Origin: a virus
Direction: 5' to 3' (one strand)
Virus record (IMG/VR): IMGVR_UViG_3300019124_000041
Location: 1 to 47,182 of that record
Length of the DNA stretch: 47,182 nt
Shown here: piece by piece, positions 1 to 47,182 of the stretch
How positions within the stretch are numbered: position 1 is the first letter of the stretch
How the letters are laid out: each line of letters begins with the position of its first letter
Made by a program: the position numbers and the translations under genes
Notes under the pieces: model-generated
Seen by the model: only the letters and a program-made list of their open reading frames with translations
What the model was told of the DNA's origin: nothing
Database searches by the model: none

Positions 1-1
1 C

Positions 2-142
2 TGGCAAGAGATCCAGCAAACATCCCAAGAGCGGATCTGCATAAACCTCCGGACGATGTACAGCGGCCTACTAGAGCAGCCTTTATCGCCTGCACTCCTC
101 GATATAGCTCGTGAGATCGAGCGGCGATTGAACGCCTCCTGA
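2..142 (+). CDS. 3' end of a small NepR-like protein (partial, cut by window edge)
   Basis: Only the last 46 codons are present, reading in frame from base 2 to a TGA at 140-142; the start lies left of the window. The visible part has an LR-x-MY motif followed by a Pro-containing turn and an amphipathic C-terminal helix (EIERRL). That pattern resembles NepR anti-sigma factors of the alphaproteobacterial general stress response, which bind PhyR and the EcfG sigma factor. The match is by eye on a short segment and could be chance. It may be host DNA or a phage cargo gene; the boundary is not visible. Confidence 0.4.
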   Translation, partial: WQEIQQTSQERICINLRTMYSGLLEQPLSPALLDIAREIERRLNAS

Positions 143-187
143 GAAACAGTAACGAGTTCTTCATCCCGGCCGCAGCATATCTCGGCC

Positions 188-454
188 ATGATCTACTCCC
201 GCGACACCACTGCCCTCTCAGAACTCACCGGCCAGCCTGTCAGCACCTGGTCTGAGGAATGGCGCATTGAGACAGAAGCCCGGACCATCCTGAAGATGTC
301 CAAGGAGCAGAGGGACGCCTTCTTCAACGGCCGGAAGGATCAGGACGGGAAGACCATCGACCGTGGGGTCGTTGGCATCCGGGGCCTGAAGGCCGCTGAG
401 GAGATCAAGGCGACGGTGGAAAGGCTTCAGGAAGCCAGGAGCCGCCGAAGCTAA
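188..454 (+). CDS. Small conserved phage-type protein (resembles DUF7696)
   Basis: 88 residues, soluble, with no signal peptide or membrane segment. The N-terminal TALSELTGQPVSTWSEEWR followed by an EAR.IL.M pattern is like small proteins (DUF7696 type) found in prophages of Proteobacteria. Function is unknown. No clear Shine-Dalgarno sequence precedes the ATG at 188, so the start is uncertain. It converges on the excalibur gene, with the two stop codons one base apart (454 and 456). Confidence 0.55.
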   Translation: MIYSRDTTALSELTGQPVSTWSEEWRIETEARTILKMSKEQRDAFFNGRKDQDGKTIDRGVVGIRGLKAAEEIKATVERLQEARSRRS

Positions 455-455
455 A

Positions 456-743
456 TCAGCAGCCGATCCGCTGCTTGATGGCATCGACCTGCGACCTGGA
501 ACGGCAGACGTTCTCACAAGGGATACCATCGTCGTCGGCATCGGCCCGGCTGTAGCCCCCGCACCACATCTCAACGGCCTCTTCGCAGGTGCTTGCAGCC
601 TTGCAGCTCCTGCGTTGCGCAAGCACGAACTCATTCACGCGCTCCACGCTTGGCTTGGCCGGCTGCTCCGGAGGTGTGCCGACAGCACCCACCGGCCCGG
701 CAAGCACCATCCCGGCCACAGCCATCATCAAAATCTTACGCAT
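456..743 (-). CDS. Secreted excalibur calcium-binding-like domain protein
   Basis: 95 residues. Residues 1-20 form a signal peptide (MRKILMMAVAGMVLAG, cleavage near AVG). The C-terminal part has the excalibur layout: paired cysteines and an acidic D-A-D-D-D-G-I-P-C-E loop (about residues 68-77) that in this family binds calcium, with extra Cys at 53, 61 and 80. The excalibur domain is often fused to or found beside secreted nucleases. Here the gene lies directly downstream of the thermonuclease on the same strand (19 bases between), so the two probably form one exported unit. The start is the ATG at 743; longer readings through the nuclease gene are shadows. Confidence 0.75.
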   Translation of the reverse strand: MRKILMMAVAGMVLAGPVGAVGTPPEQPAKPSVERVNEFVLAQRRSCKAASTCEEAVEMWCGGYSRADADDDGIPCENVCRSRSQVDAIKQRIGC

Positions 744-762
744 TACCGTGCCCCCACGATGT

Positions 763-1437
763 TTATTGCCTCGGCGCCCGCCACCCGGCCGCCTTGGCTT
801 CCTCTTCAGTACAGAACCAACGTTCGCCATCGGCCTCGTTGATGGTTGTCTTAGCGTAATCCTTGCTGTCCGGCAGGTGATAGATCTTGCCTGAGCTTGA
901 GATATTCCCCTTGATCGGGCATTTCCGGTCCGATCCTGTTGATGCCTCGGACGGCAACCGCTCACCCCGCCTCCATTCCCACGGAGCGGCGAACTTACCG
1001 GCCCACAGGCCGCGCTTTGCCCTACGGGCCTCGGCCTCCTCGTCAGCATAGCGGCCATCGGAGTATTGCTTGTATTCGAGCGCCCATCCCTGGCGGACCA
1101 GCTCCGCATTGAGCTCCTGCCCGTTAGCCGAGCAGACCGCGACGATGCGGCCATAGCGGTCGCGATCCTCCTCCTTGCAGGTCACGCGGCCGTTCCTGCC
1201 GATCAGGGCACTGAGCGCATCCGCCGCCTTTGAGCCGCAGAGGTAGCGCTTGCCCGAGGCATCCTCACAGGGTTGCTGGCTCTCAGGCGCATCGACGCCA
1301 TAGAGGCGAATGCGGGAGGATGCTCCTTGGATGGCAAGGGTATCGCCATCGACCACCTCGGCACGGCCAGAGAGCGTTTCAGCGGCGGCGGCGGACGAAA
1401 GGAGGAGAAGACAGAGGCAGGCAAGGCGGCGTTTCAT
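763..1437 (-). CDS. Secreted thermonuclease-like (SNase fold) nuclease
   Basis: 224 residues from the ATG at 1437, chosen because it begins a typical signal peptide (MKRRLACLCLLLLSSAAAAE). The SNase core follows: VVDGDTL, then RLYGVDAPES (active-site Arg and Asp), then a KEEDRDRYGR segment with the catalytic Glu and second Arg, then a QGWALEY motif. The C-terminal 60 residues form a separate Cys-containing tail ending near a W-F-C-T-E-E-E-A motif seen in host excalibur/SNase proteins. It likely cleaves DNA or RNA in the periplasm or outside the cell. A phage-carried cargo gene is likely; it sits beyond the lysis cassette rather than in an essential module. Confidence 0.85.
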   Translation of the reverse strand: MKRRLACLCLLLLSSAAAAETLSGRAEVVDGDTLAIQGASSRIRLYGVDAPESQQPCEDASGKRYLCGSKAADALSALIGRNGRVTCKEEDRDRYGRIVAVCSANGQELNAELVRQGWALEYKQYSDGRYADEEAEARRAKRGLWAGKFAAPWEWRRGERLPSEASTGSDRKCPIKGNISSSGKIYHLPDSKDYAKTTINEADGERWFCTEEEAKAAGWRAPRQ

Positions 1438-1629
1438 GCCACCTACATACAAAACCCTGCCGCTTGGGAGCAAGGCGCGCGGGCCGGTCGCCCGGCACGG
1501 GAAGAATAGCTGGTGCTTTCACGGCTGGCTCATGACGCCAGCCGACCTCCCTACCCCGCCCCGGACTCGTCATCCGGGCCGCGCATTGAGACGCTACGCC
1601 TATATTGTTTCATCCGACACTGTAGGAAT

Positions 1630-1857
1630 TTACAGGCCCTGCGGGAACGGGAGGTTCGCAATGGCATGCCCGCGGGCGTCGTGGACGCTCACCTGCCAGC
1701 CCGTCCAGTCAACACCGGGCGGGGCGTCCTGCATCGTCCGCGTGGCATAGCTGAGAGCCTCGATTTTTGCCCGTAGCCTTGAGGAAAACCGCCGTCCTTC
1801 GCGGTCGATGATCAGGCTTGTGCCATCGGTCAGGTGGTAGAAGTAGCGGCGTCCCAT
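1630..1857 (-). CDS. DUF6894-like small protein
   Basis: 75 residues from the ATG at 1857. The N-terminus MGRRYFYHLTDGTSLIIDREG and the C-terminal W.GW.VSV.D..G motif match the DUF6894 pattern. These small proteins of unknown function are very common in Methylobacteriaceae and Bradyrhizobiaceae. No membrane segment or signal is visible. The longer reading to 1965 lacks any family similarity before MGRRYF, so the short start is preferred. It is useful mainly as a hint about the host group. Confidence 0.65.
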   Translation of the reverse strand: MGRRYFYHLTDGTSLIIDREGRRFSSRLRAKIEALSYATRTMQDAPPGVDWTGWQVSVHDARGHAIANLPFPQGL

Positions 1858-1917
1858 CGCCCAACTCCATGTCCCATTACGCCCCCGATGGAGACGGAAA
1901 CAGACCCTCATGTGACG

Positions 1918-1980
1918 AGTTTCACAGGGCCTAGGCATAAAGAGACTTACACTCGCTATCCTCATAGTTCACAGGCCTAG
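1918..1980 (+). repeat. Imperfect direct repeat upstream of the DUF6894 gene
   Basis: AGTTTCACAGGGCCTAGG at 1918-1935 and AGTTCACAGGCCTAG at 1966-1980 are the same sequence with small deletions, 48 bases apart. They lie in the gap between two minus-strand genes, where a promoter for the DUF6894 gene would be, and could be operator copies. The second copy touches the stop of the next gene. Confidence 0.4.
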
Positions 1981-2204
1981 CTGTGCATTTTCAGATGAAA
2001 GTGCTCGCGGCTCCCGGTCAGAAGCTCTGCCATGTCATCGATCCGGTCGATGATGGCTTGAGCAACGTGGTAGTCGGGCGAGCCCAGGGGGATCCGGGAT
2101 CGGGTGAGCCTGTGCCGGGCATCGCCAAGGGCTTTCAGAAGATCCGGACCTTCGATTTTTCGGAAGAGATCGATCGGCAATTCCTGTGAACGGCGGCGGC
2201 TCAT
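1977..2204 (-). CDS. Small hypothetical phage protein
   Basis: 75 residues, starting MSRRRSQELPIDLF. The start at 2204 is supported by a GGGAG ribosome-binding site a few bases upstream; an in-frame start at 2258 would add 18 residues without such a site. The protein is helical, soluble and has no recognisable domain. It is the last gene of the leftward lysis cluster. Function unknown. Confidence 0.5.
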   Translation of the reverse strand: MSRRRSQELPIDLFRKIEGPDLLKALGDARHRLTRSRIPLGSPDYHVAQAIIDRIDDMAELLTGSREHFHLKMHS

Positions 2205-2254
2205 GAGATGCTCCCAAATGAGAACATTTTGAGAACATAGGCATGCCGCGGGAG

Positions 2255-2602
2255 TCAAGATCGCTGCTTGAGTAGATGGACGAGCTCTTGGAATTCCCGG
2301 CGCACTGCTGTCATCTCGTCGAGGGCCCGTTCGATCTGATGCCGCCTCGCCTGGTCGTCCCTCTCCTCCCGCATGATGGCAACAGCCTTGCGCACGGCGT
2401 CGGCGAGGCCCTCGATGGCGGCTGCCATCTGAATGCCAGCGTCCTTGTCCGTGATAGCTGCTACGACGCCGAGCGGTGCGGATTGGACGGCCTTGTCCAC
2501 CTCCCGAGCCCTCTGGCGCTCAGCCGCCCGGTACATGAAGATGGCGCCGATAGCCGGCAGAAGAACCCCAAGGAAGGGGGCAACGTCCTTCATCTCAAGC
2601 AC
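2255..2602 (-). CDS. Small membrane-anchored coiled-coil protein (possible spanin or holin partner)
   Basis: 115 residues. One hydrophobic segment near the N-terminus (about 8-23, APFLGVLLPAIGAIFMY) is followed by a long charged helix rich in Glu, Arg and Gln, so it is likely anchored in the inner membrane with a coiled coil. It overlaps the upstream membrane protein by 8 bases and lies downstream of the holin-like and endolysin genes. Position and shape would fit an i-spanin-like lysis protein, but no lipoprotein partner (o-spanin) is seen beside it, so this is only a suggestion. Confidence 0.6.
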   Translation of the reverse strand: MLEMKDVAPFLGVLLPAIGAIFMYRAAERQRAREVDKAVQSAPLGVVAAITDKDAGIQMAAAIEGLADAVRKAVAIMREERDDQARRHQIERALDEMTAVRREFQELVHLLKQRS

Positions 2603-3059
2603 GCTCGGGCACCTTCGATCTGGCTTGGCGAAGTCTCAGGCTGTCTAGGGCTTCGGCATCTGTGCCGCACCTGAGGGCGGAGAAGAATTCCAGCACGAAC
2701 AGGGTACCGGCCATGGCCAGTAGGATCGGAGGCCCGAGCGCCTCTCCTCGGTCCACGCTGGCGACGGAGACGGCAAAGGTGAACCAGAAACCGCTTCCGG
2801 TCAGGCATCCAGCAATCCGCGCGATCGGGCTCGATCTCCAACGGCCGTTGATCACGAGGGCAGCTGACCGAAGAATGCCGACCGAGGAGAGAAACCACCC
2901 TCCCTGGTCTTCGGTCATCCACCGGACCAGCACAGCATAAATCGGGGAGGCAAAGGTGTCCCCAGGCCAGAGGAGCAGGATCCCGCATGCAATCATCAGG
3001 GCGGCAAGCCCCATCTCGAGCATCCGGGTCTGCATGTAGGCGGACGAGTTGATGATCAT
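2595..3059 (-). CDS. Polytopic membrane protein of the lysis cassette
   Basis: 154 residues with three or four hydrophobic segments (about 15-32, 55-70, 88-105 and 112-128) and a charged C-terminal tail. It lies 3 bases downstream of the holin-like gene and overlaps the coiled-coil gene, so the three are likely cotranslated. No family was recognised. Possible roles are a second holin, an antiholin or a pinholin-type regulator of lysis timing. Confidence 0.6.
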   Translation of the reverse strand: MIINSSAYMQTRMLEMGLAALMIACGILLLWPGDTFASPIYAVLVRWMTEDQGGWFLSSVGILRSAALVINGRWRSSPIARIAGCLTGSGFWFTFAVSVASVDRGEALGPPILLAMAGTLFVLEFFSALRCGTDAEALDSLRLRQARSKVPERA

Positions 3060-3062
3060 GGC

Positions 3063-3410
3063 TCACGCCCCAAGCGGCTTCCGGGCTTTCCAGCGGCCGT
3101 AGAGCGTGCCGAGACCGCCGCCGATGCTGCTCAGTGGCGGGCCATAGGTCTCAAGCGACAGCGGCACCCCGTTGGCCAGCATCGTGCCGATGGAGGCCAC
3201 CCCGCCGAGGATCGCGAAGATGGCGCCCCACGTGACGCGGCTGCGATACCATGGCTCGTTGTTCGTCAGATGCTCGATGACCGGCTGCAGCTCCTTGGCG
3301 ACCGTTGCCTTCACCACGGGCTTCTCAGTAGCTTCAACCGGCATGGAGGGCGATTGCACGAGCCGGTCTGCGATGCGGCTGGCGATGTCGAGAACAATCA
3401 GCGGGTTCAT
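3063..3410 (-). CDS. Holin-like phage membrane protein
   Basis: 115 residues. The C-terminal half has the layout R.SRVTWGAIFAILGGVASIG, a short loop, then YGPPLSSIGGGLGTLYGRWKARKP: two hydrophobic stretches with a basic tail. This is typical of small holins encoded next to GH108 endolysins in alphaproteobacterial phages. The start overlaps the endolysin stop by 4 bases (ATGA), which indicates translational coupling. The predicted role is to permeabilise the inner membrane so that the endolysin reaches the wall. The holin assignment rests on topology and context. Confidence 0.7.
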   Translation of the reverse strand: MNPLIVLDIASRIADRLVQSPSMPVEATEKPVVKATVAKELQPVIEHLTNNEPWYRSRVTWGAIFAILGGVASIGTMLANGVPLSLETYGPPLSSIGGGLGTLYGRWKARKPLGA

Positions 3411-4048
3411 GCGAAGATCCTTTTCAGCAGGTCAGCGAGGGCACTAAAAAACCCGCCGTTGCTGGCGGGCTGAGAGACGGGAACCGATGTCGGCTCGATA
3501 TCGGGAGGTGGCGGGAGCGGTCGCGCCGGTGTTGTCGCCGCCATTGCAAGGGCTTCCTTGCGAACGCCCTCAACCCGCATCGTCCAGCCCTTGCCGAACG
3601 CCTTCCACGTCGGGAGACCTTTGAGAAATTCGAGCCGGTCGTCACACATGCGATTGATGACGACAGCAGCGGGCAGATCGCGAGCGGCCTTCAGCGTCAG
3701 AGGGCCGATCACGCCGTCAGTCGTCACGCTGCAGGCCCGCTGGAGCCACTTGATGGCGCGGCCCGGCCCTGAGTTCACGGCAGCATCGAACACGCAATAG
3801 TCCACACCTGCCGGAAGATCGTCGCCCTTCACCTTGTCCCAATACTTCCGGCGATAGATCGGGGCCACGGCTGGCACCGTCAGAGACTTGACCTCTGCCC
3901 TTGTGGCAGGCCTGCCGAGCCAATCCGATAGGGTGCCGATTGTAACCCCTAGGTTCGTAGGTCCGCCCGGGTCGGCTGGGTGATCAACGTAGCCGCCTTC
4001 GTGGCGCAGGACGAGCGAAAGAGCCCGCCCGAATGTCTCGGTGGTCAT
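3407..4048 (-). CDS. Endolysin: GH108 muramidase with C-terminal peptidoglycan-binding domain
   Basis: 213 residues. The N-terminus has the GH108 signature RHEGGYVDHPADPGGPTN, in which Glu17 is the expected catalytic residue. A PG_binding_3-type domain follows (AVNSGPGRAIKWLQR, then DGVIGP). The Pro-rich linker and C-terminal LADLLKRIFA helix may help membrane contact. It cleaves the glycan backbone at lysis. The start at 4048 is preferred over 4063 because GGAG lies 9 bases before it, while the 4063 ATG sits against the T-tract of the upstream terminator. There is no signal peptide, so release would need the holin. Confidence 0.9.
   Translation of the reverse strand: MTTETFGRALSLVLRHEGGYVDHPADPGGPTNLGVTIGTLSDWLGRPATRAEVKSLTVPAVAPIYRRKYWDKVKGDDLPAGVDYCVFDAAVNSGPGRAIKWLQRACSVTTDGVIGPLTLKAARDLPAAVVINRMCDDRLEFLKGLPTWKAFGKGWTMRVEGVRKEALAMAATTPARPLPPPPDIEPTSVPVSQPASNGGFFSALADLLKRIFA
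3446..3469 (-). terminator. Intrinsic-terminator-like hairpin inside the endolysin coding sequence
   Basis: Reading the minus strand, CCCGCC, a 6-base loop, GGCGGG and then six T form a textbook terminator. It lies within codons for the Ser-Asn-Gly-Gly-Phe-Phe stretch, about 13 codons before the endolysin stop. If active, many transcripts would end before the endolysin stop codon and before the downstream holin gene. Confidence 0.55.
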
Positions 4049-4064
4049 GATTGATTGCTCCATG

Positions 4065-4087
4065 AAAAAGGCGCTCCGAAGAGCGCC
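4065..4087 (-). terminator. Rho-independent terminator upstream of the endolysin
   Basis: On the minus strand GGCGCTC, loop TTCG, GAGCGCC is followed directly by TTTTT. It is a perfect 7-bp stem with a stable tetraloop. It lies just after the stop of the Tat-signal gene at 4097 and ends at the endolysin region, separating lysis gene transcription from the antirepressor operon. Confidence 0.85.
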
Positions 4088-4096
4088 CTATGTGTT

Positions 4097-4438
4097 TCAG
4101 GCTTGCATCCCATAGTACTGTCGGAGCAGCCGACGCACTTCTGTCTTAAGAGCAGGATCTGCCATCAGCTCCTCCCGCAATTTTTCAATCGCGGCTTCTT
4201 CTGCTTCAGTTTGCGGCTCATCCACATACACGAAGCTGAAGAGACTCCCGTCAGGTTGAGGTATGAGTTGCGCGCCGTTCGCGGTCCATTGGTAGATCAC
4301 CCGTTCTGCTCTCATCTGGAGAACTTCTTGGTCCGAGAAGAGCGGAGCGGCGGCCGTTCCAGCAACGTTCGCGCCTACTATTGCGACCGCCGCCCCTTTC
4401 AATAGGGCGCGACGTGTCATAGATTGACCGTGAGCCAC
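4097..4438 (-). CDS. Small protein with a Tat signal peptide
   Basis: 113 residues. A twin-arginine motif (SMTRRALLKG) precedes a hydrophobic stretch and an A-x-A site (GTAAAP), so folded export through Tat is likely. The mature part is about 85 residues, acidic and helical, with no known domain. A GTG start at 4438 is chosen because TAGGAGG lies 5 bases before it; the ATG at 4420 lacks such a site. It sits between the antirepressor and the endolysin, with a strong terminator right after it. A cargo gene expressed in the lysogen is possible. Function unknown. Confidence 0.65.
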   Translation of the reverse strand: MAHGQSMTRRALLKGAAVAIVGANVAGTAAAPLFSDQEVLQMRAERVIYQWTANGAQLIPQPDGSLFSFVYVDEPQTEAEEAAIEKLREELMADPALKTEVRRLLRQYYGMQA

Positions 4439-4470
4439 GGCAACCTCCTATCCAGGTTGTTTCGGGGTTA

Positions 4471-4503
4471 GGCCCTCGGGGTGTGTCAGCACCTTCGAGG
4501 GCC
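4471..4503. terminator. Hairpin between antirepressor and Tat-signal gene
   Basis: GGCCCTCG at 4471-4478 pairs with CGAGGGCC at 4496-4503, with a further GGTG/CACC pairing inside. Rightward it is followed by GCTTTGTTTT; leftward there is no T-tract. The genes on both sides run leftward, so it may stop antisense transcription or act as a weak processing or attenuation site. Confidence 0.45.
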
Positions 4504-4517
4504 GCTTTGTTTTGAGG

Positions 4518-5306
4518 CTAGGCTGCGATAGCCGCCGGCGGGAACAGCTTCGCCAATGCCGTCATACCCTTTGGCGTGATCCGCACCTGCTCCACGATCT
4601 TCTCAGTACCGTCGGCCCGGAGCACAGTGGTCACTTTGTGCTCAAGAAGACCTGCCGCGACTTTGGACTGGTAGCCCAGGTCGTGAGCCGCTCCCATGCG
4701 GCGGTAGATCCAGCCATGCGAACGCAAATAGGCGAACAGATCCTTGGGCCGGACTTGAAGGGCCTTAGCCGCGTCAGTGATGCAGAGCGAGCCTTCGGCG
4801 GTCGAGAGCCGGTCCAGAGCCTCGGCCTTCGGGGCAAGGACTGCAATCACCTCATCCTTCTCCGCAACCTGGTTCTGCAGGTGCTGGAAGGCTCCCAGAA
4901 GAACCACGGGATCGGAGTAGTCGATCACCGGAGCCGCTTTTGCCTTTCGTTCGCACTCGATGAAGTACTGGCGGGCCTGCTTGCCCTTCTCGTTCCGCTC
5001 GACCATCGCCAGTTCCTTGGCCATGTCGATAGTGATGGCGTACTCCTTACGCGGCCGTCCCCCTTTTTCGGAGGTTTCCGAAAAACCCACAAAGTCCACG
5101 TTTTCAACGAAACTGTACTGCTGAACGCGATCCTGGAACCACGTCGTGAAGTGATCGCGGTTCTCAAGGAAGGCGTGGAGGTCACGTGCGTTGACGGTCT
5201 GCACCGCCTCCCCTCCCACGGACCCCTCCTGCACCACAGGAAAGGTCGAAGAGTTCATGGCGTCTTGGACGGCAGCCATAACCGTATTATATGCTGTGTC
5301 AGTCAT
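4518..5306 (-). CDS. Phage antirepressor (AntA/AntB domain plus C-terminal KilAC/ANT domain)
   Basis: 262 residues. Residues about 35-115 carry the AntA/AntB-type motif (VNARDLHAFLE, FTTWFQDRV, Y.ITIDMAKELAMVERN.KGKQAR.YFIECE). A KilAC-like domain follows, with a DAAKALQVRPKDLFAYLRSHGWIYRR segment and a C-terminal ITPKG motif. Proteins of this type bind and inactivate a CI-type repressor, causing induction. The start at 5306 has AAGGAG 6 bases upstream. It lies downstream of an Arc-like gene on the same strand, as arc-ant do in P22. The likely target is the CI at 36.5 kb (inference). Confidence 0.85.
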   Translation of the reverse strand: MTDTAYNTVMAAVQDAMNSSTFPVVQEGSVGGEAVQTVNARDLHAFLENRDHFTTWFQDRVQQYSFVENVDFVGFSETSEKGGRPRKEYAITIDMAKELAMVERNEKGKQARQYFIECERKAKAAPVIDYSDPVVLLGAFQHLQNQVAEKDEVIAVLAPKAEALDRLSTAEGSLCITDAAKALQVRPKDLFAYLRSHGWIYRRMGAAHDLGYQSKVAAGLLEHKVTTVLRADGTEKIVEQVRITPKGMTALAKLFPPAAIAA

Positions 5307-5309
5307 CTT

Positions 5310-5357
5310 AGGCTCCTTCTTAGCCTTTGGTGATGTTCAGCCTGCGCTAACAGGCTG
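5310..5357 (-). promoter_or_regulatory. Hairpins in the arc-ant junction, one around the antirepressor ribosome-binding site
   Basis: On the minus strand CAGCCTG, a 6-base loop and CAGGCTG (5357-5338) cover the Arc stop codon. Next, AGGCT, AAGAAGG and AGCCT (5326-5310) form a small hairpin whose loop holds most of the AAGGAG site of the antirepressor. Neither is followed by a T-tract. They could limit antirepressor translation or be the target of an antisense RNA, as with P22 sar. This function is inferred only. Confidence 0.45.
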
Positions 5358-5561
5358 GTTCTGCGACGATGACGGGGCTCGGTCGCCAAACTTCACCCCG
5401 TCATCGTTATCTCCCTCACGCAGAGCGCGTTCGAGAAGAAATACTATCTCTGAGTTCATTGACCTCAGATTTTGGGCCGCCCTGTCTTTGAGGGCTGCTC
5501 TCATCCCATCAGGCAGTCTTAATGGGAATTGGTCCGCTCCCCTTGGAGAGGGTCGCGCCAT
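5337..5561 (-). CDS. Arc-like ribbon-helix-helix repressor
   Basis: 74 residues from the ATG at 5561, which has AAAGGAGG upstream. The Arc/MetJ fold motif is clear: DQFPLRLPDGMRAALKDRA (beta strand then helix A), then RSMNSEIVFLLERAL (helix B). The acidic C-terminal tail is probably disordered. In P22, Arc shuts down the arc-ant operon. It is the first gene of the leftward operon and its promoter must lie among the 15-bp operators just upstream. Its N-terminal half closely resembles the divergent gene at 5677, so the pair looks like an old duplication. Confidence 0.85.
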   Translation of the reverse strand: MARPSPRGADQFPLRLPDGMRAALKDRAAQNLRSMNSEIVFLLERALREGDNDDGVKFGDRAPSSSQNQPVSAG

Positions 5562-5577
5562 TTTTGCCTCCTTTCGT

Positions 5578-5641
5578 AAATCACGGTGATTTACATTACC
5601 GTGATTTGATTGACGGTCAAGCAGAAAAATCACAGTGATAT
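5578..5641. promoter_or_regulatory. Divergent control region with three copies of a 15-bp palindromic operator
   Basis: AAATCACGGTGATTT at 5578-5592 is a perfect 7-1-7 palindrome. ACATTACCGTGATTT at 5593-5607 and AAATCACAGTGATAT at 5627-5641 differ from it at three and two positions. They fill the gap between the Arc-like gene (leftward) and the Mnt-like gene (rightward) and are natural targets for ribbon-helix-helix dimers. Two direct copies of GATATTTGAAG (5647-5657, 5659-5669) follow, just before the rightward start codon. Confidence 0.8.
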
Positions 5642-5676
5642 GGGATGATATTTGAAGCGATATTTGAAGGTTCGAT

Positions 5677-6225
5677 ATGTCCGACAGAAAACCCGGCCGG
5701 GGCTCAGATCAGTTCCCGCTCCGTTTGCCAGATGGAATGCGCGAGCGGATTAAGGTCGCTGCCGAAGCTAATGGCCGAAGCATGAACGCTGAGATCATCG
5801 CGCGGATTGAAGCGACTCTCCAGGTCACCGAGAAGAATATCGCCGTTAAGGACGTTCTCCCGAGCTTGTTCTCGATTTATGAGGGCTTGGAGGAAGGCAT
5901 CGATGCAATCTTGGACCGGCTGGATCGCTTGGAGAGCCAAATCGCGGGAACCGCACCCAAGCCCGGCAAGGAGGATCTCAAGCCGTCCGGCACCGAAAGT
6001 CCGACACCTTCACCGCCCTGGGATGATGAGCATGTGGCTCCCCTGCTCGACAAGTGGATTTCTCGTCAGCCAGACCCAAAGCCCACAAGGGATGAGGCAT
6101 TAACTAGCATCCTCATGCAAGGCCTCGTGAAGCCTGAAAAGAATTCCAATGATGATGTACTAAGCCAAGGATCTTCATCGAAAGGACTTTCACCGACACG
6201 CCCTAAGCGACAGATTAAACTGTGA
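5677..6225 (+). CDS. Mnt/Arc-like ribbon-helix-helix regulator with long C-terminal extension
   Basis: 182 residues. The N-terminal 50 carry an Arc-type ribbon-helix-helix (DQFPLRLPDGMRERIKVAA, then RSMNAEIIARIEATL). A helical segment follows (about 65-90, ILDRLDRLESQ), possibly a tetramerisation coil as in Mnt, then a Pro-rich low-complexity linker and a C-terminal region of unknown fold. It is transcribed away from the Arc-like/antirepressor operon, as mnt is in P22, so it may be the lysogen-expressed repressor of the antirepressor. The length is about twice that of P22 Mnt; the extra C-terminal part has no recognised domain. Confidence 0.8.
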   Translation: MSDRKPGRGSDQFPLRLPDGMRERIKVAAEANGRSMNAEIIARIEATLQVTEKNIAVKDVLPSLFSIYEGLEEGIDAILDRLDRLESQIAGTAPKPGKEDLKPSGTESPTPSPPWDDEHVAPLLDKWISRQPDPKPTRDEALTSILMQGLVKPEKNSNDDVLSQGSSSKGLSPTRPKRQIKL

Positions 6226-6319
6226 TGAGGCTTCCAGGTGGTCATGGTGTCCTCGTGAGATGGAGAGTGTTCAGTCGAACGCCTTTGACACGTCGGACCC
6301 TCTAGGCCATCTATAGGCA

Positions 6320-6496
6320 ATGGATCATAGACTGTGGCGCCTCTGGTTTACTTGGAGGCCGGTAACGCTTGTTACCGGGAGAAAGGCCTTTTGGAGCTTT
6401 ATTGAGCGCCGGCAGCGTGGCGGGAGATGGGAGTATCGCGAGCCCTTCCTCACCGAAGAGAAAGCCTTGGACGATGTGGCCGATCGCTCTTGGTAA
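6320..6496 (+). CDS. Small Trp/Arg-rich hypothetical protein
   Basis: 58 residues, open from the ATG at 6320 to TAA at 6494-6496, in the stretch between the Mnt-like gene and the membrane protein. The sequence is rich in Trp and Arg (for example WRLWFTWRPVTLV and RRQRGGRWEYREP) and ends ALDDVADRSW. It is soluble and has no known domain. The preceding AGG is only 2-3 bases from the ATG, so initiation is weakly supported. The remaining bases of 6226-6541 show only the inverted repeat at 6359 and AT-rich sequence before the next gene. Confidence 0.5.
   Translation: MDHRLWRLWFTWRPVTLVTGRKAFWSFIERRQRGGRWEYREPFLTEEKALDDVADRSW
6359..6378. repeat. Perfect inverted repeat, 8-bp arms
   Basis: CCGGTAAC, GCTT, GTTACCGG is a perfect stem-loop lying inside the small ORF at 6320. 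No T-tract follows on either strand, so it is not a terminator. It could be a regulator binding site or chance. Confidence 0.45.
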
Positions 6497-6577
6497 GCTC
6501 AACGCCTTTAAGACTTATCCTAAACCAAAATCAGGAAACTATTGCAGACCCAGGATAGCAAAGGGTATGCCGCGTGC

Positions 6578-7735
6578 ATGCTGCCCCGTGTTCACAAGAC
6601 TCAAGCCGTAACACAAGTTGCTGCCCTTGCATTGGCTGTAACCATTGTTTTTGCCGGAGTTTTCTGGCAACGGATCGCTTTGAATGCTCGAAGTGACCTG
6701 CATATCCATATCGACTATGCAAAACAAATCTCTGCCCTTCAAGACATCACCTCACCACATTTCCTCTTCCAGCTGATAATTAAGGCGGTACATACTGCTA
6801 GTGGCATGAGCTATGAGTTGGCCGCCGCACTTTCACTTGGTGGCTGCTATGGGTTGATGGCCGTTCTGATTGTCTCTGAGATCCGTCGACGCGCCCCTTA
6901 CATTGAGACCGCGTCAGCGTTTTGTGCCTCGATCGCCATCCTTGTTGCGTCGCACATTTTCATTCTGACAGCGCATGTTCCCAACCTGTACTACGGATAC
7001 CTTGTTCCAACTACCTATCACAATCCAACTCAGCAGTTGAACAAGCTGTTTACCCTCGCAATCTGGTTCATGTACTGCAGCCTGTTTGTGTCAGGGCAAG
7101 ACCAAAGTTACCGCACTCCGAGACTATTTGCTCTAGGAGCATTATGCGTCGCTTCGGCCATCGCTAAGCCCTCTTTTTTGATTGCATTTCTTCCAGTTAG
7201 TGGCGTGATGGCCGGATTCGACTTCCTGCGCGGTCGATGGAAACGTGTATCGGAATTCGTCCTCGCGATCATGCTTCCGTCGGCTGTAATAATGATCTGG
7301 CAGTTTTGGCTCACCTACGGAAAAGGGGCTAAAAGCGGGGTCGTATTTGCTCCATTTGCCATCTTCCCGGATCCAACCCAGTATCTCACCACTCTCCCCC
7401 TGGCTCTACTCTTTCCTCTCTTGGCGGCCGCCCTGTTGCATCGAGCAGCGAAGAGGACACCCGAATTTGTGATGGCTTGGGCAATCTTGGTTATCGGGCT
7501 CCTGTACACTCTGCTCCTAGCCGAGTCAGGGCCGCGTCAAATGCAGGGTAACTTCGCATGGACGGCCCAGACCGGAGCCTTCCTAGTGTATGTAGAAGCC
7601 TTGTTGCTGTTGCTGAAGGCAAACCCCTCGAAGGTGACCTCACGGGTGCTGATTGCGACCTTGACACTCCATGTGGCCTGCGGGGTCGTTTATGCGATTG
7701 TGAATGCAACGATCCCCGCAGTGCAATGGCTCTAA
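6578..7735 (+). CDS. Polytopic membrane protein, GT-C glycosyltransferase-like (candidate lysogenic conversion gene)
   Basis: 385 residues from the ATG at 6578. About ten hydrophobic segments alternate with short loops. The first loop after TM1 contains SDLHIHIDYAKQ, an acidic and His-rich motif in the place where GT-C glycosyltransferases keep their catalytic Asp; a later loop has an HNPTQQLNKLF motif. Serotype-converting phages carry similar large membrane enzymes that add sugars to O-antigen. No gtrA or gtrB-like partner is present here, so function is an inference. Base composition is less GC-rich than that of neighbours and it lies outside the phage core modules, consistent with acquired cargo. 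Confidence 0.6.
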   Translation: MLPRVHKTQAVTQVAALALAVTIVFAGVFWQRIALNARSDLHIHIDYAKQISALQDITSPHFLFQLIIKAVHTASGMSYELAAALSLGGCYGLMAVLIVSEIRRRAPYIETASAFCASIAILVASHIFILTAHVPNLYYGYLVPTTYHNPTQQLNKLFTLAIWFMYCSLFVSGQDQSYRTPRLFALGALCVASAIAKPSFLIAFLPVSGVMAGFDFLRGRWKRVSEFVLAIMLPSAVIMIWQFWLTYGKGAKSGVVFAPFAIFPDPTQYLTTLPLALLFPLLAAALLHRAAKRTPEFVMAWAILVIGLLYTLLLAESGPRQMQGNFAWTAQTGAFLVYVEALLLLLKANPSKVTSRVLIATLTLHVACGVVYAIVNATIPAVQWL

Positions 7736-7769
7736 GACGGCTTGAGCTACGCCTTCATCCTGCTTCTGT

Positions 7770-8279
7770 TCACAGATCGGCGAAAGCTTCATTGATCTGC
7801 GCCATTGTCTTGATGTCGCCGCTGGCGATCTGCGCCAAGACCTCGGCCCGACGGTCGAAGGTCGACTGCACGAAGTTGCCGACTGCACGTGCCAAATCGA
7901 TGGCTTGCGCTGCCGTCAGCGGCACCGGCCCTGCCGGAGTGTCGTAGCTGAAGGTGCGCTCGGGCTGATCTTCCGCCATGGCCTTGAGACCATTGATCAA
8001 CGTTAGGCCTTCGGCATCGGTGGCAACAAGGATGCCCTCGAATGACATACCGCTTATCCGCTTCTGCCAGCTGACCGTGCGAGCATGTTGGGCCAGTGCT
8101 GTCTTGCGGGCGGAGGGCAGATCCCCCAGCAGGGCCTCAGCTTGCGGCGCCAGAACATCGGGCACCACCAGGATGTGCTTCTCGCCATCTTCGCTTGGAT
8201 AGCAGAATACGCCTTCGCCGGGCAACAGCCCAGCCACGAGGCTCAAGTCGTCGAGATTTTCAAAGCTGATGCTTTTCAT
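7770..8279 (-). CDS. Tail fibre assembly-type protein (resembles DUF4376)
   Basis: 169 residues from the ATG at 8279 (MKSISFENLDDL), with GAGG upstream. The C-terminal 90 residues have the DUF4376-like pattern: WQKRISGMSFEGILVATD, then a long helix, then a LTAAQAIDLARAVGNFVQ segment. Such proteins are usually encoded right after tail fibres and are thought to help fibre folding or attachment. It is the last gene of the late operon, immediately downstream of the fibre gene. It converges on the rightward membrane protein gene. Confidence 0.7.
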   Translation of the reverse strand: MKSISFENLDDLSLVAGLLPGEGVFCYPSEDGEKHILVVPDVLAPQAEALLGDLPSARKTALAQHARTVSWQKRISGMSFEGILVATDAEGLTLINGLKAMAEDQPERTFSYDTPAGPVPLTAAQAIDLARAVGNFVQSTFDRRAEVLAQIASGDIKTMAQINEAFADL

Positions 8280-8286
8280 AGGGGCC

Positions 8287-9228
8287 TCACGAAACGCCGA
8301 GCCGGACGGCGGAGAAGGAATAGACGTCGTTGAAGGTGACGGCCGCTCCACTCGTCTGGACGGCCTGAAGCTCGATTTGATCGCCTGCGACCAGATTGAC
8401 GAGGCGCGCCACCGAGCTATGAGTTAGCGAGCTGCCGTTACCTGGCCCGCCATCCGAGACCAGCGCCGTGGTTCCGTTCAGCAGAAGCTGGATGGCATGA
8501 CCTTGGTTTGTTCCGACAAACTGCCGACAGTTCCCGGCGACGAACCACAAACCGGCATCGCTCGCCCCAATCGTCAGAACTCCGCCAGAAAAGGTACTGC
8601 CCCCCAGCAGGGCGACGTTGGATGAGCCGTAACTGACGAACCGCGTGTAGATGCCGTTTGCGATGGACTGCGACGATGCCCCGCGGTCAGCGCGCACCTG
8701 CGAGCGCTGCAGGTCCGCGGCGATGCTCTGGATCTGATTGAGGGTAAACCCCGTAAGTCGGAACGAGGTGCCGTCATAGGCGCCCTCGACATAAGAACCC
8801 GATACAAGATCGCCCTGTTTCAACGCTGTTCCATCCGGGCGAACGATGCTGACGGCGGACAAGGCGTTGGGCTTGATTGTAGCGGGGCCGGTGTTGTTCG
8901 CTGCGATCTTGATCAGCAGCGGCACATTCTGCAGTTCCGCCCAAGAGGCCGGGACCGGATCGAGCGTGATGGTGAGCGCGTTCGCTGTGCCGGTCGCAGT
9001 GCGAAAGTTGAGCGCCTGCGACCGCACCGCCTTGGCGAGCTGCACCAGGTCCGTTTCGCTCGGCGTAAGGCCCGCCGCCTTAATGAGGCCGACGATCTCC
9101 TTCATCGTGTGTGAGATCGCTCGCGGCGGTACACGCGAGCCTTGGATGCCCGCCGCAATGTTGCGGCCGACATAATCGACGTTTTCATCGAATGGATCCG
9201 GCGTGCCGGTAGGTGCGATCCAACGCAT
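8287..9228 (-). CDS. Tail fibre / receptor-binding protein
   Basis: 313 residues from the ATG at 9228, which overlaps the previous stop by one base and has GGGAG upstream. The N-terminus (PTGTPDPFDENVDYVGRNIAAGIQ) is a baseplate-attachment region. The middle is rich in small residues and Asn/Thr, typical of beta-structured fibres; the C-terminal third (GGSTFSGGVLTIG to AVRLGVS) looks like a globular beta-sandwich tip. It should recognise the host surface. Fibre genes are mosaic, so similarity to other phages may be limited to the N-terminus. Confidence 0.75.
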   Translation of the reverse strand: MRWIAPTGTPDPFDENVDYVGRNIAAGIQGSRVPPRAISHTMKEIVGLIKAAGLTPSETDLVQLAKAVRSQALNFRTATGTANALTITLDPVPASWAELQNVPLLIKIAANNTGPATIKPNALSAVSIVRPDGTALKQGDLVSGSYVEGAYDGTSFRLTGFTLNQIQSIAADLQRSQVRADRGASSQSIANGIYTRFVSYGSSNVALLGGSTFSGGVLTIGASDAGLWFVAGNCRQFVGTNQGHAIQLLLNGTTALVSDGGPGNGSSLTHSSVARLVNLVAGDQIELQAVQTSGAAVTFNDVYSFSAVRLGVS

Positions 9229-9926
9229 CAGGAGACTCCCGAGTAATCGAAAATGAGGGTGGTGTGAGTAGGCGCCACGCGGCGCAGAACGCATTCGAGG
9301 TCGGTGGCCACGACAAAGCCCTCAAGCGGGGTGTCGTCACACATACCCTCGTCACAGTAGAACCAGGTGTCGCCGAGGCCGTTGAGGTGCACGATCCACT
9401 CGTGATGGCCGTTGATCTCCACCACCGTGTCGTCGCCATCGCATTCCGACAGGTCGCAGATGAAGTCCGACGGCTCTTCGATGGAGATATCGTAGCCGAT
9501 CGAAGCGGCCAGACAGATGAAGTAGGCCGGGCTCGCTCCGCCTTGCGCTCCGAAGCGGGCTCGCACGGCGGCGATGCGCCCTGCCTCACCCGAGGCAGGC
9601 GAAATACACGGATCCGGGAGCCCGTATTCCTCCTCCCAATCGGCCAGCGACGTTGTGATGGCCGAGGGGAAGCATTGCACGGCTGTCTGAAACGCCGCTG
9701 TATAAAGATCGGCAAGCCAACTGGCGATTGCACTCCACACCTGTCGCATGACCGGTGACGCACCAGTGCCGTCGCCTGCCTCGTCCGAGCCCCAGGCCGG
9801 CCCTCGCGGCGCGACAGCAATGACCTGCGGCAGCAGATCATCGGCTGTCGGCAGGCTCAAGCGGTCGCCTACGGCGGGCGGGGTGGCCGGCAGCAAAGCA
9901 CACGGCCAGCCGGGCTGGATCGCCAT
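9228..9926 (-). CDS. Mu gp48-like tail protein (YmfQ/DUF2313 family)
   Basis: 232 residues. The order of motifs fits DUF2313: LLPQVIAVAPRGPAW near residue 30, then FPSAITTSLADWEEEYGLPD, then a RIAAVRARFGAQGGAS segment. In Mu, gp48 follows gp47 and joins the fibre to the baseplate periphery. It sits between the baseplate J gene and the fibre gene, exactly as in Mu. The Cys-rich stretch near residues 155-190 (ICDLSECDGDD and similar) is unusual and may hold disulphides or metal. Confidence 0.85.
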   Translation of the reverse strand: MAIQPGWPCALLPATPPAVGDRLSLPTADDLLPQVIAVAPRGPAWGSDEAGDGTGASPVMRQVWSAIASWLADLYTAAFQTAVQCFPSAITTSLADWEEEYGLPDPCISPASGEAGRIAAVRARFGAQGGASPAYFICLAASIGYDISIEEPSDFICDLSECDGDDTVVEINGHHEWIVHLNGLGDTWFYCDEGMCDDTPLEGFVVATDLECVLRRVAPTHTTLIFDYSGVS

Positions 9927-9938
9927 GAGGATGCTCCC

Positions 9939-11027
9939 TTAGGTAAAGCTGACGGTGCCCAGAACCGGCATATGACCACCCGTGGAATAAACCAGGTCGG
10001 TCGCGGGCGAGACGAGAATGTGCCGATCCTCGCCGGTGGCGCGAGACACTGCTTCAGAGATCCAGGCCCGAAACAAAGTAAAATTCTGTTGCGGAGTGGC
10101 AGGGGCCACCCGCTCGGTGAACAGGGCGATAAGCTCCGCCTGCACGGCCGCTCGGATCAATTCGGAATCCGGCGACAATCCCTGCAGGGTGATGTTGACC
10201 GGCTGCGCGACCGGCGCAACCACGGTGACCCGAGCCGTGACCGGACGGCGCACAGGGTCTTCCAGATAAGCCTGGACAGCTGCAACATCCGCAGCTGTCG
10301 GAATGCTGTTCGTCCGATCCGTACGCAGAAAGCTGATCCAGACCTCGCGAGCATCACCGACAAAGCTGCTGACGAACACGCGAGTGATCGCGCCAGAGCT
10401 TTCCTTGGTCCAGCGGATCCAGTCCGTGGCTGACCCGCCCTGAGGCGGATTGCGCTTTCGGTCCAGGATGCGCTGGCGCAGGGTCTCGATTGGTTCGACC
10501 TCCGCTCCGCCGCCGAGTCCACCGGCGCCAACGGTCGCCGTACTGCCGAGCCCAGTCACAACGCTGGTATCAACCAGGGCAAGGAGCTCCCCTGCCCCAG
10601 TGTTGCCTGCCACACCTGCCGTGATCGCCTCCAACTCAACCGAAGTGGAGATACCGGCTCCGATAGCGCTGGTGCGGGTACGAAACAGTGCGCCATCTGC
10701 ACGACGGTAAGTAACGCCGTAAGGGATCACAGTGCCAACTGGGCAAGACACTACTGCGGTACCAGTGGCGACTTTAGCCGGGACGCGCGTGATGCCAAGC
10801 TCAAACCCATGCCGGGTGAGCCAGAGTTCATCGGCAGTCGACGCGAAAAGCTGCTTGTAGAGCCACGCGAGGCGCAGGTGGATTTCATAGGCCAGCGCAG
10901 CGTGGAACTTGGCGAGAATGGGAAACAGGTTGGGCCAGATGCCTGTCGCCTTGCCTTTGGTGGCTTCGGTCAGACGGCCCCGCGCCCGGGCAGACAGATC
11001 GTCGATCGACGGGAGGGGATAGGTCAT
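9939..11027 (-). CDS. Baseplate J/gp47-like protein
   Basis: 362 residues from the ATG at 11027, which overlaps the gp46-like stop by 4 bases (ATGA). The family signature is seen in DLSARARGRL, DELWLTRHGFELGITR.PA, the G.VIPYG...RRADG.LFRT segment and the late RVFVSSFVGDAREVWISF strand. Baseplate J proteins form the baseplate wedge that triggers contraction. Order gp46-gp47-gp48 matches Mu. Confidence 0.92.
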   Translation of the reverse strand: MTYPLPSIDDLSARARGRLTEATKGKATGIWPNLFPILAKFHAALAYEIHLRLAWLYKQLFASTADELWLTRHGFELGITRVPAKVATGTAVVSCPVGTVIPYGVTYRRADGALFRTRTSAIGAGISTSVELEAITAGVAGNTGAGELLALVDTSVVTGLGSTATVGAGGLGGGAEVEPIETLRQRILDRKRNPPQGGSATDWIRWTKESSGAITRVFVSSFVGDAREVWISFLRTDRTNSIPTAADVAAVQAYLEDPVRRPVTARVTVVAPVAQPVNITLQGLSPDSELIRAAVQAELIALFTERVAPATPQQNFTLFRAWISEAVSRATGEDRHILVSPATDLVYSTGGHMPVLGTVSFT

Positions 11028-11533
11028 TGAGTGATTTTCCAAAGAGGATCAAAGCGGATGTCGGCCACCGTGCGGCCGTCGCGGCCGATTACGGCAACCG
11101 CCAGCGTCAGACGACCTTCCGCCTTCTGCACCGTGGCCTGGGCTTCGATGCGCGCAGCCACACCCTGCCGGATGAGCGTGTGCAGGGCGCGGCGGGCTTC
11201 GTCCTCGACCTGGCGCGCGGTCGCATCGGTGAGAGCGTGGCGCCGGAACAGCCAGAGCTTGGAGCCCAACTCGGTCTCCCCGCGGGCCGTGTCGATATCG
11301 AAGCCGTCTCCAACCCATCCGCGCGCATCACCCGCATGTTCCGGCAGGAGTTCATCCACACTGGCGCGGGCATCCGTCATCAGGCACAGCACGACTGCCG
11401 TGGCGATGGGATTGGCCGCCAGTAGACCCGTGGTGTCGTCGAGAACGAAATCGCCCCGAGTGCCGTCGATAATGACGACGTCAGGCGCGAGCACCGGCTG
11501 ATCCGGTCCCGTGAGTGGCGAGATGGTGAGCAT
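11024..11533 (-). CDS. Mu gp46-like baseplate protein (GP46/W-like)
   Basis: 169 residues. The pattern VVIIDGTRGDFVLDD, then A.AVVLCLMTDARA, then GWVGD.F..D...G..LWL.RR and a C-terminal FDPLWK is typical of the Mu gp46 family, related to T4 gp25 wedge proteins with lysozyme-like fold. It is a baseplate wedge subunit contacting the sheath. It is translationally coupled to the downstream J gene. Confidence 0.88.
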   Translation of the reverse strand: MLTISPLTGPDQPVLAPDVVIIDGTRGDFVLDDTTGLLAANPIATAVVLCLMTDARASVDELLPEHAGDARGWVGDGFDIDTARGETELGSKLWLFRRHALTDATARQVEDEARRALHTLIRQGVAARIEAQATVQKAEGRLTLAVAVIGRDGRTVADIRFDPLWKITQ

Positions 11534-11542
11534 GGAATTTCT

Positions 11543-12028
11543 TTAATTGGCCGGAACGCTCGTATTGGCGGGACCCGACATCACGCCGCCGTGCACGTGT
11601 GTGTCGCCGATGTTCTTGCCGTTGTGGGTGACCGTGCCGCCGGTGATCGCAATGCCGGCGGCTGTGTGTGTTAGGGTGACGCCGCCCACCACATGCTCGA
11701 TCTTCTGCGCGTGCACGATACGCAGATTGGCCTGCACCAGCGAGACCGCTGAGCCGTACATGTCATACAGAACTGTCCCGCCCACGGGCGTTGTCTTGGG
11801 GCGGTATTGGGCATGTTCCAGTCCCAACGCTACCACGAGGTCGCGTCGGCCATGCAGCGCCAGGCCGAGGCCATGCGCACCAGCGGGAGCATGAGAGGAC
11901 AACCCGAATGGCTGCACCCGATGAACCTGGGTCAGCTCCTCGCCCCCGACGCCATACAGCGAAACCGTCTGGAGATCGCCAGTGTCTTCGGTACCGATCA
12001 GTTCGGTGCGGAATAGATCGTAGCTCAT
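11543..12028 (-). CDS. Baseplate assembly protein V / central spike (Mu gp45-like)
   Basis: 161 residues. The N-terminal OB-like part carries LQTVSLYGVGGEELTQVHRVQPFGLSS and then an H-G-R-R-D-L-V-V-A motif. The C-terminal part is a beta-helix-like stretch ending NGKNIGDTHVHGGV, an H-x-H motif of the kind that holds a metal ion at the tip of contractile-tail spikes. The spike pierces the outer membrane. The order hub then spike then gp46 matches Mu. Confidence 0.88.
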   Translation of the reverse strand: MSYDLFRTELIGTEDTGDLQTVSLYGVGGEELTQVHRVQPFGLSSHAPAGAHGLGLALHGRRDLVVALGLEHAQYRPKTTPVGGTVLYDMYGSAVSLVQANLRIVHAQKIEHVVGGVTLTHTAAGIAITGGTVTHNGKNIGDTHVHGGVMSGPANTSVPAN

Positions 12029-13089
12029 GGGTCGCTCAAACCCTTTCCGGCGTCATAGGCCCTGTCGGACTTACCCTTCGGCTTCTTGCCGCCGTGAGTG
12101 CGCGGGTCGACCAGGGTCAGCAGAGCCAACGTGCCCTCGGTGGCATTCTGCTTGAAGGTCACAGCGGACAAGGTCAGATCCTGATCGACGCGCTCGCTCG
12201 GCAGATAGACGCCGACCAAGCGCCCGGGCTCCCAGAGATCGCCATTTTCGTCGCGCCACGTCGTGACCGTGATCTCGATCGAAGTACCGTAGCCTGTGCG
12301 GCGCAGCCTCTCCCATTGGGCGCGGTTCTTCAGATCCGTCTCGGTACCGTCACCTTCGAGAAAGACGATCAAAGGACGGTAGCGGCCGACCTCAGGATCA
12401 TAATCGGTCACCTCCTGGCGCAGCGCCGACTTGCCCGTACCCGAAGCCTTCTGCCCCTTGACAGTGACTTCGCTGAACTTGCCGTCGGCGGAAAACCGCA
12501 CCTTGAATTTTTTGACCGGCGGAGCACCCTCAACGAATGCTCCGGCGTGGCGTTGTGTCCCGGCGCGTGTGATTTTGATCGATCCGTCAGGCTGGCCTAC
12601 CAGCATCAACCCCTGCTCACGGGCTTCCCGCTCAAGGGTCTCAAACACGCTGTCGGTCGGATGCCGCTGCACCTTTGCAATCGGCTTAAGCGGCACGTCG
12701 GAGGCGAACCCAACACCGAACTCGTCAAACTCCTGAGCCACGCCGAGCAGATCCTTGCCCTCGACGCGGCCTGTTTTGTGCTTTGCCGGTGGGCAGTCTA
12801 CAACGTCAGCTGCTTTCGAACGTCCGTCGATCGTCACTTCATGCCGGGTCGACTCGTGGTCGGCTTCGTAGTTCCCGATATAGCCTCGGGCGAGCAGAGT
12901 GCCGCTCGTGATCAGTTCGATAGGTGCACCAAGTCGTAGAGCCCAGGCGTCCTGCGTCCAGGATGGATTGCTCACCTTCAGTGCGAAGGTGATCTCGGCC
13001 TGCTCCATCGAGCGGGTGACGTTGACCTCCTGGAAGCCACGCAACTGCTTGCCATTGACAATGAGCGCAACCAGCTCATCGGTGATCAT
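12025..13089 (-). CDS. Baseplate hub protein (Mu gp44/P-like, gpD family fold)
   Basis: 354 residues from the ATG at 13089, overlapping the upstream stop by 4 bases. The N-terminal VNGKQLRGFQEVNVTRSMEQAEITF, the EVTIDGRSKAADVVDC motif and the late VTTWRDENGDLWEPG segment are characteristic of the Mu-type hub. It forms the ring at the tail tip that carries the spike. The start at 13191 would add Arg-rich residues read from the preceding gene and is rejected. Confidence 0.88.
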   Translation of the reverse strand: MITDELVALIVNGKQLRGFQEVNVTRSMEQAEITFALKVSNPSWTQDAWALRLGAPIELITSGTLLARGYIGNYEADHESTRHEVTIDGRSKAADVVDCPPAKHKTGRVEGKDLLGVAQEFDEFGVGFASDVPLKPIAKVQRHPTDSVFETLEREAREQGLMLVGQPDGSIKITRAGTQRHAGAFVEGAPPVKKFKVRFSADGKFSEVTVKGQKASGTGKSALRQEVTDYDPEVGRYRPLIVFLEGDGTETDLKNRAQWERLRRTGYGTSIEITVTTWRDENGDLWEPGRLVGVYLPSERVDQDLTLSAVTFKQNATEGTLALLTLVDPRTHGGKKPKGKSDRAYDAGKGLSDP

Positions 13090-13805
13090 GAACTCAGCGC
13101 CTCGAACGATGTCGGCATGAAAAGCGGGGTTGCGACGCCATTGCGCGCCACCAGTTCGGCCGCGCGCGCCGGGTCGCCGTAAAGCTGCCATGCCAACACG
13201 GTCGCCGGCATGGATTGGATCGCCTCAACCAGCACCACCGGCTTGAGGTCGAGGGCGCCGCGACTGAGATGGTCAAGGGCGTGTCGCACCGCATCGGAGG
13301 CTGCCCGCCAAAGATCCTCCCCGCCATATTGGGCGATCCGCTCCAGGGAAGCCTCTGAGGCCGCCACAAGACGGTCGCTGGCCGCGAGAGCCTCGCGGCG
13401 GTCGGGGTAGCTCCGGGAGGCAATTGCCACCGCCAGTTCCGCCAGGAGGGCTGCCTCAAGGCAGGCGGCGATGGCGCGCCCGAGATCAAGAGCCAGATTC
13501 ACCGCTGGGGAAGCGGAGACCGGCACTATGGCGGGAACCAGACCCAGGAGCGTTCCCAGCTGCAACTCGGATTGCGCTGGGTCGGCTTCTCGGCCGAGAT
13601 CGTGCAGTACGTCACAGAGGTCGCCCGCCCCGGTCGCCAAGCCTGCCAGATTTACCGCACCGACCATGCCAGCGCGCACCCGGGCGAGACGTGTGGCCAG
13701 ATCCTCCGACAATGCATCATCCAGCGGCAAGCTGGCCCGCAGTGCCTCGATCTGACCGCAGAGGGTCTGCATCACGTCGACCGCCAAGGCGATGCGTTCG
13801 CTCAT
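13086..13805 (-). CDS. C-terminal portion of DNA circularisation/tail protein N (separate ORF)
   Basis: 239 residues, mostly helical and Ala/Leu-rich. The C-terminal LAWQLYGDPARAAELVARNG and FMPTSFEALS motif matches the end of Mu N-type proteins (gp43). Its start codon overlaps the stop of the preceding gene by 4 bases (ATGA). In Mu the DNA_circ_N domain and this region are one protein of about 490 residues; here they are two coupled ORFs. It is a baseplate/tail-hub component despite the historical name. Confidence 0.75.
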   Translation of the reverse strand: MSERIALAVDVMQTLCGQIEALRASLPLDDALSEDLATRLARVRAGMVGAVNLAGLATGAGDLCDVLHDLGREADPAQSELQLGTLLGLVPAIVPVSASPAVNLALDLGRAIAACLEAALLAELAVAIASRSYPDRREALAASDRLVAASEASLERIAQYGGEDLWRAASDAVRHALDHLSRGALDLKPVVLVEAIQSMPATVLAWQLYGDPARAAELVARNGVATPLFMPTSFEALSS

Positions 13806-14275
13806 GACCGGAACCCTCCGATGGTAGTGCGGACGAGACCGCCGATGGTGGCCGCCGCTGCAGTTGCAAGCCGGTCGCCCAGTGGAAGTGCCGGAAACAG
13901 CGAACCAGATCCTGCCTCGACGGCTTCGAACTCAATGCCGATATAACCAAGCCGGTCTTTCGCATGGGTGGTGGTGATATCGCCCGAGATCATGACATCG
14001 ACCGGACCCTGCATCGGTAGAACCAGAACCCCGGCGCCTGAAGCGGTCAGCGCTGCCACCAGGGCGGCGCCGTGCACATCAGCCAGATCGTTGGCGATGT
14101 AGGCCGTCACACGGTAGCGCCGGGCTTTGCGGCCCTTGTCCTCGGAAATCACCTCTTCCGAATTGACGTACTCGTGCGTGACGACATTGCGCCCGCCGGA
14201 GAAGCCCTCTTGCTCGACGTGGAACGGCACGCCCCGGAACGAGGCCGGCCGGAGTGTCTGAGTCCAATCACGCAT
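13802..14275 (-). CDS. DNA circularisation protein N-terminal domain (Mu gp43 N-like)
   Basis: 157 residues. The DNA_circ_N signature is clear: LRPASFRGVPFHVE at the start, then GGRNVVTHEYVN, then R.YRVTAYIANDL and a LPMQGPVDVMI strand. It occupies the slot between tape measure and hub, as in Mu, but stops after this one domain and is followed at once by an ORF that carries the family's C-terminal region. The split looks natural, since both halves are intact and coupled. Confidence 0.85.
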   Translation of the reverse strand: MRDWTQTLRPASFRGVPFHVEQEGFSGGRNVVTHEYVNSEEVISEDKGRKARRYRVTAYIANDLADVHGAALVAALTASGAGVLVLPMQGPVDVMISGDITTTHAKDRLGYIGIEFEAVEAGSGSLFPALPLGDRLATAAAATIGGLVRTTIGGFRS

Positions 14276-14284
14276 GATGAATTC

Positions 14285-16084
14285 CTAGCGTGGTCCTGCT
14301 TTGATGTGCGGCATGGAGGTGCCGGCCTCGGCTCGGATATGTCCGTTCGAAGTGGCGTCCATACCGATTACGCGACCGGGACCTTCCACCTGCACCCGGA
14401 CATTGACCGTAGCCTGCCCTTGGAGGTCGACCTTGCCAGTTACGTCGACCGGCTGTGTTGGCGACGCCACTCCCCGCGCGGCGCTGTCGTCGCCTGCCCA
14501 GGGATAGGTTGGGCGGCTCCCCGACATTCGGCCCTGCTCCGCACGGCGCATGACTTCAAGATCATGATCGGCGAAGAACAATCGGCGCTCAGTGTCGCGC
14601 AAGCCAAAGCCACCGCTCACGCGCTGGCTGTCAGCCCGCTCCTGCAAATCGATGGCAGTGCGCTGTGCCCGGGCCAACTCGCGCTGCCGTTCCTCTATTG
14701 CTGCCCGCCGCCCTTCCTCCTCCGCCGCGTTGCTGGAAGAGGGGACGATTGCCTCATATGCCTGCTTGAACAGGCCCTGGTAAAAGTCTGCGGATTCTTT
14801 GAGGCGCTGTTCTTCTTCGGCAACATATGGAGACTGTTCCGTGCCGTAACGCTCCAGGTTGTAGGCGCGATTGCGGGCCTGAATCTTCTGGAAGATGTTT
14901 TCGTTCTTCTCCGTCGCGTCAACGAACTGGTTGATCGCTTCAGCAATATTGCCCCCGGCGATCTTGAAGCCGTTGCCCGCCTTGATCATCAGGACGTCAA
15001 TAGCCTTTGCGGCCTTCTCAATGCGACCGACATCGCTGTCGATTGAGGTAGCGAAGTTACTGCTGACCGAGCCGACATATTTACTCTTGTCGCCTACCAG
15101 CCCTAGCGCCTTCTGTAAGCCGCCGAGGTTGCCGGTGAGGATCGCAATGTTATCGGCGTATTCCTTGCCGAACAGGTCGGTCAGCACCTGGGTGCGTTTG
15201 ATCGGATCGGTGATCTTCCCGATCCGCTCCAGCAGCTTGACTGTCGTTTCTAGAGGTTTTTTGGCGAATTCCTTCTGCACCTTGGCCGCGTTGAGCCCTA
15301 GCGCCTTGAACCCTTCTTTACTGCTGTCGAGAAAATCATCTCCAAGCGCCAGCGCCGTCATCAGCGTGTTGAAGGTGTTGGCCGCAACTTCATTTCCGAC
15401 ACCGACCTCCTTCTGCGCAGCTCCGAACGCAATGACCTGCTCCGCCGTGATACCGACCTGCTTGCCGACAGCGCCAGAGCGGCGCAGGAACTCAATCAGG
15501 TCTTTCTCGCCAGCGGCGGCATTGTCGGCCACGTAATTGACTGCGTCGCCAATCTCCTCAAGCCTCGACTGGCTCGCCGAATAAATGTTGCCGATTTCCG
15601 CCAGAGCCTGACCTGTCTCTTCGGCATTGGTGCCCCAGGCGCTAGTGGCCTTGGCGGCGAAGGCAGTATAACGGGCCAAGTCCTGCACTGGGCGACCGGC
15701 GAAGGCCGCCGCCGCCATGATGCCACCAATCTCCTCTTGGGTCTTGCCGGTCTCGCGCGACAGATCGAGGATGGTTTTCTCGTAGGCCTTCAGTTCCTCG
15801 CCTGAAGCATTTGTGGCCTTTTGCACCTGGATCATAGTGCGCTCGAACGACAGCGCCTCACTGGCGAGCGTCTTGACACCGTAGCCGACAGTCGCGGGGG
15901 CAATAATCGGAGCCAGCGCCCGCGCGGAAGCGGCCAGCATGCCATTGCTGGTAGCCATGGAGCTATTCATCGTGCGGGCGTGCTGACTCAGCGTCCGCAT
16001 CTTGCTGGCGATCTGCTGGAAAACTCGGCCGGTTTTGTCGTGCGCAGTGATCAGCGCCCGCGCTTCGATGGTCCGGGTACTCAT
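14285..16084 (-). CDS. Tail tape measure protein (TP901 type)
   Basis: 599 residues. The N-terminus has ARALITAHDKTGRVFQ followed by the TP901 core: FERTMIQVQKATNASGEEL, LSRETGKTQEEIGGIMAAAA, then FLRRSGAVGKQVGITAEQVIAFGAA. Hydrophobic segments in the middle and a long charged helix (about 405-510) precede a Gly/Pro-rich C-terminus. It sets tail length and is ejected with DNA. Its start overlaps the stop of the frameshifted chaperone extension (16081) by 4 bases. At about 600 residues it predicts a short contractile tail. Confidence 0.93.
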   Translation of the reverse strand: MSTRTIEARALITAHDKTGRVFQQIASKMRTLSQHARTMNSSMATSNGMLAASARALAPIIAPATVGYGVKTLASEALSFERTMIQVQKATNASGEELKAYEKTILDLSRETGKTQEEIGGIMAAAAFAGRPVQDLARYTAFAAKATSAWGTNAEETGQALAEIGNIYSASQSRLEEIGDAVNYVADNAAAGEKDLIEFLRRSGAVGKQVGITAEQVIAFGAAQKEVGVGNEVAANTFNTLMTALALGDDFLDSSKEGFKALGLNAAKVQKEFAKKPLETTVKLLERIGKITDPIKRTQVLTDLFGKEYADNIAILTGNLGGLQKALGLVGDKSKYVGSVSSNFATSIDSDVGRIEKAAKAIDVLMIKAGNGFKIAGGNIAEAINQFVDATEKNENIFQKIQARNRAYNLERYGTEQSPYVAEEEQRLKESADFYQGLFKQAYEAIVPSSSNAAEEEGRRAAIEERQRELARAQRTAIDLQERADSQRVSGGFGLRDTERRLFFADHDLEVMRRAEQGRMSGSRPTYPWAGDDSAARGVASPTQPVDVTGKVDLQGQATVNVRVQVEGPGRVIGMDATSNGHIRAEAGTSMPHIKAGPR

Positions 16085-16523
16085 TGCAGCCGTCTCTTGA
16101 AGGGATGCTTGGGATTTTTCCAGGCCTCGACCGCTCGGTCATACCACCAAGCAATCTGAGAAAAGGTCATGGCGCCGACGGTGCCGGCGTCGAATCCGAA
16201 GACGAGGACGAGGTCTTCAGCGCGTCCGGAGATGTCTCCGGCTCGCGAAAAAAATCGAGGATCGCCCTCACTATTTTCTGGGTGTCGCGCACGTTGAGCT
16301 GGCCGAGCAGGGTCGGATCCCACGGCTTCTCCACTAGGCGCTCCACGTAGCCTTGGATTGCCTCGTAGTTGACGTCGCGTACCACGACGCCGCCTGGCAT
16401 CACGCCCGAGGCGATTGGCTCGCCGAGAGCCATGATATCGTTGAATACCGGCTCCCGAAAGCTGACCGTGTCAGCTGGCCCCGCGTGAAGAATATAGGAC
16501 TTGCTGAGCTTGACTGACTTCAT
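16081..16523 (-). CDS. Frameshifted long form of the tail assembly chaperone (gp41 fused to downstream frame)
   Basis: If ribosomes slip -1 at the T7 run (16254-16248), the gp41-like protein keeps its first 92 residues and continues with 55 residues of the neighbouring frame (SRAGDISG, then AMTFSQIAWWYDRAVEAW), giving 147 residues. The downstream frame has no good start of its own before MTFSQ. Short and long chaperone forms made this way are known for most long-tailed phages, including Mu-like ones; they bind the tape measure. The frame arithmetic fits a -1 shift exactly. Confidence 0.75.
16167..16523 (-). CDS. Tail assembly chaperone, short form (Mu gp41-like)
   Basis: 118 residues. It has a small N-terminal beta region (LSKSYILHAGPADTVSFREP), a VVRDVNYEAIQGYVERL helix and a RDTQKIVRAILDFF helix, followed by a disordered Ser/Pro tail. 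This is the Mu gp41 / tail assembly protein E slot, between the tube and tape measure genes. The low-complexity tail after the slippery site is typical of the unshifted product. It is a non-structural chaperone of the tape measure. Confidence 0.82.
   Translation of the reverse strand: MKSVKLSKSYILHAGPADTVSFREPVFNDIMALGEPIASGVMPGGVVVRDVNYEAIQGYVERLVEKPWDPTLLGQLNVRDTQKIVRAILDFFREPETSPDALKTSSSSSDSTPAPSAP
16248..16254 (-). promoter_or_regulatory. Slippery heptamer T TTT TTT for programmed -1 frameshifting
   Basis: On the minus strand the zero-frame codons read GAT TTT TTT CGC. The last T of GAT plus the two TTT codons form the X XXY YYZ-type heptamer T TTT TTT, placed 92 codons into the chaperone gene. 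The -1 frame is open for 55 codons to a TGA at the start of the tape measure gene. Confidence 0.75.
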
Positions 16524-16566
16524 CGACTAGCCTTGGATGTCTTGAGTTGGGGTACCGCACAAAGGT

Positions 16567-16923
16567 GTGACGTTGGAAATTGCTCTGTTCTGGCTGGCGC
16601 TGTCGGTGGTCGTGGGCGTGGCCGCCAGCTCAAAAGGCCGATCGGGCGTGGGATGGTTTCTGCTCGCCGCGATCGTGTCACCTCTCATTGCCGGACTACT
16701 GATTCTCGCTCTGCCGAGCCGGAAGCCCCCGACGCCTCAGCCGGTCACGATAGTCCCGGCCGCCCAGGCCACTTCCTCAGATCTGAAGAAGTGCCCGGAC
16801 TGCGCCGAGATCGTGCAGGCCGATGCCCGGATCTGTCGGTTCTGCCGACACGAATTTCAGGTCCCGCCAGCCAAAGGGGGCTGGAAAGAACCAGACCCCA
16901 CGTTCCGGCTGCCGCCCGTTTAG
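16567..16923 (+). CDS. Membrane-anchored zinc-ribbon protein, opposite strand to the tail operon
   Basis: 118 residues. Two hydrophobic segments (about 4-20 and 28-48) precede a zinc ribbon: K-C-P-D-C at about 76 and I-C-R-F-C at about 90 (CxxC, 12 residues, CxxC). The start is uncertain: GTG at 16567 gives the full first segment, TTG at 16573 is an alternative. The gene points against the tail operon and its stop overlaps the tube gene stop, so it is a likely moron with its own promoter. Small zinc-ribbon/TM proteins of this form are common in host genomes; function unknown. Confidence 0.6.
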   Translation: MTLEIALFWLALSVVVGVAASSKGRSGVGWFLLAAIVSPLIAGLLILALPSRKPPTPQPVTIVPAAQATSSDLKKCPDCAEIVQADARICRFCRHEFQVPPAKGGWKEPDPTFRLPPV

Positions 16924-17291
16924 CTTCGCAGCGCCTGATAGCTGGCGGTCTGGACGCTAATGCCCGAGACCTCGCCGGTAGCCGTATTGATTGCTGCCCC
17001 CTCGCCCGCGAAGCTGGCCCGGGTGAACAGGTGCGTCACGCCAACATCATCCTCGGCGAAGGTGACGTTGATCTCCTCCAGCAGCATGGCCTCGTCCCAG
17101 GCAAGATCGATGCCGCGGTCGAACGTGAGCTCGAGCGAGGCAAGTTTCGGCGCGATGGTGCGATAGGCGGTACCGTCCTGGTTGGCGGCGGCACTGATCG
17201 ACACCCGGCTGGGGTTGATGGTGGCTTCGCCGCGTCCGGAATATGTGCGACCGTTGATTTCGAGGGAAAAGCGACCGCCTTTGGTATCCAT
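16920..17291 (-). CDS. Tail tube protein (Mu gpM-like)
   Basis: 123 residues, predicted beta-rich. The start GGRFSLEINGRTYSGRGEATI and the L.LTFDRGIDLAWDEAMLLEEINVTF strand-helix follow the Mu tube family, which ends in a short helix. It forms the rigid tube inside the sheath. It lies directly after the sheath gene with a terminator-like hairpin between the two, so its mRNA level may differ from that of the sheath. Confidence 0.87.
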   Translation of the reverse strand: MDTKGGRFSLEINGRTYSGRGEATINPSRVSISAAANQDGTAYRTIAPKLASLELTFDRGIDLAWDEAMLLEEINVTFAEDDVGVTHLFTRASFAGEGAAINTATGEVSGISVQTASYQALRS

Positions 17292-17320
17292 GGCGCGGGT
17301 CTCCTTGTGTGATGAACCGG

Positions 17321-17348
17321 AAAAAGGCGGCGCTTATTGCAGCGCCGC
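17321..17348 (-). terminator. Intrinsic terminator between tail sheath and tail tube genes
   Basis: On the minus strand GCGGCGCT, loop GCAATA, AGCGCCGC is a perfect 8-bp stem that spans the sheath stop codon, followed by CTTTTT. It would attenuate or end late transcription after the sheath gene. As tube, tape measure and baseplate genes all lie downstream, an antiterminator or a second promoter would be needed for full expression. Confidence 0.75.
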
Positions 17349-18875
17349 GATGCTTTCGTTGAGTTCGGGGAAGATCGTGATGTTGGCGGCGAACACCCGG
17401 AACTGATTGGCGACATCAACCGGCAGATAGGCGTTCACCCGGTTCGGATCGCCCGAACGCTCGACAATGAGGTACTGTGCGAACAGCTCCGGCTTCTCCA
17501 CCAAGCCCGCCTCGAACAACTCGCGGTAGGCATGGATGAGCGCCGCGCGGATCTGCTTAGGCGTCACGATGCCCTGCACGTTGCGCGGGTTGTCGTCCTT
17601 GAGAACGTGCCGCGGGTACAGCGACGTGATCCGGGTCTTGAGATAGCGCTTGACGTAGGCCGCGATCGCGAGGGTTTCGACATCGAGGAAGGTGATATCC
17701 GGCTGACCCCAATCGTTACTGCGATAGGTTGTGACCATGCGATCGATAGCCACCCGACCGTCGGCGCGAACCACGTCGGCTGCGATGCCATTGCGGTAAA
17801 GGGAATCCCGGTCTGCCACCGCCCAGCGATCCGAGCTGGCCTTTGGCGGACGGATACCCTGCTTGACCAGGGTGTGCAGCGGCCGGGCGATCTCAACCGC
17901 CTCCGAGATGGAGCGCCCGAGATTCTTCGAGAATGCCGTAATCGCCCCATCGATCGCCGCATGCAGCCACGGCGTATTGGGCGAGTTCAGCGCCCCCTTG
18001 ATCGTCACGTGCCGGTCGTTGCGGCCAGCGCCGAAGCTGGTGAGTGTCGATAGGTTGCCGTTGAGGTAAGTGATATAATGGCCATCGAGACCCACAGTCG
18101 GCGACCAACGCCCGGACCCGGAGTCGGACAGGAAGCTCTGCACCGCATTGAGATGGGCGGTCGAGGCATACGGTCCGGCGATCCAATCGAACGGCTCTGC
18201 CCCGAGCGATGCCAAGGCCGTGGCCATGTCAATGTCCCCAGAGCCGCCGGTCAGTGTGGCGGATGCAATGGTGACGGTGAGCCCGGCCGGATCCACCTCG
18301 TCGCCGTCAAGACCGGCCTCTACGCGAATGGCATTGCCTTCGGTTCCAGCGTGGCGCGCAGTGAGCGTGACCGTGCCTGTGGACGCCGACGCCGTAACCG
18401 GATGCGACATGGCGCGGCCGTACTTCGTGAACCCACGGCCGATCGCAGCCACCAAGTTCGTGGCCACAACAGCGGCCGTGTCGCCAATCGCGACGGGAGC
18501 GGACACCCGCTCCCCGGCGATATAGCGCACCAGCGTTCCGGCCGCAGTAGCGGTCCCGGTGATGGCGATCGTGCCGGTCGCAGCGACAGCTCCAGCGGGA
18601 TCAGTCACCGGCAGCACCCAGATTTCGCCGACTGGATTGTGCCAGCGGGCCGCGATTGCCATGTCGGCCAGCATGGAGCCTGCACCGAACAGGGTTGTGG
18701 GATCAGACGAGCCGAGATTGCGGGCTGTCATCGGCGTGGCGGACCCGCCCGCCAGCTTGCGGCCGATCAAAAGCAGTCGCGAGGTGCCTGAATAGGGCGG
18801 CACGCCCGCATTGACCTCGGCATAGAACAGGGGGACCCGGATATCGCCGGGCATGTTGTTGAAGGCGACACTCAC
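17334..18875 (-). CDS. Contractile tail sheath protein (Mu gpL-like)
   Basis: 513 residues. The N-terminal VAFNNMPGDIRVPLFYAEVN and the SRLLLIGRK strand begin the Mu-type sheath; the FGAGSMLADMAIAARWHNP motif and the C-terminal domain with DVETLAIAAYVKRYLKTRITSLYP are conserved in this family. It forms the contractile outer sheath, which makes the phage a myovirus. Next gene upstream is DUF2635, as in Mu. Confidence 0.95.
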   Translation of the reverse strand: MSVAFNNMPGDIRVPLFYAEVNAGVPPYSGTSRLLLIGRKLAGGSATPMTARNLGSSDPTTLFGAGSMLADMAIAARWHNPVGEIWVLPVTDPAGAVAATGTIAITGTATAAGTLVRYIAGERVSAPVAIGDTAAVVATNLVAAIGRGFTKYGRAMSHPVTASASTGTVTLTARHAGTEGNAIRVEAGLDGDEVDPAGLTVTIASATLTGGSGDIDMATALASLGAEPFDWIAGPYASTAHLNAVQSFLSDSGSGRWSPTVGLDGHYITYLNGNLSTLTSFGAGRNDRHVTIKGALNSPNTPWLHAAIDGAITAFSKNLGRSISEAVEIARPLHTLVKQGIRPPKASSDRWAVADRDSLYRNGIAADVVRADGRVAIDRMVTTYRSNDWGQPDITFLDVETLAIAAYVKRYLKTRITSLYPRHVLKDDNPRNVQGIVTPKQIRAALIHAYRELFEAGLVEKPELFAQYLIVERSGDPNRVNAYLPVDVANQFRVFAANITIFPELNESIAALQ

Positions 18876-18908
18876 GTCGGGCTCTCCTCGTCAGGTTTGA
18901 AGGTCGGG

Positions 18909-19115
18909 TTACTTGTCCGCAGCCGGCTCGGTGCGCCGGCGGCGTGATTTGTCCGGAGAGACCTCACGCACGATTACGTCTCCCCGCTCTGCTAGAAGGG
19001 CCCAATGGGCAGACCATTCCACCTCATCTCCACCAGGAGGCAGGTTGCGGCCGCGGTCCGGATCCGGGATTGATGCGCCCTTGTGGGCAGGCTTGACGAA
19101 CTTACGTTCTGACAT
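18909..19115 (-). CDS. DUF2635 (Mu gp38-like) small protein
   Basis: 68 residues. The motif FVKPAHKGASIPDPDRGRNLPPGGDEV is the DUF2635 signature. In Mu-like phages it always sits just upstream of the sheath gene, but its role is not known. The basic C-terminal tail is likely disordered. Confidence 0.85.
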   Translation of the reverse strand: MSERKFVKPAHKGASIPDPDRGRNLPPGGDEVEWSAHWALLAERGDVIVREVSPDKSRRRRTEPAADK

Positions 19116-19118
19116 GGT

Positions 19119-19874
19119 TCACTCCTGTGCGATCGTGACATCCAGGCCGACGAACGGCGGATGCGGCTCGCCATCATCCGGCTTGGGGTTCGGGGCGCCC
19201 TGGCTTGGATTGATCGTGAGATCGCCGCCTTCGAAGAACTCGACACCTACGGGCGGCAGAGCATTAGAGATCATCTGGCAGACCTGATGCCCGGACGATC
19301 CAGACGGCAACGCTCTGCAGACGGCGCGCAGAGGATCGGGAAGGTTGGCGAAAGGACCTGTAGGAACGTCAGTGATGTCGAGTTGGTCTTCGCCCTTCAA
19401 TTCGACCGAGAGCGTCACCACCCTGACCGCGAGACGAAGGCCGTTCTCATTATCCGGGAAACGGGAGGACTTGTACTTCGGCACGCGGCGGCTGACCTTT
19501 CGGGTCAGTGCCGGCCCCTCACCTACCGTGATGACCTCGACCACACGATGCTCAACAAGATCCAGCATCGCTTCGAGTTCACGGTCTGTGACCGGGATAA
19601 GCGGGTCATCATCCGGCTTCTCACCCCGTGCTGCCATGGCGATTTCGAGCACCAGATCACAGGTTTGGTTAAATGGTACTCCGCCGTTCTGCTTGTCGAA
19701 GGCTTCCCCATCATCATCCTCAGTCGTGATCGTGATGATCGGCCGGAACTTCTCGCTCGAGGGCGGGTCCATGATGGAGTCGAAGACCCTACCCGGGCAC
19801 AGCCCGGCAATAACTGGATCTGCCAGCAGGTCGCGCGAGACCGCCAGCCTCAATGCCGTTCGAGCAAGGCTCAT
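19119..19874 (-). CDS. Putative tail terminator / completion protein
   Basis: 251 residues. The N-terminal half has a tail-completion feel: ALRLAVSRDLLADPVIAGLCPGRV, then FRPIITITTEDDD, a beta/alpha arrangement like Mu gp37 and other terminators. The C-terminal 80 residues are an extension rich in Pro and Gly. Its place between the connector and DUF2635/sheath genes fits a protein capping the tail tube. No firm family match was made. Confidence 0.6.
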   Translation of the reverse strand: MSLARTALRLAVSRDLLADPVIAGLCPGRVFDSIMDPPSSEKFRPIITITTEDDDGEAFDKQNGGVPFNQTCDLVLEIAMAARGEKPDDDPLIPVTDRELEAMLDLVEHRVVEVITVGEGPALTRKVSRRVPKYKSSRFPDNENGLRLAVRVVTLSVELKGEDQLDITDVPTGPFANLPDPLRAVCRALPSGSSGHQVCQMISNALPPVGVEFFEGGDLTINPSQGAPNPKPDDGEPHPPFVGLDVTIAQE

Positions 19875-20263
19875 TAGATCCTCAAGTTGATCTTGGACGT
19901 GCCGAGATCGTCAGGAACGACGCTCGTGATGGTGAATGTCTCATTAGTGGCAACACGCTGCACTTGATCGCCAGATGCGATCCAATCGGGTAGAGCGACA
20001 GATGCCACCTTGATGTATGCTGGCTGAGCCACGTAATCGCGGGTCCATTCACCCGAGCGCCCCCGGCCATCAGGCCTGGCAAGTGCTCCCTCGGACGTGA
20101 AAGAGCCGACGAAGGGGAACGGCGGACGAGAGGTGTCCACGGTTGTCCGGGCGTCCGGATCGTCCGTGGAACGGGCGCGGGCGAGGAGGATGAACTCCTC
20201 GCCAAACGCCTCGTCAAAAGCGGGCTGCGCCTCAGCCCATGCCTCGCGGAACGGGCTGGGCAT
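19874..20263 (-). CDS. Putative head-tail connector / head closure protein
   Basis: 129 residues, beginning MPSPFREAWAEAQPAFDEAFGEEF, with a beta-rich C-terminal half (WIASGDQVQRVATNETFTI). Proteins of this length and place, between capsid and tail terminator, are head closure or neck proteins such as lambda FII. GAGG lies 6 bases before the ATG, and its TAA overlaps the next ATG. Assigned by position. Confidence 0.6.
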   Translation of the reverse strand: MPSPFREAWAEAQPAFDEAFGEEFILLARARSTDDPDARTTVDTSRPPFPFVGSFTSEGALARPDGRGRSGEWTRDYVAQPAYIKVASVALPDWIASGDQVQRVATNETFTITSVVPDDLGTSKINLRI

Positions 20264-20271
20264 GGAATACC

Positions 20272-20508
20272 TCAGCGCTTCGCAGGCTTCGTATCAGACG
20301 CCGGAGCGTCGCTGTCATCAGCGACCTCCCGTGTCTTCTTCTTGGCTGCACCCGAAGCGATGAGGGCATCTGCCTCGTCAGCATCCGCCTCAAACTCATC
20401 TCCCGGTGCCAGTGTCTCACGCTTGTACTGAGCGGCAATGCCTTTGCTGGAGTCAGCTGGAGCTGTAAGGCGGCCGCGACGGACAGTCTGAATAGCAACC
20501 ATCTTCAT
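20272..20508 (-). CDS. Small head-region protein (lambda FI-like position)
   Basis: 78 residues from the ATG at 20508, which overlaps the capsid stop by one base. It has a short structured N-terminus (AIQTVRRGRLTAPADSSKG), an ALAPGDEFEADADEADALIASGAAKKK-type acidic segment typical of small phage head proteins, and a basic tail. In this family the repeated small-residue helix ends with a Lys/Arg-rich tail. Function unknown; may be a head completion or DNA packaging accessory. Confidence 0.65.
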   Translation of the reverse strand: MKMVAIQTVRRGRLTAPADSSKGIAAQYKRETLAPGDEFEADADEADALIASGAAKKKTREVADDSDAPASDTKPAKR

Positions 20509-21548
20509 CAGAGCACCTTTGCGGAAAGCGTTGCATTGACACGGTAGGGCACAACCAGTGGAGCCGATTGCATCAGCAGGTAGCGAACTCCCGGATCTGG
20601 GGTCGTCCACGACTTTTGGAAGTAGTCCAGAGCCTGGAAGCCTGCCTCCTCGTCCTTGATAGCTCCGAAGTGACGGACGCCTTCTACGCCGTCAGGCGAA
20701 GCCATGAGGAGATAATTGTCGGGGACAAACTTCTTTGTCGTTCCGTCATCCGCCGTGTAGGTTTCGGTGTAGACCCATAGGTTGAAGTCGCCGACCGTCC
20801 CTTTGAAGGTCGCGCCGTTGCGGGTTGCATCGGGACCAAGGTTCAGCTGGGTTCGCATATCAAGACCTCGGCCCTTGTCGAGGAGGTCCTTGACGGCCTG
20901 CTTGCCTCGCAGTGCCTTCCAGACGTTCTCCGCCATCACGACATCAACGGCATTGGCGCCGCTCTTCTCGCGAATGAGCCCGGAGAAGTCCTCAAGATCA
21001 CCCAGAGGATCTGACCCTGCATCGTTCCAGAGGTCCGTGCCGGATAGCGTGACGGTCAGGCTAGGATCTCGCCCGAAGTCGACCACGGTCGAGGGGTACT
21101 TCTCGCCGACTACAGTGACTGCCCCGGTCCGAAGGATCTCCGACGCCATCCATTCGAGACGCCGGTTGATCATATTAACCTGATCAACCGTATCCTGAGC
21201 CAGGAGGCGCTGCCGACGGGCCATTGCATCAATGGCTGCGCCAATCGGCTCACCAGGCGCGCGGCGAACGGGTCGACCATCCTCGTATACCCGCTTGTCC
21301 TTGACATAGGCAGGCTTGAAAGATTTGGTCGAGTAGCCTTGGTGGTGGACGATCTGGCCTTCGACGAGAGGGCTGACGAAGGGGGCCAAGCGCGGCTTAC
21401 CGGTCAGGACATCGAAGAAGATTTCTTCCTGATTGGAGACGCTCGTTTCGCGGAAGAACGTGTCAAGCAAGAAGAGAGAAGGTGCGGTATCCTTCAGGTC
21501 CTGCACCACGCGGTTCAGAACCGCCGGGGAAAAGATATCGATAGCCAT
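20508..21548 (-). CDS. Major capsid protein (lambda gpE family)
   Basis: 346 residues. The pattern matches gpE-type capsids: TFFRETSVSNQEEIFFDVLTG near the start, then LAPFVSPLVEGQ, a YVKDKRVYEDGRP segment and the C-terminal PGVRYLLMQSAPLVVPYRVN strand. It has an HK97 fold and builds the icosahedral shell. The gene follows decoration and protease/scaffold genes as in lambda (C-Nu3-D-E order). Confidence 0.93.
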   Translation of the reverse strand: MAIDIFSPAVLNRVVQDLKDTAPSLFLLDTFFRETSVSNQEEIFFDVLTGKPRLAPFVSPLVEGQIVHHQGYSTKSFKPAYVKDKRVYEDGRPVRRAPGEPIGAAIDAMARRQRLLAQDTVDQVNMINRRLEWMASEILRTGAVTVVGEKYPSTVVDFGRDPSLTVTLSGTDLWNDAGSDPLGDLEDFSGLIREKSGANAVDVVMAENVWKALRGKQAVKDLLDKGRGLDMRTQLNLGPDATRNGATFKGTVGDFNLWVYTETYTADDGTTKKFVPDNYLLMASPDGVEGVRHFGAIKDEEAGFQALDYFQKSWTTPDPGVRYLLMQSAPLVVPYRVNATLSAKVL

Positions 21549-21559
21549 TGTGTGCCCCC

Positions 21560-21931
21560 TTAAAGGATGCTCGGCTGGAGCTTGATACCGACATCGCGAA
21601 GGGCTTCGCGCACGGACGATTTCGTGTGTCCGGTCCCATAGATGATGGCGTTCTCGTCAAAAACGCCGCCAAAGTAGGCCGGGGTGAGTTTGTCGCCGCC
21701 ACTCGCGTCAGTATCCTCAGCAAGAATTGCTGCTGGGGTCTGAGATCCGTCAGAAGACGCGGAGAGGCTCAACGTGTACTTGCCAGTCGCAGTGATCCTG
21801 CCGAGCAGAGCACCTCGCTTGAGGTTCTGGCCAGAGACCAAGGTAATCTGCCGGGTCATCAGATCGTCGCCCGCGACAACGAGCGCGTCGATCCCCGGAT
21901 CGGCGCCGTGGTTGGTGAAGCTTGCAACCAT
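21560..21931 (-). CDS. Head decoration protein (lambda gpD-like)
   Basis: 123 residues. The segment VSGQNLKRGALLGRITATGKYTLS and the AAILAEDTDASGGDKL.PAYFGGVFD motif are typical of gpD-type decoration proteins, which bind as trimers on the expanded capsid. It lies between the scaffold and capsid genes. Confidence 0.9.
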   Translation of the reverse strand: MVASFTNHGADPGIDALVVAGDDLMTRQITLVSGQNLKRGALLGRITATGKYTLSLSASSDGSQTPAAILAEDTDASGGDKLTPAYFGGVFDENAIIYGTGHTKSSVREALRDVGIKLQPSIL

Positions 21932-21933
21932 GA

Positions 21934-22356
21934 TTAGGCACTCCGCTTGGTGAGAGATTGAGAGGTCTTGTAGGAGGCCACGATCGACGCGGCGACGGCG
22001 GCAGGATCATCATCGCTGCCGGCGTCGGGGCTAGCGCCAATCACAGGGTTCCTGGCCTGGTCCATGGCCTTCTCGAAACGATTCGGCTCCTTACCCTGGC
22101 TTTCAGCCTTAGGAGCGGCCTTCAACAGCTCGACGGCAGCAGCAGCATCCATGTCGGTGTTGAACGCCAGGTGGTTCGCCATCCCTTCGCGACCCCTGGC
22201 CTCATCCGAACCGAGGATCTCTTTGCAGCGCGCCTGCATGGCAGCCGCGCCTTCCTTTATGCCAGCCTCTCGACCGACCTTCTCGCCTTCCGTGCGGCCC
22301 TCGGCGCGCGCGGCATCGAGAGCAGCCTTCTCGGCTGCCTTGTCCTGATTGGACAT
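21934..22356 (-). CDS. Scaffold protein nested in the 3' end of the capsid protease gene (lambda Nu3-like)
   Basis: 140 residues, same frame and stop as the protease. The start ATG at 22356 follows AAGGAG by 8 bases, a strong site in the middle of a coding region. The product is highly charged and helical (DKAAEKAALDAARAEGRTEG and similar), with a C-terminal part like scaffolds that bind the gpE capsid. In lambda, Nu3 is made the same way from inside gene C. Confidence 0.8.
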   Translation of the reverse strand: MSNQDKAAEKAALDAARAEGRTEGEKVGREAGIKEGAAAMQARCKEILGSDEARGREGMANHLAFNTDMDAAAAVELLKAAPKAESQGKEPNRFEKAMDQARNPVIGASPDAGSDDDPAAVAASIVASYKTSQSLTKRSA

Positions 22357-23235
22357 CTCTTCATCTCCTTCGTCAGGATACAATTCAGCCGCGAACGCAG
22401 CCGTAGCGTCTTCGAGCGAGCCGATCTCGTCGGCCAACCCGTTCGACAGTGCTTGTGAGGCCGTGAACGTGAGGGCTTCCGTCCTTCGGATAGCCTTCTC
22501 ATCCATGCCTCTGTTCCGTGCCACGGTGGACACGAAAACCCCGTAGAGCTCGTCGATGCGAGCCTGGATGCGATCCTTCACGTCATCGGGCAGAGCTTCA
22601 TAGGCATTGCCGTCGACCTTGTGCTTTCCCGCATGAATGAACGTGATCTTGATACCGGCGGCATCCACCGCCTTGCTGATGTCGATGTGGAACGTCACCA
22701 CGCCGATCGATCCGACGCCTCCAGTGCGCGATACCACGATCTTGTCGGCAGCCGAGGCAATGGAATAGGCCGCTGAATATGCGCTTTCCGCGGCGAATGC
22801 CCTGACCGGCTTCTGACCTCGTGCCTCGAACATCTTGTCGACGAGATCGAAGTTGCCGGCCACGTGCCCGCCGGGGCTGTCGATGATCAGCGCAATGCCT
22901 CTGACGTTGCCGTCCGCTAGACCGCGTTCGTAGGCCTTCCAGATATACGGATAGCCCGTAGCCCAGGAGCCGAGCTGATAGCCGAATCCGTGGAGCAGCA
23001 CGCCCTTCACCGGGATGTGTAGGATCCCGTCCTTGACGATGTACGGCCTGTACACGGATCGCCAGTCGCTCGCATCGAACCAAAAGTCGTCTGCCATGAC
23101 GGCTGGCGCGCCGGCCTTCTCGATGCTCTCCAGAATAGAGGAGGCACGCGCCAGGCATGCCTCGAACATACCCTTCATCTCGACCGCGATCAGCGAAGGC
23201 TGAAGGTCGAAGCTGGCAAGCAGCGAATTATGCAT
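21934..23235 (-). CDS. S49 family capsid maturation protease (lambda gpC-like)
   Basis: 433 residues from the ATG at 23235; 23250 is a possible alternative. The S49 core includes IIDSPGGHV, then ESAYSAAYSIASAADKI, whose second Ser (about residue 154) is the expected nucleophile, then GGVGSIGVVTFH and GKHKVDG with the likely catalytic Lys 52 residues after the Ser. The C-terminal third is the scaffold domain, also made on its own from 22356. It processes portal and itself during capsid maturation. Confidence 0.92.
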   Translation of the reverse strand: MHNSLLASFDLQPSLIAVEMKGMFEACLARASSILESIEKAGAPAVMADDFWFDASDWRSVYRPYIVKDGILHIPVKGVLLHGFGYQLGSWATGYPYIWKAYERGLADGNVRGIALIIDSPGGHVAGNFDLVDKMFEARGQKPVRAFAAESAYSAAYSIASAADKIVVSRTGGVGSIGVVTFHIDISKAVDAAGIKITFIHAGKHKVDGNAYEALPDDVKDRIQARIDELYGVFVSTVARNRGMDEKAIRRTEALTFTASQALSNGLADEIGSLEDATAAFAAELYPDEGDEEMSNQDKAAEKAALDAARAEGRTEGEKVGREAGIKEGAAAMQARCKEILGSDEARGREGMANHLAFNTDMDAAAAVELLKAAPKAESQGKEPNRFEKAMDQARNPVIGASPDAGSDDDPAAVAASIVASYKTSQSLTKRSA

Positions 23236-24838
23236 TGGCTTCTGCCTCATCTTCCTGTTCGACCGGAGTCCGTGTCGCGGTCTGGTTCGGGGGCCACGGC
23301 AGGCCTAGATCTTCGTAGACCTTCTTTTGGTACGCCTGCTCACGGGCATCCTGGTCGATCTGCTCGCGCCAGTCCCTGCCCTGCTCGCCTGCCTCATCTG
23401 CAAGCGTCGAGACCTTGTTGCTCATTCGCTCTGTGGCAGCCTTGGCTTCCTTCAGCGGATCGACCCAGCCACGGCCGGCGAAGATCCACTTGCAACGGGT
23501 CCAGGCTATCTGGTCGGCGTAATAGTCATCCGGCGTGCAGTCCGGGATCATCCCGCGCTGTACTGCCTCCTCGAACCAGAGGTCGTAGATAACAGAGCAC
23601 CAGTGATCGATCAGGAACTGCCGGACGGACGAGAAGTAGCGCCATGCCTCGAGGAGCGCCGCGCGAGCCGACGAGTAGTTCGTCTTCGAGAAGTCTCGGA
23701 AGACGAGTTCGTACGGCATGTTAAGTCCCGTTCCGATGCTCCGCAGCATCACGGTCGCGAAACTGTCCAGCTCCGTCAGCTGCTGGTTTGGAGCGAAGGC
23801 GTTCAGCTTGGTTCCAGGGGGCAGCGGGATCATGGTCCCTCCGGACATCTGGATCCGCCACTCGTCGAGCGATTGCCTGTACGATCCCATCGGATCGTCG
23901 GTTTGCCCGAACATCTCCGCGATCTGTTGGCCCTCCATAGGCGTTTCAAGCGCCGCGAAGATCAACGAGTTCAGCACTGCCTTGCGGAGCGTCTCGCGGT
24001 TCATGTGGTCGAACATCTTGAAGAGCCGAGCCACAGACGTGATCACTGCCTTGCCACGCGTCTGCCCTACCCGCTCACTCTCGTAGATATGAATGACCCG
24101 CCGGCGCCCCCACGGCATGTAAGCTGGGATCCGCTCCCACTCACCCACACCGTAACTGGCGCCATACCCATAGACATCACCAGGATGAGTCTTTCGAATG
24201 TGGTAGGCCACGGCAGCCGTCGTGACCGGATCGAGCTCGATTCCGCCCCGGAAGTTCACGCTCTCGATCTTGCCCACCGGGTTCGACAGCCGAGCGGGAT
24301 CGACGAGCTGGATGCAGGTGTTCCACTTCGAGCCGTTGCGCCTCGTCCACAGCGGAAGAGCCAGAGCCTCGCCGGTCGCCGCGATCATGCGCGCCTGCAG
24401 CCGGGTAGAGGTATGGAAGTTGTAGCGCAGGCCTGCATCGAACCAGTCGGTGTCCGCGAAGGTCGCGAACTCGGATTCGACCTCGCGAGCCCAACCGTCG
24501 ACCCAACCCGCGTCCTTCTTCAGCCGGATCCTATCGGGGTTTGGCTTGCAGGTGATCCTCGGACCGACGACATTGTCGATGAAGGTCCGCTCTGAGCCTG
24601 CTGCGACGCCGTTGTTACGCACCAGGTCATCAATGCGACCAGAGATCGTGTCGAGCTCCGGCAACAGGGCCGCGTCCGGCGAAAGCCGCGCTGCCTGCCA
24701 TGTGGCCATGTCCTTGGCAAGATACGAGGCGGCATGATGCGCCGTCTCGACCTCTGGCACAGCCATCAGGTCGCGACCTGTCGACAAACGCCGGACCTTT
24801 AGTCCGGGCGCACCTCTGTGGTTCCAGGGAAGCTGCAT
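23228..24838 (-). CDS. Portal protein (lambda gpB family)
   Basis: 536 residues. The family marks include RNNGVAAGSERTFIDNVVGP near residue 75, the WTRRNGSKWNTCIQLVDPARLSNP region, HIYESERVGQTRG and the later IGTGLNMPYELVFRDFSKTNYSSARAALLE stretch. It forms the dodecameric DNA gate at one capsid vertex and docks terminase. The start overlaps the gpW stop by one base. Confidence 0.95.
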   Translation of the reverse strand: MQLPWNHRGAPGLKVRRLSTGRDLMAVPEVETAHHAASYLAKDMATWQAARLSPDAALLPELDTISGRIDDLVRNNGVAAGSERTFIDNVVGPRITCKPNPDRIRLKKDAGWVDGWAREVESEFATFADTDWFDAGLRYNFHTSTRLQARMIAATGEALALPLWTRRNGSKWNTCIQLVDPARLSNPVGKIESVNFRGGIELDPVTTAAVAYHIRKTHPGDVYGYGASYGVGEWERIPAYMPWGRRRVIHIYESERVGQTRGKAVITSVARLFKMFDHMNRETLRKAVLNSLIFAALETPMEGQQIAEMFGQTDDPMGSYRQSLDEWRIQMSGGTMIPLPPGTKLNAFAPNQQLTELDSFATVMLRSIGTGLNMPYELVFRDFSKTNYSSARAALLEAWRYFSSVRQFLIDHWCSVIYDLWFEEAVQRGMIPDCTPDDYYADQIAWTRCKWIFAGRGWVDPLKEAKAATERMSNKVSTLADEAGEQGRDWREQIDQDAREQAYQKKVYEDLGLPWPPNQTATRTPVEQEDEAEANA

Positions 24839-25068
24839 CAGAAGGACATCACGATGGGACCGCGACGAGACGAAACAGGATTCTCAAGAGCCGCGATCTG
24901 GCGCTTCAGGTCATCAATGTAGGCGTGTAGTTGGCCGATAGTTGCCGCCGTATAGGTGAGCTTCCGCTCTCCATCGGAGATTGAGACGACCGACTTACCG
25001 ATCGACAGGCGATGGAGGGCCAGCTCCGCCTCAATCAGGCGTTGCCTCAGGATCGTCAGGTCAGACAT
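24838..25068 (-). CDS. gpW-like head-tail joining protein
   Basis: 76 residues. The order L..RLIEAELALHRLSIGKSVVSISDGE, a beta hairpin, then TIGQLHAYIDDLKRQIA fits the gpW fold (helix-hairpin-helix). It lies between terminase large subunit and portal, as in lambda, and plugs the portal so the tail can attach. Confidence 0.88.
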   Translation of the reverse strand: MSDLTILRQRLIEAELALHRLSIGKSVVSISDGERKLTYTAATIGQLHAYIDDLKRQIAALENPVSSRRGPIVMSF

Positions 25069-25075
25069 GTCTCTC

Positions 25076-27019
25076 TCAGAGGTAGGGATCGGAAACGATG
25101 CCCATTGGGCGAACGATTGGTCTCTCGATCACAGGACGGAGGGGCTTCGGGATTTGGCGATCAGGCTGCGGCTCGGCATCTAATCCGAGCCGTTCGCGCA
25201 GGCTTGCCCACCTCTGGGCCGACCATGCGGCTACACCTTTGGTCCAAAGCACGGCTCTGGCGCCGACACGACAATCGAGAGCCTCGTTGCGCTCGTGTTC
25301 TTTCTTCCATTCGAACCGGCCGGTCTTAGTCCGGATCCGGCGTTCAGAAACCAGCTGCCGGCACCACTCTGCATCGAAGTAGTCCGGCACATGAACATAC
25401 CCTGGCGGGTAACCGTTCTTGGCAATCTCTTCATCGGTTGGGCGTGGTAGAGCAAGAAACCGGTAGAGTTCGGCCTTGAACACATCACCCGTTACGGACC
25501 GCAACCGGATCGCCCGCTTCCTGCGCCCAAGAGGCACATAAGTCGGCGTGCTGACCGGCGAGTTGGCATCGTATCCGCGCTTGCCTTTCATGGCGTAGAC
25601 ACGGGCTTGGTCCTGCCGGGCCACCCATTCATAGACGGCCGTCGCCTGGTCGCCAGTATCCACACCGGTGATGTCAATCCTGAGATCAACTCCGCTCGGG
25701 TGGCGATAAGTCTGCTCGAGCGCCTCTTCGATATCGCGCCAGTCCGCCATATTGTCGGCACGCCCGTAAGCAATGACCCGATCAATAGCCCAACTCTCAA
25801 GACCTGCTCCCCAACCCCAGACGTGCAGCTCCATGCGGTCGCGCTGAACGTCGATAAATCCGGTGAGCAGGGTTACGGCACGAGGAACGGTTCCTGGTTT
25901 CCAACTCTCACGCCGCTCATACACGCGCTGCCAGTCGACAGCCTCCGAGTCCTCGTACCAAGTCTCGCCGAGCCGAGTGTTTTTGAAGGCCTTGAGCGCC
26001 GAGGTGTTGCCTTGTGCTGCCTCCCATTCCCGGGCAATATCCTCCCAGGACATCCAGCCGAGCGGCGAGTAGAGCGCGGAGATATGAAACCCGACCGTTC
26101 CCGGATCCTTGCTATCGGCTGTCGGCTGCCACTCCCCGCCTGGGAGCATAGTCGCCTTATGACGCTCTTCTATGCAGGCCCCGCAGTGCTCACAGACGTA
26201 TTGTACTGTCTCAGGCTTGCCTCGTTCCCATTGTAGACGTTCGAACTTGAGCCACTGCTTTTCCTCGCAGTGTGGGCACGGAACGAAATACCGCCGCTGG
26301 TCACTCGCTTCGTACTCCCGCTCGATGCGGCTCACCCCATGCACCGTTGGCGTCGAGACCAAAAACATCTTTGCAGCCCGGCCGAAGGTCGTGGTGCGAT
26401 TTGCCACGAGGGCGATCGGATCGCCCTCCCCGTCGACGTCGCCCGGATAGGCGTCCACCTCATCCAGGAAAGCATATCGCGCGGGCATCGACCTTAGGCC
26501 TACACCTGAGTTCGCACCGGTCATCACAAGGATGCCACCCGGGAAGCTCTTGGCCAGCACCGTGTTGCCGCTGTCTTTGGTTTTCGCTGGTGCAACCAGC
26601 CGCGAAAGATCAGGGCTGTCCTCAATCAGCGGGCCGACGCGCTGTTGGCTGAACTTCTTGGCCGTATCGACCGTCGGCTGCACCATCATCATGGGCGCCG
26701 GGCTCCAGTGGATCACATATCCGATCCAATTGTTGCCTGCCTCTGAAGCTCCTACCTGAGCGCCCTTCATGAACACCACGCGCCGAGCCGGATGGGTCGG
26801 CGAGAGGGCATCCATGATGTCCTTCAAATAGGGTGTGCGCTCAGTACGATACCGTCCTGCCTCGGCCGCTAGCCGCGTCGAGAGATATCGATAGCGATCC
26901 GCCCACTCCGAAACAGTCAGGATAGGGTCAGGCCGTACCGCGGCGCGGACGATCTCCTCTATCTCTTCAGCCTGCGGATAGTCCCCTTCAGGCTCTGACC
27001 ACCGGGCTTGAAAGTTCAT
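25076..27019 (-). CDS. Terminase large subunit (lambda gpA family)
   Basis: 647 residues. The ATPase has a modified P-loop (MKGAQVGASEAGNNW, about residues 85-99) and a Walker B (ARYAFLDEVDAYPGD). A zinc-like set of cysteines (CPHCEEKQW, then CEHCGAC) follows at about 255-290 and is typical of gpA. The nuclease part includes the IDITGVDTGDQATAVYEW strand. It cuts concatemers and drives DNA into the prohead. Its start overlaps the small subunit by 32 bases. Confidence 0.95.
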   Translation of the reverse strand: MNFQARWSEPEGDYPQAEEIEEIVRAAVRPDPILTVSEWADRYRYLSTRLAAEAGRYRTERTPYLKDIMDALSPTHPARRVVFMKGAQVGASEAGNNWIGYVIHWSPAPMMMVQPTVDTAKKFSQQRVGPLIEDSPDLSRLVAPAKTKDSGNTVLAKSFPGGILVMTGANSGVGLRSMPARYAFLDEVDAYPGDVDGEGDPIALVANRTTTFGRAAKMFLVSTPTVHGVSRIEREYEASDQRRYFVPCPHCEEKQWLKFERLQWERGKPETVQYVCEHCGACIEERHKATMLPGGEWQPTADSKDPGTVGFHISALYSPLGWMSWEDIAREWEAAQGNTSALKAFKNTRLGETWYEDSEAVDWQRVYERRESWKPGTVPRAVTLLTGFIDVQRDRMELHVWGWGAGLESWAIDRVIAYGRADNMADWRDIEEALEQTYRHPSGVDLRIDITGVDTGDQATAVYEWVARQDQARVYAMKGKRGYDANSPVSTPTYVPLGRRKRAIRLRSVTGDVFKAELYRFLALPRPTDEEIAKNGYPPGYVHVPDYFDAEWCRQLVSERRIRTKTGRFEWKKEHERNEALDCRVGARAVLWTKGVAAWSAQRWASLRERLGLDAEPQPDRQIPKPLRPVIERPIVRPMGIVSDPYL

Positions 27020-27590
27020 CTAACACCGTTGCAATCGCTTTGGAGAGCGACGCATCCAGGACCGATGCATCGCATCCGGCCTCCGCCGCGATCTGAGCGG
27101 CGAACCGGCTCGGTAGCCGCTGGATCGCTTGCCGGTATCCGATAAACGCCTTCTCGATATGCTGCTTCACACTTGCCAGCGGCACGAGCTCCTTGCGGCG
27201 CTGAGCCATCTTCAAGTCGCGCTCGTACGCCTTCAGGATTGTGTCGGCAGTCCGGGCCATGCCGAAGTCCACCTCGGCGAGATCATCGACGGAAGATCCC
27301 TCGGCTCGTAGCACCTTGATAATCAGGCCAACGGCAGCCTTCGCCTCATCCTCGGTACTGACCACTGATCTACGGACGCCATGTTCACTGTTCGCGTGAA
27401 CAGGTGAACGGTGAACAGGCTTCCGACGTGCCGGATCGGTGTTGGCCTCCAAGGCTTCCCTGACAGCGTTCTCATCGAACGTGTTATCGGCATTCCTTGG
27501 GATTTGGCCGTTTTTCGCCAGCTTATGCAGCCCCGACTTGGCTCGTCCTAGTCGTCTGGCGAGCTCGTTCAGGCTGATACCCTGAGACAC
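26988..27590 (-). CDS. Terminase small subunit (Nu1-like)
   Basis: 200 residues. The N-terminal helix-turn-helix (ISLNELARRLGRAKSGLHKLAKNG) is of the Nu1/winged type that binds cos DNA. A basic linker with HRSPVHANSEH follows, then a long helical region ending in the large-subunit binding part. It lies immediately upstream of, and overlaps, the large subunit. A lambda-type pair implies cohesive-end packaging. Confidence 0.85.
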   Translation of the reverse strand: MSQGISLNELARRLGRAKSGLHKLAKNGQIPRNADNTFDENAVREALEANTDPARRKPVHRSPVHANSEHGVRRSVVSTEDEAKAAVGLIIKVLRAEGSSVDDLAEVDFGMARTADTILKAYERDLKMAQRRKELVPLASVKQHIEKAFIGYRQAIQRLPSRFAAQIAAEAGCDASVLDASLSKAIATVLDELSSPVVRA

Positions 27591-27753
27591 CTTTGTTCAC
27601 CTTGAAATTTTAGTCCAAAACTAGCGAAATCCCGGGCGGTTCTCCGCCCGCACTCAGGGGGGCCTAGGTAAGGACCCGCGACCCCTCCCGAGATGGCTTC
27701 ATGGGCGGTTTCTGTGATCTGCTGCACCTCGGCTTGGAGAGCAGATAGGCTCC
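27591..27753. other. Non-coding gap next to terminase; candidate cos region
   Basis: This 163-base gap holds a perfect hairpin (CGGGCGG, TTCT, CCGCCCG, 27633-27650) and a very GC-rich run (27655-27690). In lambda-type phages cos lies just upstream of the small terminase gene, so this is the natural place for it. A 62-codon frame from a GTG at 27757 also crosses it, but it looks like non-coding sequence. Confidence 0.4.
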
Positions 27754-28323
27754 TCACTTCCCGTCCAGCACCCTTAGGAGCTCGTGCCCGAGACGGTCAG
27801 CAAGATTGCGCTGAGCTACCTCGTAGAAGGCTGCCTCGGTTGCGCCGCTGACCATCTCCTGTGGGATGACGACGCCGCTATCCACCATCTCAATGGGTGT
27901 CCTCGATGCAGAAGTTCTGCGGTACACGTGGCCGCCCATGTTGAGCGTGACGCGGTTAGGTTTGCGTCCGCCTTTCAGGAAGGCCATCGGGGTATATGTG
28001 CGCTTGCCGAAAGGCTTTGCGCTGACACCCTTCCTGGCTTCCTTAGGATCGAAGTACTTGAGTGAGATATCCCCGCCTCGTGACCAGATCGTATAGGAGA
28101 GATCGCCTTTCTGAGCTGCCTTCCTGACCTTTAGGGCTTTGACGATGGTCTTCCTCTTCAGCCCGGTCTGGGCTGTGAGGGACTTGATCATCGCTGTTCT
28201 TGCCTTGGCACCGGTGTGGTTGAGAGCCCTTGCAATAGCCACCGGCGCCTTCTCCCCAGCCGCGGCCAGCTTATTGCCGAGACGCGAGATATCTACAGTG
28301 TCTATCCGAAGCTGTAGTGCCAT
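27754..28323 (-). CDS. Prophage minor tail protein Z-like (lambda gpZ family)
   Basis: 189 residues. The N-terminal VAIARALNHTGAKARTAMIKSLTAQTG motif is the gpZ signature; a basic, beta-rich middle (GKRTYTPMAFLKGGRKP) follows. In lambda, gpZ joins the tail to the head. Here the gene precedes terminase, far from the tail genes, which is unusual. Start at 28323. Confidence 0.75.
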   Translation of the reverse strand: MALQLRIDTVDISRLGNKLAAAGEKAPVAIARALNHTGAKARTAMIKSLTAQTGLKRKTIVKALKVRKAAQKGDLSYTIWSRGGDISLKYFDPKEARKGVSAKPFGKRTYTPMAFLKGGRKPNRVTLNMGGHVYRRTSASRTPIEMVDSGVVIPQEMVSGATEAAFYEVAQRNLADRLGHELLRVLDGK

Positions 28324-28372
28324 AAGGCGACGCGCTCTTTCTGCCTTCTTAATGGCCTAGGGGTTTGGGCAT

Positions 28373-28516
28373 TCAGGCCAGCAACAGCAGCCGGTTCATC
28401 GAACGGGCTCTGTCCCACTGCGTCATGTAGATCTGGTTGCGCAGCATCTCGGATAGCTGCAATTCCGTCTGGTTTTCCCTGAGTGTCAGGGTGAGGAAGC
28501 GGTAGAGAATGTCCAT
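28373..28516 (-). CDS. Small helical protein, probable first gene of the late operon
   Basis: 47 residues from an ATG at 28516 to a TGA at 28373. It is rich in Leu and polar residues (YRFLTLTLRENQTELQLSEM) and probably one long amphipathic helix. The ribosome-binding site is poor. It lies 50 bases upstream of the gpZ-like gene on the same strand and no other gene covers this stretch. Unrecognised. Confidence 0.45.
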   Translation of the reverse strand: MDILYRFLTLTLRENQTELQLSEMLRNQIYMTQWDRARSMNRLLLLA

Positions 28517-28641
28517 AGGGCTACGTTATTACGCATAAGGAGGCTGGCTCGGCTCCATCGAGTGCTGGTTCCCCGCGACCCTGCTGGATATTGTCCAGCT
28601 TGTCCGAAAGGGGTAAGGCACTGGCGGAGTCGGGCAAGTTC

Positions 28642-28860
28642 ATGATCCAGAAACTTCCTTCAATCGACACTTCGGTCTCGTTGCACGCTTATCGTGCCTA
28701 CCTGCTCAATGAGCAGGGTCGCTTTATGAACGTGATTGAGCTCTTCTGCCGGGATGACGAGGATGCGATTGAGCAGGCCCGTCGTCTTGCCAATGATCAT
28801 GCCGTGGAAATCTGGGAGCGGGATCGGAAGGTAGCGCTCATCCCAGCATCTAACTCCTGA
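28642..28860 (+). CDS. Small conserved soluble protein
   Basis: 72 residues from the ATG at 28642, with GGAG about 12 bases upstream; a TTG at 28591 could extend it by 17. It has a core of beta strands (SLHAYRAYLLNEQGRF, then VEIWERDRKVALI) around a helix (DDEDAIEQARRLAND). Proteins of this kind are frequent in Methylobacterium-like genomes. Function unknown. It points against the flanking late operon, so it belongs to the cargo island. Confidence 0.6.
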   Translation: MIQKLPSIDTSVSLHAYRAYLLNEQGRFMNVIELFCRDDEDAIEQARRLANDHAVEIWERDRKVALIPASNS

Positions 28861-29028
28861 ACAGCCCCAGCCTCTCGGTCATGCTCTCTTCCACGTAGAG
28901 GTTCGGGGTCACCCCTTGTTAACCCAGGCAGGATAGCTTTTCCGCTACCGAGGGTTGCCTTCATCCTTCATAACCGCTAGCTAGGCGGCCATTCGACCAG
29001 ATAATTCATCCACTTCGGAGGAGCCGGA

Positions 29029-29259
29029 ATGCCCCACGAAGCGTATTGCGTTAGGTATCGTAACCGTCGCTGGTTTGTTTTCCAAGGTGGCCGGGAAATT
29101 GGTGCCTTCCATTTCCGGATCAGAGCCCTTGAGTTCGCTGTTACCACAGCCTGCCACCCCAATAAGACCGACCTACAGAACGTTTATGTGCTCGATCAGG
29201 ATGGCTCTTTCTATACAGCCTGGAACTGCGCCCGAGATCTGATCACTCTCCAAGCCTAG
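29029..29259 (+). CDS. Small hypothetical protein
   Basis: 76 residues. GGAGGA lies 6 bases before the ATG at 29029. The protein is a compact beta/alpha sequence (YCVRYRNRRWFVFQGGREIGAF, then a helix, then VYVLDQDGSFYTAW), a little like DUF2188-type small proteins. It belongs to the cargo island. Function unknown. Confidence 0.6.
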   Translation: MPHEAYCVRYRNRRWFVFQGGREIGAFHFRIRALEFAVTTACHPNKTDLQNVYVLDQDGSFYTAWNCARDLITLQA

Positions 29260-29266
29260 CAGTTAC

Positions 29267-29386
29267 TTACCGCAGCAGCCCCAGCCTTATGGCAATATCC
29301 TCCTCAACATACTGGTGAGGAGCGATCTCTACCATGGTCGCTCCATCATCGGAGCGGATGTAGGTGTTGCGGGGTTTGGTGGACAT
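29267..29386 (-). CDS. Micro-ORF upstream of the toxin gene, opposite strand
   Basis: 39 residues from an ATG at 29386 to TAA at 29267. Its C-terminus (YVEEDIAIRLGLLR) resembles the end of another tiny reverse-strand frame at 28912-28850 (YVEESMTERLGLF), suggesting a short repeated coding element. No clear ribosome-binding site. Divergent from the toxin gene, so the two might share a control region. Confidence 0.35.
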   Translation of the reverse strand: MSTKPRNTYIRSDDGATMVEIAPHQYVEEDIAIRLGLLR

Positions 29387-29391
29387 ATCGC

Positions 29392-29420
29392 TTGACAATT
29401 TGTAGCCTATAAGCTACAAG
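29392..29420 (+). promoter_or_regulatory. Promoter and operator of the toxin-antitoxin operon
   Basis: A consensus -35 box TTGACA (29392-29397) is followed 17 bases later by a weak -10 (TACAAG, 29415-29420). The inverted repeat TTGTAGC/GCTACAA (29400-29406, 29413-29419) overlaps the -10. This is the usual layout for autoregulation by a toxin-antitoxin complex. The transcript would start at or next to the ATG at 29426, so the toxin mRNA may be nearly leaderless. Confidence 0.6.
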
Positions 29421-29425
29421 TAAGC

Positions 29426-29722
29426 ATGATCGAAGTTCGCCAGACAGCCGAGTATGCCAAGTGGTTCGACACCCTTCGGGATGTGAACGCCAAGGCCAGG
29501 ATCAACGTCCGCATCCGCCGTCTCTCCCTTGGCAACCCCGGCGATGTGAAGCCGGTGGGTGAAGGCGTCAGTGAGATGCGGGTCGATTACGGCCCCGGCT
29601 ATCGGGTCTACTTCGTTCAGCGTGGTCAGGTTGTGGCTCTTCTGCTCTGTGGTGGCGACAAGAGCAGCCAGAGCCGGGACATCGAAAAGGCGAAAGCCCT
29701 CGCCAAAGAATGGAAGGAGTGA
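29426..29722 (+). CDS. RelE/HigB-type toxin (Gp49-like addiction module killer)
   Basis: 98 residues with the RelE/ParE fold pattern: EYAKWFDTLRDVNAKARINVRIRRL, then VSEMRVDYGPGYRVYFVQRG, then LLLCGGDKSSQSRDIEKAKALA. The GYR-Y and D-K-x-x-Q-x-R-D-I motifs are typical of the Gp49/HigB addiction-module killers, which act as ribosome-dependent mRNA nucleases. The antitoxin gene follows by 4 bases; toxin-first order is normal for this family. Confidence 0.9.
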   Translation: MIEVRQTAEYAKWFDTLRDVNAKARINVRIRRLSLGNPGDVKPVGEGVSEMRVDYGPGYRVYFVQRGQVVALLLCGGDKSSQSRDIEKAKALAKEWKE

Positions 29723-29726
29723 GCAT

Positions 29727-30011
29727 ATGCCCCTCGAAACCAAGCCTTGGGATGCTGCCGAGCACCTCGACAGCGAAGAAGCCATGGCGGCCTATCTCGA
29801 TGCCGCTCTTGAGGATGGAGACCCTGCCCTGATCTCTGCTGCCCTTGGCGATATCGCCAGAGCAAAGGGCATGAGCCAGCTTGCCAGAGAGACCGGGCTT
29901 TCCCGTGAGAGCCTCTATCGGTCTCTCAGTGCAGAGGGCAATCCTGAGCTTGCAACCGTCGTCAAGGTGATGAAGTCGCTCGGGCTCAGGCTCTCTGCAG
30001 TTCCTGTATAA
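29727..30011 (+). CDS. HigA-like antitoxin (addiction module antidote, HTH)
   Basis: 94 residues, ATG at 29727. The N-terminal 35 (PWDAAEHLDSEEAMAAYLDAAL) are the antidote-family entry segment; an XRE-type HTH follows (GMSQLARETGLSRESLYRSLS), then NPELATVVKVMKSLGLRLSA. It neutralises the preceding toxin and, with it, represses the operon at the inverted repeat upstream of 29426. Confidence 0.9.
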   Translation: MPLETKPWDAAEHLDSEEAMAAYLDAALEDGDPALISAALGDIARAKGMSQLARETGLSRESLYRSLSAEGNPELATVVKVMKSLGLRLSAVPV

Positions 30012-30042
30012 GAAAAGCCCCGCGCGATCATCTCGCCGGGGC
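30011..30042 (-). terminator. Intrinsic terminator shared with the end of the leftward 277-residue gene
   Basis: On the minus strand GCCCCG pairs with CGGGGC across a 14-base loop, followed by TTTTCTT. It ends transcription coming leftward from 30154, and its stem may also slow rightward transcription leaving the antitoxin gene. Confidence 0.7.
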
Positions 30043-30153
30043 ACATCACCAATGCTAACGCAGGACACGCGGTGGCAAATTTGTCACACACGGCCCTACT
30101 CTGTGAATATATAACTAGCGTAACAGCCGCTCGGTTGCAAGAGGTCTCCGGCG

Positions 30154-30987
30154 TTAATCCCCATCCGGAAGATCAAGGATCTGGTGAAGGTTCGTTACGC
30201 GATAAGCAACGGGTCGGCCATTGCGCCGCTCAACATTAACGTCCACAACAAACCCGAGCTTGAATACGTTTTCGTCTTGGAACGCCTGCTTGATGCTACG
30301 TTCAGCCATTTCCGAGGCATAGATCACGGGGAGCGGCTTAGTGCTCACTTTCTCAATGACCGCAGCCTCTCCTGTTCTCTTGCCAACTCCGGATACCGAC
30401 TTAGCTGGCCGCTCGAAAAGCATAAGGGCTCGTGGCTCATCCACGCCCTCCTTGCTATCTAGGGTTCGTCTTTGATCCTCAATCGTACGAACGGCGGTTC
30501 TAGCCTCCTGGGACGTGAAGCTCATAATCAGCTCTCGCCTTTCACCATCCTCCTTGAAAACCACTGTTTCAAGTTTGGCACTCCCGTTCGGATCGGTCGC
30601 GACAGCGGTAATTGTATTGGTGACGTGATCAAGTTGAGTCTTCGTGGCTTTCTCCAGCCACTGGCCGGTCACAAAGTTTCTAATCCGCTTGCTGAATATC
30701 GCCCCAAAGCCAAGAACGATCAGTGCGTTATCCATGTACCCGACCATATCGGGGATCGTTGGCACTAGATCAGCGATGATTGACCCAGCTCTGACTTCCC
30801 GCACATAGAGGTTCGCGGTCCCGCGCATCTCCGGATGTTCGGCTTTGAGGAAGTCATCAAACATGCCTGAAAGGCCCGCAAAGACCTTTGCGAACTCTTC
30901 AATTTCGACCGGCTCTTTAAGGTCGAGCGTCAGGGACAGATAGGCGCGGCTCTTTTTCACAGCTTGAGAATAACTAACCCGCGTCAC
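30154..30987 (-). CDS. Unrecognised 277-residue protein with one membrane segment
   Basis: GTG start at 30987 with AGG 6 bases upstream. The N-terminal part is soluble (LSLTLDLKEPVEIEEFAKVF); then NLYVREVRAGSIIADLVPT leads into a single hydrophobic helix (about 82-100). The C-terminal 170 residues are soluble and beta/alpha. The GSI-I-ADLVP entry to a membrane helix recalls small membrane-anchored conflict proteins, but I cannot name a family. It ends in a strong terminator and sits beside a toxin-antitoxin pair in a cargo island, so superinfection exclusion or defence is possible. Confidence 0.6.
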   Translation of the reverse strand: MTRVSYSQAVKKSRAYLSLTLDLKEPVEIEEFAKVFAGLSGMFDDFLKAEHPEMRGTANLYVREVRAGSIIADLVPTIPDMVGYMDNALIVLGFGAIFSKRIRNFVTGQWLEKATKTQLDHVTNTITAVATDPNGSAKLETVVFKEDGERRELIMSFTSQEARTAVRTIEDQRRTLDSKEGVDEPRALMLFERPAKSVSGVGKRTGEAAVIEKVSTKPLPVIYASEMAERSIKQAFQDENVFKLGFVVDVNVERRNGRPVAYRVTNLHQILDLPDGD

Positions 30988-31043
30988 TTGTCACCTGCCT
31001 AGCACGAGTTTGGTGAACGCGCCGCATAGCACCTCGTTGGGCG

Positions 31044-31700
31044 TCATTCCGCGGCTTCCAGCAGATCAACCTCGTCCAGCTTCAACTTCGCCTTCGTCAC
31101 ACCACCGAGAAAGTCGATCAGCACCTCAATACGGCCGCCCGATTGGACCTTCTGCACCACGGCCTGAAGGCCAGTCATGGCGCCGGCGAGAAGGCTGACC
31201 CGAGCACCAGGGCGACACTTGGCCTTGAGCGACTTCTTTCGTGCCTTCTCCTCCTCTTCCCGCTTGATGTGGTCGAACTCCCCTTCACGCTCCCGCTCGC
31301 GCAGGATCTCAAGACGTTTGTGGTGAACTTTGAGAGGCTCACCTTCAAACCTGACGACCTTCTCAACCCCATCGATGCCGCGGAGCTTGTAGAGGTCTTG
31401 CCCGCCTTCCTGGCCGTAGGCCCGGACCCCGAGGAACAGGTACCGCGGCAGAAGCGGGTTTTCGGTCTCTACCTTCCTGCGAGAGCGTATGACGTATTTC
31501 CGTTCCACCGGCAGATAGGTCTGGTATCCAGCGCGACGGAGACCGAGCTGCGCCCTCCTCTCGCACTTGGGATTGCAGACGACGACGAACCAGGTGAAGC
31601 CCTCGAACGTCATCGGAGGCGTGTGGTCGATGATAGGCGAGCGGAAGAAGTGAGCCTGACCGGGAGAGGCAGACAGGGCGAGGCGGGGGAGGTTCGTCAT
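31044..31700 (-). CDS. Phage NusG paralogue (NGN plus KOW domain), possible antiterminator
   Basis: 218 residues; the start at 31700 overlaps the previous stop by 4 bases, and an internal ATG at 31613 is possible. The NGN domain begins at TWFVVVCNPKCERRAQLGLR and runs through TYLPVERKYVIRSRRK, PLLPRYLFLGV and the ILRE helix. The KOW domain is at about 165-210 (CRPGARVSLLAGAMTGLQA, then VLIDFLGGVTKAKL). NusG-type proteins bind RNA polymerase and can make it read through terminators. It is the last core early gene before the late operon, like lambda Q. Confidence 0.87.
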   Translation of the reverse strand: MTNLPRLALSASPGQAHFFRSPIIDHTPPMTFEGFTWFVVVCNPKCERRAQLGLRRAGYQTYLPVERKYVIRSRRKVETENPLLPRYLFLGVRAYGQEGGQDLYKLRGIDGVEKVVRFEGEPLKVHHKRLEILREREREGEFDHIKREEEEKARKKSLKAKCRPGARVSLLAGAMTGLQAVVQKVQSGGRIEVLIDFLGGVTKAKLKLDEVDLLEAAE

Positions 31701-32044
31701 GCTGCCGTCCGTCCGTTGTGGCGTGTATGGGCGAGGAGCTCAGAGGGCGTCATTCCGCTATGCCGCTTGCATATGCGGTAGACATGGGCACGAGAGATGC
31801 CGAGCCGCTCCTTGATGACGGTGGCGGAGAGCCCCTGTTCAAGGAGCCGGATCACCTTGGCATGGTCGTGCTCAGCTGGTCGCCCTGCTCTCGCCTTCAC
31901 TGGAATGTCGTCAGTGTAGCGGGAAACGGTCGACTTGCAGATGTCGAACTCGCAAGCGATGTCGAACAGCGAGGCTCCATTCCATTTCGCCTTTCGGATC
32001 TTTCGAACGACGTCACGAGGAAGAGCTTCCGGAAACCTCTTCAT
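31697..32044 (-). CDS. Double helix-turn-helix DNA-binding regulator
   Basis: 115 residues with two HTH motifs: ASLFDIACEFDICKSTVSRYTD (about 25-46) and LSATVIKERLGISRAHVYRICK (about 72-93), joined by a basic linker with ARAGRPAEHD. The arrangement is like recombinase/transposase-type DNA-binding parts without a catalytic domain. It likely regulates transcription and is coupled on both sides by 4-base overlaps. Confidence 0.7.
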   Translation of the reverse strand: MKRFPEALPRDVVRKIRKAKWNGASLFDIACEFDICKSTVSRYTDDIPVKARAGRPAEHDHAKVIRLLEQGLSATVIKERLGISRAHVYRICKRHSGMTPSELLAHTRHNGRTAA

Positions 32045-32265
32045 GCCGCGGCCCTCGGCTTCATACCGTTGAGGATCTTGGCGAGTTCGGGTCCAATCAC
32101 GACCGGGTTGTTGGCCTCTGCCTTCAGGCGTTCCAGCGTCTCGAATGGCGTCTCTTTCGGTTTGGCAGCTTCCTTGGTGTTCATCTCCGGCCTCACAACC
32201 TCTTCCCAGAACCGGATTGCGCGGGCTCGCTGCTCGGGTGTCGCTTGATCATTCGGCTGCTGCAT
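32041..32265 (-). CDS. Small hypothetical early protein
   Basis: 74 residues, charged and helical (PEQRARAIRFWEEVVRPEMN), with no domain recognised. It overlaps the putative helicase-loader gene by 17 bases and the double-HTH gene by 4, so it is translated as part of the early operon. Confidence 0.6.
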   Translation of the reverse strand: MQQPNDQATPEQRARAIRFWEEVVRPEMNTKEAAKPKETPFETLERLKAEANNPVVIGPELAKILNGMKPRAAA

Positions 32266-33031
32266 TCTCGGCCTCCTGCAGTTCGCGCAGCCCGACGAGG
32301 ATGCCCTTGCCTGGGCTCTTCAGGATCCGCGCCTTGCGGGCTTGCTCTTCGGGTGTTTCAGGCCGGCGTTTCGGCTTGCCAGGGCCGCGGTCTTCGGGGC
32401 TCGCCGTTGTCGCGATGTTGTGCATGAGAGCGTCGAGGCGGGCGCGGCGTTCAGCCATCTCCTCTTCGGTCAGCGGCTCATAGCCCTCGGCATCGAGCAC
32501 GAGCTGCAGGCCAACCTTCTGGCCAATGGCGGCAAGCGTCAGGCTCTTCGCGCAATCGTGCAGCACCCTCTCAGGCGGGGGGAACGAAGCATCGTATTCG
32601 CGGCCGATCTCGCCTTTGAGCCAGCGGGCGTAAGCCTCGCGGACGGCCCAAGCCGGGAAGTCGCGCAGCACGATCCGGTAGCCCTCCATGCGAGCCCGCA
32701 TCATGTCATCATCCTGGCGAGCAGTGGCATAGCGGACGATGATGGCGCCGATGGTTGCGTCGATATCCTTGGCAGGCCCTGGCTGCTCCAGCAGCTCAAG
32801 CTCCGCAATCCTACGCTCGATAAACGCCCGCTGCGTCTGGTTCGGCATCGAGGAAGCCGGGAGCGTGACGACCTTTCGGCCATGCGTCCCGATCCGGTAG
32901 GCGTCGTTCTTCCTCAGATCCATGCACTTCTGGTTCAGGCTCATAGCCCATGAGGGCAGCGACTCGAGCCGCGGTGCCTTCGGGTCGAGCGGCGGGATAG
33001 GTTCGACCGTTGCGAGTTGATTGCTGGGCAT
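32249..33031 (-). CDS. Replication accessory protein, putative helicase loader
   Basis: 260 residues. AGAGGAAAG precedes the ATG at 33031. The middle part (MRARMEGYRIVLRDFPAWAVREAYARWLKGEIG, then ASFPPPERVLHDC) resembles the small helical domain of helicase loaders/organisers of the G39P and DnaI-N type, with the same L-x-D-x-P...W and F-P-P motif. It follows the initiator gene, as P follows O in lambda. It overlaps that gene out of frame by 221 bases. Confidence 0.6.
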   Translation of the reverse strand: MPSNQLATVEPIPPLDPKAPRLESLPSWAMSLNQKCMDLRKNDAYRIGTHGRKVVTLPASSMPNQTQRAFIERRIAELELLEQPGPAKDIDATIGAIIVRYATARQDDDMMRARMEGYRIVLRDFPAWAVREAYARWLKGEIGREYDASFPPPERVLHDCAKSLTLAAIGQKVGLQLVLDAEGYEPLTEEEMAERRARLDALMHNIATTASPEDRGPGKPKRRPETPEEQARKARILKSPGKGILVGLRELQEAENAAAE

Positions 33032-33686
33032 TGGTGCTTTCCTCTTCGTTGCGCTTTTTCCAGCGCAGGACCCATGTTCTCCAGGCTCCGTGCCAGTCGA
33101 CCATCAGGGAGCCGTTTTTCAGGTGGTAGGCGATGAAGGCTTCCCACTCGTGCCAAGCCGCTTTCCCGGTGAGCCCGCGCTCGGCGGCGAACTCCCGGTC
33201 CCGGTCCTCGGGTTTGCGGTCAGGATCGATCGGGGTCTCGTCAGCGATGACCCGAGGCTTGCGACGAGCAGGCTTGGTTTTCGTCGGGAGGGGGCAAGCG
33301 CCGTCAGGCGCGCCTCCCTCTCTCGGAGCGTTAGCGGAGAGAGAGGTTTTAGGGGTTGAGTTATTATATCTTGGGGACCTTTGGAGGAGCGCCGGATTTC
33401 CGTCGTTTCCGTCGACATTTCCGTCGTTTCCGTCGGTCCCCTGGCCTTCCCTATTTCCGTCGTTTCCGTCGGTTTTTCCGTCGCTTTGTGAAGTCTTGGA
33501 CTGACGTGCCTGCACCTTCGCGATCTTCTCCTCGCGATGGTTCTCGTAATAGCGGCGGTCACGAAGCTGACGCTTGGTAAGGGCCGGTTGAGATGCTGCT
33601 TCGATGCGTTCAAGAGCGGCCACGAGTGCCTCGCCTTCGAGACCTGCAGCCATGAGTTCGCGAACAACGGCGGAGGTAATGCTCAT
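32811..33686 (-). CDS. Replication initiator-like protein containing the iteron origin
   Basis: 291 residues; the ATG at 33686 overlaps the HNH stop (ATGA) with GAGGA 9 bases upstream. A charged N-terminal part (KRQLRDRRYYENHREEKIAK) leads to a low-complexity segment of Asp-Gly-Asn repeats made by the iterons. The C-terminal domain has WHEWEAFIAYHLKNGS and DWHGAWRTWVLRWKKR, the W-x-x-F...W-x-x-W pattern of DnaT-like and phage replisome organiser C-termini. Likely an O-type initiator that binds its own gene. Confidence 0.7.
   Translation of the reverse strand: MSITSAVVRELMAAGLEGEALVAALERIEAASQPALTKRQLRDRRYYENHREEKIAKVQARQSKTSQSDGKTDGNDGNREGQGTDGNDGNVDGNDGNPALLQRSPRYNNSTPKTSLSANAPREGGAPDGACPLPTKTKPARRKPRVIADETPIDPDRKPEDRDREFAAERGLTGKAAWHEWEAFIAYHLKNGSLMVDWHGAWRTWVLRWKKRNEEESTNAQQSTRNGRTYPAARPEGTAARVAALMGYEPEPEVHGSEEERRLPDRDAWPKGRHAPGFLDAEPDAAGVYRA
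33397..33483 (+). repeat. Seven 9-bp iterons (TTTCCGTCG): candidate replication origin
   Basis: Exact TTTCCGTCG copies start at 33397, 33406, 33418, 33427, 33454, 33463 and 33475. They form adjacent pairs, with pair starts 21 bases apart (33397/33418 and 33454/33475), two helical turns. An AT-rich stretch lies next to them (33357-33371, containing GTTATTATATCTTGG-like sequence). Iterons plus an AT-rich block inside an initiator gene is the lambda ori design. Confidence 0.8.
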
Positions 33687-34042
33687 GACAGCCATTCCTC
33701 TGGCGTGCGGTCGCCTTTGGCCGAGTTGCAAGACTGACAGGCAATGACGATGTTCCCCGGGGCTTCGCTGCCACCCCGCGAGCGAGGGAACACATGGTCA
33801 CGATGGAACGGGCCGCGCGTGGTGCCGCAATAATGGCACTGCTTGGCCTCGCGACGGCTCTGCCGTAGGAGGGGCGCGGCAGCCGCGGCGATGCGATCAA
33901 CGACATACAGGGGGATGTCGAGATCGCGCGCAATCGAGGCATGCGGGCGCCTCATGTTGAGGAAGACGCAGACGGCAATCACATCAGCGCGGCGAAGCGC
34001 AAGGCGATCCGCCAAATCGATCCAACGGTCTTGGCGTCTCAT
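33683..34042 (-). CDS. HNH endonuclease (early operon)
   Basis: 119 residues. The C-terminal HNH domain has CHYC, HRDHVFPRSRGG and NIVIACQSCNSAKGDRTPEEW with all metal-binding Cys and catalytic His present. The N-terminal 65 residues hold a possible HTH (ASIARDLDIPLYVVDRI). It may be a homing or packaging-related nuclease. Coupled to the initiator by ATGA. Confidence 0.85.
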   Translation of the reverse strand: MRRQDRWIDLADRLALRRADVIAVCVFLNMRRPHASIARDLDIPLYVVDRIAAAAAPLLRQSRREAKQCHYCGTTRGPFHRDHVFPRSRGGSEAPGNIVIACQSCNSAKGDRTPEEWLS

Positions 34043-34302
34043 GCCGCACCTCGCTTGCTGGCGATGAAGGCGCGAACCTCTTCTTCGTTGGCCTTGAGCC
34101 AGCGGAGGGTTTCGACGGCAGCCTCAAGCGCCGGCTGAGACCGGAGGGTGTTGAGGCGGTCCAGTTCGATCGTCTGGCGCTCGCTGTCCTTCAGGCGGTC
34201 GCTCTGAAGGCGGCGCTCTGATGCTTCCAAGAAGCCACGACGCGAGAGCATGTCGCATGCGACAGCATCGATCTGGGCATCAAGAGAGGGCTTTTCGCTC
34301 AT
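34039..34302 (-). CDS. Small helical early protein
   Basis: 87 residues, almost entirely charged helix (RRLQSDRLKDSERQTIELDRL), likely a coiled coil. The ATG at 34302 overlaps the RuvC-like stop. Function unknown. Longer readings to 34482 come from the RuvC-like gene and are rejected. Confidence 0.6.
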   Translation of the reverse strand: MSEKPSLDAQIDAVACDMLSRRGFLEASERRLQSDRLKDSERQTIELDRLNTLRSQPALEAAVETLRWLKANEEEVRAFIASKRGAA

Positions 34303-34784
34303 GGCGTAACCCTCGGCTGAATGTCTCGGAACATCGTCTCGGCGGCATAGCGGGCGATGAGAGCGGCCTCGGCCCTGCCGTGGTCCTTCTTGCGGGAGAA
34401 GCATGTCGCTGCCGGCCAGAGACGGGTTGCAAGCGCCCTCGCCTCTTCCTTGTCGGACGACAGGCGGAAGTGCTTCTTCCACTTGCCGGGGGTGACAAGG
34501 TGCATGGGGATGAAGGCGGCACCGATGACGCCGCGGACCAGGCCATACGCGACACCGAACTTGAACGTGGATGAGACGCCCTGCTTCGGCATAGCGCCAA
34601 CCAGTTCGACCATCGCAAGAGCCGGTCTCGCCTCCTCCAGCCGGCGCGCCAGAGCAGCCGGATTGATCGACCCGTCAACGGTCGGCACGTCCTCGGCAAT
34701 GATCATGTGAGGAGCGGACGGCCAGTAGAGGGCGATTGCGCCGGATGAACCGGGGTCGACACCGAGGATGCAAATATCGCTCAT
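34299..34784 (-). CDS. RuvC-like Holliday junction resolvase
   Basis: 161 residues with an RNase H fold pattern: ILGVDPGSSGAIAL (Asp10), then AMVELVGAMPKQGVSSTFKFG (Glu60), then KKDHGRAEAALIA (Asp134 and Glu139). These acidic residues bind two metals in RuvC-type resolvases. It likely resolves branched replication or recombination products before packaging. The initial MSD...GVDPG start is well placed. Confidence 0.88.
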   Translation of the reverse strand: MSDICILGVDPGSSGAIALYWPSAPHMIIAEDVPTVDGSINPAALARRLEEARPALAMVELVGAMPKQGVSSTFKFGVAYGLVRGVIGAAFIPMHLVTPGKWKKHFRLSSDKEEARALATRLWPAATCFSRKKDHGRAEAALIARYAAETMFRDIQPRVTP

Positions 34785-34786
34785 GC

Positions 34787-35065
34787 TCAGTCCTCACGCG
34801 CATGCGCATGCGTACGTGAGGCGTCCTCGTAGGCCTGCAGGTACAGGTCACGGATCGTCTCGCGTTCGGAGAGCTTCTCGGGATCCTTCTGCATCTTGCG
34901 GATGCGTGCGATGGCATCGCCCAAGGCAGTCTTGTCGAAGCCCATAGCCTTGGCCTCGGCATAGACGCTCTTGATGTCTTCCTTGATCTGGTCCTCTTCG
35001 GACTTCAGGCGCAGGATGCGGTCCATGAAGGAGGCGACCGGCTCAACGTTCGATCCGTCGCTCAT
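34787..35065 (-). CDS. GapR-like DUF2312 protein
   Basis: 92 residues. The pattern FMDRILRLKSEEDQIKEDIKSVYAEAKAMGFD, then ALGDAIARIRKMQ and an acidic REETIRDLYLQAYE-type helix is the DUF2312 family, of which Caulobacter GapR is a member. GapR encircles overtwisted DNA ahead of replication forks and is nearly confined to alphaproteobacteria and their phages. A phage copy in the replication operon may support its own fork. Confidence 0.75.
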   Translation of the reverse strand: MSDGSNVEPVASFMDRILRLKSEEDQIKEDIKSVYAEAKAMGFDKTALGDAIARIRKMQKDPEKLSERETIRDLYLQAYEDASRTHAHARED

Positions 35066-35364
35066 GCTGCAGCCTTTCCGGTCTTGAGGGTGCGGTAGAC
35101 CGCGGAATGTGCGCAGCCGAGACGCGCGGCGATCTGGCGATAGTTGAGGCCCTGGTCCTGAAGCGCCTTGCAGACGTTGAAGGCGATCTTCTTTCGAGGC
35201 CCACGCTTAAGAGGGCCGAAGGGGAGCTGAATGCCCTTGATGCGCTCGTGGACAGCTCCCCTGCCCTTCACCTTTGCAAGCGCCTGGATTTCACTGATGC
35301 TGTGACCTTTGGCGCGAAGGGCTTTGATGGTGGCGATGGTCTCGTCAGGAAGACGGCGGCTCAT
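35062..35364 (-). CDS. HTH DNA-binding protein
   Basis: 100 residues. One HTH near the start (ETIATIKALRAKGHSISEIQALAKV) and a second near the end (LQDQGLNYRQIAARLGCAHSAVYRTL). It is basic, small and coupled by ATGA overlaps. It may be an early regulator. Confidence 0.7.
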   Translation of the reverse strand: MSRRLPDETIATIKALRAKGHSISEIQALAKVKGRGAVHERIKGIQLPFGPLKRGPRKKIAFNVCKALQDQGLNYRQIAARLGCAHSAVYRTLKTGKAAA

Positions 35365-35864
35365 GCTGCACCCCCATTCCGGCGCATCGGCACCGGGGCA
35401 CTCAGATCGCGCTTGGCGTCCCGCCTGAACTCGGCAATTTCGATCTGCAGCTGCGCGGCAAGAGACTCCAGCTGCACCAGCTCCACGGCATCAATGCCGT
35501 CCCTGCGGGCTTCCTGCAGCTTCACCATCAGAGCGCATGCAGCGCGGGTCAGATCGGTGGCATGCTCGTCGTAATCCGCTTCTTGCTTGAGGGAGCGATC
35601 ACGCGGAACGAGGTCGCAATCGTGCAGGTCTGCCAGGATGCGAGTGACGATGGGCGCGTTGGCCTTCGCCTCCAGATCGGCAATCACGTCGACCGGAGCG
35701 TTGGTCGTCTCGTGCGGGCTGCCATAGCGGGACAGGCGAGCCGGATCCACGCGGGTTACTTCAGCGGCCGCCTTCGGGCCGCCGACCTCTGGATGCTTGA
35801 TCAGCTCGTCTTGCGCCTTCTTCAGGCGGTCGTAATCGATGCGGGCGAGATAACGAGAGTTCAT
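35361..35864 (-). CDS. Regulatory protein, possibly CII/CP76-like
   Basis: 167 residues. The sequence LKKAQDELIKHPEVGGPKAAAEVTRVDPARLSRYGSP contains a helical DNA-binding-like stretch, followed by PVDVIADLEAKANAPIVTRILADL, the sort of segment seen in phage CII (CP76-type) regulators. The C-terminal half is helical. Position right after Cro fits CII. Assignment is tentative. Confidence 0.55.
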   Translation of the reverse strand: MNSRYLARIDYDRLKKAQDELIKHPEVGGPKAAAEVTRVDPARLSRYGSPHETTNAPVDVIADLEAKANAPIVTRILADLHDCDLVPRDRSLKQEADYDEHATDLTRAACALMVKLQEARRDGIDAVELVQLESLAAQLQIEIAEFRRDAKRDLSAPVPMRRNGGAA

Positions 35865-36157
35865 GCCACGTTCTCAGGAATAATTGCGATGACGATGGAC
35901 AGGAGGAGTGCGAAAACAGCAGCCGTAGCGAGGGGGCTGAAACGATGGGTGACAGCAAAGACAGCAAGGCGAAGGGAGCCAGCGATAGACAGGTGCGCGC
36001 TCACATTCGCCGCGTGCTGAAGCAGCTGTTGCCGAAGGGTGGAGAGAAGAAGAAAGGCGCGGGCGACCAGAGGGAACGGTTGCACGAGGTCGCCCGCGCA
36101 GGTGCCATCAGCCAGGGAGGAAGAGCTGATGGAGGCATGGAGATGAGGAACCATCAC
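35861..36157 (-). CDS. Small membrane protein downstream of Cro
   Basis: 98 residues. ATGA overlaps at both ends (with Cro and with the CII-like gene) support it as real. It has a moderately hydrophobic middle and a C-terminal TM segment (SPLATAAVFALLLSIVIAII). Unrecognised. An open frame on the other strand here is considered a shadow. Confidence 0.5.
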   Translation of the reverse strand: MMVPHLHASISSSSLADGTCAGDLVQPFPLVARAFLLLSTLRQQLLQHAANVSAHLSIAGSLRLAVFAVTHRFSPLATAAVFALLLSIVIAIIPENVA

Positions 36158-36384
36158 GCGGCCTCCGAAAAAGGTGGGAGGAAGTCTTCCGCTGTGAGCT
36201 TGAGCCCGTGTTTTTTGGCATAGGCCAAGAGCTTCGGATGATGCCGCTGAGGAATGAGGCCCCCAGTACCGCCGCGAGCCCTTGGGTGCTGCCAGCGATA
36301 TGGAGCTGTGTAAGAGGTGCCTGTGATCTCGCTGACCACAGCCTCGCCACCTAGGAGTTTGATGATGCTGCAGGCTGGTTCCAT
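36154..36384 (-). CDS. Cro-like/YdaS-type HTH regulator
   Basis: 76 residues. It begins MEPACSIIKLLGGEAVVSEITGTSYTAPYRWQ, a YdaS/Cro-type HTH; the C-terminus is a helix (PKLLAYAKKHGLKL). It is divergent from the CI gene with 91 bases between, the standard lysis/lysogeny switch. It opens the long leftward early operon. Confidence 0.85.
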   Translation of the reverse strand: MEPACSIIKLLGGEAVVSEITGTSYTAPYRWQHPRARGGTGGLIPQRHHPKLLAYAKKHGLKLTAEDFLPPFSEAA

Positions 36385-36390
36385 GCCCGC

Positions 36391-36434
36391 ATATTCTGAT
36401 TTTCCGAAATTCGGGTCAAGCGAAATTTCGGATT
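36391..36434. promoter_or_regulatory. CI/Cro operator-promoter region
   Basis: TTCTGATTTTCCGAAAT (36394-36410) is followed by the palindromic GCGAAATTTCGG (36421-36432). On the minus strand a -35 TTGACC (36419-36414) faces the cro start. The same 17-bp sequence recurs at 38405, so it is a good candidate for the CI operator. Confidence 0.75.
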
Positions 36435-36475
36435 TTCATAAAAGACAATCTTTCCGGTTTGCAGAAAATAGCGGG

Positions 36476-37216
36476 ATGGATGAGATCGAGTGGATACGCG
36501 AAGGCCTTAAGAAGCCGGGGAAGACCAAGTCCGGCTTAGCGCAAGCCCTTGGGCGAGCGCCGTCAGCTGTCTCTGCCCTTCTAAAAGGTGAGAGGGTACT
36601 AAAGGCCCGAGAGATCCCAAAAATCGAGCAATATCTAGAGGTTAAGGCCCCTAAAGAGCTAATCTCGGAAGCTGTTTACTCGGTGCTCCGGTCGAGGAAT
36701 CCTGATGAGGCCCCCGCTCGTGCCCGCGGGGATGATCTCGAAGAACCCAATGTAGACCTATCGAAAGCGGAGCCCGTCCCAGCTAACCAACGATTCGGCG
36801 GCCCTCGAGATGTTCCGGTCTATGGCACGGCGGTTGGTGGAGGAGACGAGGACGGCGACTTCAGGTTCAACGGTGAGCAGATCGACATGGCGCCTCGGCC
36901 GCCTGGCATTGCTAATCGAAAAGACGTGTTCTGCCTCTATGTCGAGAACGACAGCATGTTCCCTAAATTCGAGCCAGGGGAACGGCTCTACGTGGACCCG
37001 CACCGGAAGCCACGCCAAGGCGAATATGTCGTGGTAGAGCTTCATGGAGAGAGCGAGGGGGAGCCTGGGAAGGGCTATATCAAGCGCCTGGTGAAGCAGA
37101 CCCCTACTCGGCTTGTGGTCTCGCAGTTCAACCCACCGAAGGAACTTGAGTTTGAGGCGGACCGTGTAAAGCGCCTGCTTCGGGTCATCCCTACAGACGA
37201 GTTGCTGGGGGTCTAG
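36476..37216 (+). CDS. CI-like repressor with S24 (LexA-type) domain
   Basis: 246 residues from the ATG at 36476; the reading to 36317 runs into cro and is rejected. N-terminal HTH at about 16-37 (KTKSGLAQALGRAPSAVSALLKG). C-terminal S24 domain with VYVENDSMFP-type motif (Ser160-Met161) and catalytic Lys203 (YIKR). The region where LexA-type proteins have Ala-Gly reads YGTAVGGGDEDG, so cleavage may differ. It keeps lytic promoters off in the lysogen. The ribosome-binding site is weak (GCGGG next to ATG). Confidence 0.92.
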   Translation: MDEIEWIREGLKKPGKTKSGLAQALGRAPSAVSALLKGERVLKAREIPKIEQYLEVKAPKELISEAVYSVLRSRNPDEAPARARGDDLEEPNVDLSKAEPVPANQRFGGPRDVPVYGTAVGGGDEDGDFRFNGEQIDMAPRPPGIANRKDVFCLYVENDSMFPKFEPGERLYVDPHRKPRQGEYVVVELHGESEGEPGKGYIKRLVKQTPTRLVVSQFNPPKELEFEADRVKRLLRVIPTDELLGV

Positions 37217-37301
37217 CCCTCGCGTCCGTGCACGCGCCATGTGGCCTCCCCATCCATCGCCGCCGAGTAGATGAGGGGGCCTTTCTGCTCGACCACGACG
37301 A

Positions 37302-37925
37302 TCAACGTCCGGAGCGAACACGGTCTGCGTTTGCTAGCTCCTCTGCAATCCGTCGGAGAACTTCACGTTGGGCCTCTTCTGCAGCTACTTTCAACGATTC
37401 ACTCCCGCCTGAACAGAATGCCCCACTTGGACGGTCGCCTCTGCCACGCCCATCGAAGGTTTTTCCAAACACGCGACCATTCGGGCCATCGACTGCCACA
37501 GATACAGCCATTTCAACCTCTGTGGATATGTTCGCGCTCCAGAAGCCAGGCACAACCCGAAGGCGGGATTGCAACTGTTCGCCTCGGATCACAATCACAC
37601 CACGGGCTCCAGCGGCCTTTAACCTGTCTGCCGGAACAGGATCCGATACGTCCTCAACCCTCTCAAGGACATTCGGGAGCGTGTCTCTTACAGAGGCCGG
37701 GAACCCTTGAGTAAAATCGAGCGGGAAAGAGTGGGCAGAACAATTTATGTCTTCCGGTCGGACAGTTGTGTTGAGTCGATCCGCTTCAACATATAGCAGC
37801 CACTTACCGGGCACCTTATTGGAGTATGCGGTAACGACGTTTCTAGCCGGACTAGATACGGTTTGAGCTTGGTACGCGCATGCACCAAGCAAGAGCATTG
37901 CAGCCCCGACAATCAGTGTTTTCAT
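37302..37925 (-). CDS. Outer-membrane-type lipoprotein (cargo)
   Basis: 207 residues with a signal peptide and lipobox (MKTLIVGAAMLLLGAC, lipidated Cys16). The mature part is soluble, with a region VPADRLKAAGARGVIVIRGEQLQ and an acidic C-terminal helix. It converges on the CI gene, so it is expressed independently, likely in the lysogen. Such lipoproteins can block superinfecting phages or alter the surface, but there is no specific match. Confidence 0.75.
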   Translation of the reverse strand: MKTLIVGAAMLLLGACAYQAQTVSSPARNVVTAYSNKVPGKWLLYVEADRLNTTVRPEDINCSAHSFPLDFTQGFPASVRDTLPNVLERVEDVSDPVPADRLKAAGARGVIVIRGEQLQSRLRVVPGFWSANISTEVEMAVSVAVDGPNGRVFGKTFDGRGRGDRPSGAFCSGGSESLKVAAEEAQREVLRRIAEELANADRVRSGR

Positions 37926-37996
37926 AATCCCCCCTCAGAAGAGACAGATAAGACAGCATAGGCATTGTGTCCGCGCAATGTGTCGCGGCCTAAGAC

Positions 37997-38254
37997 TTAC
38001 GCCTGGGCCGGTCGTGTCATCCGCAAATGTGAGAACCAGCGTGGCCTAAGCGAGATGTTCCGCCCTGCCCCTTGCCGTGACCGGCAGTGCTTGCAGACGA
38101 GCTTGCTCCCGAGCTGATGGAAGCTCCTAAAGCCCTCCAGATCTAGCTCAAGCAGGTCACGCCGCTGGAAGCGCCTTGTCCGCCCGCAATCCTCGCAGAC
38201 GATATCCAGCGCCCTCGCCTGCCGTAGCTCACTGACATAATGCTTTGCGTCCAT
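37997..38254 (-). CDS. Small zinc-ribbon protein
   Basis: 85 residues with two CxxC pairs (IVCEDCGRTR at about 19-22 and VCKHCRSRQ at about 53-56), a classic zinc ribbon about 34 residues apart, and a basic C-terminus. It probably binds nucleic acid. Leftward orientation, so separate from the recombination operon. Confidence 0.65.
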   Translation of the reverse strand: MDAKHYVSELRQARALDIVCEDCGRTRRFQRRDLLELDLEGFRSFHQLGSKLVCKHCRSRQGAGRNISLRPRWFSHLRMTRPAQA

Positions 38255-38347
38255 TGCAATCTCATGTTCTGTTTATGTTCTCATGGTGGCGCGAGGTTAA
38301 TGAGGAGTCCAGATCGGCCTTCCATTTCCACAGGCTGCCCGTCACGT

Positions 38348-38427
38348 TGTGGATAAGAGGCGCAAAACAATTTCTGATTTTCTGAATTTTGCCGCTTGAC
38401 CATTTTCTGATTTTCCGAAATCATTAG
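38348..38427 (+). promoter_or_regulatory. Early rightward promoter region with CI operator copies and a DnaA box
   Basis: TGTGGATAA (38348-38356) is a perfect DnaA box. TTCTGATTTTCTGAATT (38372-38388) and TTCTGATTTTCCGAAAT (38405-38421) are copies of the operator at 36394. A -35 TTGACC (38396-38401) lies before the second copy, so the operator covers the spacer and -10. No gene is present between 38255 and 38453. Confidence 0.7.
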
Positions 38428-38453
38428 CTCATCACCTCACCGGAGATGAGCCC

Positions 38454-38564
38454 ATGCAGACCCTCCCCACCTTCACTCTTGAAGCTCTCCGCGATGGCTT
38501 TGCCGTCGTGTTCCTGATCGGCGTTGTTGCGCTCGGCTGTGTGGCTCTCGGTGGGGGCTACTGA
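38454..38564 (+). CDS. Small single-pass membrane protein
   Basis: 36 residues: a short polar N-terminus (MQTLPTFTLEALRDG) then a TM helix (FAVVFLIGVVALGCVALGGG). GGAG lies 8 bases before the ATG. First gene of the rightward operon; its stop is one base from the next ATG. Function unknown. Confidence 0.6.
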   Translation: MQTLPTFTLEALRDGFAVVFLIGVVALGCVALGGGY

Positions 38565-38565
38565 G

Positions 38566-38805
38566 ATGGCGGAGACGCTCAACCAAGCACTGGCGTCCTT
38601 GGGACTTACGACCCGCCCGAGCCGCTACTACGGCAAGAAGATCATCGTCGACGCCAGCGGTCTAGAACTCGGCCACTTCGATGCGTCCGAGGGATGGGAG
38701 CTTGTTAGCCGCCTCCGTACTGAGCGGCAAGCCGAATACCAGCGTCAAGCAGAAGACTACGCGATGCAGGAGCTGGAATACCTCCGCAATTCGGAGGCTG
38801 CCTAA
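38566..38805 (+). CDS. Small hypothetical protein of the recombination operon
   Basis: 79 residues from the ATG at 38566. It has a compact strand-rich start (GKKIIVDASGLELGHF) and a helical charged C-terminus (YQRQAEDYAMQELEYL). Its TAA shares a base with the next ATG. Function unknown. Confidence 0.6.
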   Translation: MAETLNQALASLGLTTRPSRYYGKKIIVDASGLELGHFDASEGWELVSRLRTERQAEYQRQAEDYAMQELEYLRNSEAA

Positions 38806-39044
38806 TGCGCCAGCGTACCATCAACTGGTCCGGCGCCCTGCGCGACATGCGCCGCTACCGCTCCCCTGAGCAGATGCTCATCCGCGAGATGCTGGCTGCG
38901 CTGAAGGCTGCCCAACCAGTCTTGGCAGAGGAAGCCGAACTGCGGGAGTCCGCCTGCATCCCCGAATACCTCGACCAGGCACAGAAGGCCCTCAGGGCTG
39001 TCGATGCCGCTATCACCAAAGCAGAGAGGCACACCAATGGGTGA
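38805..39044 (+). CDS. Small helical hypothetical protein
   Basis: 79 residues, helical and charged (LIREMLAALKAAQPVLAEEAEL). It overlaps its neighbours by 1 and 8 bases. No domain recognised. Confidence 0.6.
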   Translation: MRQRTINWSGALRDMRRYRSPEQMLIREMLAALKAAQPVLAEEAELRESACIPEYLDQAQKALRAVDAAITKAERHTNG

Positions 39045-39270
39045 GATCGTCCGCTTCCCTACTCGCCTTCGCCCCATTCAGCCGATCACCGCAGAGCAGG
39101 TTGAGATCCGAGACGCTCTGATCGTGACGATGGGCCCTCATTGCCGTCAGTGCGGCGACCATGGGGTGATCTTCTTCGATACGGCCTACGGTCCGAGCTA
39201 TCGCCCCTGCCCCTGCGGCGGAACGGGTGAGGATCGGATCGACCTGAACGACTTCGACGGAGCAGCGTGA
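39037..39270 (+). CDS. Zinc-ribbon-type small protein
   Basis: 77 residues from the ATG at 39037. It has CRQCG (about 40-44) and CPCGGTG (about 62-68), the latter like DnaJ-type zinc repeats. It probably binds nucleic acid or a partner protein. AGAGAGG precedes the start. Confidence 0.6.
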   Translation: MGEIVRFPTRLRPIQPITAEQVEIRDALIVTMGPHCRQCGDHGVIFFDTAYGPSYRPCPCGGTGEDRIDLNDFDGAA

Positions 39271-39386
39271 TGGGCACCTACAACACCATCATGGGCAGCG
39301 TCTTCGCTGTCATCCTGCTTGGCTCTGCCGCTTACGCTCTCGTGGTCTGCATGTGGCCTGTGAAGGCTGATCGGGAGGCGCGGTGA
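39270..39386 (+). CDS. Small single-pass membrane protein
   Basis: 38 residues with one TM segment (SVFAVILLGSAAYALVVCMW) and a short basic C-terminus. It is joined by one-base overlaps (TGATG) on both sides, which supports translation. Function unknown. Confidence 0.55.
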   Translation: MGTYNTIMGSVFAVILLGSAAYALVVCMWPVKADREAR

Positions 39387-39577
39387 TGCCCCGGTTCAGC
39401 AACGAAGAGCGTGGGCTCCTGATCGAGATTGCCGAGACGTTCGCCCGGACGAGCGACGACAAGAAGGTCCGAGGCCACCTGATCAGTGCTGCTCGCAAAC
39501 TGCGTCAGTCAGACGAGGCCATGACACGCCGCCATGCAGAAAAGCGGAGGGGCAGCCATGTCGTTCAGCAAGCCTGA
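39386..39577 (+). CDS. Small helical hypothetical protein
   Basis: 63 residues from the ATG at 39386 (PRFSNEERGLLIEIAETFA), helical and charged with a basic C-terminus. Joined by a one-base overlap to the upstream gene and overlapping the next by 20 bases. Unknown. Confidence 0.55.
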   Translation: MPRFSNEERGLLIEIAETFARTSDDKKVRGHLISAARKLRQSDEAMTRRHAEKRRGSHVVQQA

Positions 39578-39689
39578 CTGCCGCGCCTTCTCTCGCAAGG
39601 CTCAAAACCTTGCGCTGTTCTTCGTGGCGGCCGTGACCCTCACTGCCCTTGGCGTCCTGCTTCATTCCATCTGGGTTCTGCGTCCATGA
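39558..39689 (+). CDS. Small single-pass membrane protein
   Basis: 43 residues: a basic N-terminus (MSFSKPDCRAFSRKAQN) then a TM helix (LALFFVAAVTLTALGVLLHSIW). GGAGGGGC lies just before the start. Its stop overlaps the next ATG (ATGA). Third tiny membrane protein of this operon; function unknown. Confidence 0.55.
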   Translation: MSFSKPDCRAFSRKAQNLALFFVAAVTLTALGVLLHSIWVLRP

Positions 39690-39832
39690 AACAGGTCGTC
39701 ATCACTCCCCGCTGGCGAGGCCCTGAAACCAAACGGATCGCCCGCCGCAAGATCGAAACAACCTCCCGGCTCTGCAAGGAGCTGGGGCTGCCGAAACCGA
39801 TCCTGAAGCTCCCGAAGGACAAGCATCAATGA
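39686..39832 (+). CDS. Small basic protein
   Basis: 48 residues, very basic (RGPETKRIARRKIETTSR and a C-terminal LKLPKDKHQ). It might bind nucleic acid. Coupled by ATGA at both ends, to the preceding membrane protein and to the Gp157-like gene. Confidence 0.55.
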   Translation: MKQVVITPRWRGPETKRIARRKIETTSRLCKELGLPKPILKLPKDKHQ

Positions 39833-40338
39833 CCGATGCAGCGCAGAAAGCCATCAAAGACATCGAAGCTGCGAAGGTCCTGCGTGAGCAGATCGGGGCT
39901 TTGGCAGATGGAGATCCCGATTTCATCCGCGACACGCTGGAAGGCGAGATCGACTTTGAAGGCATAGTTCGCTCGCTGCTCGCCAGCATTGGCGAAGACG
40001 AAGCCATGGTTTCGGGTCTGAAAACCTACATGGAAGACCTGGCCGGGAGGCGAGACCGGATTGTCAACCGCATCGGCCTGAAGCGGTCACTCATTGCTGC
40101 CGCCCTTGAGATTTCTGACCGGCCGAAGATGGAGCTCGATGTCGGGACCATCAGTCTGACGAAGACCGCGCCCAAGGCGCTCGTTTCCGAAGAGGCGGAT
40201 ATCCCGGCTGAATTCTGGAAGCCACAGCCGCCGAAGCTCGACCTGAAAGCCCTTGCCGCCGCCCTGAAGGAAGGGCGCCACGTTCCAGGGGCGGCCCTCA
40301 GCAACGGCGGCGCGACCGTCACCATCCGCAGGAAGTAG
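39829..40338 (+). CDS. Siphovirus Gp157-like protein (recombination helper)
   Basis: 169 residues. The middle LKTYMEDLAGRRDRIVNRIGLKRSLIAAAL helix pair and the following ISDRPKMELDVGTISLTKTAPKALVSEEADIP..FWKPQPPKLD segment define the Gp157 family, found next to phage single-strand annealing proteins. It probably assists Bet. The last strand is basic. Followed 3 bases later by bet. Confidence 0.85.
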   Translation: MTDAAQKAIKDIEAAKVLREQIGALADGDPDFIRDTLEGEIDFEGIVRSLLASIGEDEAMVSGLKTYMEDLAGRRDRIVNRIGLKRSLIAAALEISDRPKMELDVGTISLTKTAPKALVSEEADIPAEFWKPQPPKLDLKALAAALKEGRHVPGAALSNGGATVTIRRK

Positions 40339-40341
40339 CCC

Positions 40342-41289
40342 ATGAATACCGCCGTCGCTCTCCGTTCCTCCGGCGCAGCCGCAACCTATGATGCTCGTAC
40401 GCTCTCTCTGATCAAGCGCACGGTCGCCGCTGACTGCAATGAGGATGAGTTCAATCTCTTCATCCATACGGCCCGTCATCTCGGCCTGGATCCCCTGCGC
40501 CGCCAGATCTATGCCTTCGTCTTCTCCAAGGACAAGCCGGAGAAGCGGCGCATGTCCATCATCACAGCCATCGACGGTTTCCGAGCCATTGCTGAGCGCA
40601 CGGGCAACTATCGTCCTGACGAGGAAGAAGCCACCTTTGAAGTCGATCCGTCCCTGAAGGGACCGAATAATCCGGCTGGGCTCGTGAAGGCGACTATCCG
40701 GGTCTTCAAGTATTCCCATGGAGAATGGCACAAGGTGACCGCCTCGGCCCATTGGGACGAATATGCGCCTATTCGTGAGGAGTGGGCCTACGATCAGGAA
40801 GCGGGGAAGCGCAGGCCAACGGGTCGGATGGAGCTCGACACATCTGGCAACTGGGGGAAGATGCCCCGCCTGATGCTGGCGAAGGTGGCCGAGGCACTTG
40901 CTTTGCGCAAGGCGTGGCCCGACGCGTTCGCGAACGTCTATGCCCATGAAGAGATCGACCGCAGTAGGGTCGTTGACCTTCTGCCGGCAGAGGCAGCCGC
41001 TGAAGGCGCCGCGGAAGAGCGGCTGGAGCGTATTGGTGGCGGCAACACCATCCTGATCGATTGGATGGACAACCAGCCACTGGCCGCCGTGCCGGTCGGG
41101 CAGCTCGCAGACAAAGTGATGGCCTTCATTCGGGAGAACAAGGAAGAGCCCTCAACCATCGGCGTCTGGGCTGACCGGAATCGGTTTGCTCTTCGCGAAT
41201 TCTGGGCTCGCGCTCCTGGCGATGCGCTGGAGATCAAGCGGGAGATCGAAAAGGCAACCGCCAGCCTCAACTCTGACATCGGGGGCTGA
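40342..41289 (+). CDS. bet: Phage recombination protein Bet (RecT/Beta family)
   Basis: 315 residues. The Bet pattern is clear: CNEDEFNLFIHTARHLGLDPLRRQIYAF near residue 35, then MSIITAIDGFRAIAERTGNYRPD, then WGKMPRLMLAKVAEALALRKAWP. It anneals single strands during replication-linked recombination. The C-terminal 100 residues are an extension. No separate exonuclease was seen in the window, so it may depend on host enzymes or on the neighbouring unassigned genes. Confidence 0.92.
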   Translation: MNTAVALRSSGAAATYDARTLSLIKRTVAADCNEDEFNLFIHTARHLGLDPLRRQIYAFVFSKDKPEKRRMSIITAIDGFRAIAERTGNYRPDEEEATFEVDPSLKGPNNPAGLVKATIRVFKYSHGEWHKVTASAHWDEYAPIREEWAYDQEAGKRRPTGRMELDTSGNWGKMPRLMLAKVAEALALRKAWPDAFANVYAHEEIDRSRVVDLLPAEAAAEGAAEERLERIGGGNTILIDWMDNQPLAAVPVGQLADKVMAFIRENKEEPSTIGVWADRNRFALREFWARAPGDALEIKREIEKATASLNSDIGG

Positions 41290-41291
41290 GC

Positions 41292-41807
41292 ATGACCACG
41301 GCTCCGATCCTCTACACCTGGGACGGCGATACGATGGTCCCGCTCCCGCGCTTCAAGGCAGAGTGCGACAGCTCCTTCGTGGTTGGCGAGAAGTACCGCC
41401 TCGTCGTCCATGAGGATCGCTCTATCGCCAGCCATAACCATGAGTTTGCCTTCGTAGCTGAGGCTTGGGCTCAACTCCCTGAGCACCTGACGGAACAGTT
41501 CAGGACGCCGGAGCACCTGCGCAAGCGGGCTCTCATCGAAGCTGGGTACTTCAACCAGCAGGAAGTCGATGCCGGGAGCCATGCCGCCGCGCTGCGGGTC
41601 GCTAACTTCATCGCCGCCATGGACGAATACTCAGTGGTGGTCGTGCGAGGCCCTATCGTGGTCGTGCGGAAGCCTAAGAGCCAGTCCCGCCGCGCCATGG
41701 GCAAAGAGGAGTTTCAGCAGAGCAAGCAGGCTGTTCTTGAGATCGTCGCCAACATGATCGGCGTTCAGCCTGAGGCGCTGACGCGGAATGTTGGGAGGGC
41801 AGCATGA
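41292..41807 (+). CDS. Conserved phage protein next to Bet
   Basis: 171 residues. It has a recognisable conserved set: FVVGEKYRLVVHEDRSIASHNHEFAFVAEAWAQLP, LRKRALIEAGYF, MDEYSVVVV and a QSRRAMGKEEFQQSKQAVLEIVANMIG end. The same pattern is common in alphaproteobacterial phages beside recombination genes, but I know no function. His and Glu residues cluster (HNHEF), so an enzyme is possible. Confidence 0.7.
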   Translation: MTTAPILYTWDGDTMVPLPRFKAECDSSFVVGEKYRLVVHEDRSIASHNHEFAFVAEAWAQLPEHLTEQFRTPEHLRKRALIEAGYFNQQEVDAGSHAAALRVANFIAAMDEYSVVVVRGPIVVVRKPKSQSRRAMGKEEFQQSKQAVLEIVANMIGVQPEALTRNVGRAA

Positions 41808-42181
41808 CAGAAGATGTCGGCACCACCCGCCGCAAAGTCCTAACCCCTGCGCAACGCCTCGCCATGTTCGAGCGCCACAATGGTATCTGCTGCATCTGCG
41901 GGAAGAAGATCACGGCCCGCCACAAGTGGATTGATGAGCACCTCATCCCGCTCGGGCTCGGCGGGACGAACGATCCCTCTAATCGAGGGCCAGCGCATGA
42001 CTTTTGCGCCGATGCGAAGACGCATGGCAAGGACGGCGACCTCGCCCGGATCGCGAAGGCTAAGCGCGTGAAGATGCGCCACCTGGGCATCCGGCGACGC
42101 AAAGGGCCGCCAATCCCCGGCAGCAAGGACTCGCCCTGGAAGCGCAAGCTCGATGGCACGCTTGTTCGCAGAACCAAGTGA
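41804..42181 (+). CDS. HNH endonuclease (recombination operon)
   Basis: 125 residues. HNH core: CCICGKKI, then WIDEHLIPLGLGGTNDPSN and then HDFCADAKTH, with metal-binding Cys and the His pairs in place. The C-terminus is basic. Coupled by a 4-base overlap to the preceding gene. It may process recombination intermediates or be a selfish nuclease. Confidence 0.82.
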   Translation: MTEDVGTTRRKVLTPAQRLAMFERHNGICCICGKKITARHKWIDEHLIPLGLGGTNDPSNRGPAHDFCADAKTHGKDGDLARIAKAKRVKMRHLGIRRRKGPPIPGSKDSPWKRKLDGTLVRRTK

Positions 42182-42221
42182 AGCCCCGCCCCCTCTATCG
42201 CCAAGCCTCCTAGGACAGAAC

Positions 42222-42710
42222 ATGACAGAGCTAGTGAAACGACTGATTGAGTTGAGAGAGAAGGCAAGAGCCCTCAGCGCGTCGGAATTTTGGTTGGATA
42301 ACAACCATCCTTGGCGGATCATGGCAACGCGTGGCGGGTCACACTATGCGGTCGCAGAACAACATCCCGAAAGCGCACCCGGCGACGGTGAATGGCGCGA
42401 CGGCAAGACGATCTGTGATGCGCTGAACGAGCTTCTGGCCATCAGGACTGAGATCAACACGATCATCGCCGCCCTATCGACTCCAGGGGGAGAGTGGAAG
42501 CCTATCGAGACGGCTCCGAAGGATGCCACCGCAATTCTCGGCTTCCAGGCGACGCCGGGTGATCACGAAAACCGCATGGCTGTGTGCTGGCGCTATGGGA
42601 AGCCTGAAACCCCGCTCTGGATGGGCGAAGGTGGCTTGATGCCTACGCATTGGATGCCCTTGCCTAAACCGCCCGCTTCTCCTCTCTCCAAGGAGAACGA
42701 GCATGGGTAA
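42222..42710 (+). CDS. DUF551-like domain protein
   Basis: 162 residues from the ATG at 42222. The N-terminal half is unrecognised; the C-terminal has WKPIETAPKDATAILGFQ, a central W and then PTHWMPLPKPP, the DUF551 signature seen in many phage accessory genes. Function unknown. The ATG at 42153 would run through the HNH gene end and is not used. Confidence 0.75.
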   Translation: MTELVKRLIELREKARALSASEFWLDNNHPWRIMATRGGSHYAVAEQHPESAPGDGEWRDGKTICDALNELLAIRTEINTIIAALSTPGGEWKPIETAPKDATAILGFQATPGDHENRMAVCWRYGKPETPLWMGEGGLMPTHWMPLPKPPASPLSKENEHG

Positions 42711-43062
42711 GCATATGCCGGGACCGTGGAAGGTTGGATACAACGCCATGGATGTTGTCGCCCCTAGCCTTAAGGGCGGGGATGCGAAGGTCTGCGATAT
42801 TCGCGGATGGGGCTATCTCACCGGCAAGGGCCATGGCGCTCTTGGGATGTCGGAAGCTGAGGCCATCGCCATCCAGGAAGCCAACGCCCGCCTGATCGCC
42901 GCCGCTCCCGAGATGTTGGAGGCGTTGAAACTCGCCTACGCAACACTGACGGGCGAAGACGCCTGCAATATCGTGCCGATCCTCGGTAGCGACAACCCGC
43001 ATGAGCACACGGCTGGCCTTGTTCAAGCCATCATCGCCAAAGCAGAGGGCTCCCATGTCTAA
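42703..43062 (+). CDS. Conserved phage accessory protein
   Basis: 119 residues. It follows the well-known phage layout: HMPGPWKVGYNAMDVV at the start, EAIAIQEANARLIAAAPEMLEALKLA in the middle. Seen in many prophages, role unknown. It overlaps the DUF551 gene by 8 bases. Confidence 0.7.
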   Translation: MGKHMPGPWKVGYNAMDVVAPSLKGGDAKVCDIRGWGYLTGKGHGALGMSEAEAIAIQEANARLIAAAPEMLEALKLAYATLTGEDACNIVPILGSDNPHEHTAGLVQAIIAKAEGSHV

Positions 43063-43333
43063 CCCACACAAAGCCCCTGAGAGCGGGGGAGAGATGAAAC
43101 AGGGCTCATTCGATGGCGATGGCTACTGGCTCGACTGCATCAGGCGATCGGGCAGTAATTCCGCTGCTTCTGGGTGGCAGGACATTGCCGACTTCCTCCA
43201 GTCGGGCCGCGCTGATGATCGCACCCTCAGCGGCATGATGTGTGCCCTGCGCGCCCTGTCGCAAGAGGCTCAACGCCAACTCAGCGAACGCCGCGAGGCT
43301 CAGCGGCTTGCACGTTATCGGGGGCGCCAATGA
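43055..43333 (+). CDS. Small hypothetical phage protein
   Basis: 92 residues from the ATG at 43055, with a central helical part (SGWQDIADFLQSGRADDRTLSGMM) and an Arg-rich C-terminal helix (QLSERREAQRLARYRGRQ). It overlaps its neighbours by 8 and 4 bases. Unknown. Confidence 0.6.
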   Translation: MSNPHKAPESGGEMKQGSFDGDGYWLDCIRRSGSNSAASGWQDIADFLQSGRADDRTLSGMMCALRALSQEAQRQLSERREAQRLARYRGRQ

Positions 43334-43551
43334 AATGCATTCACTTGGCAGAGACGCCGGGCTGGCGCCCTGAGGAAGACGGCTCCGAAACCGAGATCGT
43401 CGGACATCTCTGCAATTGGGCCGACGCGCACCCCGAGCGGCTCCTCAATATGCCCCGCTGGCTTTCAACATGGGCTCTCTCAGGAGGCCCTAACTTCAAT
43501 CCCATTAAGCACTGTCAGGGATGCCCAGGGTATGACCGTGAACGAGACTAA
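43330..43551 (+). CDS. Small Cys/His-containing protein
   Basis: 73 residues. MKCIHLAETPGW at the start and HCQGCPGY at the end could together bind a metal. The middle is helical (CNWADAHPERLLNMPRWL). Overlaps the next start by 20 bases. Unknown. Confidence 0.55.
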   Translation: MKCIHLAETPGWRPEEDGSETEIVGHLCNWADAHPERLLNMPRWLSTWALSGGPNFNPIKHCQGCPGYDRERD

Positions 43552-44503
43552 GCATTATATGACGAGGCACAGCGCGGCGTCAGCCGAGACGCCCCTCTCT
43601 CCCCCTCCAGCAGAGACAAGCAGAGGGGAGCCGGTGAAACGTCTTTTAGACGCGGTGCATGCCCTTCTGGATGACGGCGAGCTAAGGCTGCGTCAACGGT
43701 ATGGCTTTGCATCCAAATCGCTAAACGAACTCTATGAAGCGGTTGCTTCTATGGATGCTGCCTCGCCTCCCCCCACCGTCACCGAGGACTATGCAGGGCT
43801 GATCGAGGAGCTTCAGCAGCCGCATGAGTGGGGCTACCGCGATCCGGTCGAGGGAGGGTTCATTGCTGATGACCGTCCGTTCAAAGCCGCCCAAGCCCTC
43901 CGCACCCTCCAGCAGGAGAATCCACTGCTACGCGAGGCATGGGAGCCTTCTGCATCGGAAGCCATCGAAATCGCCACCCTCCGGCAGAAGAACAAGGAAC
44001 TGGAGGAGGAGCGGGACAGGCTCAAGAGCCTATGCACAGAGGGAATGTGGGAGACAGTCGAAAGTGAACAGGGTTGGAAACGCCGCGCTCTCGCCGCCGA
44101 AGCCGCCCTCACCGCCTCCCAAGCAGAAGCCGAAAGGCTCAGGGGTGAGGTGGAGCGGTTGAAAGAGGAACACCTGCTCGGCACGGCATTCGCCAGGGTC
44201 GCAGAGTTGGAGGACGAGAACGCCACTCTCAGCAAGGCGCTGGAACCGTTCTCTGAGGCCGCAGATCACTACTCCGGCGAACAAGATGACGATGAGCATG
44301 TCGATAACGACAGCATCATCACCGTGGGCCACCTACGGGACGCCCGCGCCGCCCTGTCAAAGAAGCCCGCCGCTGAAGAGGGCTTGGCGAATGCGTCCTG
44401 CACCCTTCGCGAGCAGGGCAAGGCATATCCCCGCACATGCAGAGTCTGCGGGCTCGGTCCCTGTCGCAAGCCCGCCGCTGAAGAGGAGAAGACCCATGAC
44501 TGA
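43532..44503 (+). CDS. Ea22-like coiled-coil protein
   Basis: 323 residues. The middle contains a long coiled coil (ATLRQKNKELEEERDRLKSL and AEAALTASQAEAERLRGEV), flanked by acidic and Pro-rich segments. The C-terminus has a Cys cluster (TCRVCGLGPCRK). This layout matches Ea22-type accessory proteins, which are mosaic and of unknown role. The start is uncertain: ATG at 43532 or 43559. Confidence 0.6.
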   Translation: MTVNETKHYMTRHSAASAETPLSPPPAETSRGEPVKRLLDAVHALLDDGELRLRQRYGFASKSLNELYEAVASMDAASPPPTVTEDYAGLIEELQQPHEWGYRDPVEGGFIADDRPFKAAQALRTLQQENPLLREAWEPSASEAIEIATLRQKNKELEEERDRLKSLCTEGMWETVESEQGWKRRALAAEAALTASQAEAERLRGEVERLKEEHLLGTAFARVAELEDENATLSKALEPFSEAADHYSGEQDDDEHVDNDSIITVGHLRDARAALSKKPAAEEGLANASCTLREQGKAYPRTCRVCGLGPCRKPAAEEEKTHD

Positions 44504-44747
44504 AGCCATTTTTCATGATTCCGCCGACGAACTCACAAAGGAAGAGTTCTGCATCCGGTTCAAGGCATACATGCTGTCCGTAGTCGGTGAGAAGGACGCC
44601 AACGGCGACAGCGTTGCCGAGTATGCGGACGAGACCGCGCCGACCTATTGGGATGATCCCGAACAGCGCAAGTGGGGACCAGAGGGATGCGCCCAAGCGG
44701 ATCTTGATGAATGGGAGTCTGCCGCTGAAGAGGGAGAGCAGGCATGA
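44496..44747 (+). CDS. Small acidic hypothetical protein
   Basis: 83 residues, strongly acidic (about a quarter Asp/Glu), for example HDSADELTKEEFCIRFKAYM. Acidic phage proteins may mimic DNA, but nothing more specific is seen. Overlaps neighbours by 8 and 4 bases. Confidence 0.55.
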   Translation: MTEAIFHDSADELTKEEFCIRFKAYMLSVVGEKDANGDSVAEYADETAPTYWDDPEQRKWGPEGCAQADLDEWESAAEEGEQA

Positions 44748-45040
44748 GCAAGCCGCGCGCCATGGTTTGCCCCGACTGCAACGGGACCGGCGAAAATACG
44801 GAAACGTTCTGCTTCGCCATCCCATGCGCGTGCTGCGCCGGGACGGGGCATGTGACCGCCGAACGGCTGCGGGGCCGCGCCAACTTCATCGAATGCATCG
44901 GCGACGGCGGATATGTCTGCGGGGATCTCGATCACGACGACATGCTGCAATACCGCGTCGAGGCCGCCGAGCTTCGCCGGTTAGCCGAAGGACTGGAAAC
45001 AAGAGCCGCTCTCTCAAGGAAGGATCACAGGGATGAGTAA
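44744..45040 (+). CDS. DnaJ-type zinc-finger-like small protein
   Basis: 98 residues. CPDCNGTGE and CACCAGTGHV are two CxxCxGTG zinc motifs at about 9 and 28, as in the DnaJ central domain. The rest is helical. Function unknown; perhaps a chaperone adaptor. Coupled by ATGA to the upstream gene. Confidence 0.65.
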   Translation: MSKPRAMVCPDCNGTGENTETFCFAIPCACCAGTGHVTAERLRGRANFIECIGDGGYVCGDLDHDDMLQYRVEAAELRRLAEGLETRAALSRKDHRDE

Positions 45041-45224
45041 AGTTGCCATGCCGAAGGAAGCCATTGAGGCGAAGCCAGAAATCCAGTGGAAGCATATCGA
45101 CGGCCCGCTGATGCATTGGGCAGGACAGATGCATTGGCTCACGTGGGGCGAGCGTTTCATGCTGTGGCTGCGAATGACCACACCAGAGGTTATCGCCTTC
45201 CAGCGATTTGGGAGGCGCCCATGA
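45033..45224 (+). CDS. Small Trp/His/Met-rich protein
   Basis: 63 residues, notable for Trp (4), Met (7) and His (3): WKHIDGPLMHWAGQMHWLTW. No domain known. Coupled by overlaps on both sides (8 and 4 bases). Confidence 0.5.
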   Translation: MSKVAMPKEAIEAKPEIQWKHIDGPLMHWAGQMHWLTWGERFMLWLRMTTPEVIAFQRFGRRP

Positions 45225-45481
45225 CTGATCTTCCATCCCTGAAGCATTGGTCGGTTGCTGTGGTTGAACACGATACCGAGAAGGTCGTTCGCTCCGTCAA
45301 GTGCGCGTCCGAACGAGAGGCCGAACGGGTAGAGCGCGGCCTCAACATCAACCTGGATCACAGGTTTTATTACACAGAGATCGTAGCGCCCGCCCTTCTC
45401 TCCAAAGGATCAGAGCCTGCCAGCGCGATCCGCGAAGCGGAGACGCCCGTCACCCCACCGGCAAAAGGAGAGACGAGATGA
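45221..45481 (+). CDS. Small hypothetical protein
   Basis: 86 residues from the ATG at 45221: beta-alpha start (KHWSVAVVEHDTEKVVRSVK) and helix (SEREAERVERGLNI), then a disordered tail. Overlaps the lipoprotein gene by 4 bases. Unknown. Confidence 0.5.
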   Translation: MTDLPSLKHWSVAVVEHDTEKVVRSVKCASEREAERVERGLNINLDHRFYYTEIVAPALLSKGSEPASAIREAETPVTPPAKGETR

Positions 45482-45732
45482 GCCGTCGTGCAATTTTACC
45501 GGTTGCTGCTTTGTGCCTGTTGGCCGGGTGCCAGGCGGAGCCAATCCCGAACTCAACCGCCCCGTCAGCGGACGCTTACCATTCAGGAGATGTCATTACG
45601 CCCCGCATATGGGTGGATGCTGAGACGGGCTGCCAATACCTCATGGTCCGCGTCAAAGAGGGCTATGCCGTTTCTCCTCGTCTAGGGCGCGGCGGGCTTC
45701 CTATGTGCTCTCCCAAACAGGAACAGGGGTAA
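45478..45732 (+). CDS. Small lipoprotein (DUF6440-like C-terminal part)
   Basis: 84 residues. Signal with lipobox (PVAALCLLAGC, Cys18). The mature part TPRIWVDAETGCQYLMVRVKEGYAVSPRLGRGG resembles the small DUF6440 pattern. It probably sits in a membrane face. A lipoprotein within the recombination operon is unusual and may act in superinfection exclusion. Confidence 0.65.
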   Translation: MSRRAILPVAALCLLAGCQAEPIPNSTAPSADAYHSGDVITPRIWVDAETGCQYLMVRVKEGYAVSPRLGRGGLPMCSPKQEQG

Positions 45733-45736
45733 GGAC

Positions 45737-45985
45737 ATGGGACAGGTGCAGCACACACGATTGCTGACCCGCGAGGAAGCCGCGGCGCACTGCCATCTAA
45801 GCCCCTCCGGGTTCTCCCGATGGGTAGCCCAAGGGAGGCTCCCCAAGCCCCTGCCTGGCACTCGGCGGTGGGACGTAAGGGCTATCGACCGAGCCCTAGA
45901 CAGGCTTTCCGGCTTATCCGACTCTGAGGCAGGACAAAGCGCCTATGAGCGGTGGAGGGCCAATCGGAATGCGCGTCATGCTTAA
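45737..45985 (+). CDS. Excisionase-like HTH protein (MerR/AlpA type)
   Basis: 82 residues. LLTREEAAAHCHLSPSGFSRWVAQGRLPKPLPGTRRWDVRAIDRALD is a winged MerR-type HTH seen in phage excisionases. It overlaps the integrase start by 17 bases, the usual xis-int arrangement. It would bend att DNA and favour excision. Confidence 0.8.
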   Translation: MGQVQHTRLLTREEAAAHCHLSPSGFSRWVAQGRLPKPLPGTRRWDVRAIDRALDRLSGLSDSEAGQSAYERWRANRNARHA

Positions 45986-47006
45986 GGGAGTGCATCGGGT
46001 GCCGCGGCGGCTCGCGGATGGCACCCGGTCAATCTACTACTATGCCTGGAGAGGCGGCCCACGGCTCCGCGGAGAGCCGGGGAGCCCGGAGTTCATTGAG
46101 AGCTATCAGGAAGCCCACAGGGGCCGGAAGGCCGCTTCCGATGGCACCCTGCACCAGCTCGTGACGGAGTTCCGCGGCAGCAGCGAATACAAGTCGCTGT
46201 CCGATAGTTCCAAGAGAGCCTACCAGACCTATTTGAACCTGATTGATGAAGAGTTCGGAGACTTGCCGCTTGAGGCGCTGACGGCCCCGGAGATCCGCGG
46301 GGATTTCAAAGCGTGGCGCGATGGCATGGCGGATACGCCGCGTAAGGCCGACTACGCCTGGACGGTTCTTGCGCGCGTTCTCTCCGTAGCGAAAGACCGC
46401 GGCAGGATTACCGTCAATCCCTGCGAGCGCGGCGGCAGGCTCTACAAAGCCGAGCGGGCGGAGAAGCTATGGACCGCGGATCATATCTCACGATTTATGG
46501 ACACCGCCTCTGAGGAGCTGCAATTGGCGCTCGTGCTGGCGCTCTGGACAGGACAGCGGCAAGGCGACCTCTTGCGCCTCCCCTGGTCCGCCTATGACGG
46601 CAAGACGATCAAGCTGAAGCAGTCGAAAACGGGGCGACGTGTCGTTATCCCGGTTGGGCCTACACTGCGAGATCATCTCGCAGCGGTGAAGAGGAGAGCC
46701 GTTACGATCCTGACCAACACCGAGGGGAACTCGTGGACGTCCGATGGTTTCCGGGCGTCATGGGGCAAGGCGTGTGAGCGCGCCGGGATAGACGATGTGA
46801 CATTCCACGACATCCGCGGGTCCGCCGTCACGCGGCTGGCTCTTGCTGGCGCCAGCGTCCCGGAGATCGCGTCGCTTACAGGGCACTCGCTGAAGGACGC
46901 GGAAGACATCCTGCAGACGCACTATCTGGGCCGCGATGTGAAGCTCGCGGAGGCTGCAATGCGCAAGAGAGAACGGAAGGAAAGGCGAACGAAGTCTGTA
47001 AAATGA
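45969..47006 (+). CDS. int: Tyrosine-recombinase integrase
   Basis: 345 residues; the ATG at 45969 is chosen because GGAGGG lies 9 bases before it, while 45945 is also open. The N-terminal arm-binding part (GTRSIYYYAWRGGPRLRG) is short; a core-binding helix region follows (about 58-160). The catalytic set is complete: Arg197 (TGQRQGD), Lys220 (KQSKTGR), His280 and Arg283 (FHDIRGS), His306 (TGHS) and Tyr319 (THYLGRD). It inserts the phage at the neighbouring tRNA-Lys. Confidence 0.95.
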   Translation: MRVMLKGVHRVPRRLADGTRSIYYYAWRGGPRLRGEPGSPEFIESYQEAHRGRKAASDGTLHQLVTEFRGSSEYKSLSDSSKRAYQTYLNLIDEEFGDLPLEALTAPEIRGDFKAWRDGMADTPRKADYAWTVLARVLSVAKDRGRITVNPCERGGRLYKAERAEKLWTADHISRFMDTASEELQLALVLALWTGQRQGDLLRLPWSAYDGKTIKLKQSKTGRRVVIPVGPTLRDHLAAVKRRAVTILTNTEGNSWTSDGFRASWGKACERAGIDDVTFHDIRGSAVTRLALAGASVPEIASLTGHSLKDAEDILQTHYLGRDVKLAEAAMRKRERKERRTKSVK

Positions 47007-47083
47007 GTGTAAAACGGCACGTTGCGTTATGACCGCAGGCCGTTCTGTGTTAGGCTAAGTTGTTGAAATTTTAGCGGTAAATT
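47007..47083. other. attR region: spacer between integrase and tRNA-Lys
   Basis: Non-coding, moderately AT-rich stretch (for example TTGTTGAAATTTTAGCGGTAAATTT) leading into the 3' end of the tRNA. It is likely part of the phage arm of attR. The crossover core itself should lie within the tRNA 3' half. Confidence 0.6.
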
Positions 47084-47159
<76 letters not shown>

Positions 47160-47182
47160 GTCGCCGAAGCGAGTTCAGCGGG

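Follow-up and report, generated by a model that had tools for sequence, protein, structure and literature searches.

The immI region of phage P22 (NC_002371) is one classic regulatory circuit, in which a long and a short ribbon-helix-helix (RHH) protein, Mnt and Arc, are encoded divergently. The long protein silences ant in the lysogen, arc-ant is expressed on entry of the phage and the short protein gives feedback (PMC11016777, PMC7549136), with Oarc and Omnt as separate sites. The short gene heads the antirepressor operon, the divergent gap spans about 100 bp with overlapping promoters and a TTGAC -35 element, and the cassette is located in the late region. Within the P22-like phages, immI has been described along with variable relatives termed 'ant moron' (PMC2629481, PMC8022706), and we found no description in the literature of immI as a general module beyond such phages.

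Two further systems are relevant for comparison. In the DNA complex of AmrZ, a cellular regulator of Pseudomonas aeruginosa (3qoq) that has no antirepressor, three beta-strand residues, Lys18, Val20 and Arg22, recognise GGC half-sites that are separated by five bases, GGC-N5-GCC (PMC3325190). In the prophage-induction modules consisting of a transcription factor and a small protein (Silpe et al. 2023, PMC10432266), a divergent regulator lies beside a gene whose product inactivates a CI-type repressor; that regulator activates the small protein, whereas in the locus studied here two RHH proteins would act as repressors, and their target would be an antirepressor of full size.

That locus is found in the virus record IMGVR_UViG_3300019124_000041, which was analyzed at its full length of 47,182 bases and is here called the window. 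All of the traits of P22 immI with regards to gene order, gap length, overlapping promoters, -35 element and location in the late region recur in it, in line with the P22-like arrangement proposed in a preliminary description of this DNA. The operator plan, the reading heads and the antirepressor family do not.

Gene content and setting of the cassette

The late genes of the window run leftward and encode the large terminase, portal, head protease, major head protein, tail sheath, tape measure, and baseplate hub and wedge, followed by a gene with a terminal DUF4376 domain and then by the endolysin gene and small genes. Being flanked by the endolysin gene (3407-4063) and tail-end genes, with baseplate genes from 9228, the cassette lies inside the late/structural region. 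A temperate phage with a contractile tail, carrying the cassette as an insertion in its late region, is together with the whole immI-type explanation the reading that we consider likely. A candidate CI-like repressor gene at 36317-37216 encodes an S24 domain, with Ser and Lys at plausible dyad positions as judged by eye. At the far end of the window, a tRNA gene (47087-47159, minus strand) immediately follows the integrase gene (45945-47006), which is probably the region of the attachment site.

The antirepressor gene (ant, 4518-5306, minus strand) encodes 262 residues with an N-terminal AntA/AntB domain (AntA, PF08346, E 1.4e-28) and a C-terminal ANT/KilAC domain (PF03374, E 9e-29), and the protein also matched the anti-repressor family PHROG 63 (E 3e-55). 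The AntA type of this gene, as first described, was thus found again in the Pfam search, but the likeness to P22 does not extend to the Ant family itself, for P22 Ant belongs to the P22_AR family and neither P22_AR_N nor P22_AR_C was found in the AntA-KilAC protein of the window. A fold search of the PDB with its predicted model (pTM 0.44) gave no match at E <= 0.001.

Directly upstream, in the same orientation and separated from ant by 30 bp, lies the short RHH gene of the Arc slot (5337-5561, minus strand; 74 residues; PF03869, E 7e-13), the ATG of which at 5561 is preceded by the Shine-Dalgarno sequence AAAGGAGG. AmrZ and Mnt are its closest solved relatives. An inverted repeat with perfect arms of 12 bp (5366-5377 / 5396-5407) around a loop of 18 nt is located at the 3' end of this gene, shortly before the junction with ant. 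In P22, the sar antisense RNA is encoded between arc and ant; no sar- or c4-type antisense RNA was seen in the window, where Rfam matched only the tRNA and a promoter scan of the 30-bp junction was empty, which does not prove its absence.

The long RHH gene of the Mnt slot (5677-6225, plus strand; 182 residues; PF03869, E 4e-16) runs in the opposite direction. Its product matched AmrZ (E 3e-8) and Mnt (E 5e-5) with phmmer, and AmrZ is the closest solved sequence relative of both RHH proteins. AlphaFold, used for the monomer only, predicted a long helix at residues 57-90 past the RHH domain (pLDDT block means 77-85), a possible counterpart of the C-terminal helical segment through which Mnt tetramerises. 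In long proteins of other loci (L028, L034, L177, L232 and others) the sequence past the RHH domain varies highly between loci, and these C-terminal parts could be different sensing or oligomerisation modules. The reading head of an RHH protein, which we define as the outward beta-strand residues, i.e. positions 1, 3 and 5 of Q-F-P-L-R, is Q-P-R in both the short (QFPLR) and the long protein of the window, compared to Q-N-R and H-N-R in P22. The genes, their directions and the 115-bp gap were as first described.

Two neighbouring genes deserve mention. Next downstream of ant is a gene for a small protein with a Tat-type signal (4097-4420, minus strand; MTRRALLKG; MTRRALLKGAAVAIVGANVAG). A regular expression detected Tat-like open reading frames behind the short gene in 18 of 126 loci, about 15 of them convincing, and behind the long gene in 2 of 126; the expression missed the window's own gene, which was found separately. 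Small Tat-type proteins of this sort come after the short gene in about 15-19 loci, L317 and L401 being clear homologues. The protein is probably a passenger of the operon, and a role in superinfection exclusion as for P22 sieA would be only a guess by analogy. On the other side, a 397-residue open reading frame (6542-7735, plus strand) that separates the long RHH gene from the tail-end genes has the look of a membrane protein, gave no matches in Pfam or PHROG, and is possibly a lysogenic-conversion gene.

Three candidate operators in the divergent gap and their recurrence

The 115-bp control region between the two RHH genes (5562-5676) contains three near-copies of the odd palindrome AAATCAC-N-GTGATTT, which were absent from the preliminary description. 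Given on the arc-ward strand, these candidate operators are D (5578-5592, AAATCAC-C-GTGATTT), S (5593-5607, AAATCAC-G-GTAATGT) and U (5627-5641, ATATCAC-T-GTGATTT). A candidate -35 element of the arc-ant promoter, TTGACC, is found at 5615-5620 on the minus strand together with a weak candidate -10, TAATGT, at 5593-5598. Counted from the first base of this -35 along the arc-ant strand, the three centres fall at -14, +20 and +35, which places U upstream of the -35, S over the promoter spacer and -10, and D near the +1 of the promoter. A strict sigma-70 scan of the gap returned no promoter, because the -10 is weak. When the whole window was scanned with up to two mismatches, all three matches were in the gap, with no further copies at, for example, the CI gene, and no second repeated site accompanied the three-copy palindrome within the gap. 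Ahead of the long RHH gene, in its leader, the direct repeat GATATTTGAAG is present twice, 12 bp apart (5647-5669).

For comparison with other phages, 418 sequences were gathered from relatives of Ant in viral contigs and bacterial genomes, from matches to the long protein and to three alignments built on long RHH domains, and from a small number of named phages. These yielded 159 distinct divergent RHH pairs, nearly all of one short (mostly 45-80 residues) and one longer protein, and P22 was recovered by the same pipeline (Mnt 83 and Arc 47 residues as called there). The loci are similarity-chosen samples, in which starts and heads were assigned by script. In 108 cases the open reading frame behind the short gene was scanned with Pfam, which gave 26 with KilAC, 15 Rha, 13 AntA, 10 Bro-N, 6 KilA-N, 5 P22_AR_N and 3 ORF6N; a frame that was recognised at all thus mostly had an antirepressor domain. 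One frame may count for two domains, and the AntA count is inflated by loci retrieved with the Ant query, a bias that hardly touches the Rha, Bro-N and other cases. This variety of antirepressors beside the pair argues for the RHH pair as a control cartridge of exchangeable use, and recurrence of the same trio in many phages lifts the trio of the window above chance. In a minority of pairs (e.g. L168-L174), the short gene heads an operon on the integrase side without a recognised antirepressor, and the RHH pairs of L168 and L170-L174 may serve their phages as the primary switch. One contig, L277, has two distinct short/long pairs within 8 kb, with heads P-G-R and K-A-R and different operators. 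RHH matches in Pseudomonas phi3, phage Solano and Rhizobium PPF1 were excluded, as no annotated trio was visible there.

Contractile tails are no exception among the carriers. Such a cassette had been thought unexpected in a phage with Mu-type tail genes, but the trio is present among the tail genes of two phages that have sheath genes, Paracoccus phage vB_PyeM_Pyei1 (MK291445, gp53-55) and Edwardsiella phage GF-2, and it was also found near tail genes in Klebsiella ST11-VIM1phi8.1, Salmonella SPN3UB and Acinetobacter TCUAN1. In Pyei1, which has a contractile tail, the trio is likewise followed by a Tat-type protein; it differs from the window in having an antirepressor annotated as Rha plus KilAC, heads Q-M-R and Q-V-R, and operators of TAGCGA type. 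The closest likeness was seen in Brevundimonas nasdae prophages (L028 and L115) and the IMG/VR contig L208, with the long head Q-P-R and AAATCAC operators at -14, +20 and +35, and in L028 also an AntA-KilAC antirepressor and a Tat-type protein, although the short heads of these loci are V-S-R and K-P-R. A pattern scan for the exact gap type of the window had a Brevundimonas-type contig, already in the set, as its sole match.

The operator model of three 7+1+7 palindromes with one common half-site, scored against dinucleotide shuffles, reached p<=0.05 in 86% of gaps, and 95 of 157 gaps exceeded the 99th percentile of random windows from the same loci. The gap of the window itself scored 36.0, compared to 27.2 +/- 1.4 for random windows of the same loci, with the best of 1256 controls equally at 36.0. 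Among 126 non-redundant gaps, TTGAC was directed to the short gene in 96 and oppositely in 16, and the upstream, spacer and downstream layout of sites as in the window was found in 73 of 96 scorable gaps. The P22 gap scored 27.5, i.e. at chance level, as expected from its single Arc site and single, separate Mnt site as opposed to three copies of one palindrome. Since the antirepressor family and operator plan thus differ, and no sar RNA was seen, the locus does not descend from P22 immI in every part; as it would function in the manner of immI, it is best named an immI-type cassette.

Reading heads and operators in 126 loci

The operators covary with the reading heads. Over 126 non-redundant loci, the mean operator distance was 0.33 between loci with the same long head and 0.61 between those with different ones, a difference reached in none of 2000 permutations (p<1/2000) treating loci as exchangeable. 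Where both domains were less than 50% identical outside the head, the distances were 0.37 and 0.63, so that common descent alone does not explain the association, although relatedness is not fully removed in this way.

This covariation could in large part be read as a code. Gln at head position 1 went with A at base -5 in 40 of 51 loci, Lys with G in 37 of 49 (37 of 40 once the xTALR class is set aside) and Pro with T in 7 of 7. Position 3 was associated with bases -6 to -4, and the invariant Arg had C at -3 as its partner in 103 of 126. In leave-one-out prediction all four core bases were correct for 68 of 109 loci, compared to 2% for random loci with another head; the phase of the half-site is ambiguous in some classes (Q-V-R). 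AmrZ supports the code independently, for its half-site is likewise read by three beta-strand residues, its spacing is that of the operator model used here, and the K-V-R loci of our set, sharing its head, have the operator TGGC-N5-GCCA. With regards to named phages added after the analysis, the Q-H-R head of phiAX1 agreed and the Q-K-R head of TCUAN1 largely did, while two K-N-R phages were mutually inconsistent in operator. Neither the three-operator layout nor a code between RHH heads and operators was reported in the literature that we searched, which is weak evidence as many subscription papers were outside its reach.

The operator follows the head of the long protein far better than that of the short one, being at a distance of 0.34 between loci with the same long but different short heads and at 0.55, close to the background of 0.61, in the reverse case. 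The short protein may hence act elsewhere or mainly by feedback. The extreme form of this division, in which the three operators are the domain of the long protein only, the short one acts elsewhere or in weak feedback and the shared Q-P-R head is a coincidence, would agree with the separate Oarc and Omnt sites of P22, and we regard it as quite possible, if somewhat on the doubtful side. Three observations are less easily reconciled with it. The two heads are equal within a locus in 28 of 126 cases, whereas 4.2 would be expected and 5000 shuffles gave no more than 12; the short head retains a small association with the operator where long heads differ (p 0.004); and the gap of the window offers the short protein no second repeated site. 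As heads are unequal in about three quarters of the loci, P22 included, common sites are not the rule, but with Q-P-R in both proteins of the window competition for common sites is plausible there.

The matching heads could also be the trace of a recent tandem duplication, with the copies kept as redundant repressors or heterodimers. The preliminary description had indeed spoken of duplicated repressors, and the common stretches DQFPLRLPDGMR and RSMN-x-EI that it pointed to are real, as is an identity of 52% between the two RHH domains of the window outside their identical heads. In a tree of 252 RHH domains, however, the short/long label needs 14 changes vs about 84 for shuffled labels, and the short protein of the window is nearest to other shorts and its long protein to other longs, and this very improbable origin was rejected on these grounds. 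Judged by this tree, shorts and longs are old, separate lineages. Same-head pairs are also not closer overall than different-head pairs (mean percentile 0.63 vs 0.57), so the equal heads do not stem from recent duplication; a matching head has rather been retained or acquired anew, in agreement with a need, in some phages, for the two proteins to recognise common sites.

A toxin-antitoxin or plasmid-partition module, the former raised already in the preliminary description, in which the RHH genes would be antitoxins or ParG-like, was dropped as highly improbable: RHH domains are frequent in antitoxins and two matched PHROG families (795 and 2685) are labelled 'partition protein ATPase', but a toxin or ParA partner is absent, the linked gene in the window, as in many further loci, being that of an antirepressor, PADLOC gave no convincing match (best E 0.003, short partial matches), and that label, found also on P22 mnt in NC_002371, looks like a misannotation propagated among Arc/Mnt-type RHH proteins.

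A proposed immI-type switch

In our preferred reading, which we think has much in its favour, the cassette would be a secondary immunity region of immI type, with the long RHH protein silencing arc-ant and the short one competing with it at three sites. Starting from the gene content, the three operators and their layout, the covariation and the recurrence, all taken from sequence, we infer binding, direction of regulation, competition and the target of Ant. In a lysogen, following the P22 mechanism, the long protein bound to the three palindromes would shut the arc-ant promoter, and no antirepressor would be made. In a newly infected cell this promoter would fire immediately, and Ant would bind and disable the candidate CI-type repressor encoded at 36.3 kb, or the repressor of a resident or superinfecting phage. 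The short protein, made from the same arc-ant transcript, would then close the promoter again and, via operator U, could limit the long gene too. With their identical Q-P-R heads, the two proteins would compete at the same three sites in the manner of lambda CI and Cro, which would bear out the competition between them suggested at the outset.

Taken together, the observation in the preliminary description is real and its interpretation partly supported. Whether immI-type cassettes are a widespread class of switch, built from two ancient RHH lineages acting in CI/Cro fashion on three copies of one operator next to an exchangeable antirepressor, with a variation that holds a largely readable code (Gln to A, Lys to G, Arg to C, the third residue setting the middle bases), is in our estimate evenly poised. 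The control cartridge serves antirepressors of six or more kinds, and its conserved three-operator promoter is absent from P22. The covariation of head and operator in more than 100 natural pairs makes DNA recognition by RHH proteins directly testable, and operators may become predictable for unstudied proteins related to Arc, Mnt and AmrZ.

Follow-up and report, generated by a model that had tools for sequence, protein, structure and literature searches.

Slipping back to make a longer second protein is well known in tailed phages. Phage lambda produces two forms of its tail assembly chaperone, G and GT, by a -1 frameshift ahead of the tape measure gene (PMC5009743), as would the gene described here; the two are likened by description alone, lambda having a non-contractile tail and little or no sequence similarity being reported. 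The same two-frame arrangement has been described for P2-like phages (PMC3091744 and PMC3931495, which cite Christie 2002). The E/E+E' genes of P2 (FETUD operon) share with our gene the order sheath-tube-E-E'-T, a Phage_TAC_7 domain in frame 0 and a -1 extension whose end overlaps the start of the tape measure gene. They differ in the heptamer, which is T TTT TTG near the end of the 0 frame in P2 and ends in T, not G, in our gene; in the product sizes, 91/142 aa in P2 versus 118/147 aa here; in the Mu-type neighbour genes found here, unlike in P2; and in a hairpin predicted downstream of the heptamer, with no counterpart reported in P2 (PMC3091744). The P2 record carries an annotated E+E' product, with the -1 extension at TTTTTTG corresponding to PF06528. 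A scan for P2 E yielded nearly identical copies, among which just 8 heptamer contexts were distinct, too few for statistics.

Phage Mu gp41/FS-gp41 shares the TAC fold with our gene, which has Mu-like genes for DNA circularisation and for gp44-type baseplate proteins in its neighbourhood, but Mu uses a -2 shift (PMC5009743) and our gene a -1 shift; a -2 (or +1) fusion of the Mu type was ruled out here by the conserved domain, which sits in the -1 frame. In Pseudomonas Mu-like phages (PaMx73 and the D3112 group), the tail assembly genes are predicted to contain a -1 frameshift at T TTT TTC (PMC4378225), although these phages have siphophage tails, unlike ours, and are likened by published description alone. 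Gene 15 of Rhizobium phage vB_RleM_PPF1 is 39% identical over the aligned 0-frame protein and has the T7 heptamer and the -1 domain in the same slot, with a 0-frame tail of 12 codons. Its deposited annotation gives the short product only, the -1 product (3270-3413 of our locus L003) being unannotated.

The chaperone gene and its two predicted products

The window, meaning the whole stretch of 47,182 nucleotides that was analysed (IMG/VR record IMGVR_UViG_3300019124_000041), carries on its minus strand the following features:

17334-18875, minus strand: tail sheath gene (phrog_165 tail sheath, E=3e-145)
16920-17291, minus strand: tail tube protein gene (PF10618, E=8e-14)
16167-16523, minus strand: 0-frame tail assembly chaperone gene of the P2 E / Phage_TAC_7 type (ORF, 118 aa)
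16259-16274, minus strand: Shine-Dalgarno-like stretch with GAGGG, possible stimulator (anti-SD pairing)
16248-16254, minus strand: slippery heptamer T TTT TTT (sequence, phase, kept in relatives)
16221-16247, minus strand: predicted hairpin CGCG-AG-CCGGAG-ACAU-CUCCGG-A-CGCG, possible stimulator (fold z=-2.36)
16168-16170, minus strand: ATG overlapping the 0-frame TGA (ATGA), rival start for a 29-aa product (sequence)
16081-16248, minus strand: -1 extension, E'-like domain (55 open codons and TGA)
14285-16084, minus strand: tape measure protein gene (PF10145, E=3e-32), its start overlapping the -1 stop

An earlier, sequence-only reading had proposed a frameshift at this place, without mentioning the minus strand, the downstream hairpin, the upstream Shine-Dalgarno-like stretch or the ATGA overlap start. 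Its claims about the reading frames hold. The T7 run (16254-16248) is read in frame 0 as GAT TTT TTT CGC, and with 16254 as the third base of codon 90 its phase is T_TTT_TTT. A -1 shift at this point opens 55 codons up to the TGA at 16083-16081, which overlaps the tape measure ATG at 16084, and the product sizes of 118 and 147 residues were recovered from the ORF at 16523-16167 and by recomputing the fusion. The run is the only one of seven A or T in the window, and shuffles of the window give a mean of 1.46 T7/A7 runs. Since about 1.5 such runs are expected by chance, the length of the run proves nothing by itself and the case for a frameshift rests on phase and conservation. TTT makes up 3 of the 33 Phe codons in the tail region of the window.

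The gene occupies the standard slot for tail assembly chaperones, as had also been claimed and as the Pfam matches of the tube and tape measure genes confirm: the sheath and tube genes lie upstream, and the tape measure gene, a DNA-circularisation protein gene and a Mu gp44-type baseplate hub gene lie downstream, with one opposite-strand gene between tube and chaperone.

Taken together with the conservation described below, these features make it very probable that a single start codon yields the tail assembly chaperone in two lengths, through a -1 slip at T_TTT_TTT. We infer that for most ribosomes translation would end at 16167 with the 118-aa form, while a smaller share, whose P- and A-site tRNAs sit on TTT TTT, would move back by one base and translate a further 55 codons, adding a small helical E'-like domain to give the 147-aa form. 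The roles in tail assembly are drawn from lambda G/GT and P2 E/E+E' (PMC5009743): on this analogy, the common part would coat the tape measure protein, the extra domain would recruit tail tube subunits, and neither form would be kept in the virion.

Conservation of the heptamer and of the -1 domain

Relatives were gathered from viral contigs, bacterial genomes and phage records by the 0-frame protein only; one of the peptide search patterns contained Phe-Phe, without its codons. The confident set comprises 34 loci with E below 1e-9, the window included, and a further set comprises 24 loci from the order, some of them matching less strongly. These loci share ancestry, and the counts given here are not independent events. 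At the aligned Phe-Phe, 28 of the 34 confident loci have an in-phase T TTT TTT and the other 6 have T TTT TTC. TTT accounts for 25% of the Phe codons of the family loci, yet T TTT TTY occurs at none of their 17 other Phe-Phe pairs. In the further set, 18 of the 24 loci have T6T or T6C (T6C in 12 of these 18), five have GGGAAA(C/T), and one (L147) is unresolved; T6G is found in distant relatives and in P2. The earlier reading had named as its refutation related phages with both frames but no T run. The close relatives always have T6T or T6C; the T run is missing from some distant ones, but there a canonical G GGA AAC precedes the same kind of -1 domain. Four of these distant relatives (L138, L139, L140 and L143) read GGGAAACTGA, with G GGA AAC immediately before the 0-frame TGA, and in most of the five GGGAAA(C/T) loci the -1 frame after the heptamer carries the same kind of domain. 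As judged from these alignments, such a swap supports programmed -1 ribosomal frameshifting and does not refute it.

The -1 peptides could be aligned over 31 loci, with the core ADxLVFRxGWxxxxVxxMTxxEIxxWxxRA; one locus (L006) has no recognisable -1 domain. In 13 pairs, aligned on their -1 peptides, differences 3' of the heptamer number 178/158/236 at -1 positions 1/2/3, and those in the 0 frame 5' of the heptamer number 209/147/347 at positions 1/2/3. Because the downstream differences follow the codon phase of the -1 frame, we read this region as protein. An ungapped comparison of 58 overlapping pairs shows the same shift: 0-frame position 3 varies most before the heptamer and position 2 after it. 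The AlphaFold2 model of the -1 extension is helical and confident (pLDDT 89.7), and its comparison with known structures returned only insignificant viral matches. The window's -1 peptide has no direct Pfam match, but 7 of the 31 family members match PF06528 weakly (best 0.0049), and hhalign of the -1 family with the P2 E' extension gives a weak E=1.3e-4 (probability 54%). The -1 domain thus appears to resemble P2 E' weakly but consistently.

The 0-frame protein of the window has no direct Pfam match either, so that family alignments were needed, and its membership is established via relatives, PHROGs and structure rather than by a Pfam match of its own. It matches phrog_24302 (E=3e-14) and phrog_166, a tail protein (E=6e-5), and PF10109 (Phage_TAC_7) is matched by 27 of the 32 aligned family members (best 1.5e-10) as well as by P2 E and Mu gp41 themselves. 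The AlphaFold2 model of the 0-frame domain (pLDDT 86.4, confident) is similar to Mu FS-gp41 and to the tape measure chaperone of a Burkholderia phage (Foldseek probability 1.0, E only about 0.01); among PDB structures Foldseek returned nothing meaningful. When the 0-frame family profile was compared with P2 E as a single sequence, the match was unconvincing (probability 6%), and the link to P2 E therefore rests on the shared Pfam family. By these sequence comparisons the window gene is a member of the P2 E/E+E' kind, which is well known. What it adds to the set of tail-chaperone frameshifts is a large, apparently mostly unannotated family of alphaproteobacterial phages and prophages, whose long protein annotators would otherwise miss, as in the PPF1 record.

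Other explanations for the two frames

The -1 region might be a separate small gene, translated by coupling at the ATG at 16170 into a 29-aa protein, with no fusion made. The ATGA overlap is indeed present in the window, and many relatives have an ATG, GTG or TTG about 84 nt past the heptamer start. The closest relative (L002, 59% identical), however, has CTG in place of the window's ATG, and both it and L037 are devoid of any start codon in the whole -1 ORF. Moreover, the conserved -1 core begins about 8 codons past the heptamer, ahead of the start codons that most relatives have, and a separate gene would leave the conserved heptamer unexplained. The -1 frame has a stop adjoining the 5' side of the heptamer in four loci (L019, L031, L035 and L036), and the 0 frame ends 0-2 codons past it in six others (L005, L020, L138, L139, L140 and L143); these flanking -1 stops and nearby 0-frame ends place the crossing point at the heptamer. 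We consider it quite improbable that the separate gene replaces the fusion, while a separate 29-aa product from the ATG at 16170 is possible in addition to it.

Transcriptional slippage, in which RNA polymerase would add a U in the T7 run, would give a fusion protein identical in sequence, as one inserted T leads to the same peptide, and a homopolymer of seven T is a plausible place for it. The variants speak against it: T6C stands in 6 of the 34 confident loci and, in the further set, in 12 of the 18 with a T run, T6G in distant loci and in P2, and G GGA AAC, before the same kind of -1 domain, contains no run on which the polymerase could slip. The X XXY YYZ rule covers heptamer variants that allow two tRNAs to re-pair. 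T6C, T6G and G GGA AAC all fit this rule, and ribosomal slippage is for this reason favoured over slippage of the polymerase, without being proven by such comparisons; we regard the latter as very improbable. The exchange of T TTT TTT, T TTT TTC and G GGA AAC under a constant -1 domain is good evidence for tRNA slippage.

Two further readings are refuted by the comparison of relatives and have a negligible probability: a sequencing error splitting one longer gene, for which the window's origin as a virus-database contig and the error-prone nature of T runs could speak, is contradicted by dozens of separate loci with the same two-frame layout, among them sequenced bacterial genomes and Rhizobium phage PPF1, and a chance T run with an accidentally open -1 frame, one T7/A7 run being expected in a window of such size, by the conservation of heptamer position, phase and downstream -1 domain across relatives about 25-60% identical.

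Candidate stimulators and neighbouring elements

Returning to -1 ribosomal slippage, no stimulator is universal across the family loci, and those named here are candidates that we infer from position and pairing. The predicted hairpin adjoins the heptamer on its 3' side, with the inner stem 6 nt downstream, and the fold z of -2.36 was obtained for the 80 nt past the heptamer in the window. The closest relative has a hairpin of different sequence at the same place. Across the family, the shuffle z of the downstream fold averages -0.92, but strong downstream structure is not general, with a mean GC-adjusted percentile of 0.38 and few strong loci; at this percentile, a family-wide downstream RNA structure was not upheld.

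Internal Shine-Dalgarno-like sequences are known frameshift stimulators elsewhere (PMC10885494). In the window, anti-SD pairing of the upstream stretch beats that of synonymous shuffles (p about 0.001), and over 32 loci pairing 5-20 nt 5' of the heptamer also exceeds the shuffles (mean z -0.95), the signal fading within five codons and being near zero elsewhere in the gene. In the further set, with 18 loci, this position ranks lowest of 27, although the signal is weaker (z -0.46). These data are suggestive of the Shine-Dalgarno-like stretch as a stimulator, the only new suggestion made here. That the family heptamer would be driven mainly by such an internal sequence 5-20 nt upstream, as in dnaX, and not by a conserved downstream structure, is a tentative proposal to which we give somewhat less than even chances; if true, it could explain P2-type tail frameshifts without a downstream hairpin.

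Directly 5' of the T7 run, a hairpin GAGG...CCTC (16270-16256, minus strand) scores as terminator-like. Similar 5' hairpins are found in L007-L009, L031, L035 and L036 and are absent from most relatives, and with such pairing missing in many of them the hairpin and T7 run were not taken as a functional terminator.

The opposite-strand gene between tube and chaperone (16567-16923, plus strand) encodes a protein whose N-terminus is hydrophobic and which carries a UPF0547 zinc ribbon (PF10571, E=1e-8); the gene resembles a moron inserted within the tail operon. The closest relative holds other cargo in the same slot (1108-2400), namely an ORF at 1108-1824 (plus strand) that looks Rha-like by eye and an exported-looking protein on the opposite strand (1888-2400, minus strand). 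The differing cargo of the two suggests that the slot between tube and chaperone may be a cargo hotspot. Finally, a strong terminator-like hairpin with T5 (17348-17327, minus strand) lies where the sheath gene ends, ahead of the tube gene, and is a possible attenuator within the tail operon.

Follow-up and report, generated by a model that had tools for sequence, protein, structure and literature searches.

Cargo genes of prophages are among the principal reservoirs of anti-phage systems still to be discovered (PMC9519451), and many of those already known derive from Enterobacteria. The second P2 hotspot holds fun together with three systems that Vassallo et al. identified, and DUF6575 is among the domains newly linked to anti-phage activity (PMC9519451). 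In the PD-T4-10 system of E. coli, which acts against T4, the toxin PD-T4-10B has in common with the DUF6575 proteins their N-terminal DUF6575 domain; in our searches this domain of the DUF6575 proteins matched the PD-T4-10B toxin, and their C-terminal region matched the PADLOC candidate PDC-M63B (best E 1e-8). In one E. coli isolate, deleting PDC-M63AB did not detectably alter phage infection and gave no evidence of defence (PMC12409345).

The gene described here lies in a 47-kb virus record (47,182 nucleotides), the whole of which is referred to as the window. Gene order in the window is lambda-like, with a CI-like repressor (36317, plus strand), and a leftward early run, followed on the minus strand by terminase and the late genes. 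The gene is the final one of the early run and is read on the minus strand from 30987 to 30154, with the GTG start and the 277 codons ascribed to it in a preliminary description made from the sequence. This frame is not a chance one, because shuffling the bases of the stretch 5000 times never left the gene's frame open, its product matches a PHROG family, and phage and bacterial relatives span the product's full length, with roughly coincident starts in the alignment. Thus, 30154–30987 is a genuine, conserved coding gene. Its G+C fraction (0.53) is below that of the window (0.60). A Shine-Dalgarno-like GGCAGG (30994–30999, minus strand) is separated from the GTG by a 6-nt spacer, and a promoter match at 30994–30967 was discarded, as it overlaps the start codon and scores near chance. 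The gene had also been credited with its own terminator, and a Rho-independent terminator-like hairpin with a UUUUCUU tail is indeed found on the minus strand about 112 nt past the stop codon (30010–30042; folding energy −21 kcal/mol, z −3.16), but it is absent from the list produced by a consensus terminator scan.

Upstream, across a gap of 56 bp, a NusG/RfaH-like protein is encoded on the same strand (31044–31700, minus; PF02357, E 3e-12; phrog_6386, transcription antiterminator). Judged from its sequence, this phage-encoded protein is probably an antiterminator, and the two genes probably share one leftward early operon. On the other side, the toxin-antitoxin pair reported earlier was confirmed and is convergent with the gene. 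It consists of an HI1419-type (HigB/RelE-like) toxin of 98 amino acids (29426–29722, plus strand; TIGR02683, E 4.9e-42; PF05973) and an HI1420-type antitoxin (29727–30011, plus strand; TIGR02684, E 3.7e-38, over residues 61–147 of a long ORF), whose start was set at the ATG at 29727, within the longer ORF 29559–30011. The right end of the window carries a tRNA-Lys gene (47084–47159, minus strand), which is adjoined by an ORF of 353 amino acids (45945–47006, plus strand) that is probably an integrase, and this region is likely the attachment site.

The protein had been regarded as belonging to no family, which did not hold: it is matched along its full length by PHROG 9226, of unknown function (E 3.4e-25; residues 10–273 on positions 7–260 of a 261-position profile). 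Pfam gave no match to the window protein at any E value up to 1, and searches of Pfam, NCBIfam, PADLOC and PDB sequences yielded nothing usable for it or its relatives. Weak matches to PepSY, Vivid PAS and JetB were rejected, being under threshold or confined to few members. The preliminary description had proposed the gene as a candidate for exclusion or defence and had taken a match to a housekeeping or phage structural family as the outcome that would speak against it; such a match was looked for and none was found among the 37 aligned relatives. A search for related loci with the window protein alone as query gave no match, and the relatives were recovered through alignments. The first ones, detected by tblastn, were in Bordetella phage PHB09 (26% identity) and in two prophages, one from Paracoccus and one gonococcal. 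Alignment-based scans detected 30 loci in viral contigs, several of them near-copies, and 24 bacterial genomes, mostly of Alphaproteobacteria plus Alcaligenaceae and Acinetobacter. Overall, some 20 phage contigs and some 25 bacterial genomes contributed relatives.

Within the family of a Ruegeria genome the gene is carried by 7 of 198 genomes, and a class-wide sample contained it in 2 of 385, both known beforehand; being this sparse, it is accessory. Along a tree of 37 proteins the phage and chromosome labels switch at least seven times. Close pairs of the gene are under strong purifying selection, with dN of 0.03–0.06 against dS of 0.6–2.8 in the three for which dS was computable (seven pairs were compared, and dS was saturated in four). 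Putatively broken copies were also seen, with a short frame in L033 and L053 and one in-frame TGA in L089. At three loci (L005:5896–7189, L035 and L042) the relative is followed by a small DUF6471 gene and an IS1595 transposase in a conserved arrangement. Two records, NZ_CP119140.1 and NZ_AP026896.1, are chromosome-sized yet entered in PLSDB as plasmids.

The segment YVREVRAGSIIADLVP, singled out earlier as conserved-looking, proved to be so, as V62, E64, R66, G68 and S69 are each kept in at least 80% of the 37 relatives. Conserved residues in the family include P26, E28, R66, G68, A130, G206, I211, V248-D249-V250, Y262 and H268. No recognisable catalytic set is found among the conserved residues of the 37 relatives, so that a protein that binds is more probable than an enzyme.

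Structure prediction, a fold search and a survey of genomic neighbourhoods had been suggested as ways to examine the protein. AlphaFold (AF2; 37 aligned sequences) produced a confident model of a soluble two-domain fold, with a mean pLDDT of 89.6. The predicted N-terminal half (residues ~1–178) is ferredoxin-like, with the conserved RxGS hairpin at 57–77, and the C-terminal part (residues ~181–272) forms an OB-like barrel. This model does not bear out the membrane helix by which the protein had been described as membrane-linked: the supposed membrane segment is part loop and part ordinary helix (84–106), the best 19-residue Kyte-Doolittle window reaches 1.46, below the usual 1.6, and hydropathy exceeds 1.6 in this region in only 10 of the 37 relatives. 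A hydrophobic stretch is nevertheless conserved there across the relatives, and it may mediate peripheral contact with a membrane or a partner. Foldseek gave no match with E <0.001 in the PDB. By VIA-align the best match was a phage SAM lyase (Z 6.6, 109 residues, rmsd 4.1), and residues 180–277 aligned with the OB domain of NlpE (Z 5.4, 83 aligned, rmsd 4.2); a reading of the protein as an enzyme (SAM lyase or cyclase) was rejected, since Z values of 6.6 and 5.4 are in the range of common arrangements.

Against viral models, Foldseek returned two evident family members and then a phage DUF6575 protein (E 3e-7, probability 1.00, TM 0.43, rmsd 8.2), although whole-chain superposition behind the fold link is poor (TM 0.43 and 0.27, rmsd 8 and 18). 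Real DUF6575 proteins were fetched with a DUF6575-like consensus that served as bait only, and conclusions were drawn from the fetched sequences. The proteins and relatives compared came from Oscillatoria, Arthrobacter and Rhodococcus plasmids, a streptococcal satellite phage and phage phiPV83. Judged by eye from sequence, their C-terminal ~250 residues have apparently the same order of strands and helices as the window protein, with a GSF hairpin at the place of its GSI. The PDC-M63B model is weak (pLDDT 57.5, its C-terminal half better), and it has as its best viral Foldseek match the same phage DUF6575 protein (E 4e-8), with the helix-strand order of its C-terminal half as in the window protein. 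The fold search therefore supplied a link to DUF6575 by Foldseek, but this link lacks profile-profile support: hhalign was negative for the window family both against the DUF6575/M63B regions and against stand-alone proteins resembling the C-terminal part of PD-T4-10B. The DUF6575 Pfam model (PF20215) matched neither the window protein (to E 1) nor any of the 37 relatives, and the PDC-M63B profile matched neither it nor them in PADLOC scans. A fold common to the window protein, the C-terminal region of DUF6575 proteins and PDC-M63B is, on these predicted models, likely but inconclusive.

The loci fetched for this comparison showed arrangements of their own. A small gene precedes the DUF6575 gene at L102:1050–2655 (orf62-orf63 of phage phiPV83), L098:3128–4765 and L120:1052–2637, and Oscillatoria, phiPV83 and a gammaproteobacterial genome have partners that look similar, so that this may be a conserved two-gene cassette. 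L095 and L096 encode long proteins, of ~600 amino acids, that fuse DUF6575 with an ImmA/IrrE-type (M78) peptidase. Proteins that stand alone and match the PD-T4-10B toxin model only in its C-terminal part are encoded at L118:1501–2142 (minus strand) and L119:1492–2187 (plus strand), and one of these two genes adjoins an integrase-like gene. In a Klebsiella prophage (L104:2507–3909), a PDC-M63A/M63B pair follows an S24 repressor, which is the position of rex in lambda.

The survey of genomic neighbourhoods revealed cargo-type positions in several independent slots. In the window and in phage PHB09 the copy closes the early region and faces a toxin-antitoxin module (BrnT in PHB09, where the gene comes after the O replication gene). 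In several alphaproteobacterial phages the copy is convergent with an S24-type CI repressor (repressors recognised by eye), and in Acinetobacter phages it lies amid tail genes (also by eye), in one case adjoining a Rha-family gene. A P2-like phage carries it between the tail-fibre and tail-sheath genes (sheath PF04984, E 3e-19), in the order J-I-H-[cargo]-FI with J, I and H assigned by eye. In P2, fun adjoins the sheath gene, and this slot is thus equivalent to the second P2 hotspot, where fun resides. The Caulobacter copy adjoins a tyrosine integrase. In an Alcaligenaceae genome the copy is convergent with a CBASS cyclase and its Cap15 effector, the only clear defence-system neighbour found. 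Lone chromosomal copies follow lepA in four Rhodobacteraceae (Roseobacter/Rhodobacter clade) and occur in Bradyrhizobium, near a PIN_12 gene, and in Rhizobium. Such a distribution would be expected of a prophage cargo gene that bacteria retain now and then.

Taken together, these data may point to a role in phage defence or superinfection exclusion. We tentatively favour the explanation that the gene is a solitary cargo gene (moron) of temperate phages that shields the lysogen, or the bacterium that has retained it, from other phages. The case is made by position, mobility and the lack of any other assignment; relatives were found in prophage cargo slots and defence loci, including the P2 fun hotspot and the place beside CBASS. 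The earlier proposal of an exclusion or defence gene therefore stands as the best fit to the contexts (CBASS, P2 hotspot, CI, integrase and lone chromosomal copies), but PADLOC defence models gave no convincing match among the window protein and its relatives, and PDC-M63AB, the closest fold relative to have been assayed, was inactive in the single published test found. If the gene protects lysogens, its product would act alone and in the cytosol and, having no obvious catalytic motif, would more probably bind than cut. The OB-like barrel could recognise a nucleic acid or a protein from the infecting phage; the half with the ferredoxin-like fold, which has the RxGS hairpin and the hydrophobic stretch, might be an oligomerising or membrane-contacting effector that halts infection.

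Against lysogen protection, the window and PHB09 copies appear to lie in an early lytic operon, away from CI. An accessory early lytic gene, involved in host takeover, counter-defence or the tuning of phage transcription and co-expressed with the NusG-like antiterminator, in the manner of the lambda nin genes, would account for the window copy, which is last in its leftward run and separated from the NusG-like gene by 56 bp, and equally for the PHB09 copy beyond O. We regard this explanation as rather unlikely, given that other phages hold the gene amid tail genes or by an integrase, that bacterial chromosomes keep lone copies, where a lytic function would be useless, and that a NusG-like gene was not noticed beside other copies.

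The lone copies could instead mean that the cargo serves the host outside phage matters, through a metabolic, stress or surface trait. Retention next to lepA in the Roseobacter/Rhodobacter clade would agree with this, as would an acyltransferase-like gene near the copy of one phage. No match to metabolic families was obtained, however, and with one copy adjoining CBASS and another in a known defence hotspot, we judge a general host trait to be improbable. A regulator or stabiliser of lysogeny, tied functionally to the adjoining CI repressor, would explain why several phage loci have the copy convergent with an S24-type repressor, but exclusion genes use the same repressor-side position, the copies of the window, PHB09, Acinetobacter phages and P2-like phages are away from CI, and the lone chromosomal copies have no repressor beside them; this explanation is marginally less probable still. 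That the gene is a third component of the adjoining toxin-antitoxin module, which stands tail-to-tail with it in the window, in PHB09 and in the gonococcal prophage (a HicB-like gene, named by eye), was rejected because the module family varies by locus (HigBA-like, BrnT, HicB-like), and it is very improbable, as the modules are encoded on the other strand and are missing beside most relatives.

Beyond lysogen protection by this one gene, it is possible, albeit doubtful, that PHROG 9226 as a whole constitutes a new anti-phage system, made of a single gene and carried by temperate phages, chiefly those of Alphaproteobacteria, and that the ferredoxin-like plus OB-like architecture that it would have in common with DUF6575 proteins and PDC-M63B is a recurring effector module, used with varied partners or alone. 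The family provides a compact single-gene candidate that lies outside Pfam and PADLOC and is found in phages of Alpha-, Beta- and Gammaproteobacteria. Should it prove active, it would also help to explain what is done by a fold seen repeatedly next to toxin-antitoxin-like genes and candidate defence genes.

Compared with known systems, the gene resembles the exclusion genes fun of P2 and rexAB of lambda in position only (the P2 fun hotspot and the repressor side, respectively). The window protein differs from the DUF6575 proteins in lacking the DUF6575 domain, the small partner gene and similarity at the sequence level. PDC-M63 has the nucleotidyltransferase-like partner M63A, whereas the window gene has instead a NusG-like gene upstream and a toxin-antitoxin pair downstream. 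It differs likewise from PD-T4-10, having neither the DUF6575 N-terminal domain nor an antitoxin partner; there is no PADLOC match of the window protein to that system and no small overlapping partner ORF at the locus, and the link between the two is indirect, because the part that would connect them is missing from the window protein. From PHROG 9226, an uncharacterised family with no assigned function, the protein shows no difference and is simply a member. That family already existed as an unnamed phage family, and what is new is its standing as a candidate defence gene that is single, partnerless and outside Pfam and PADLOC.
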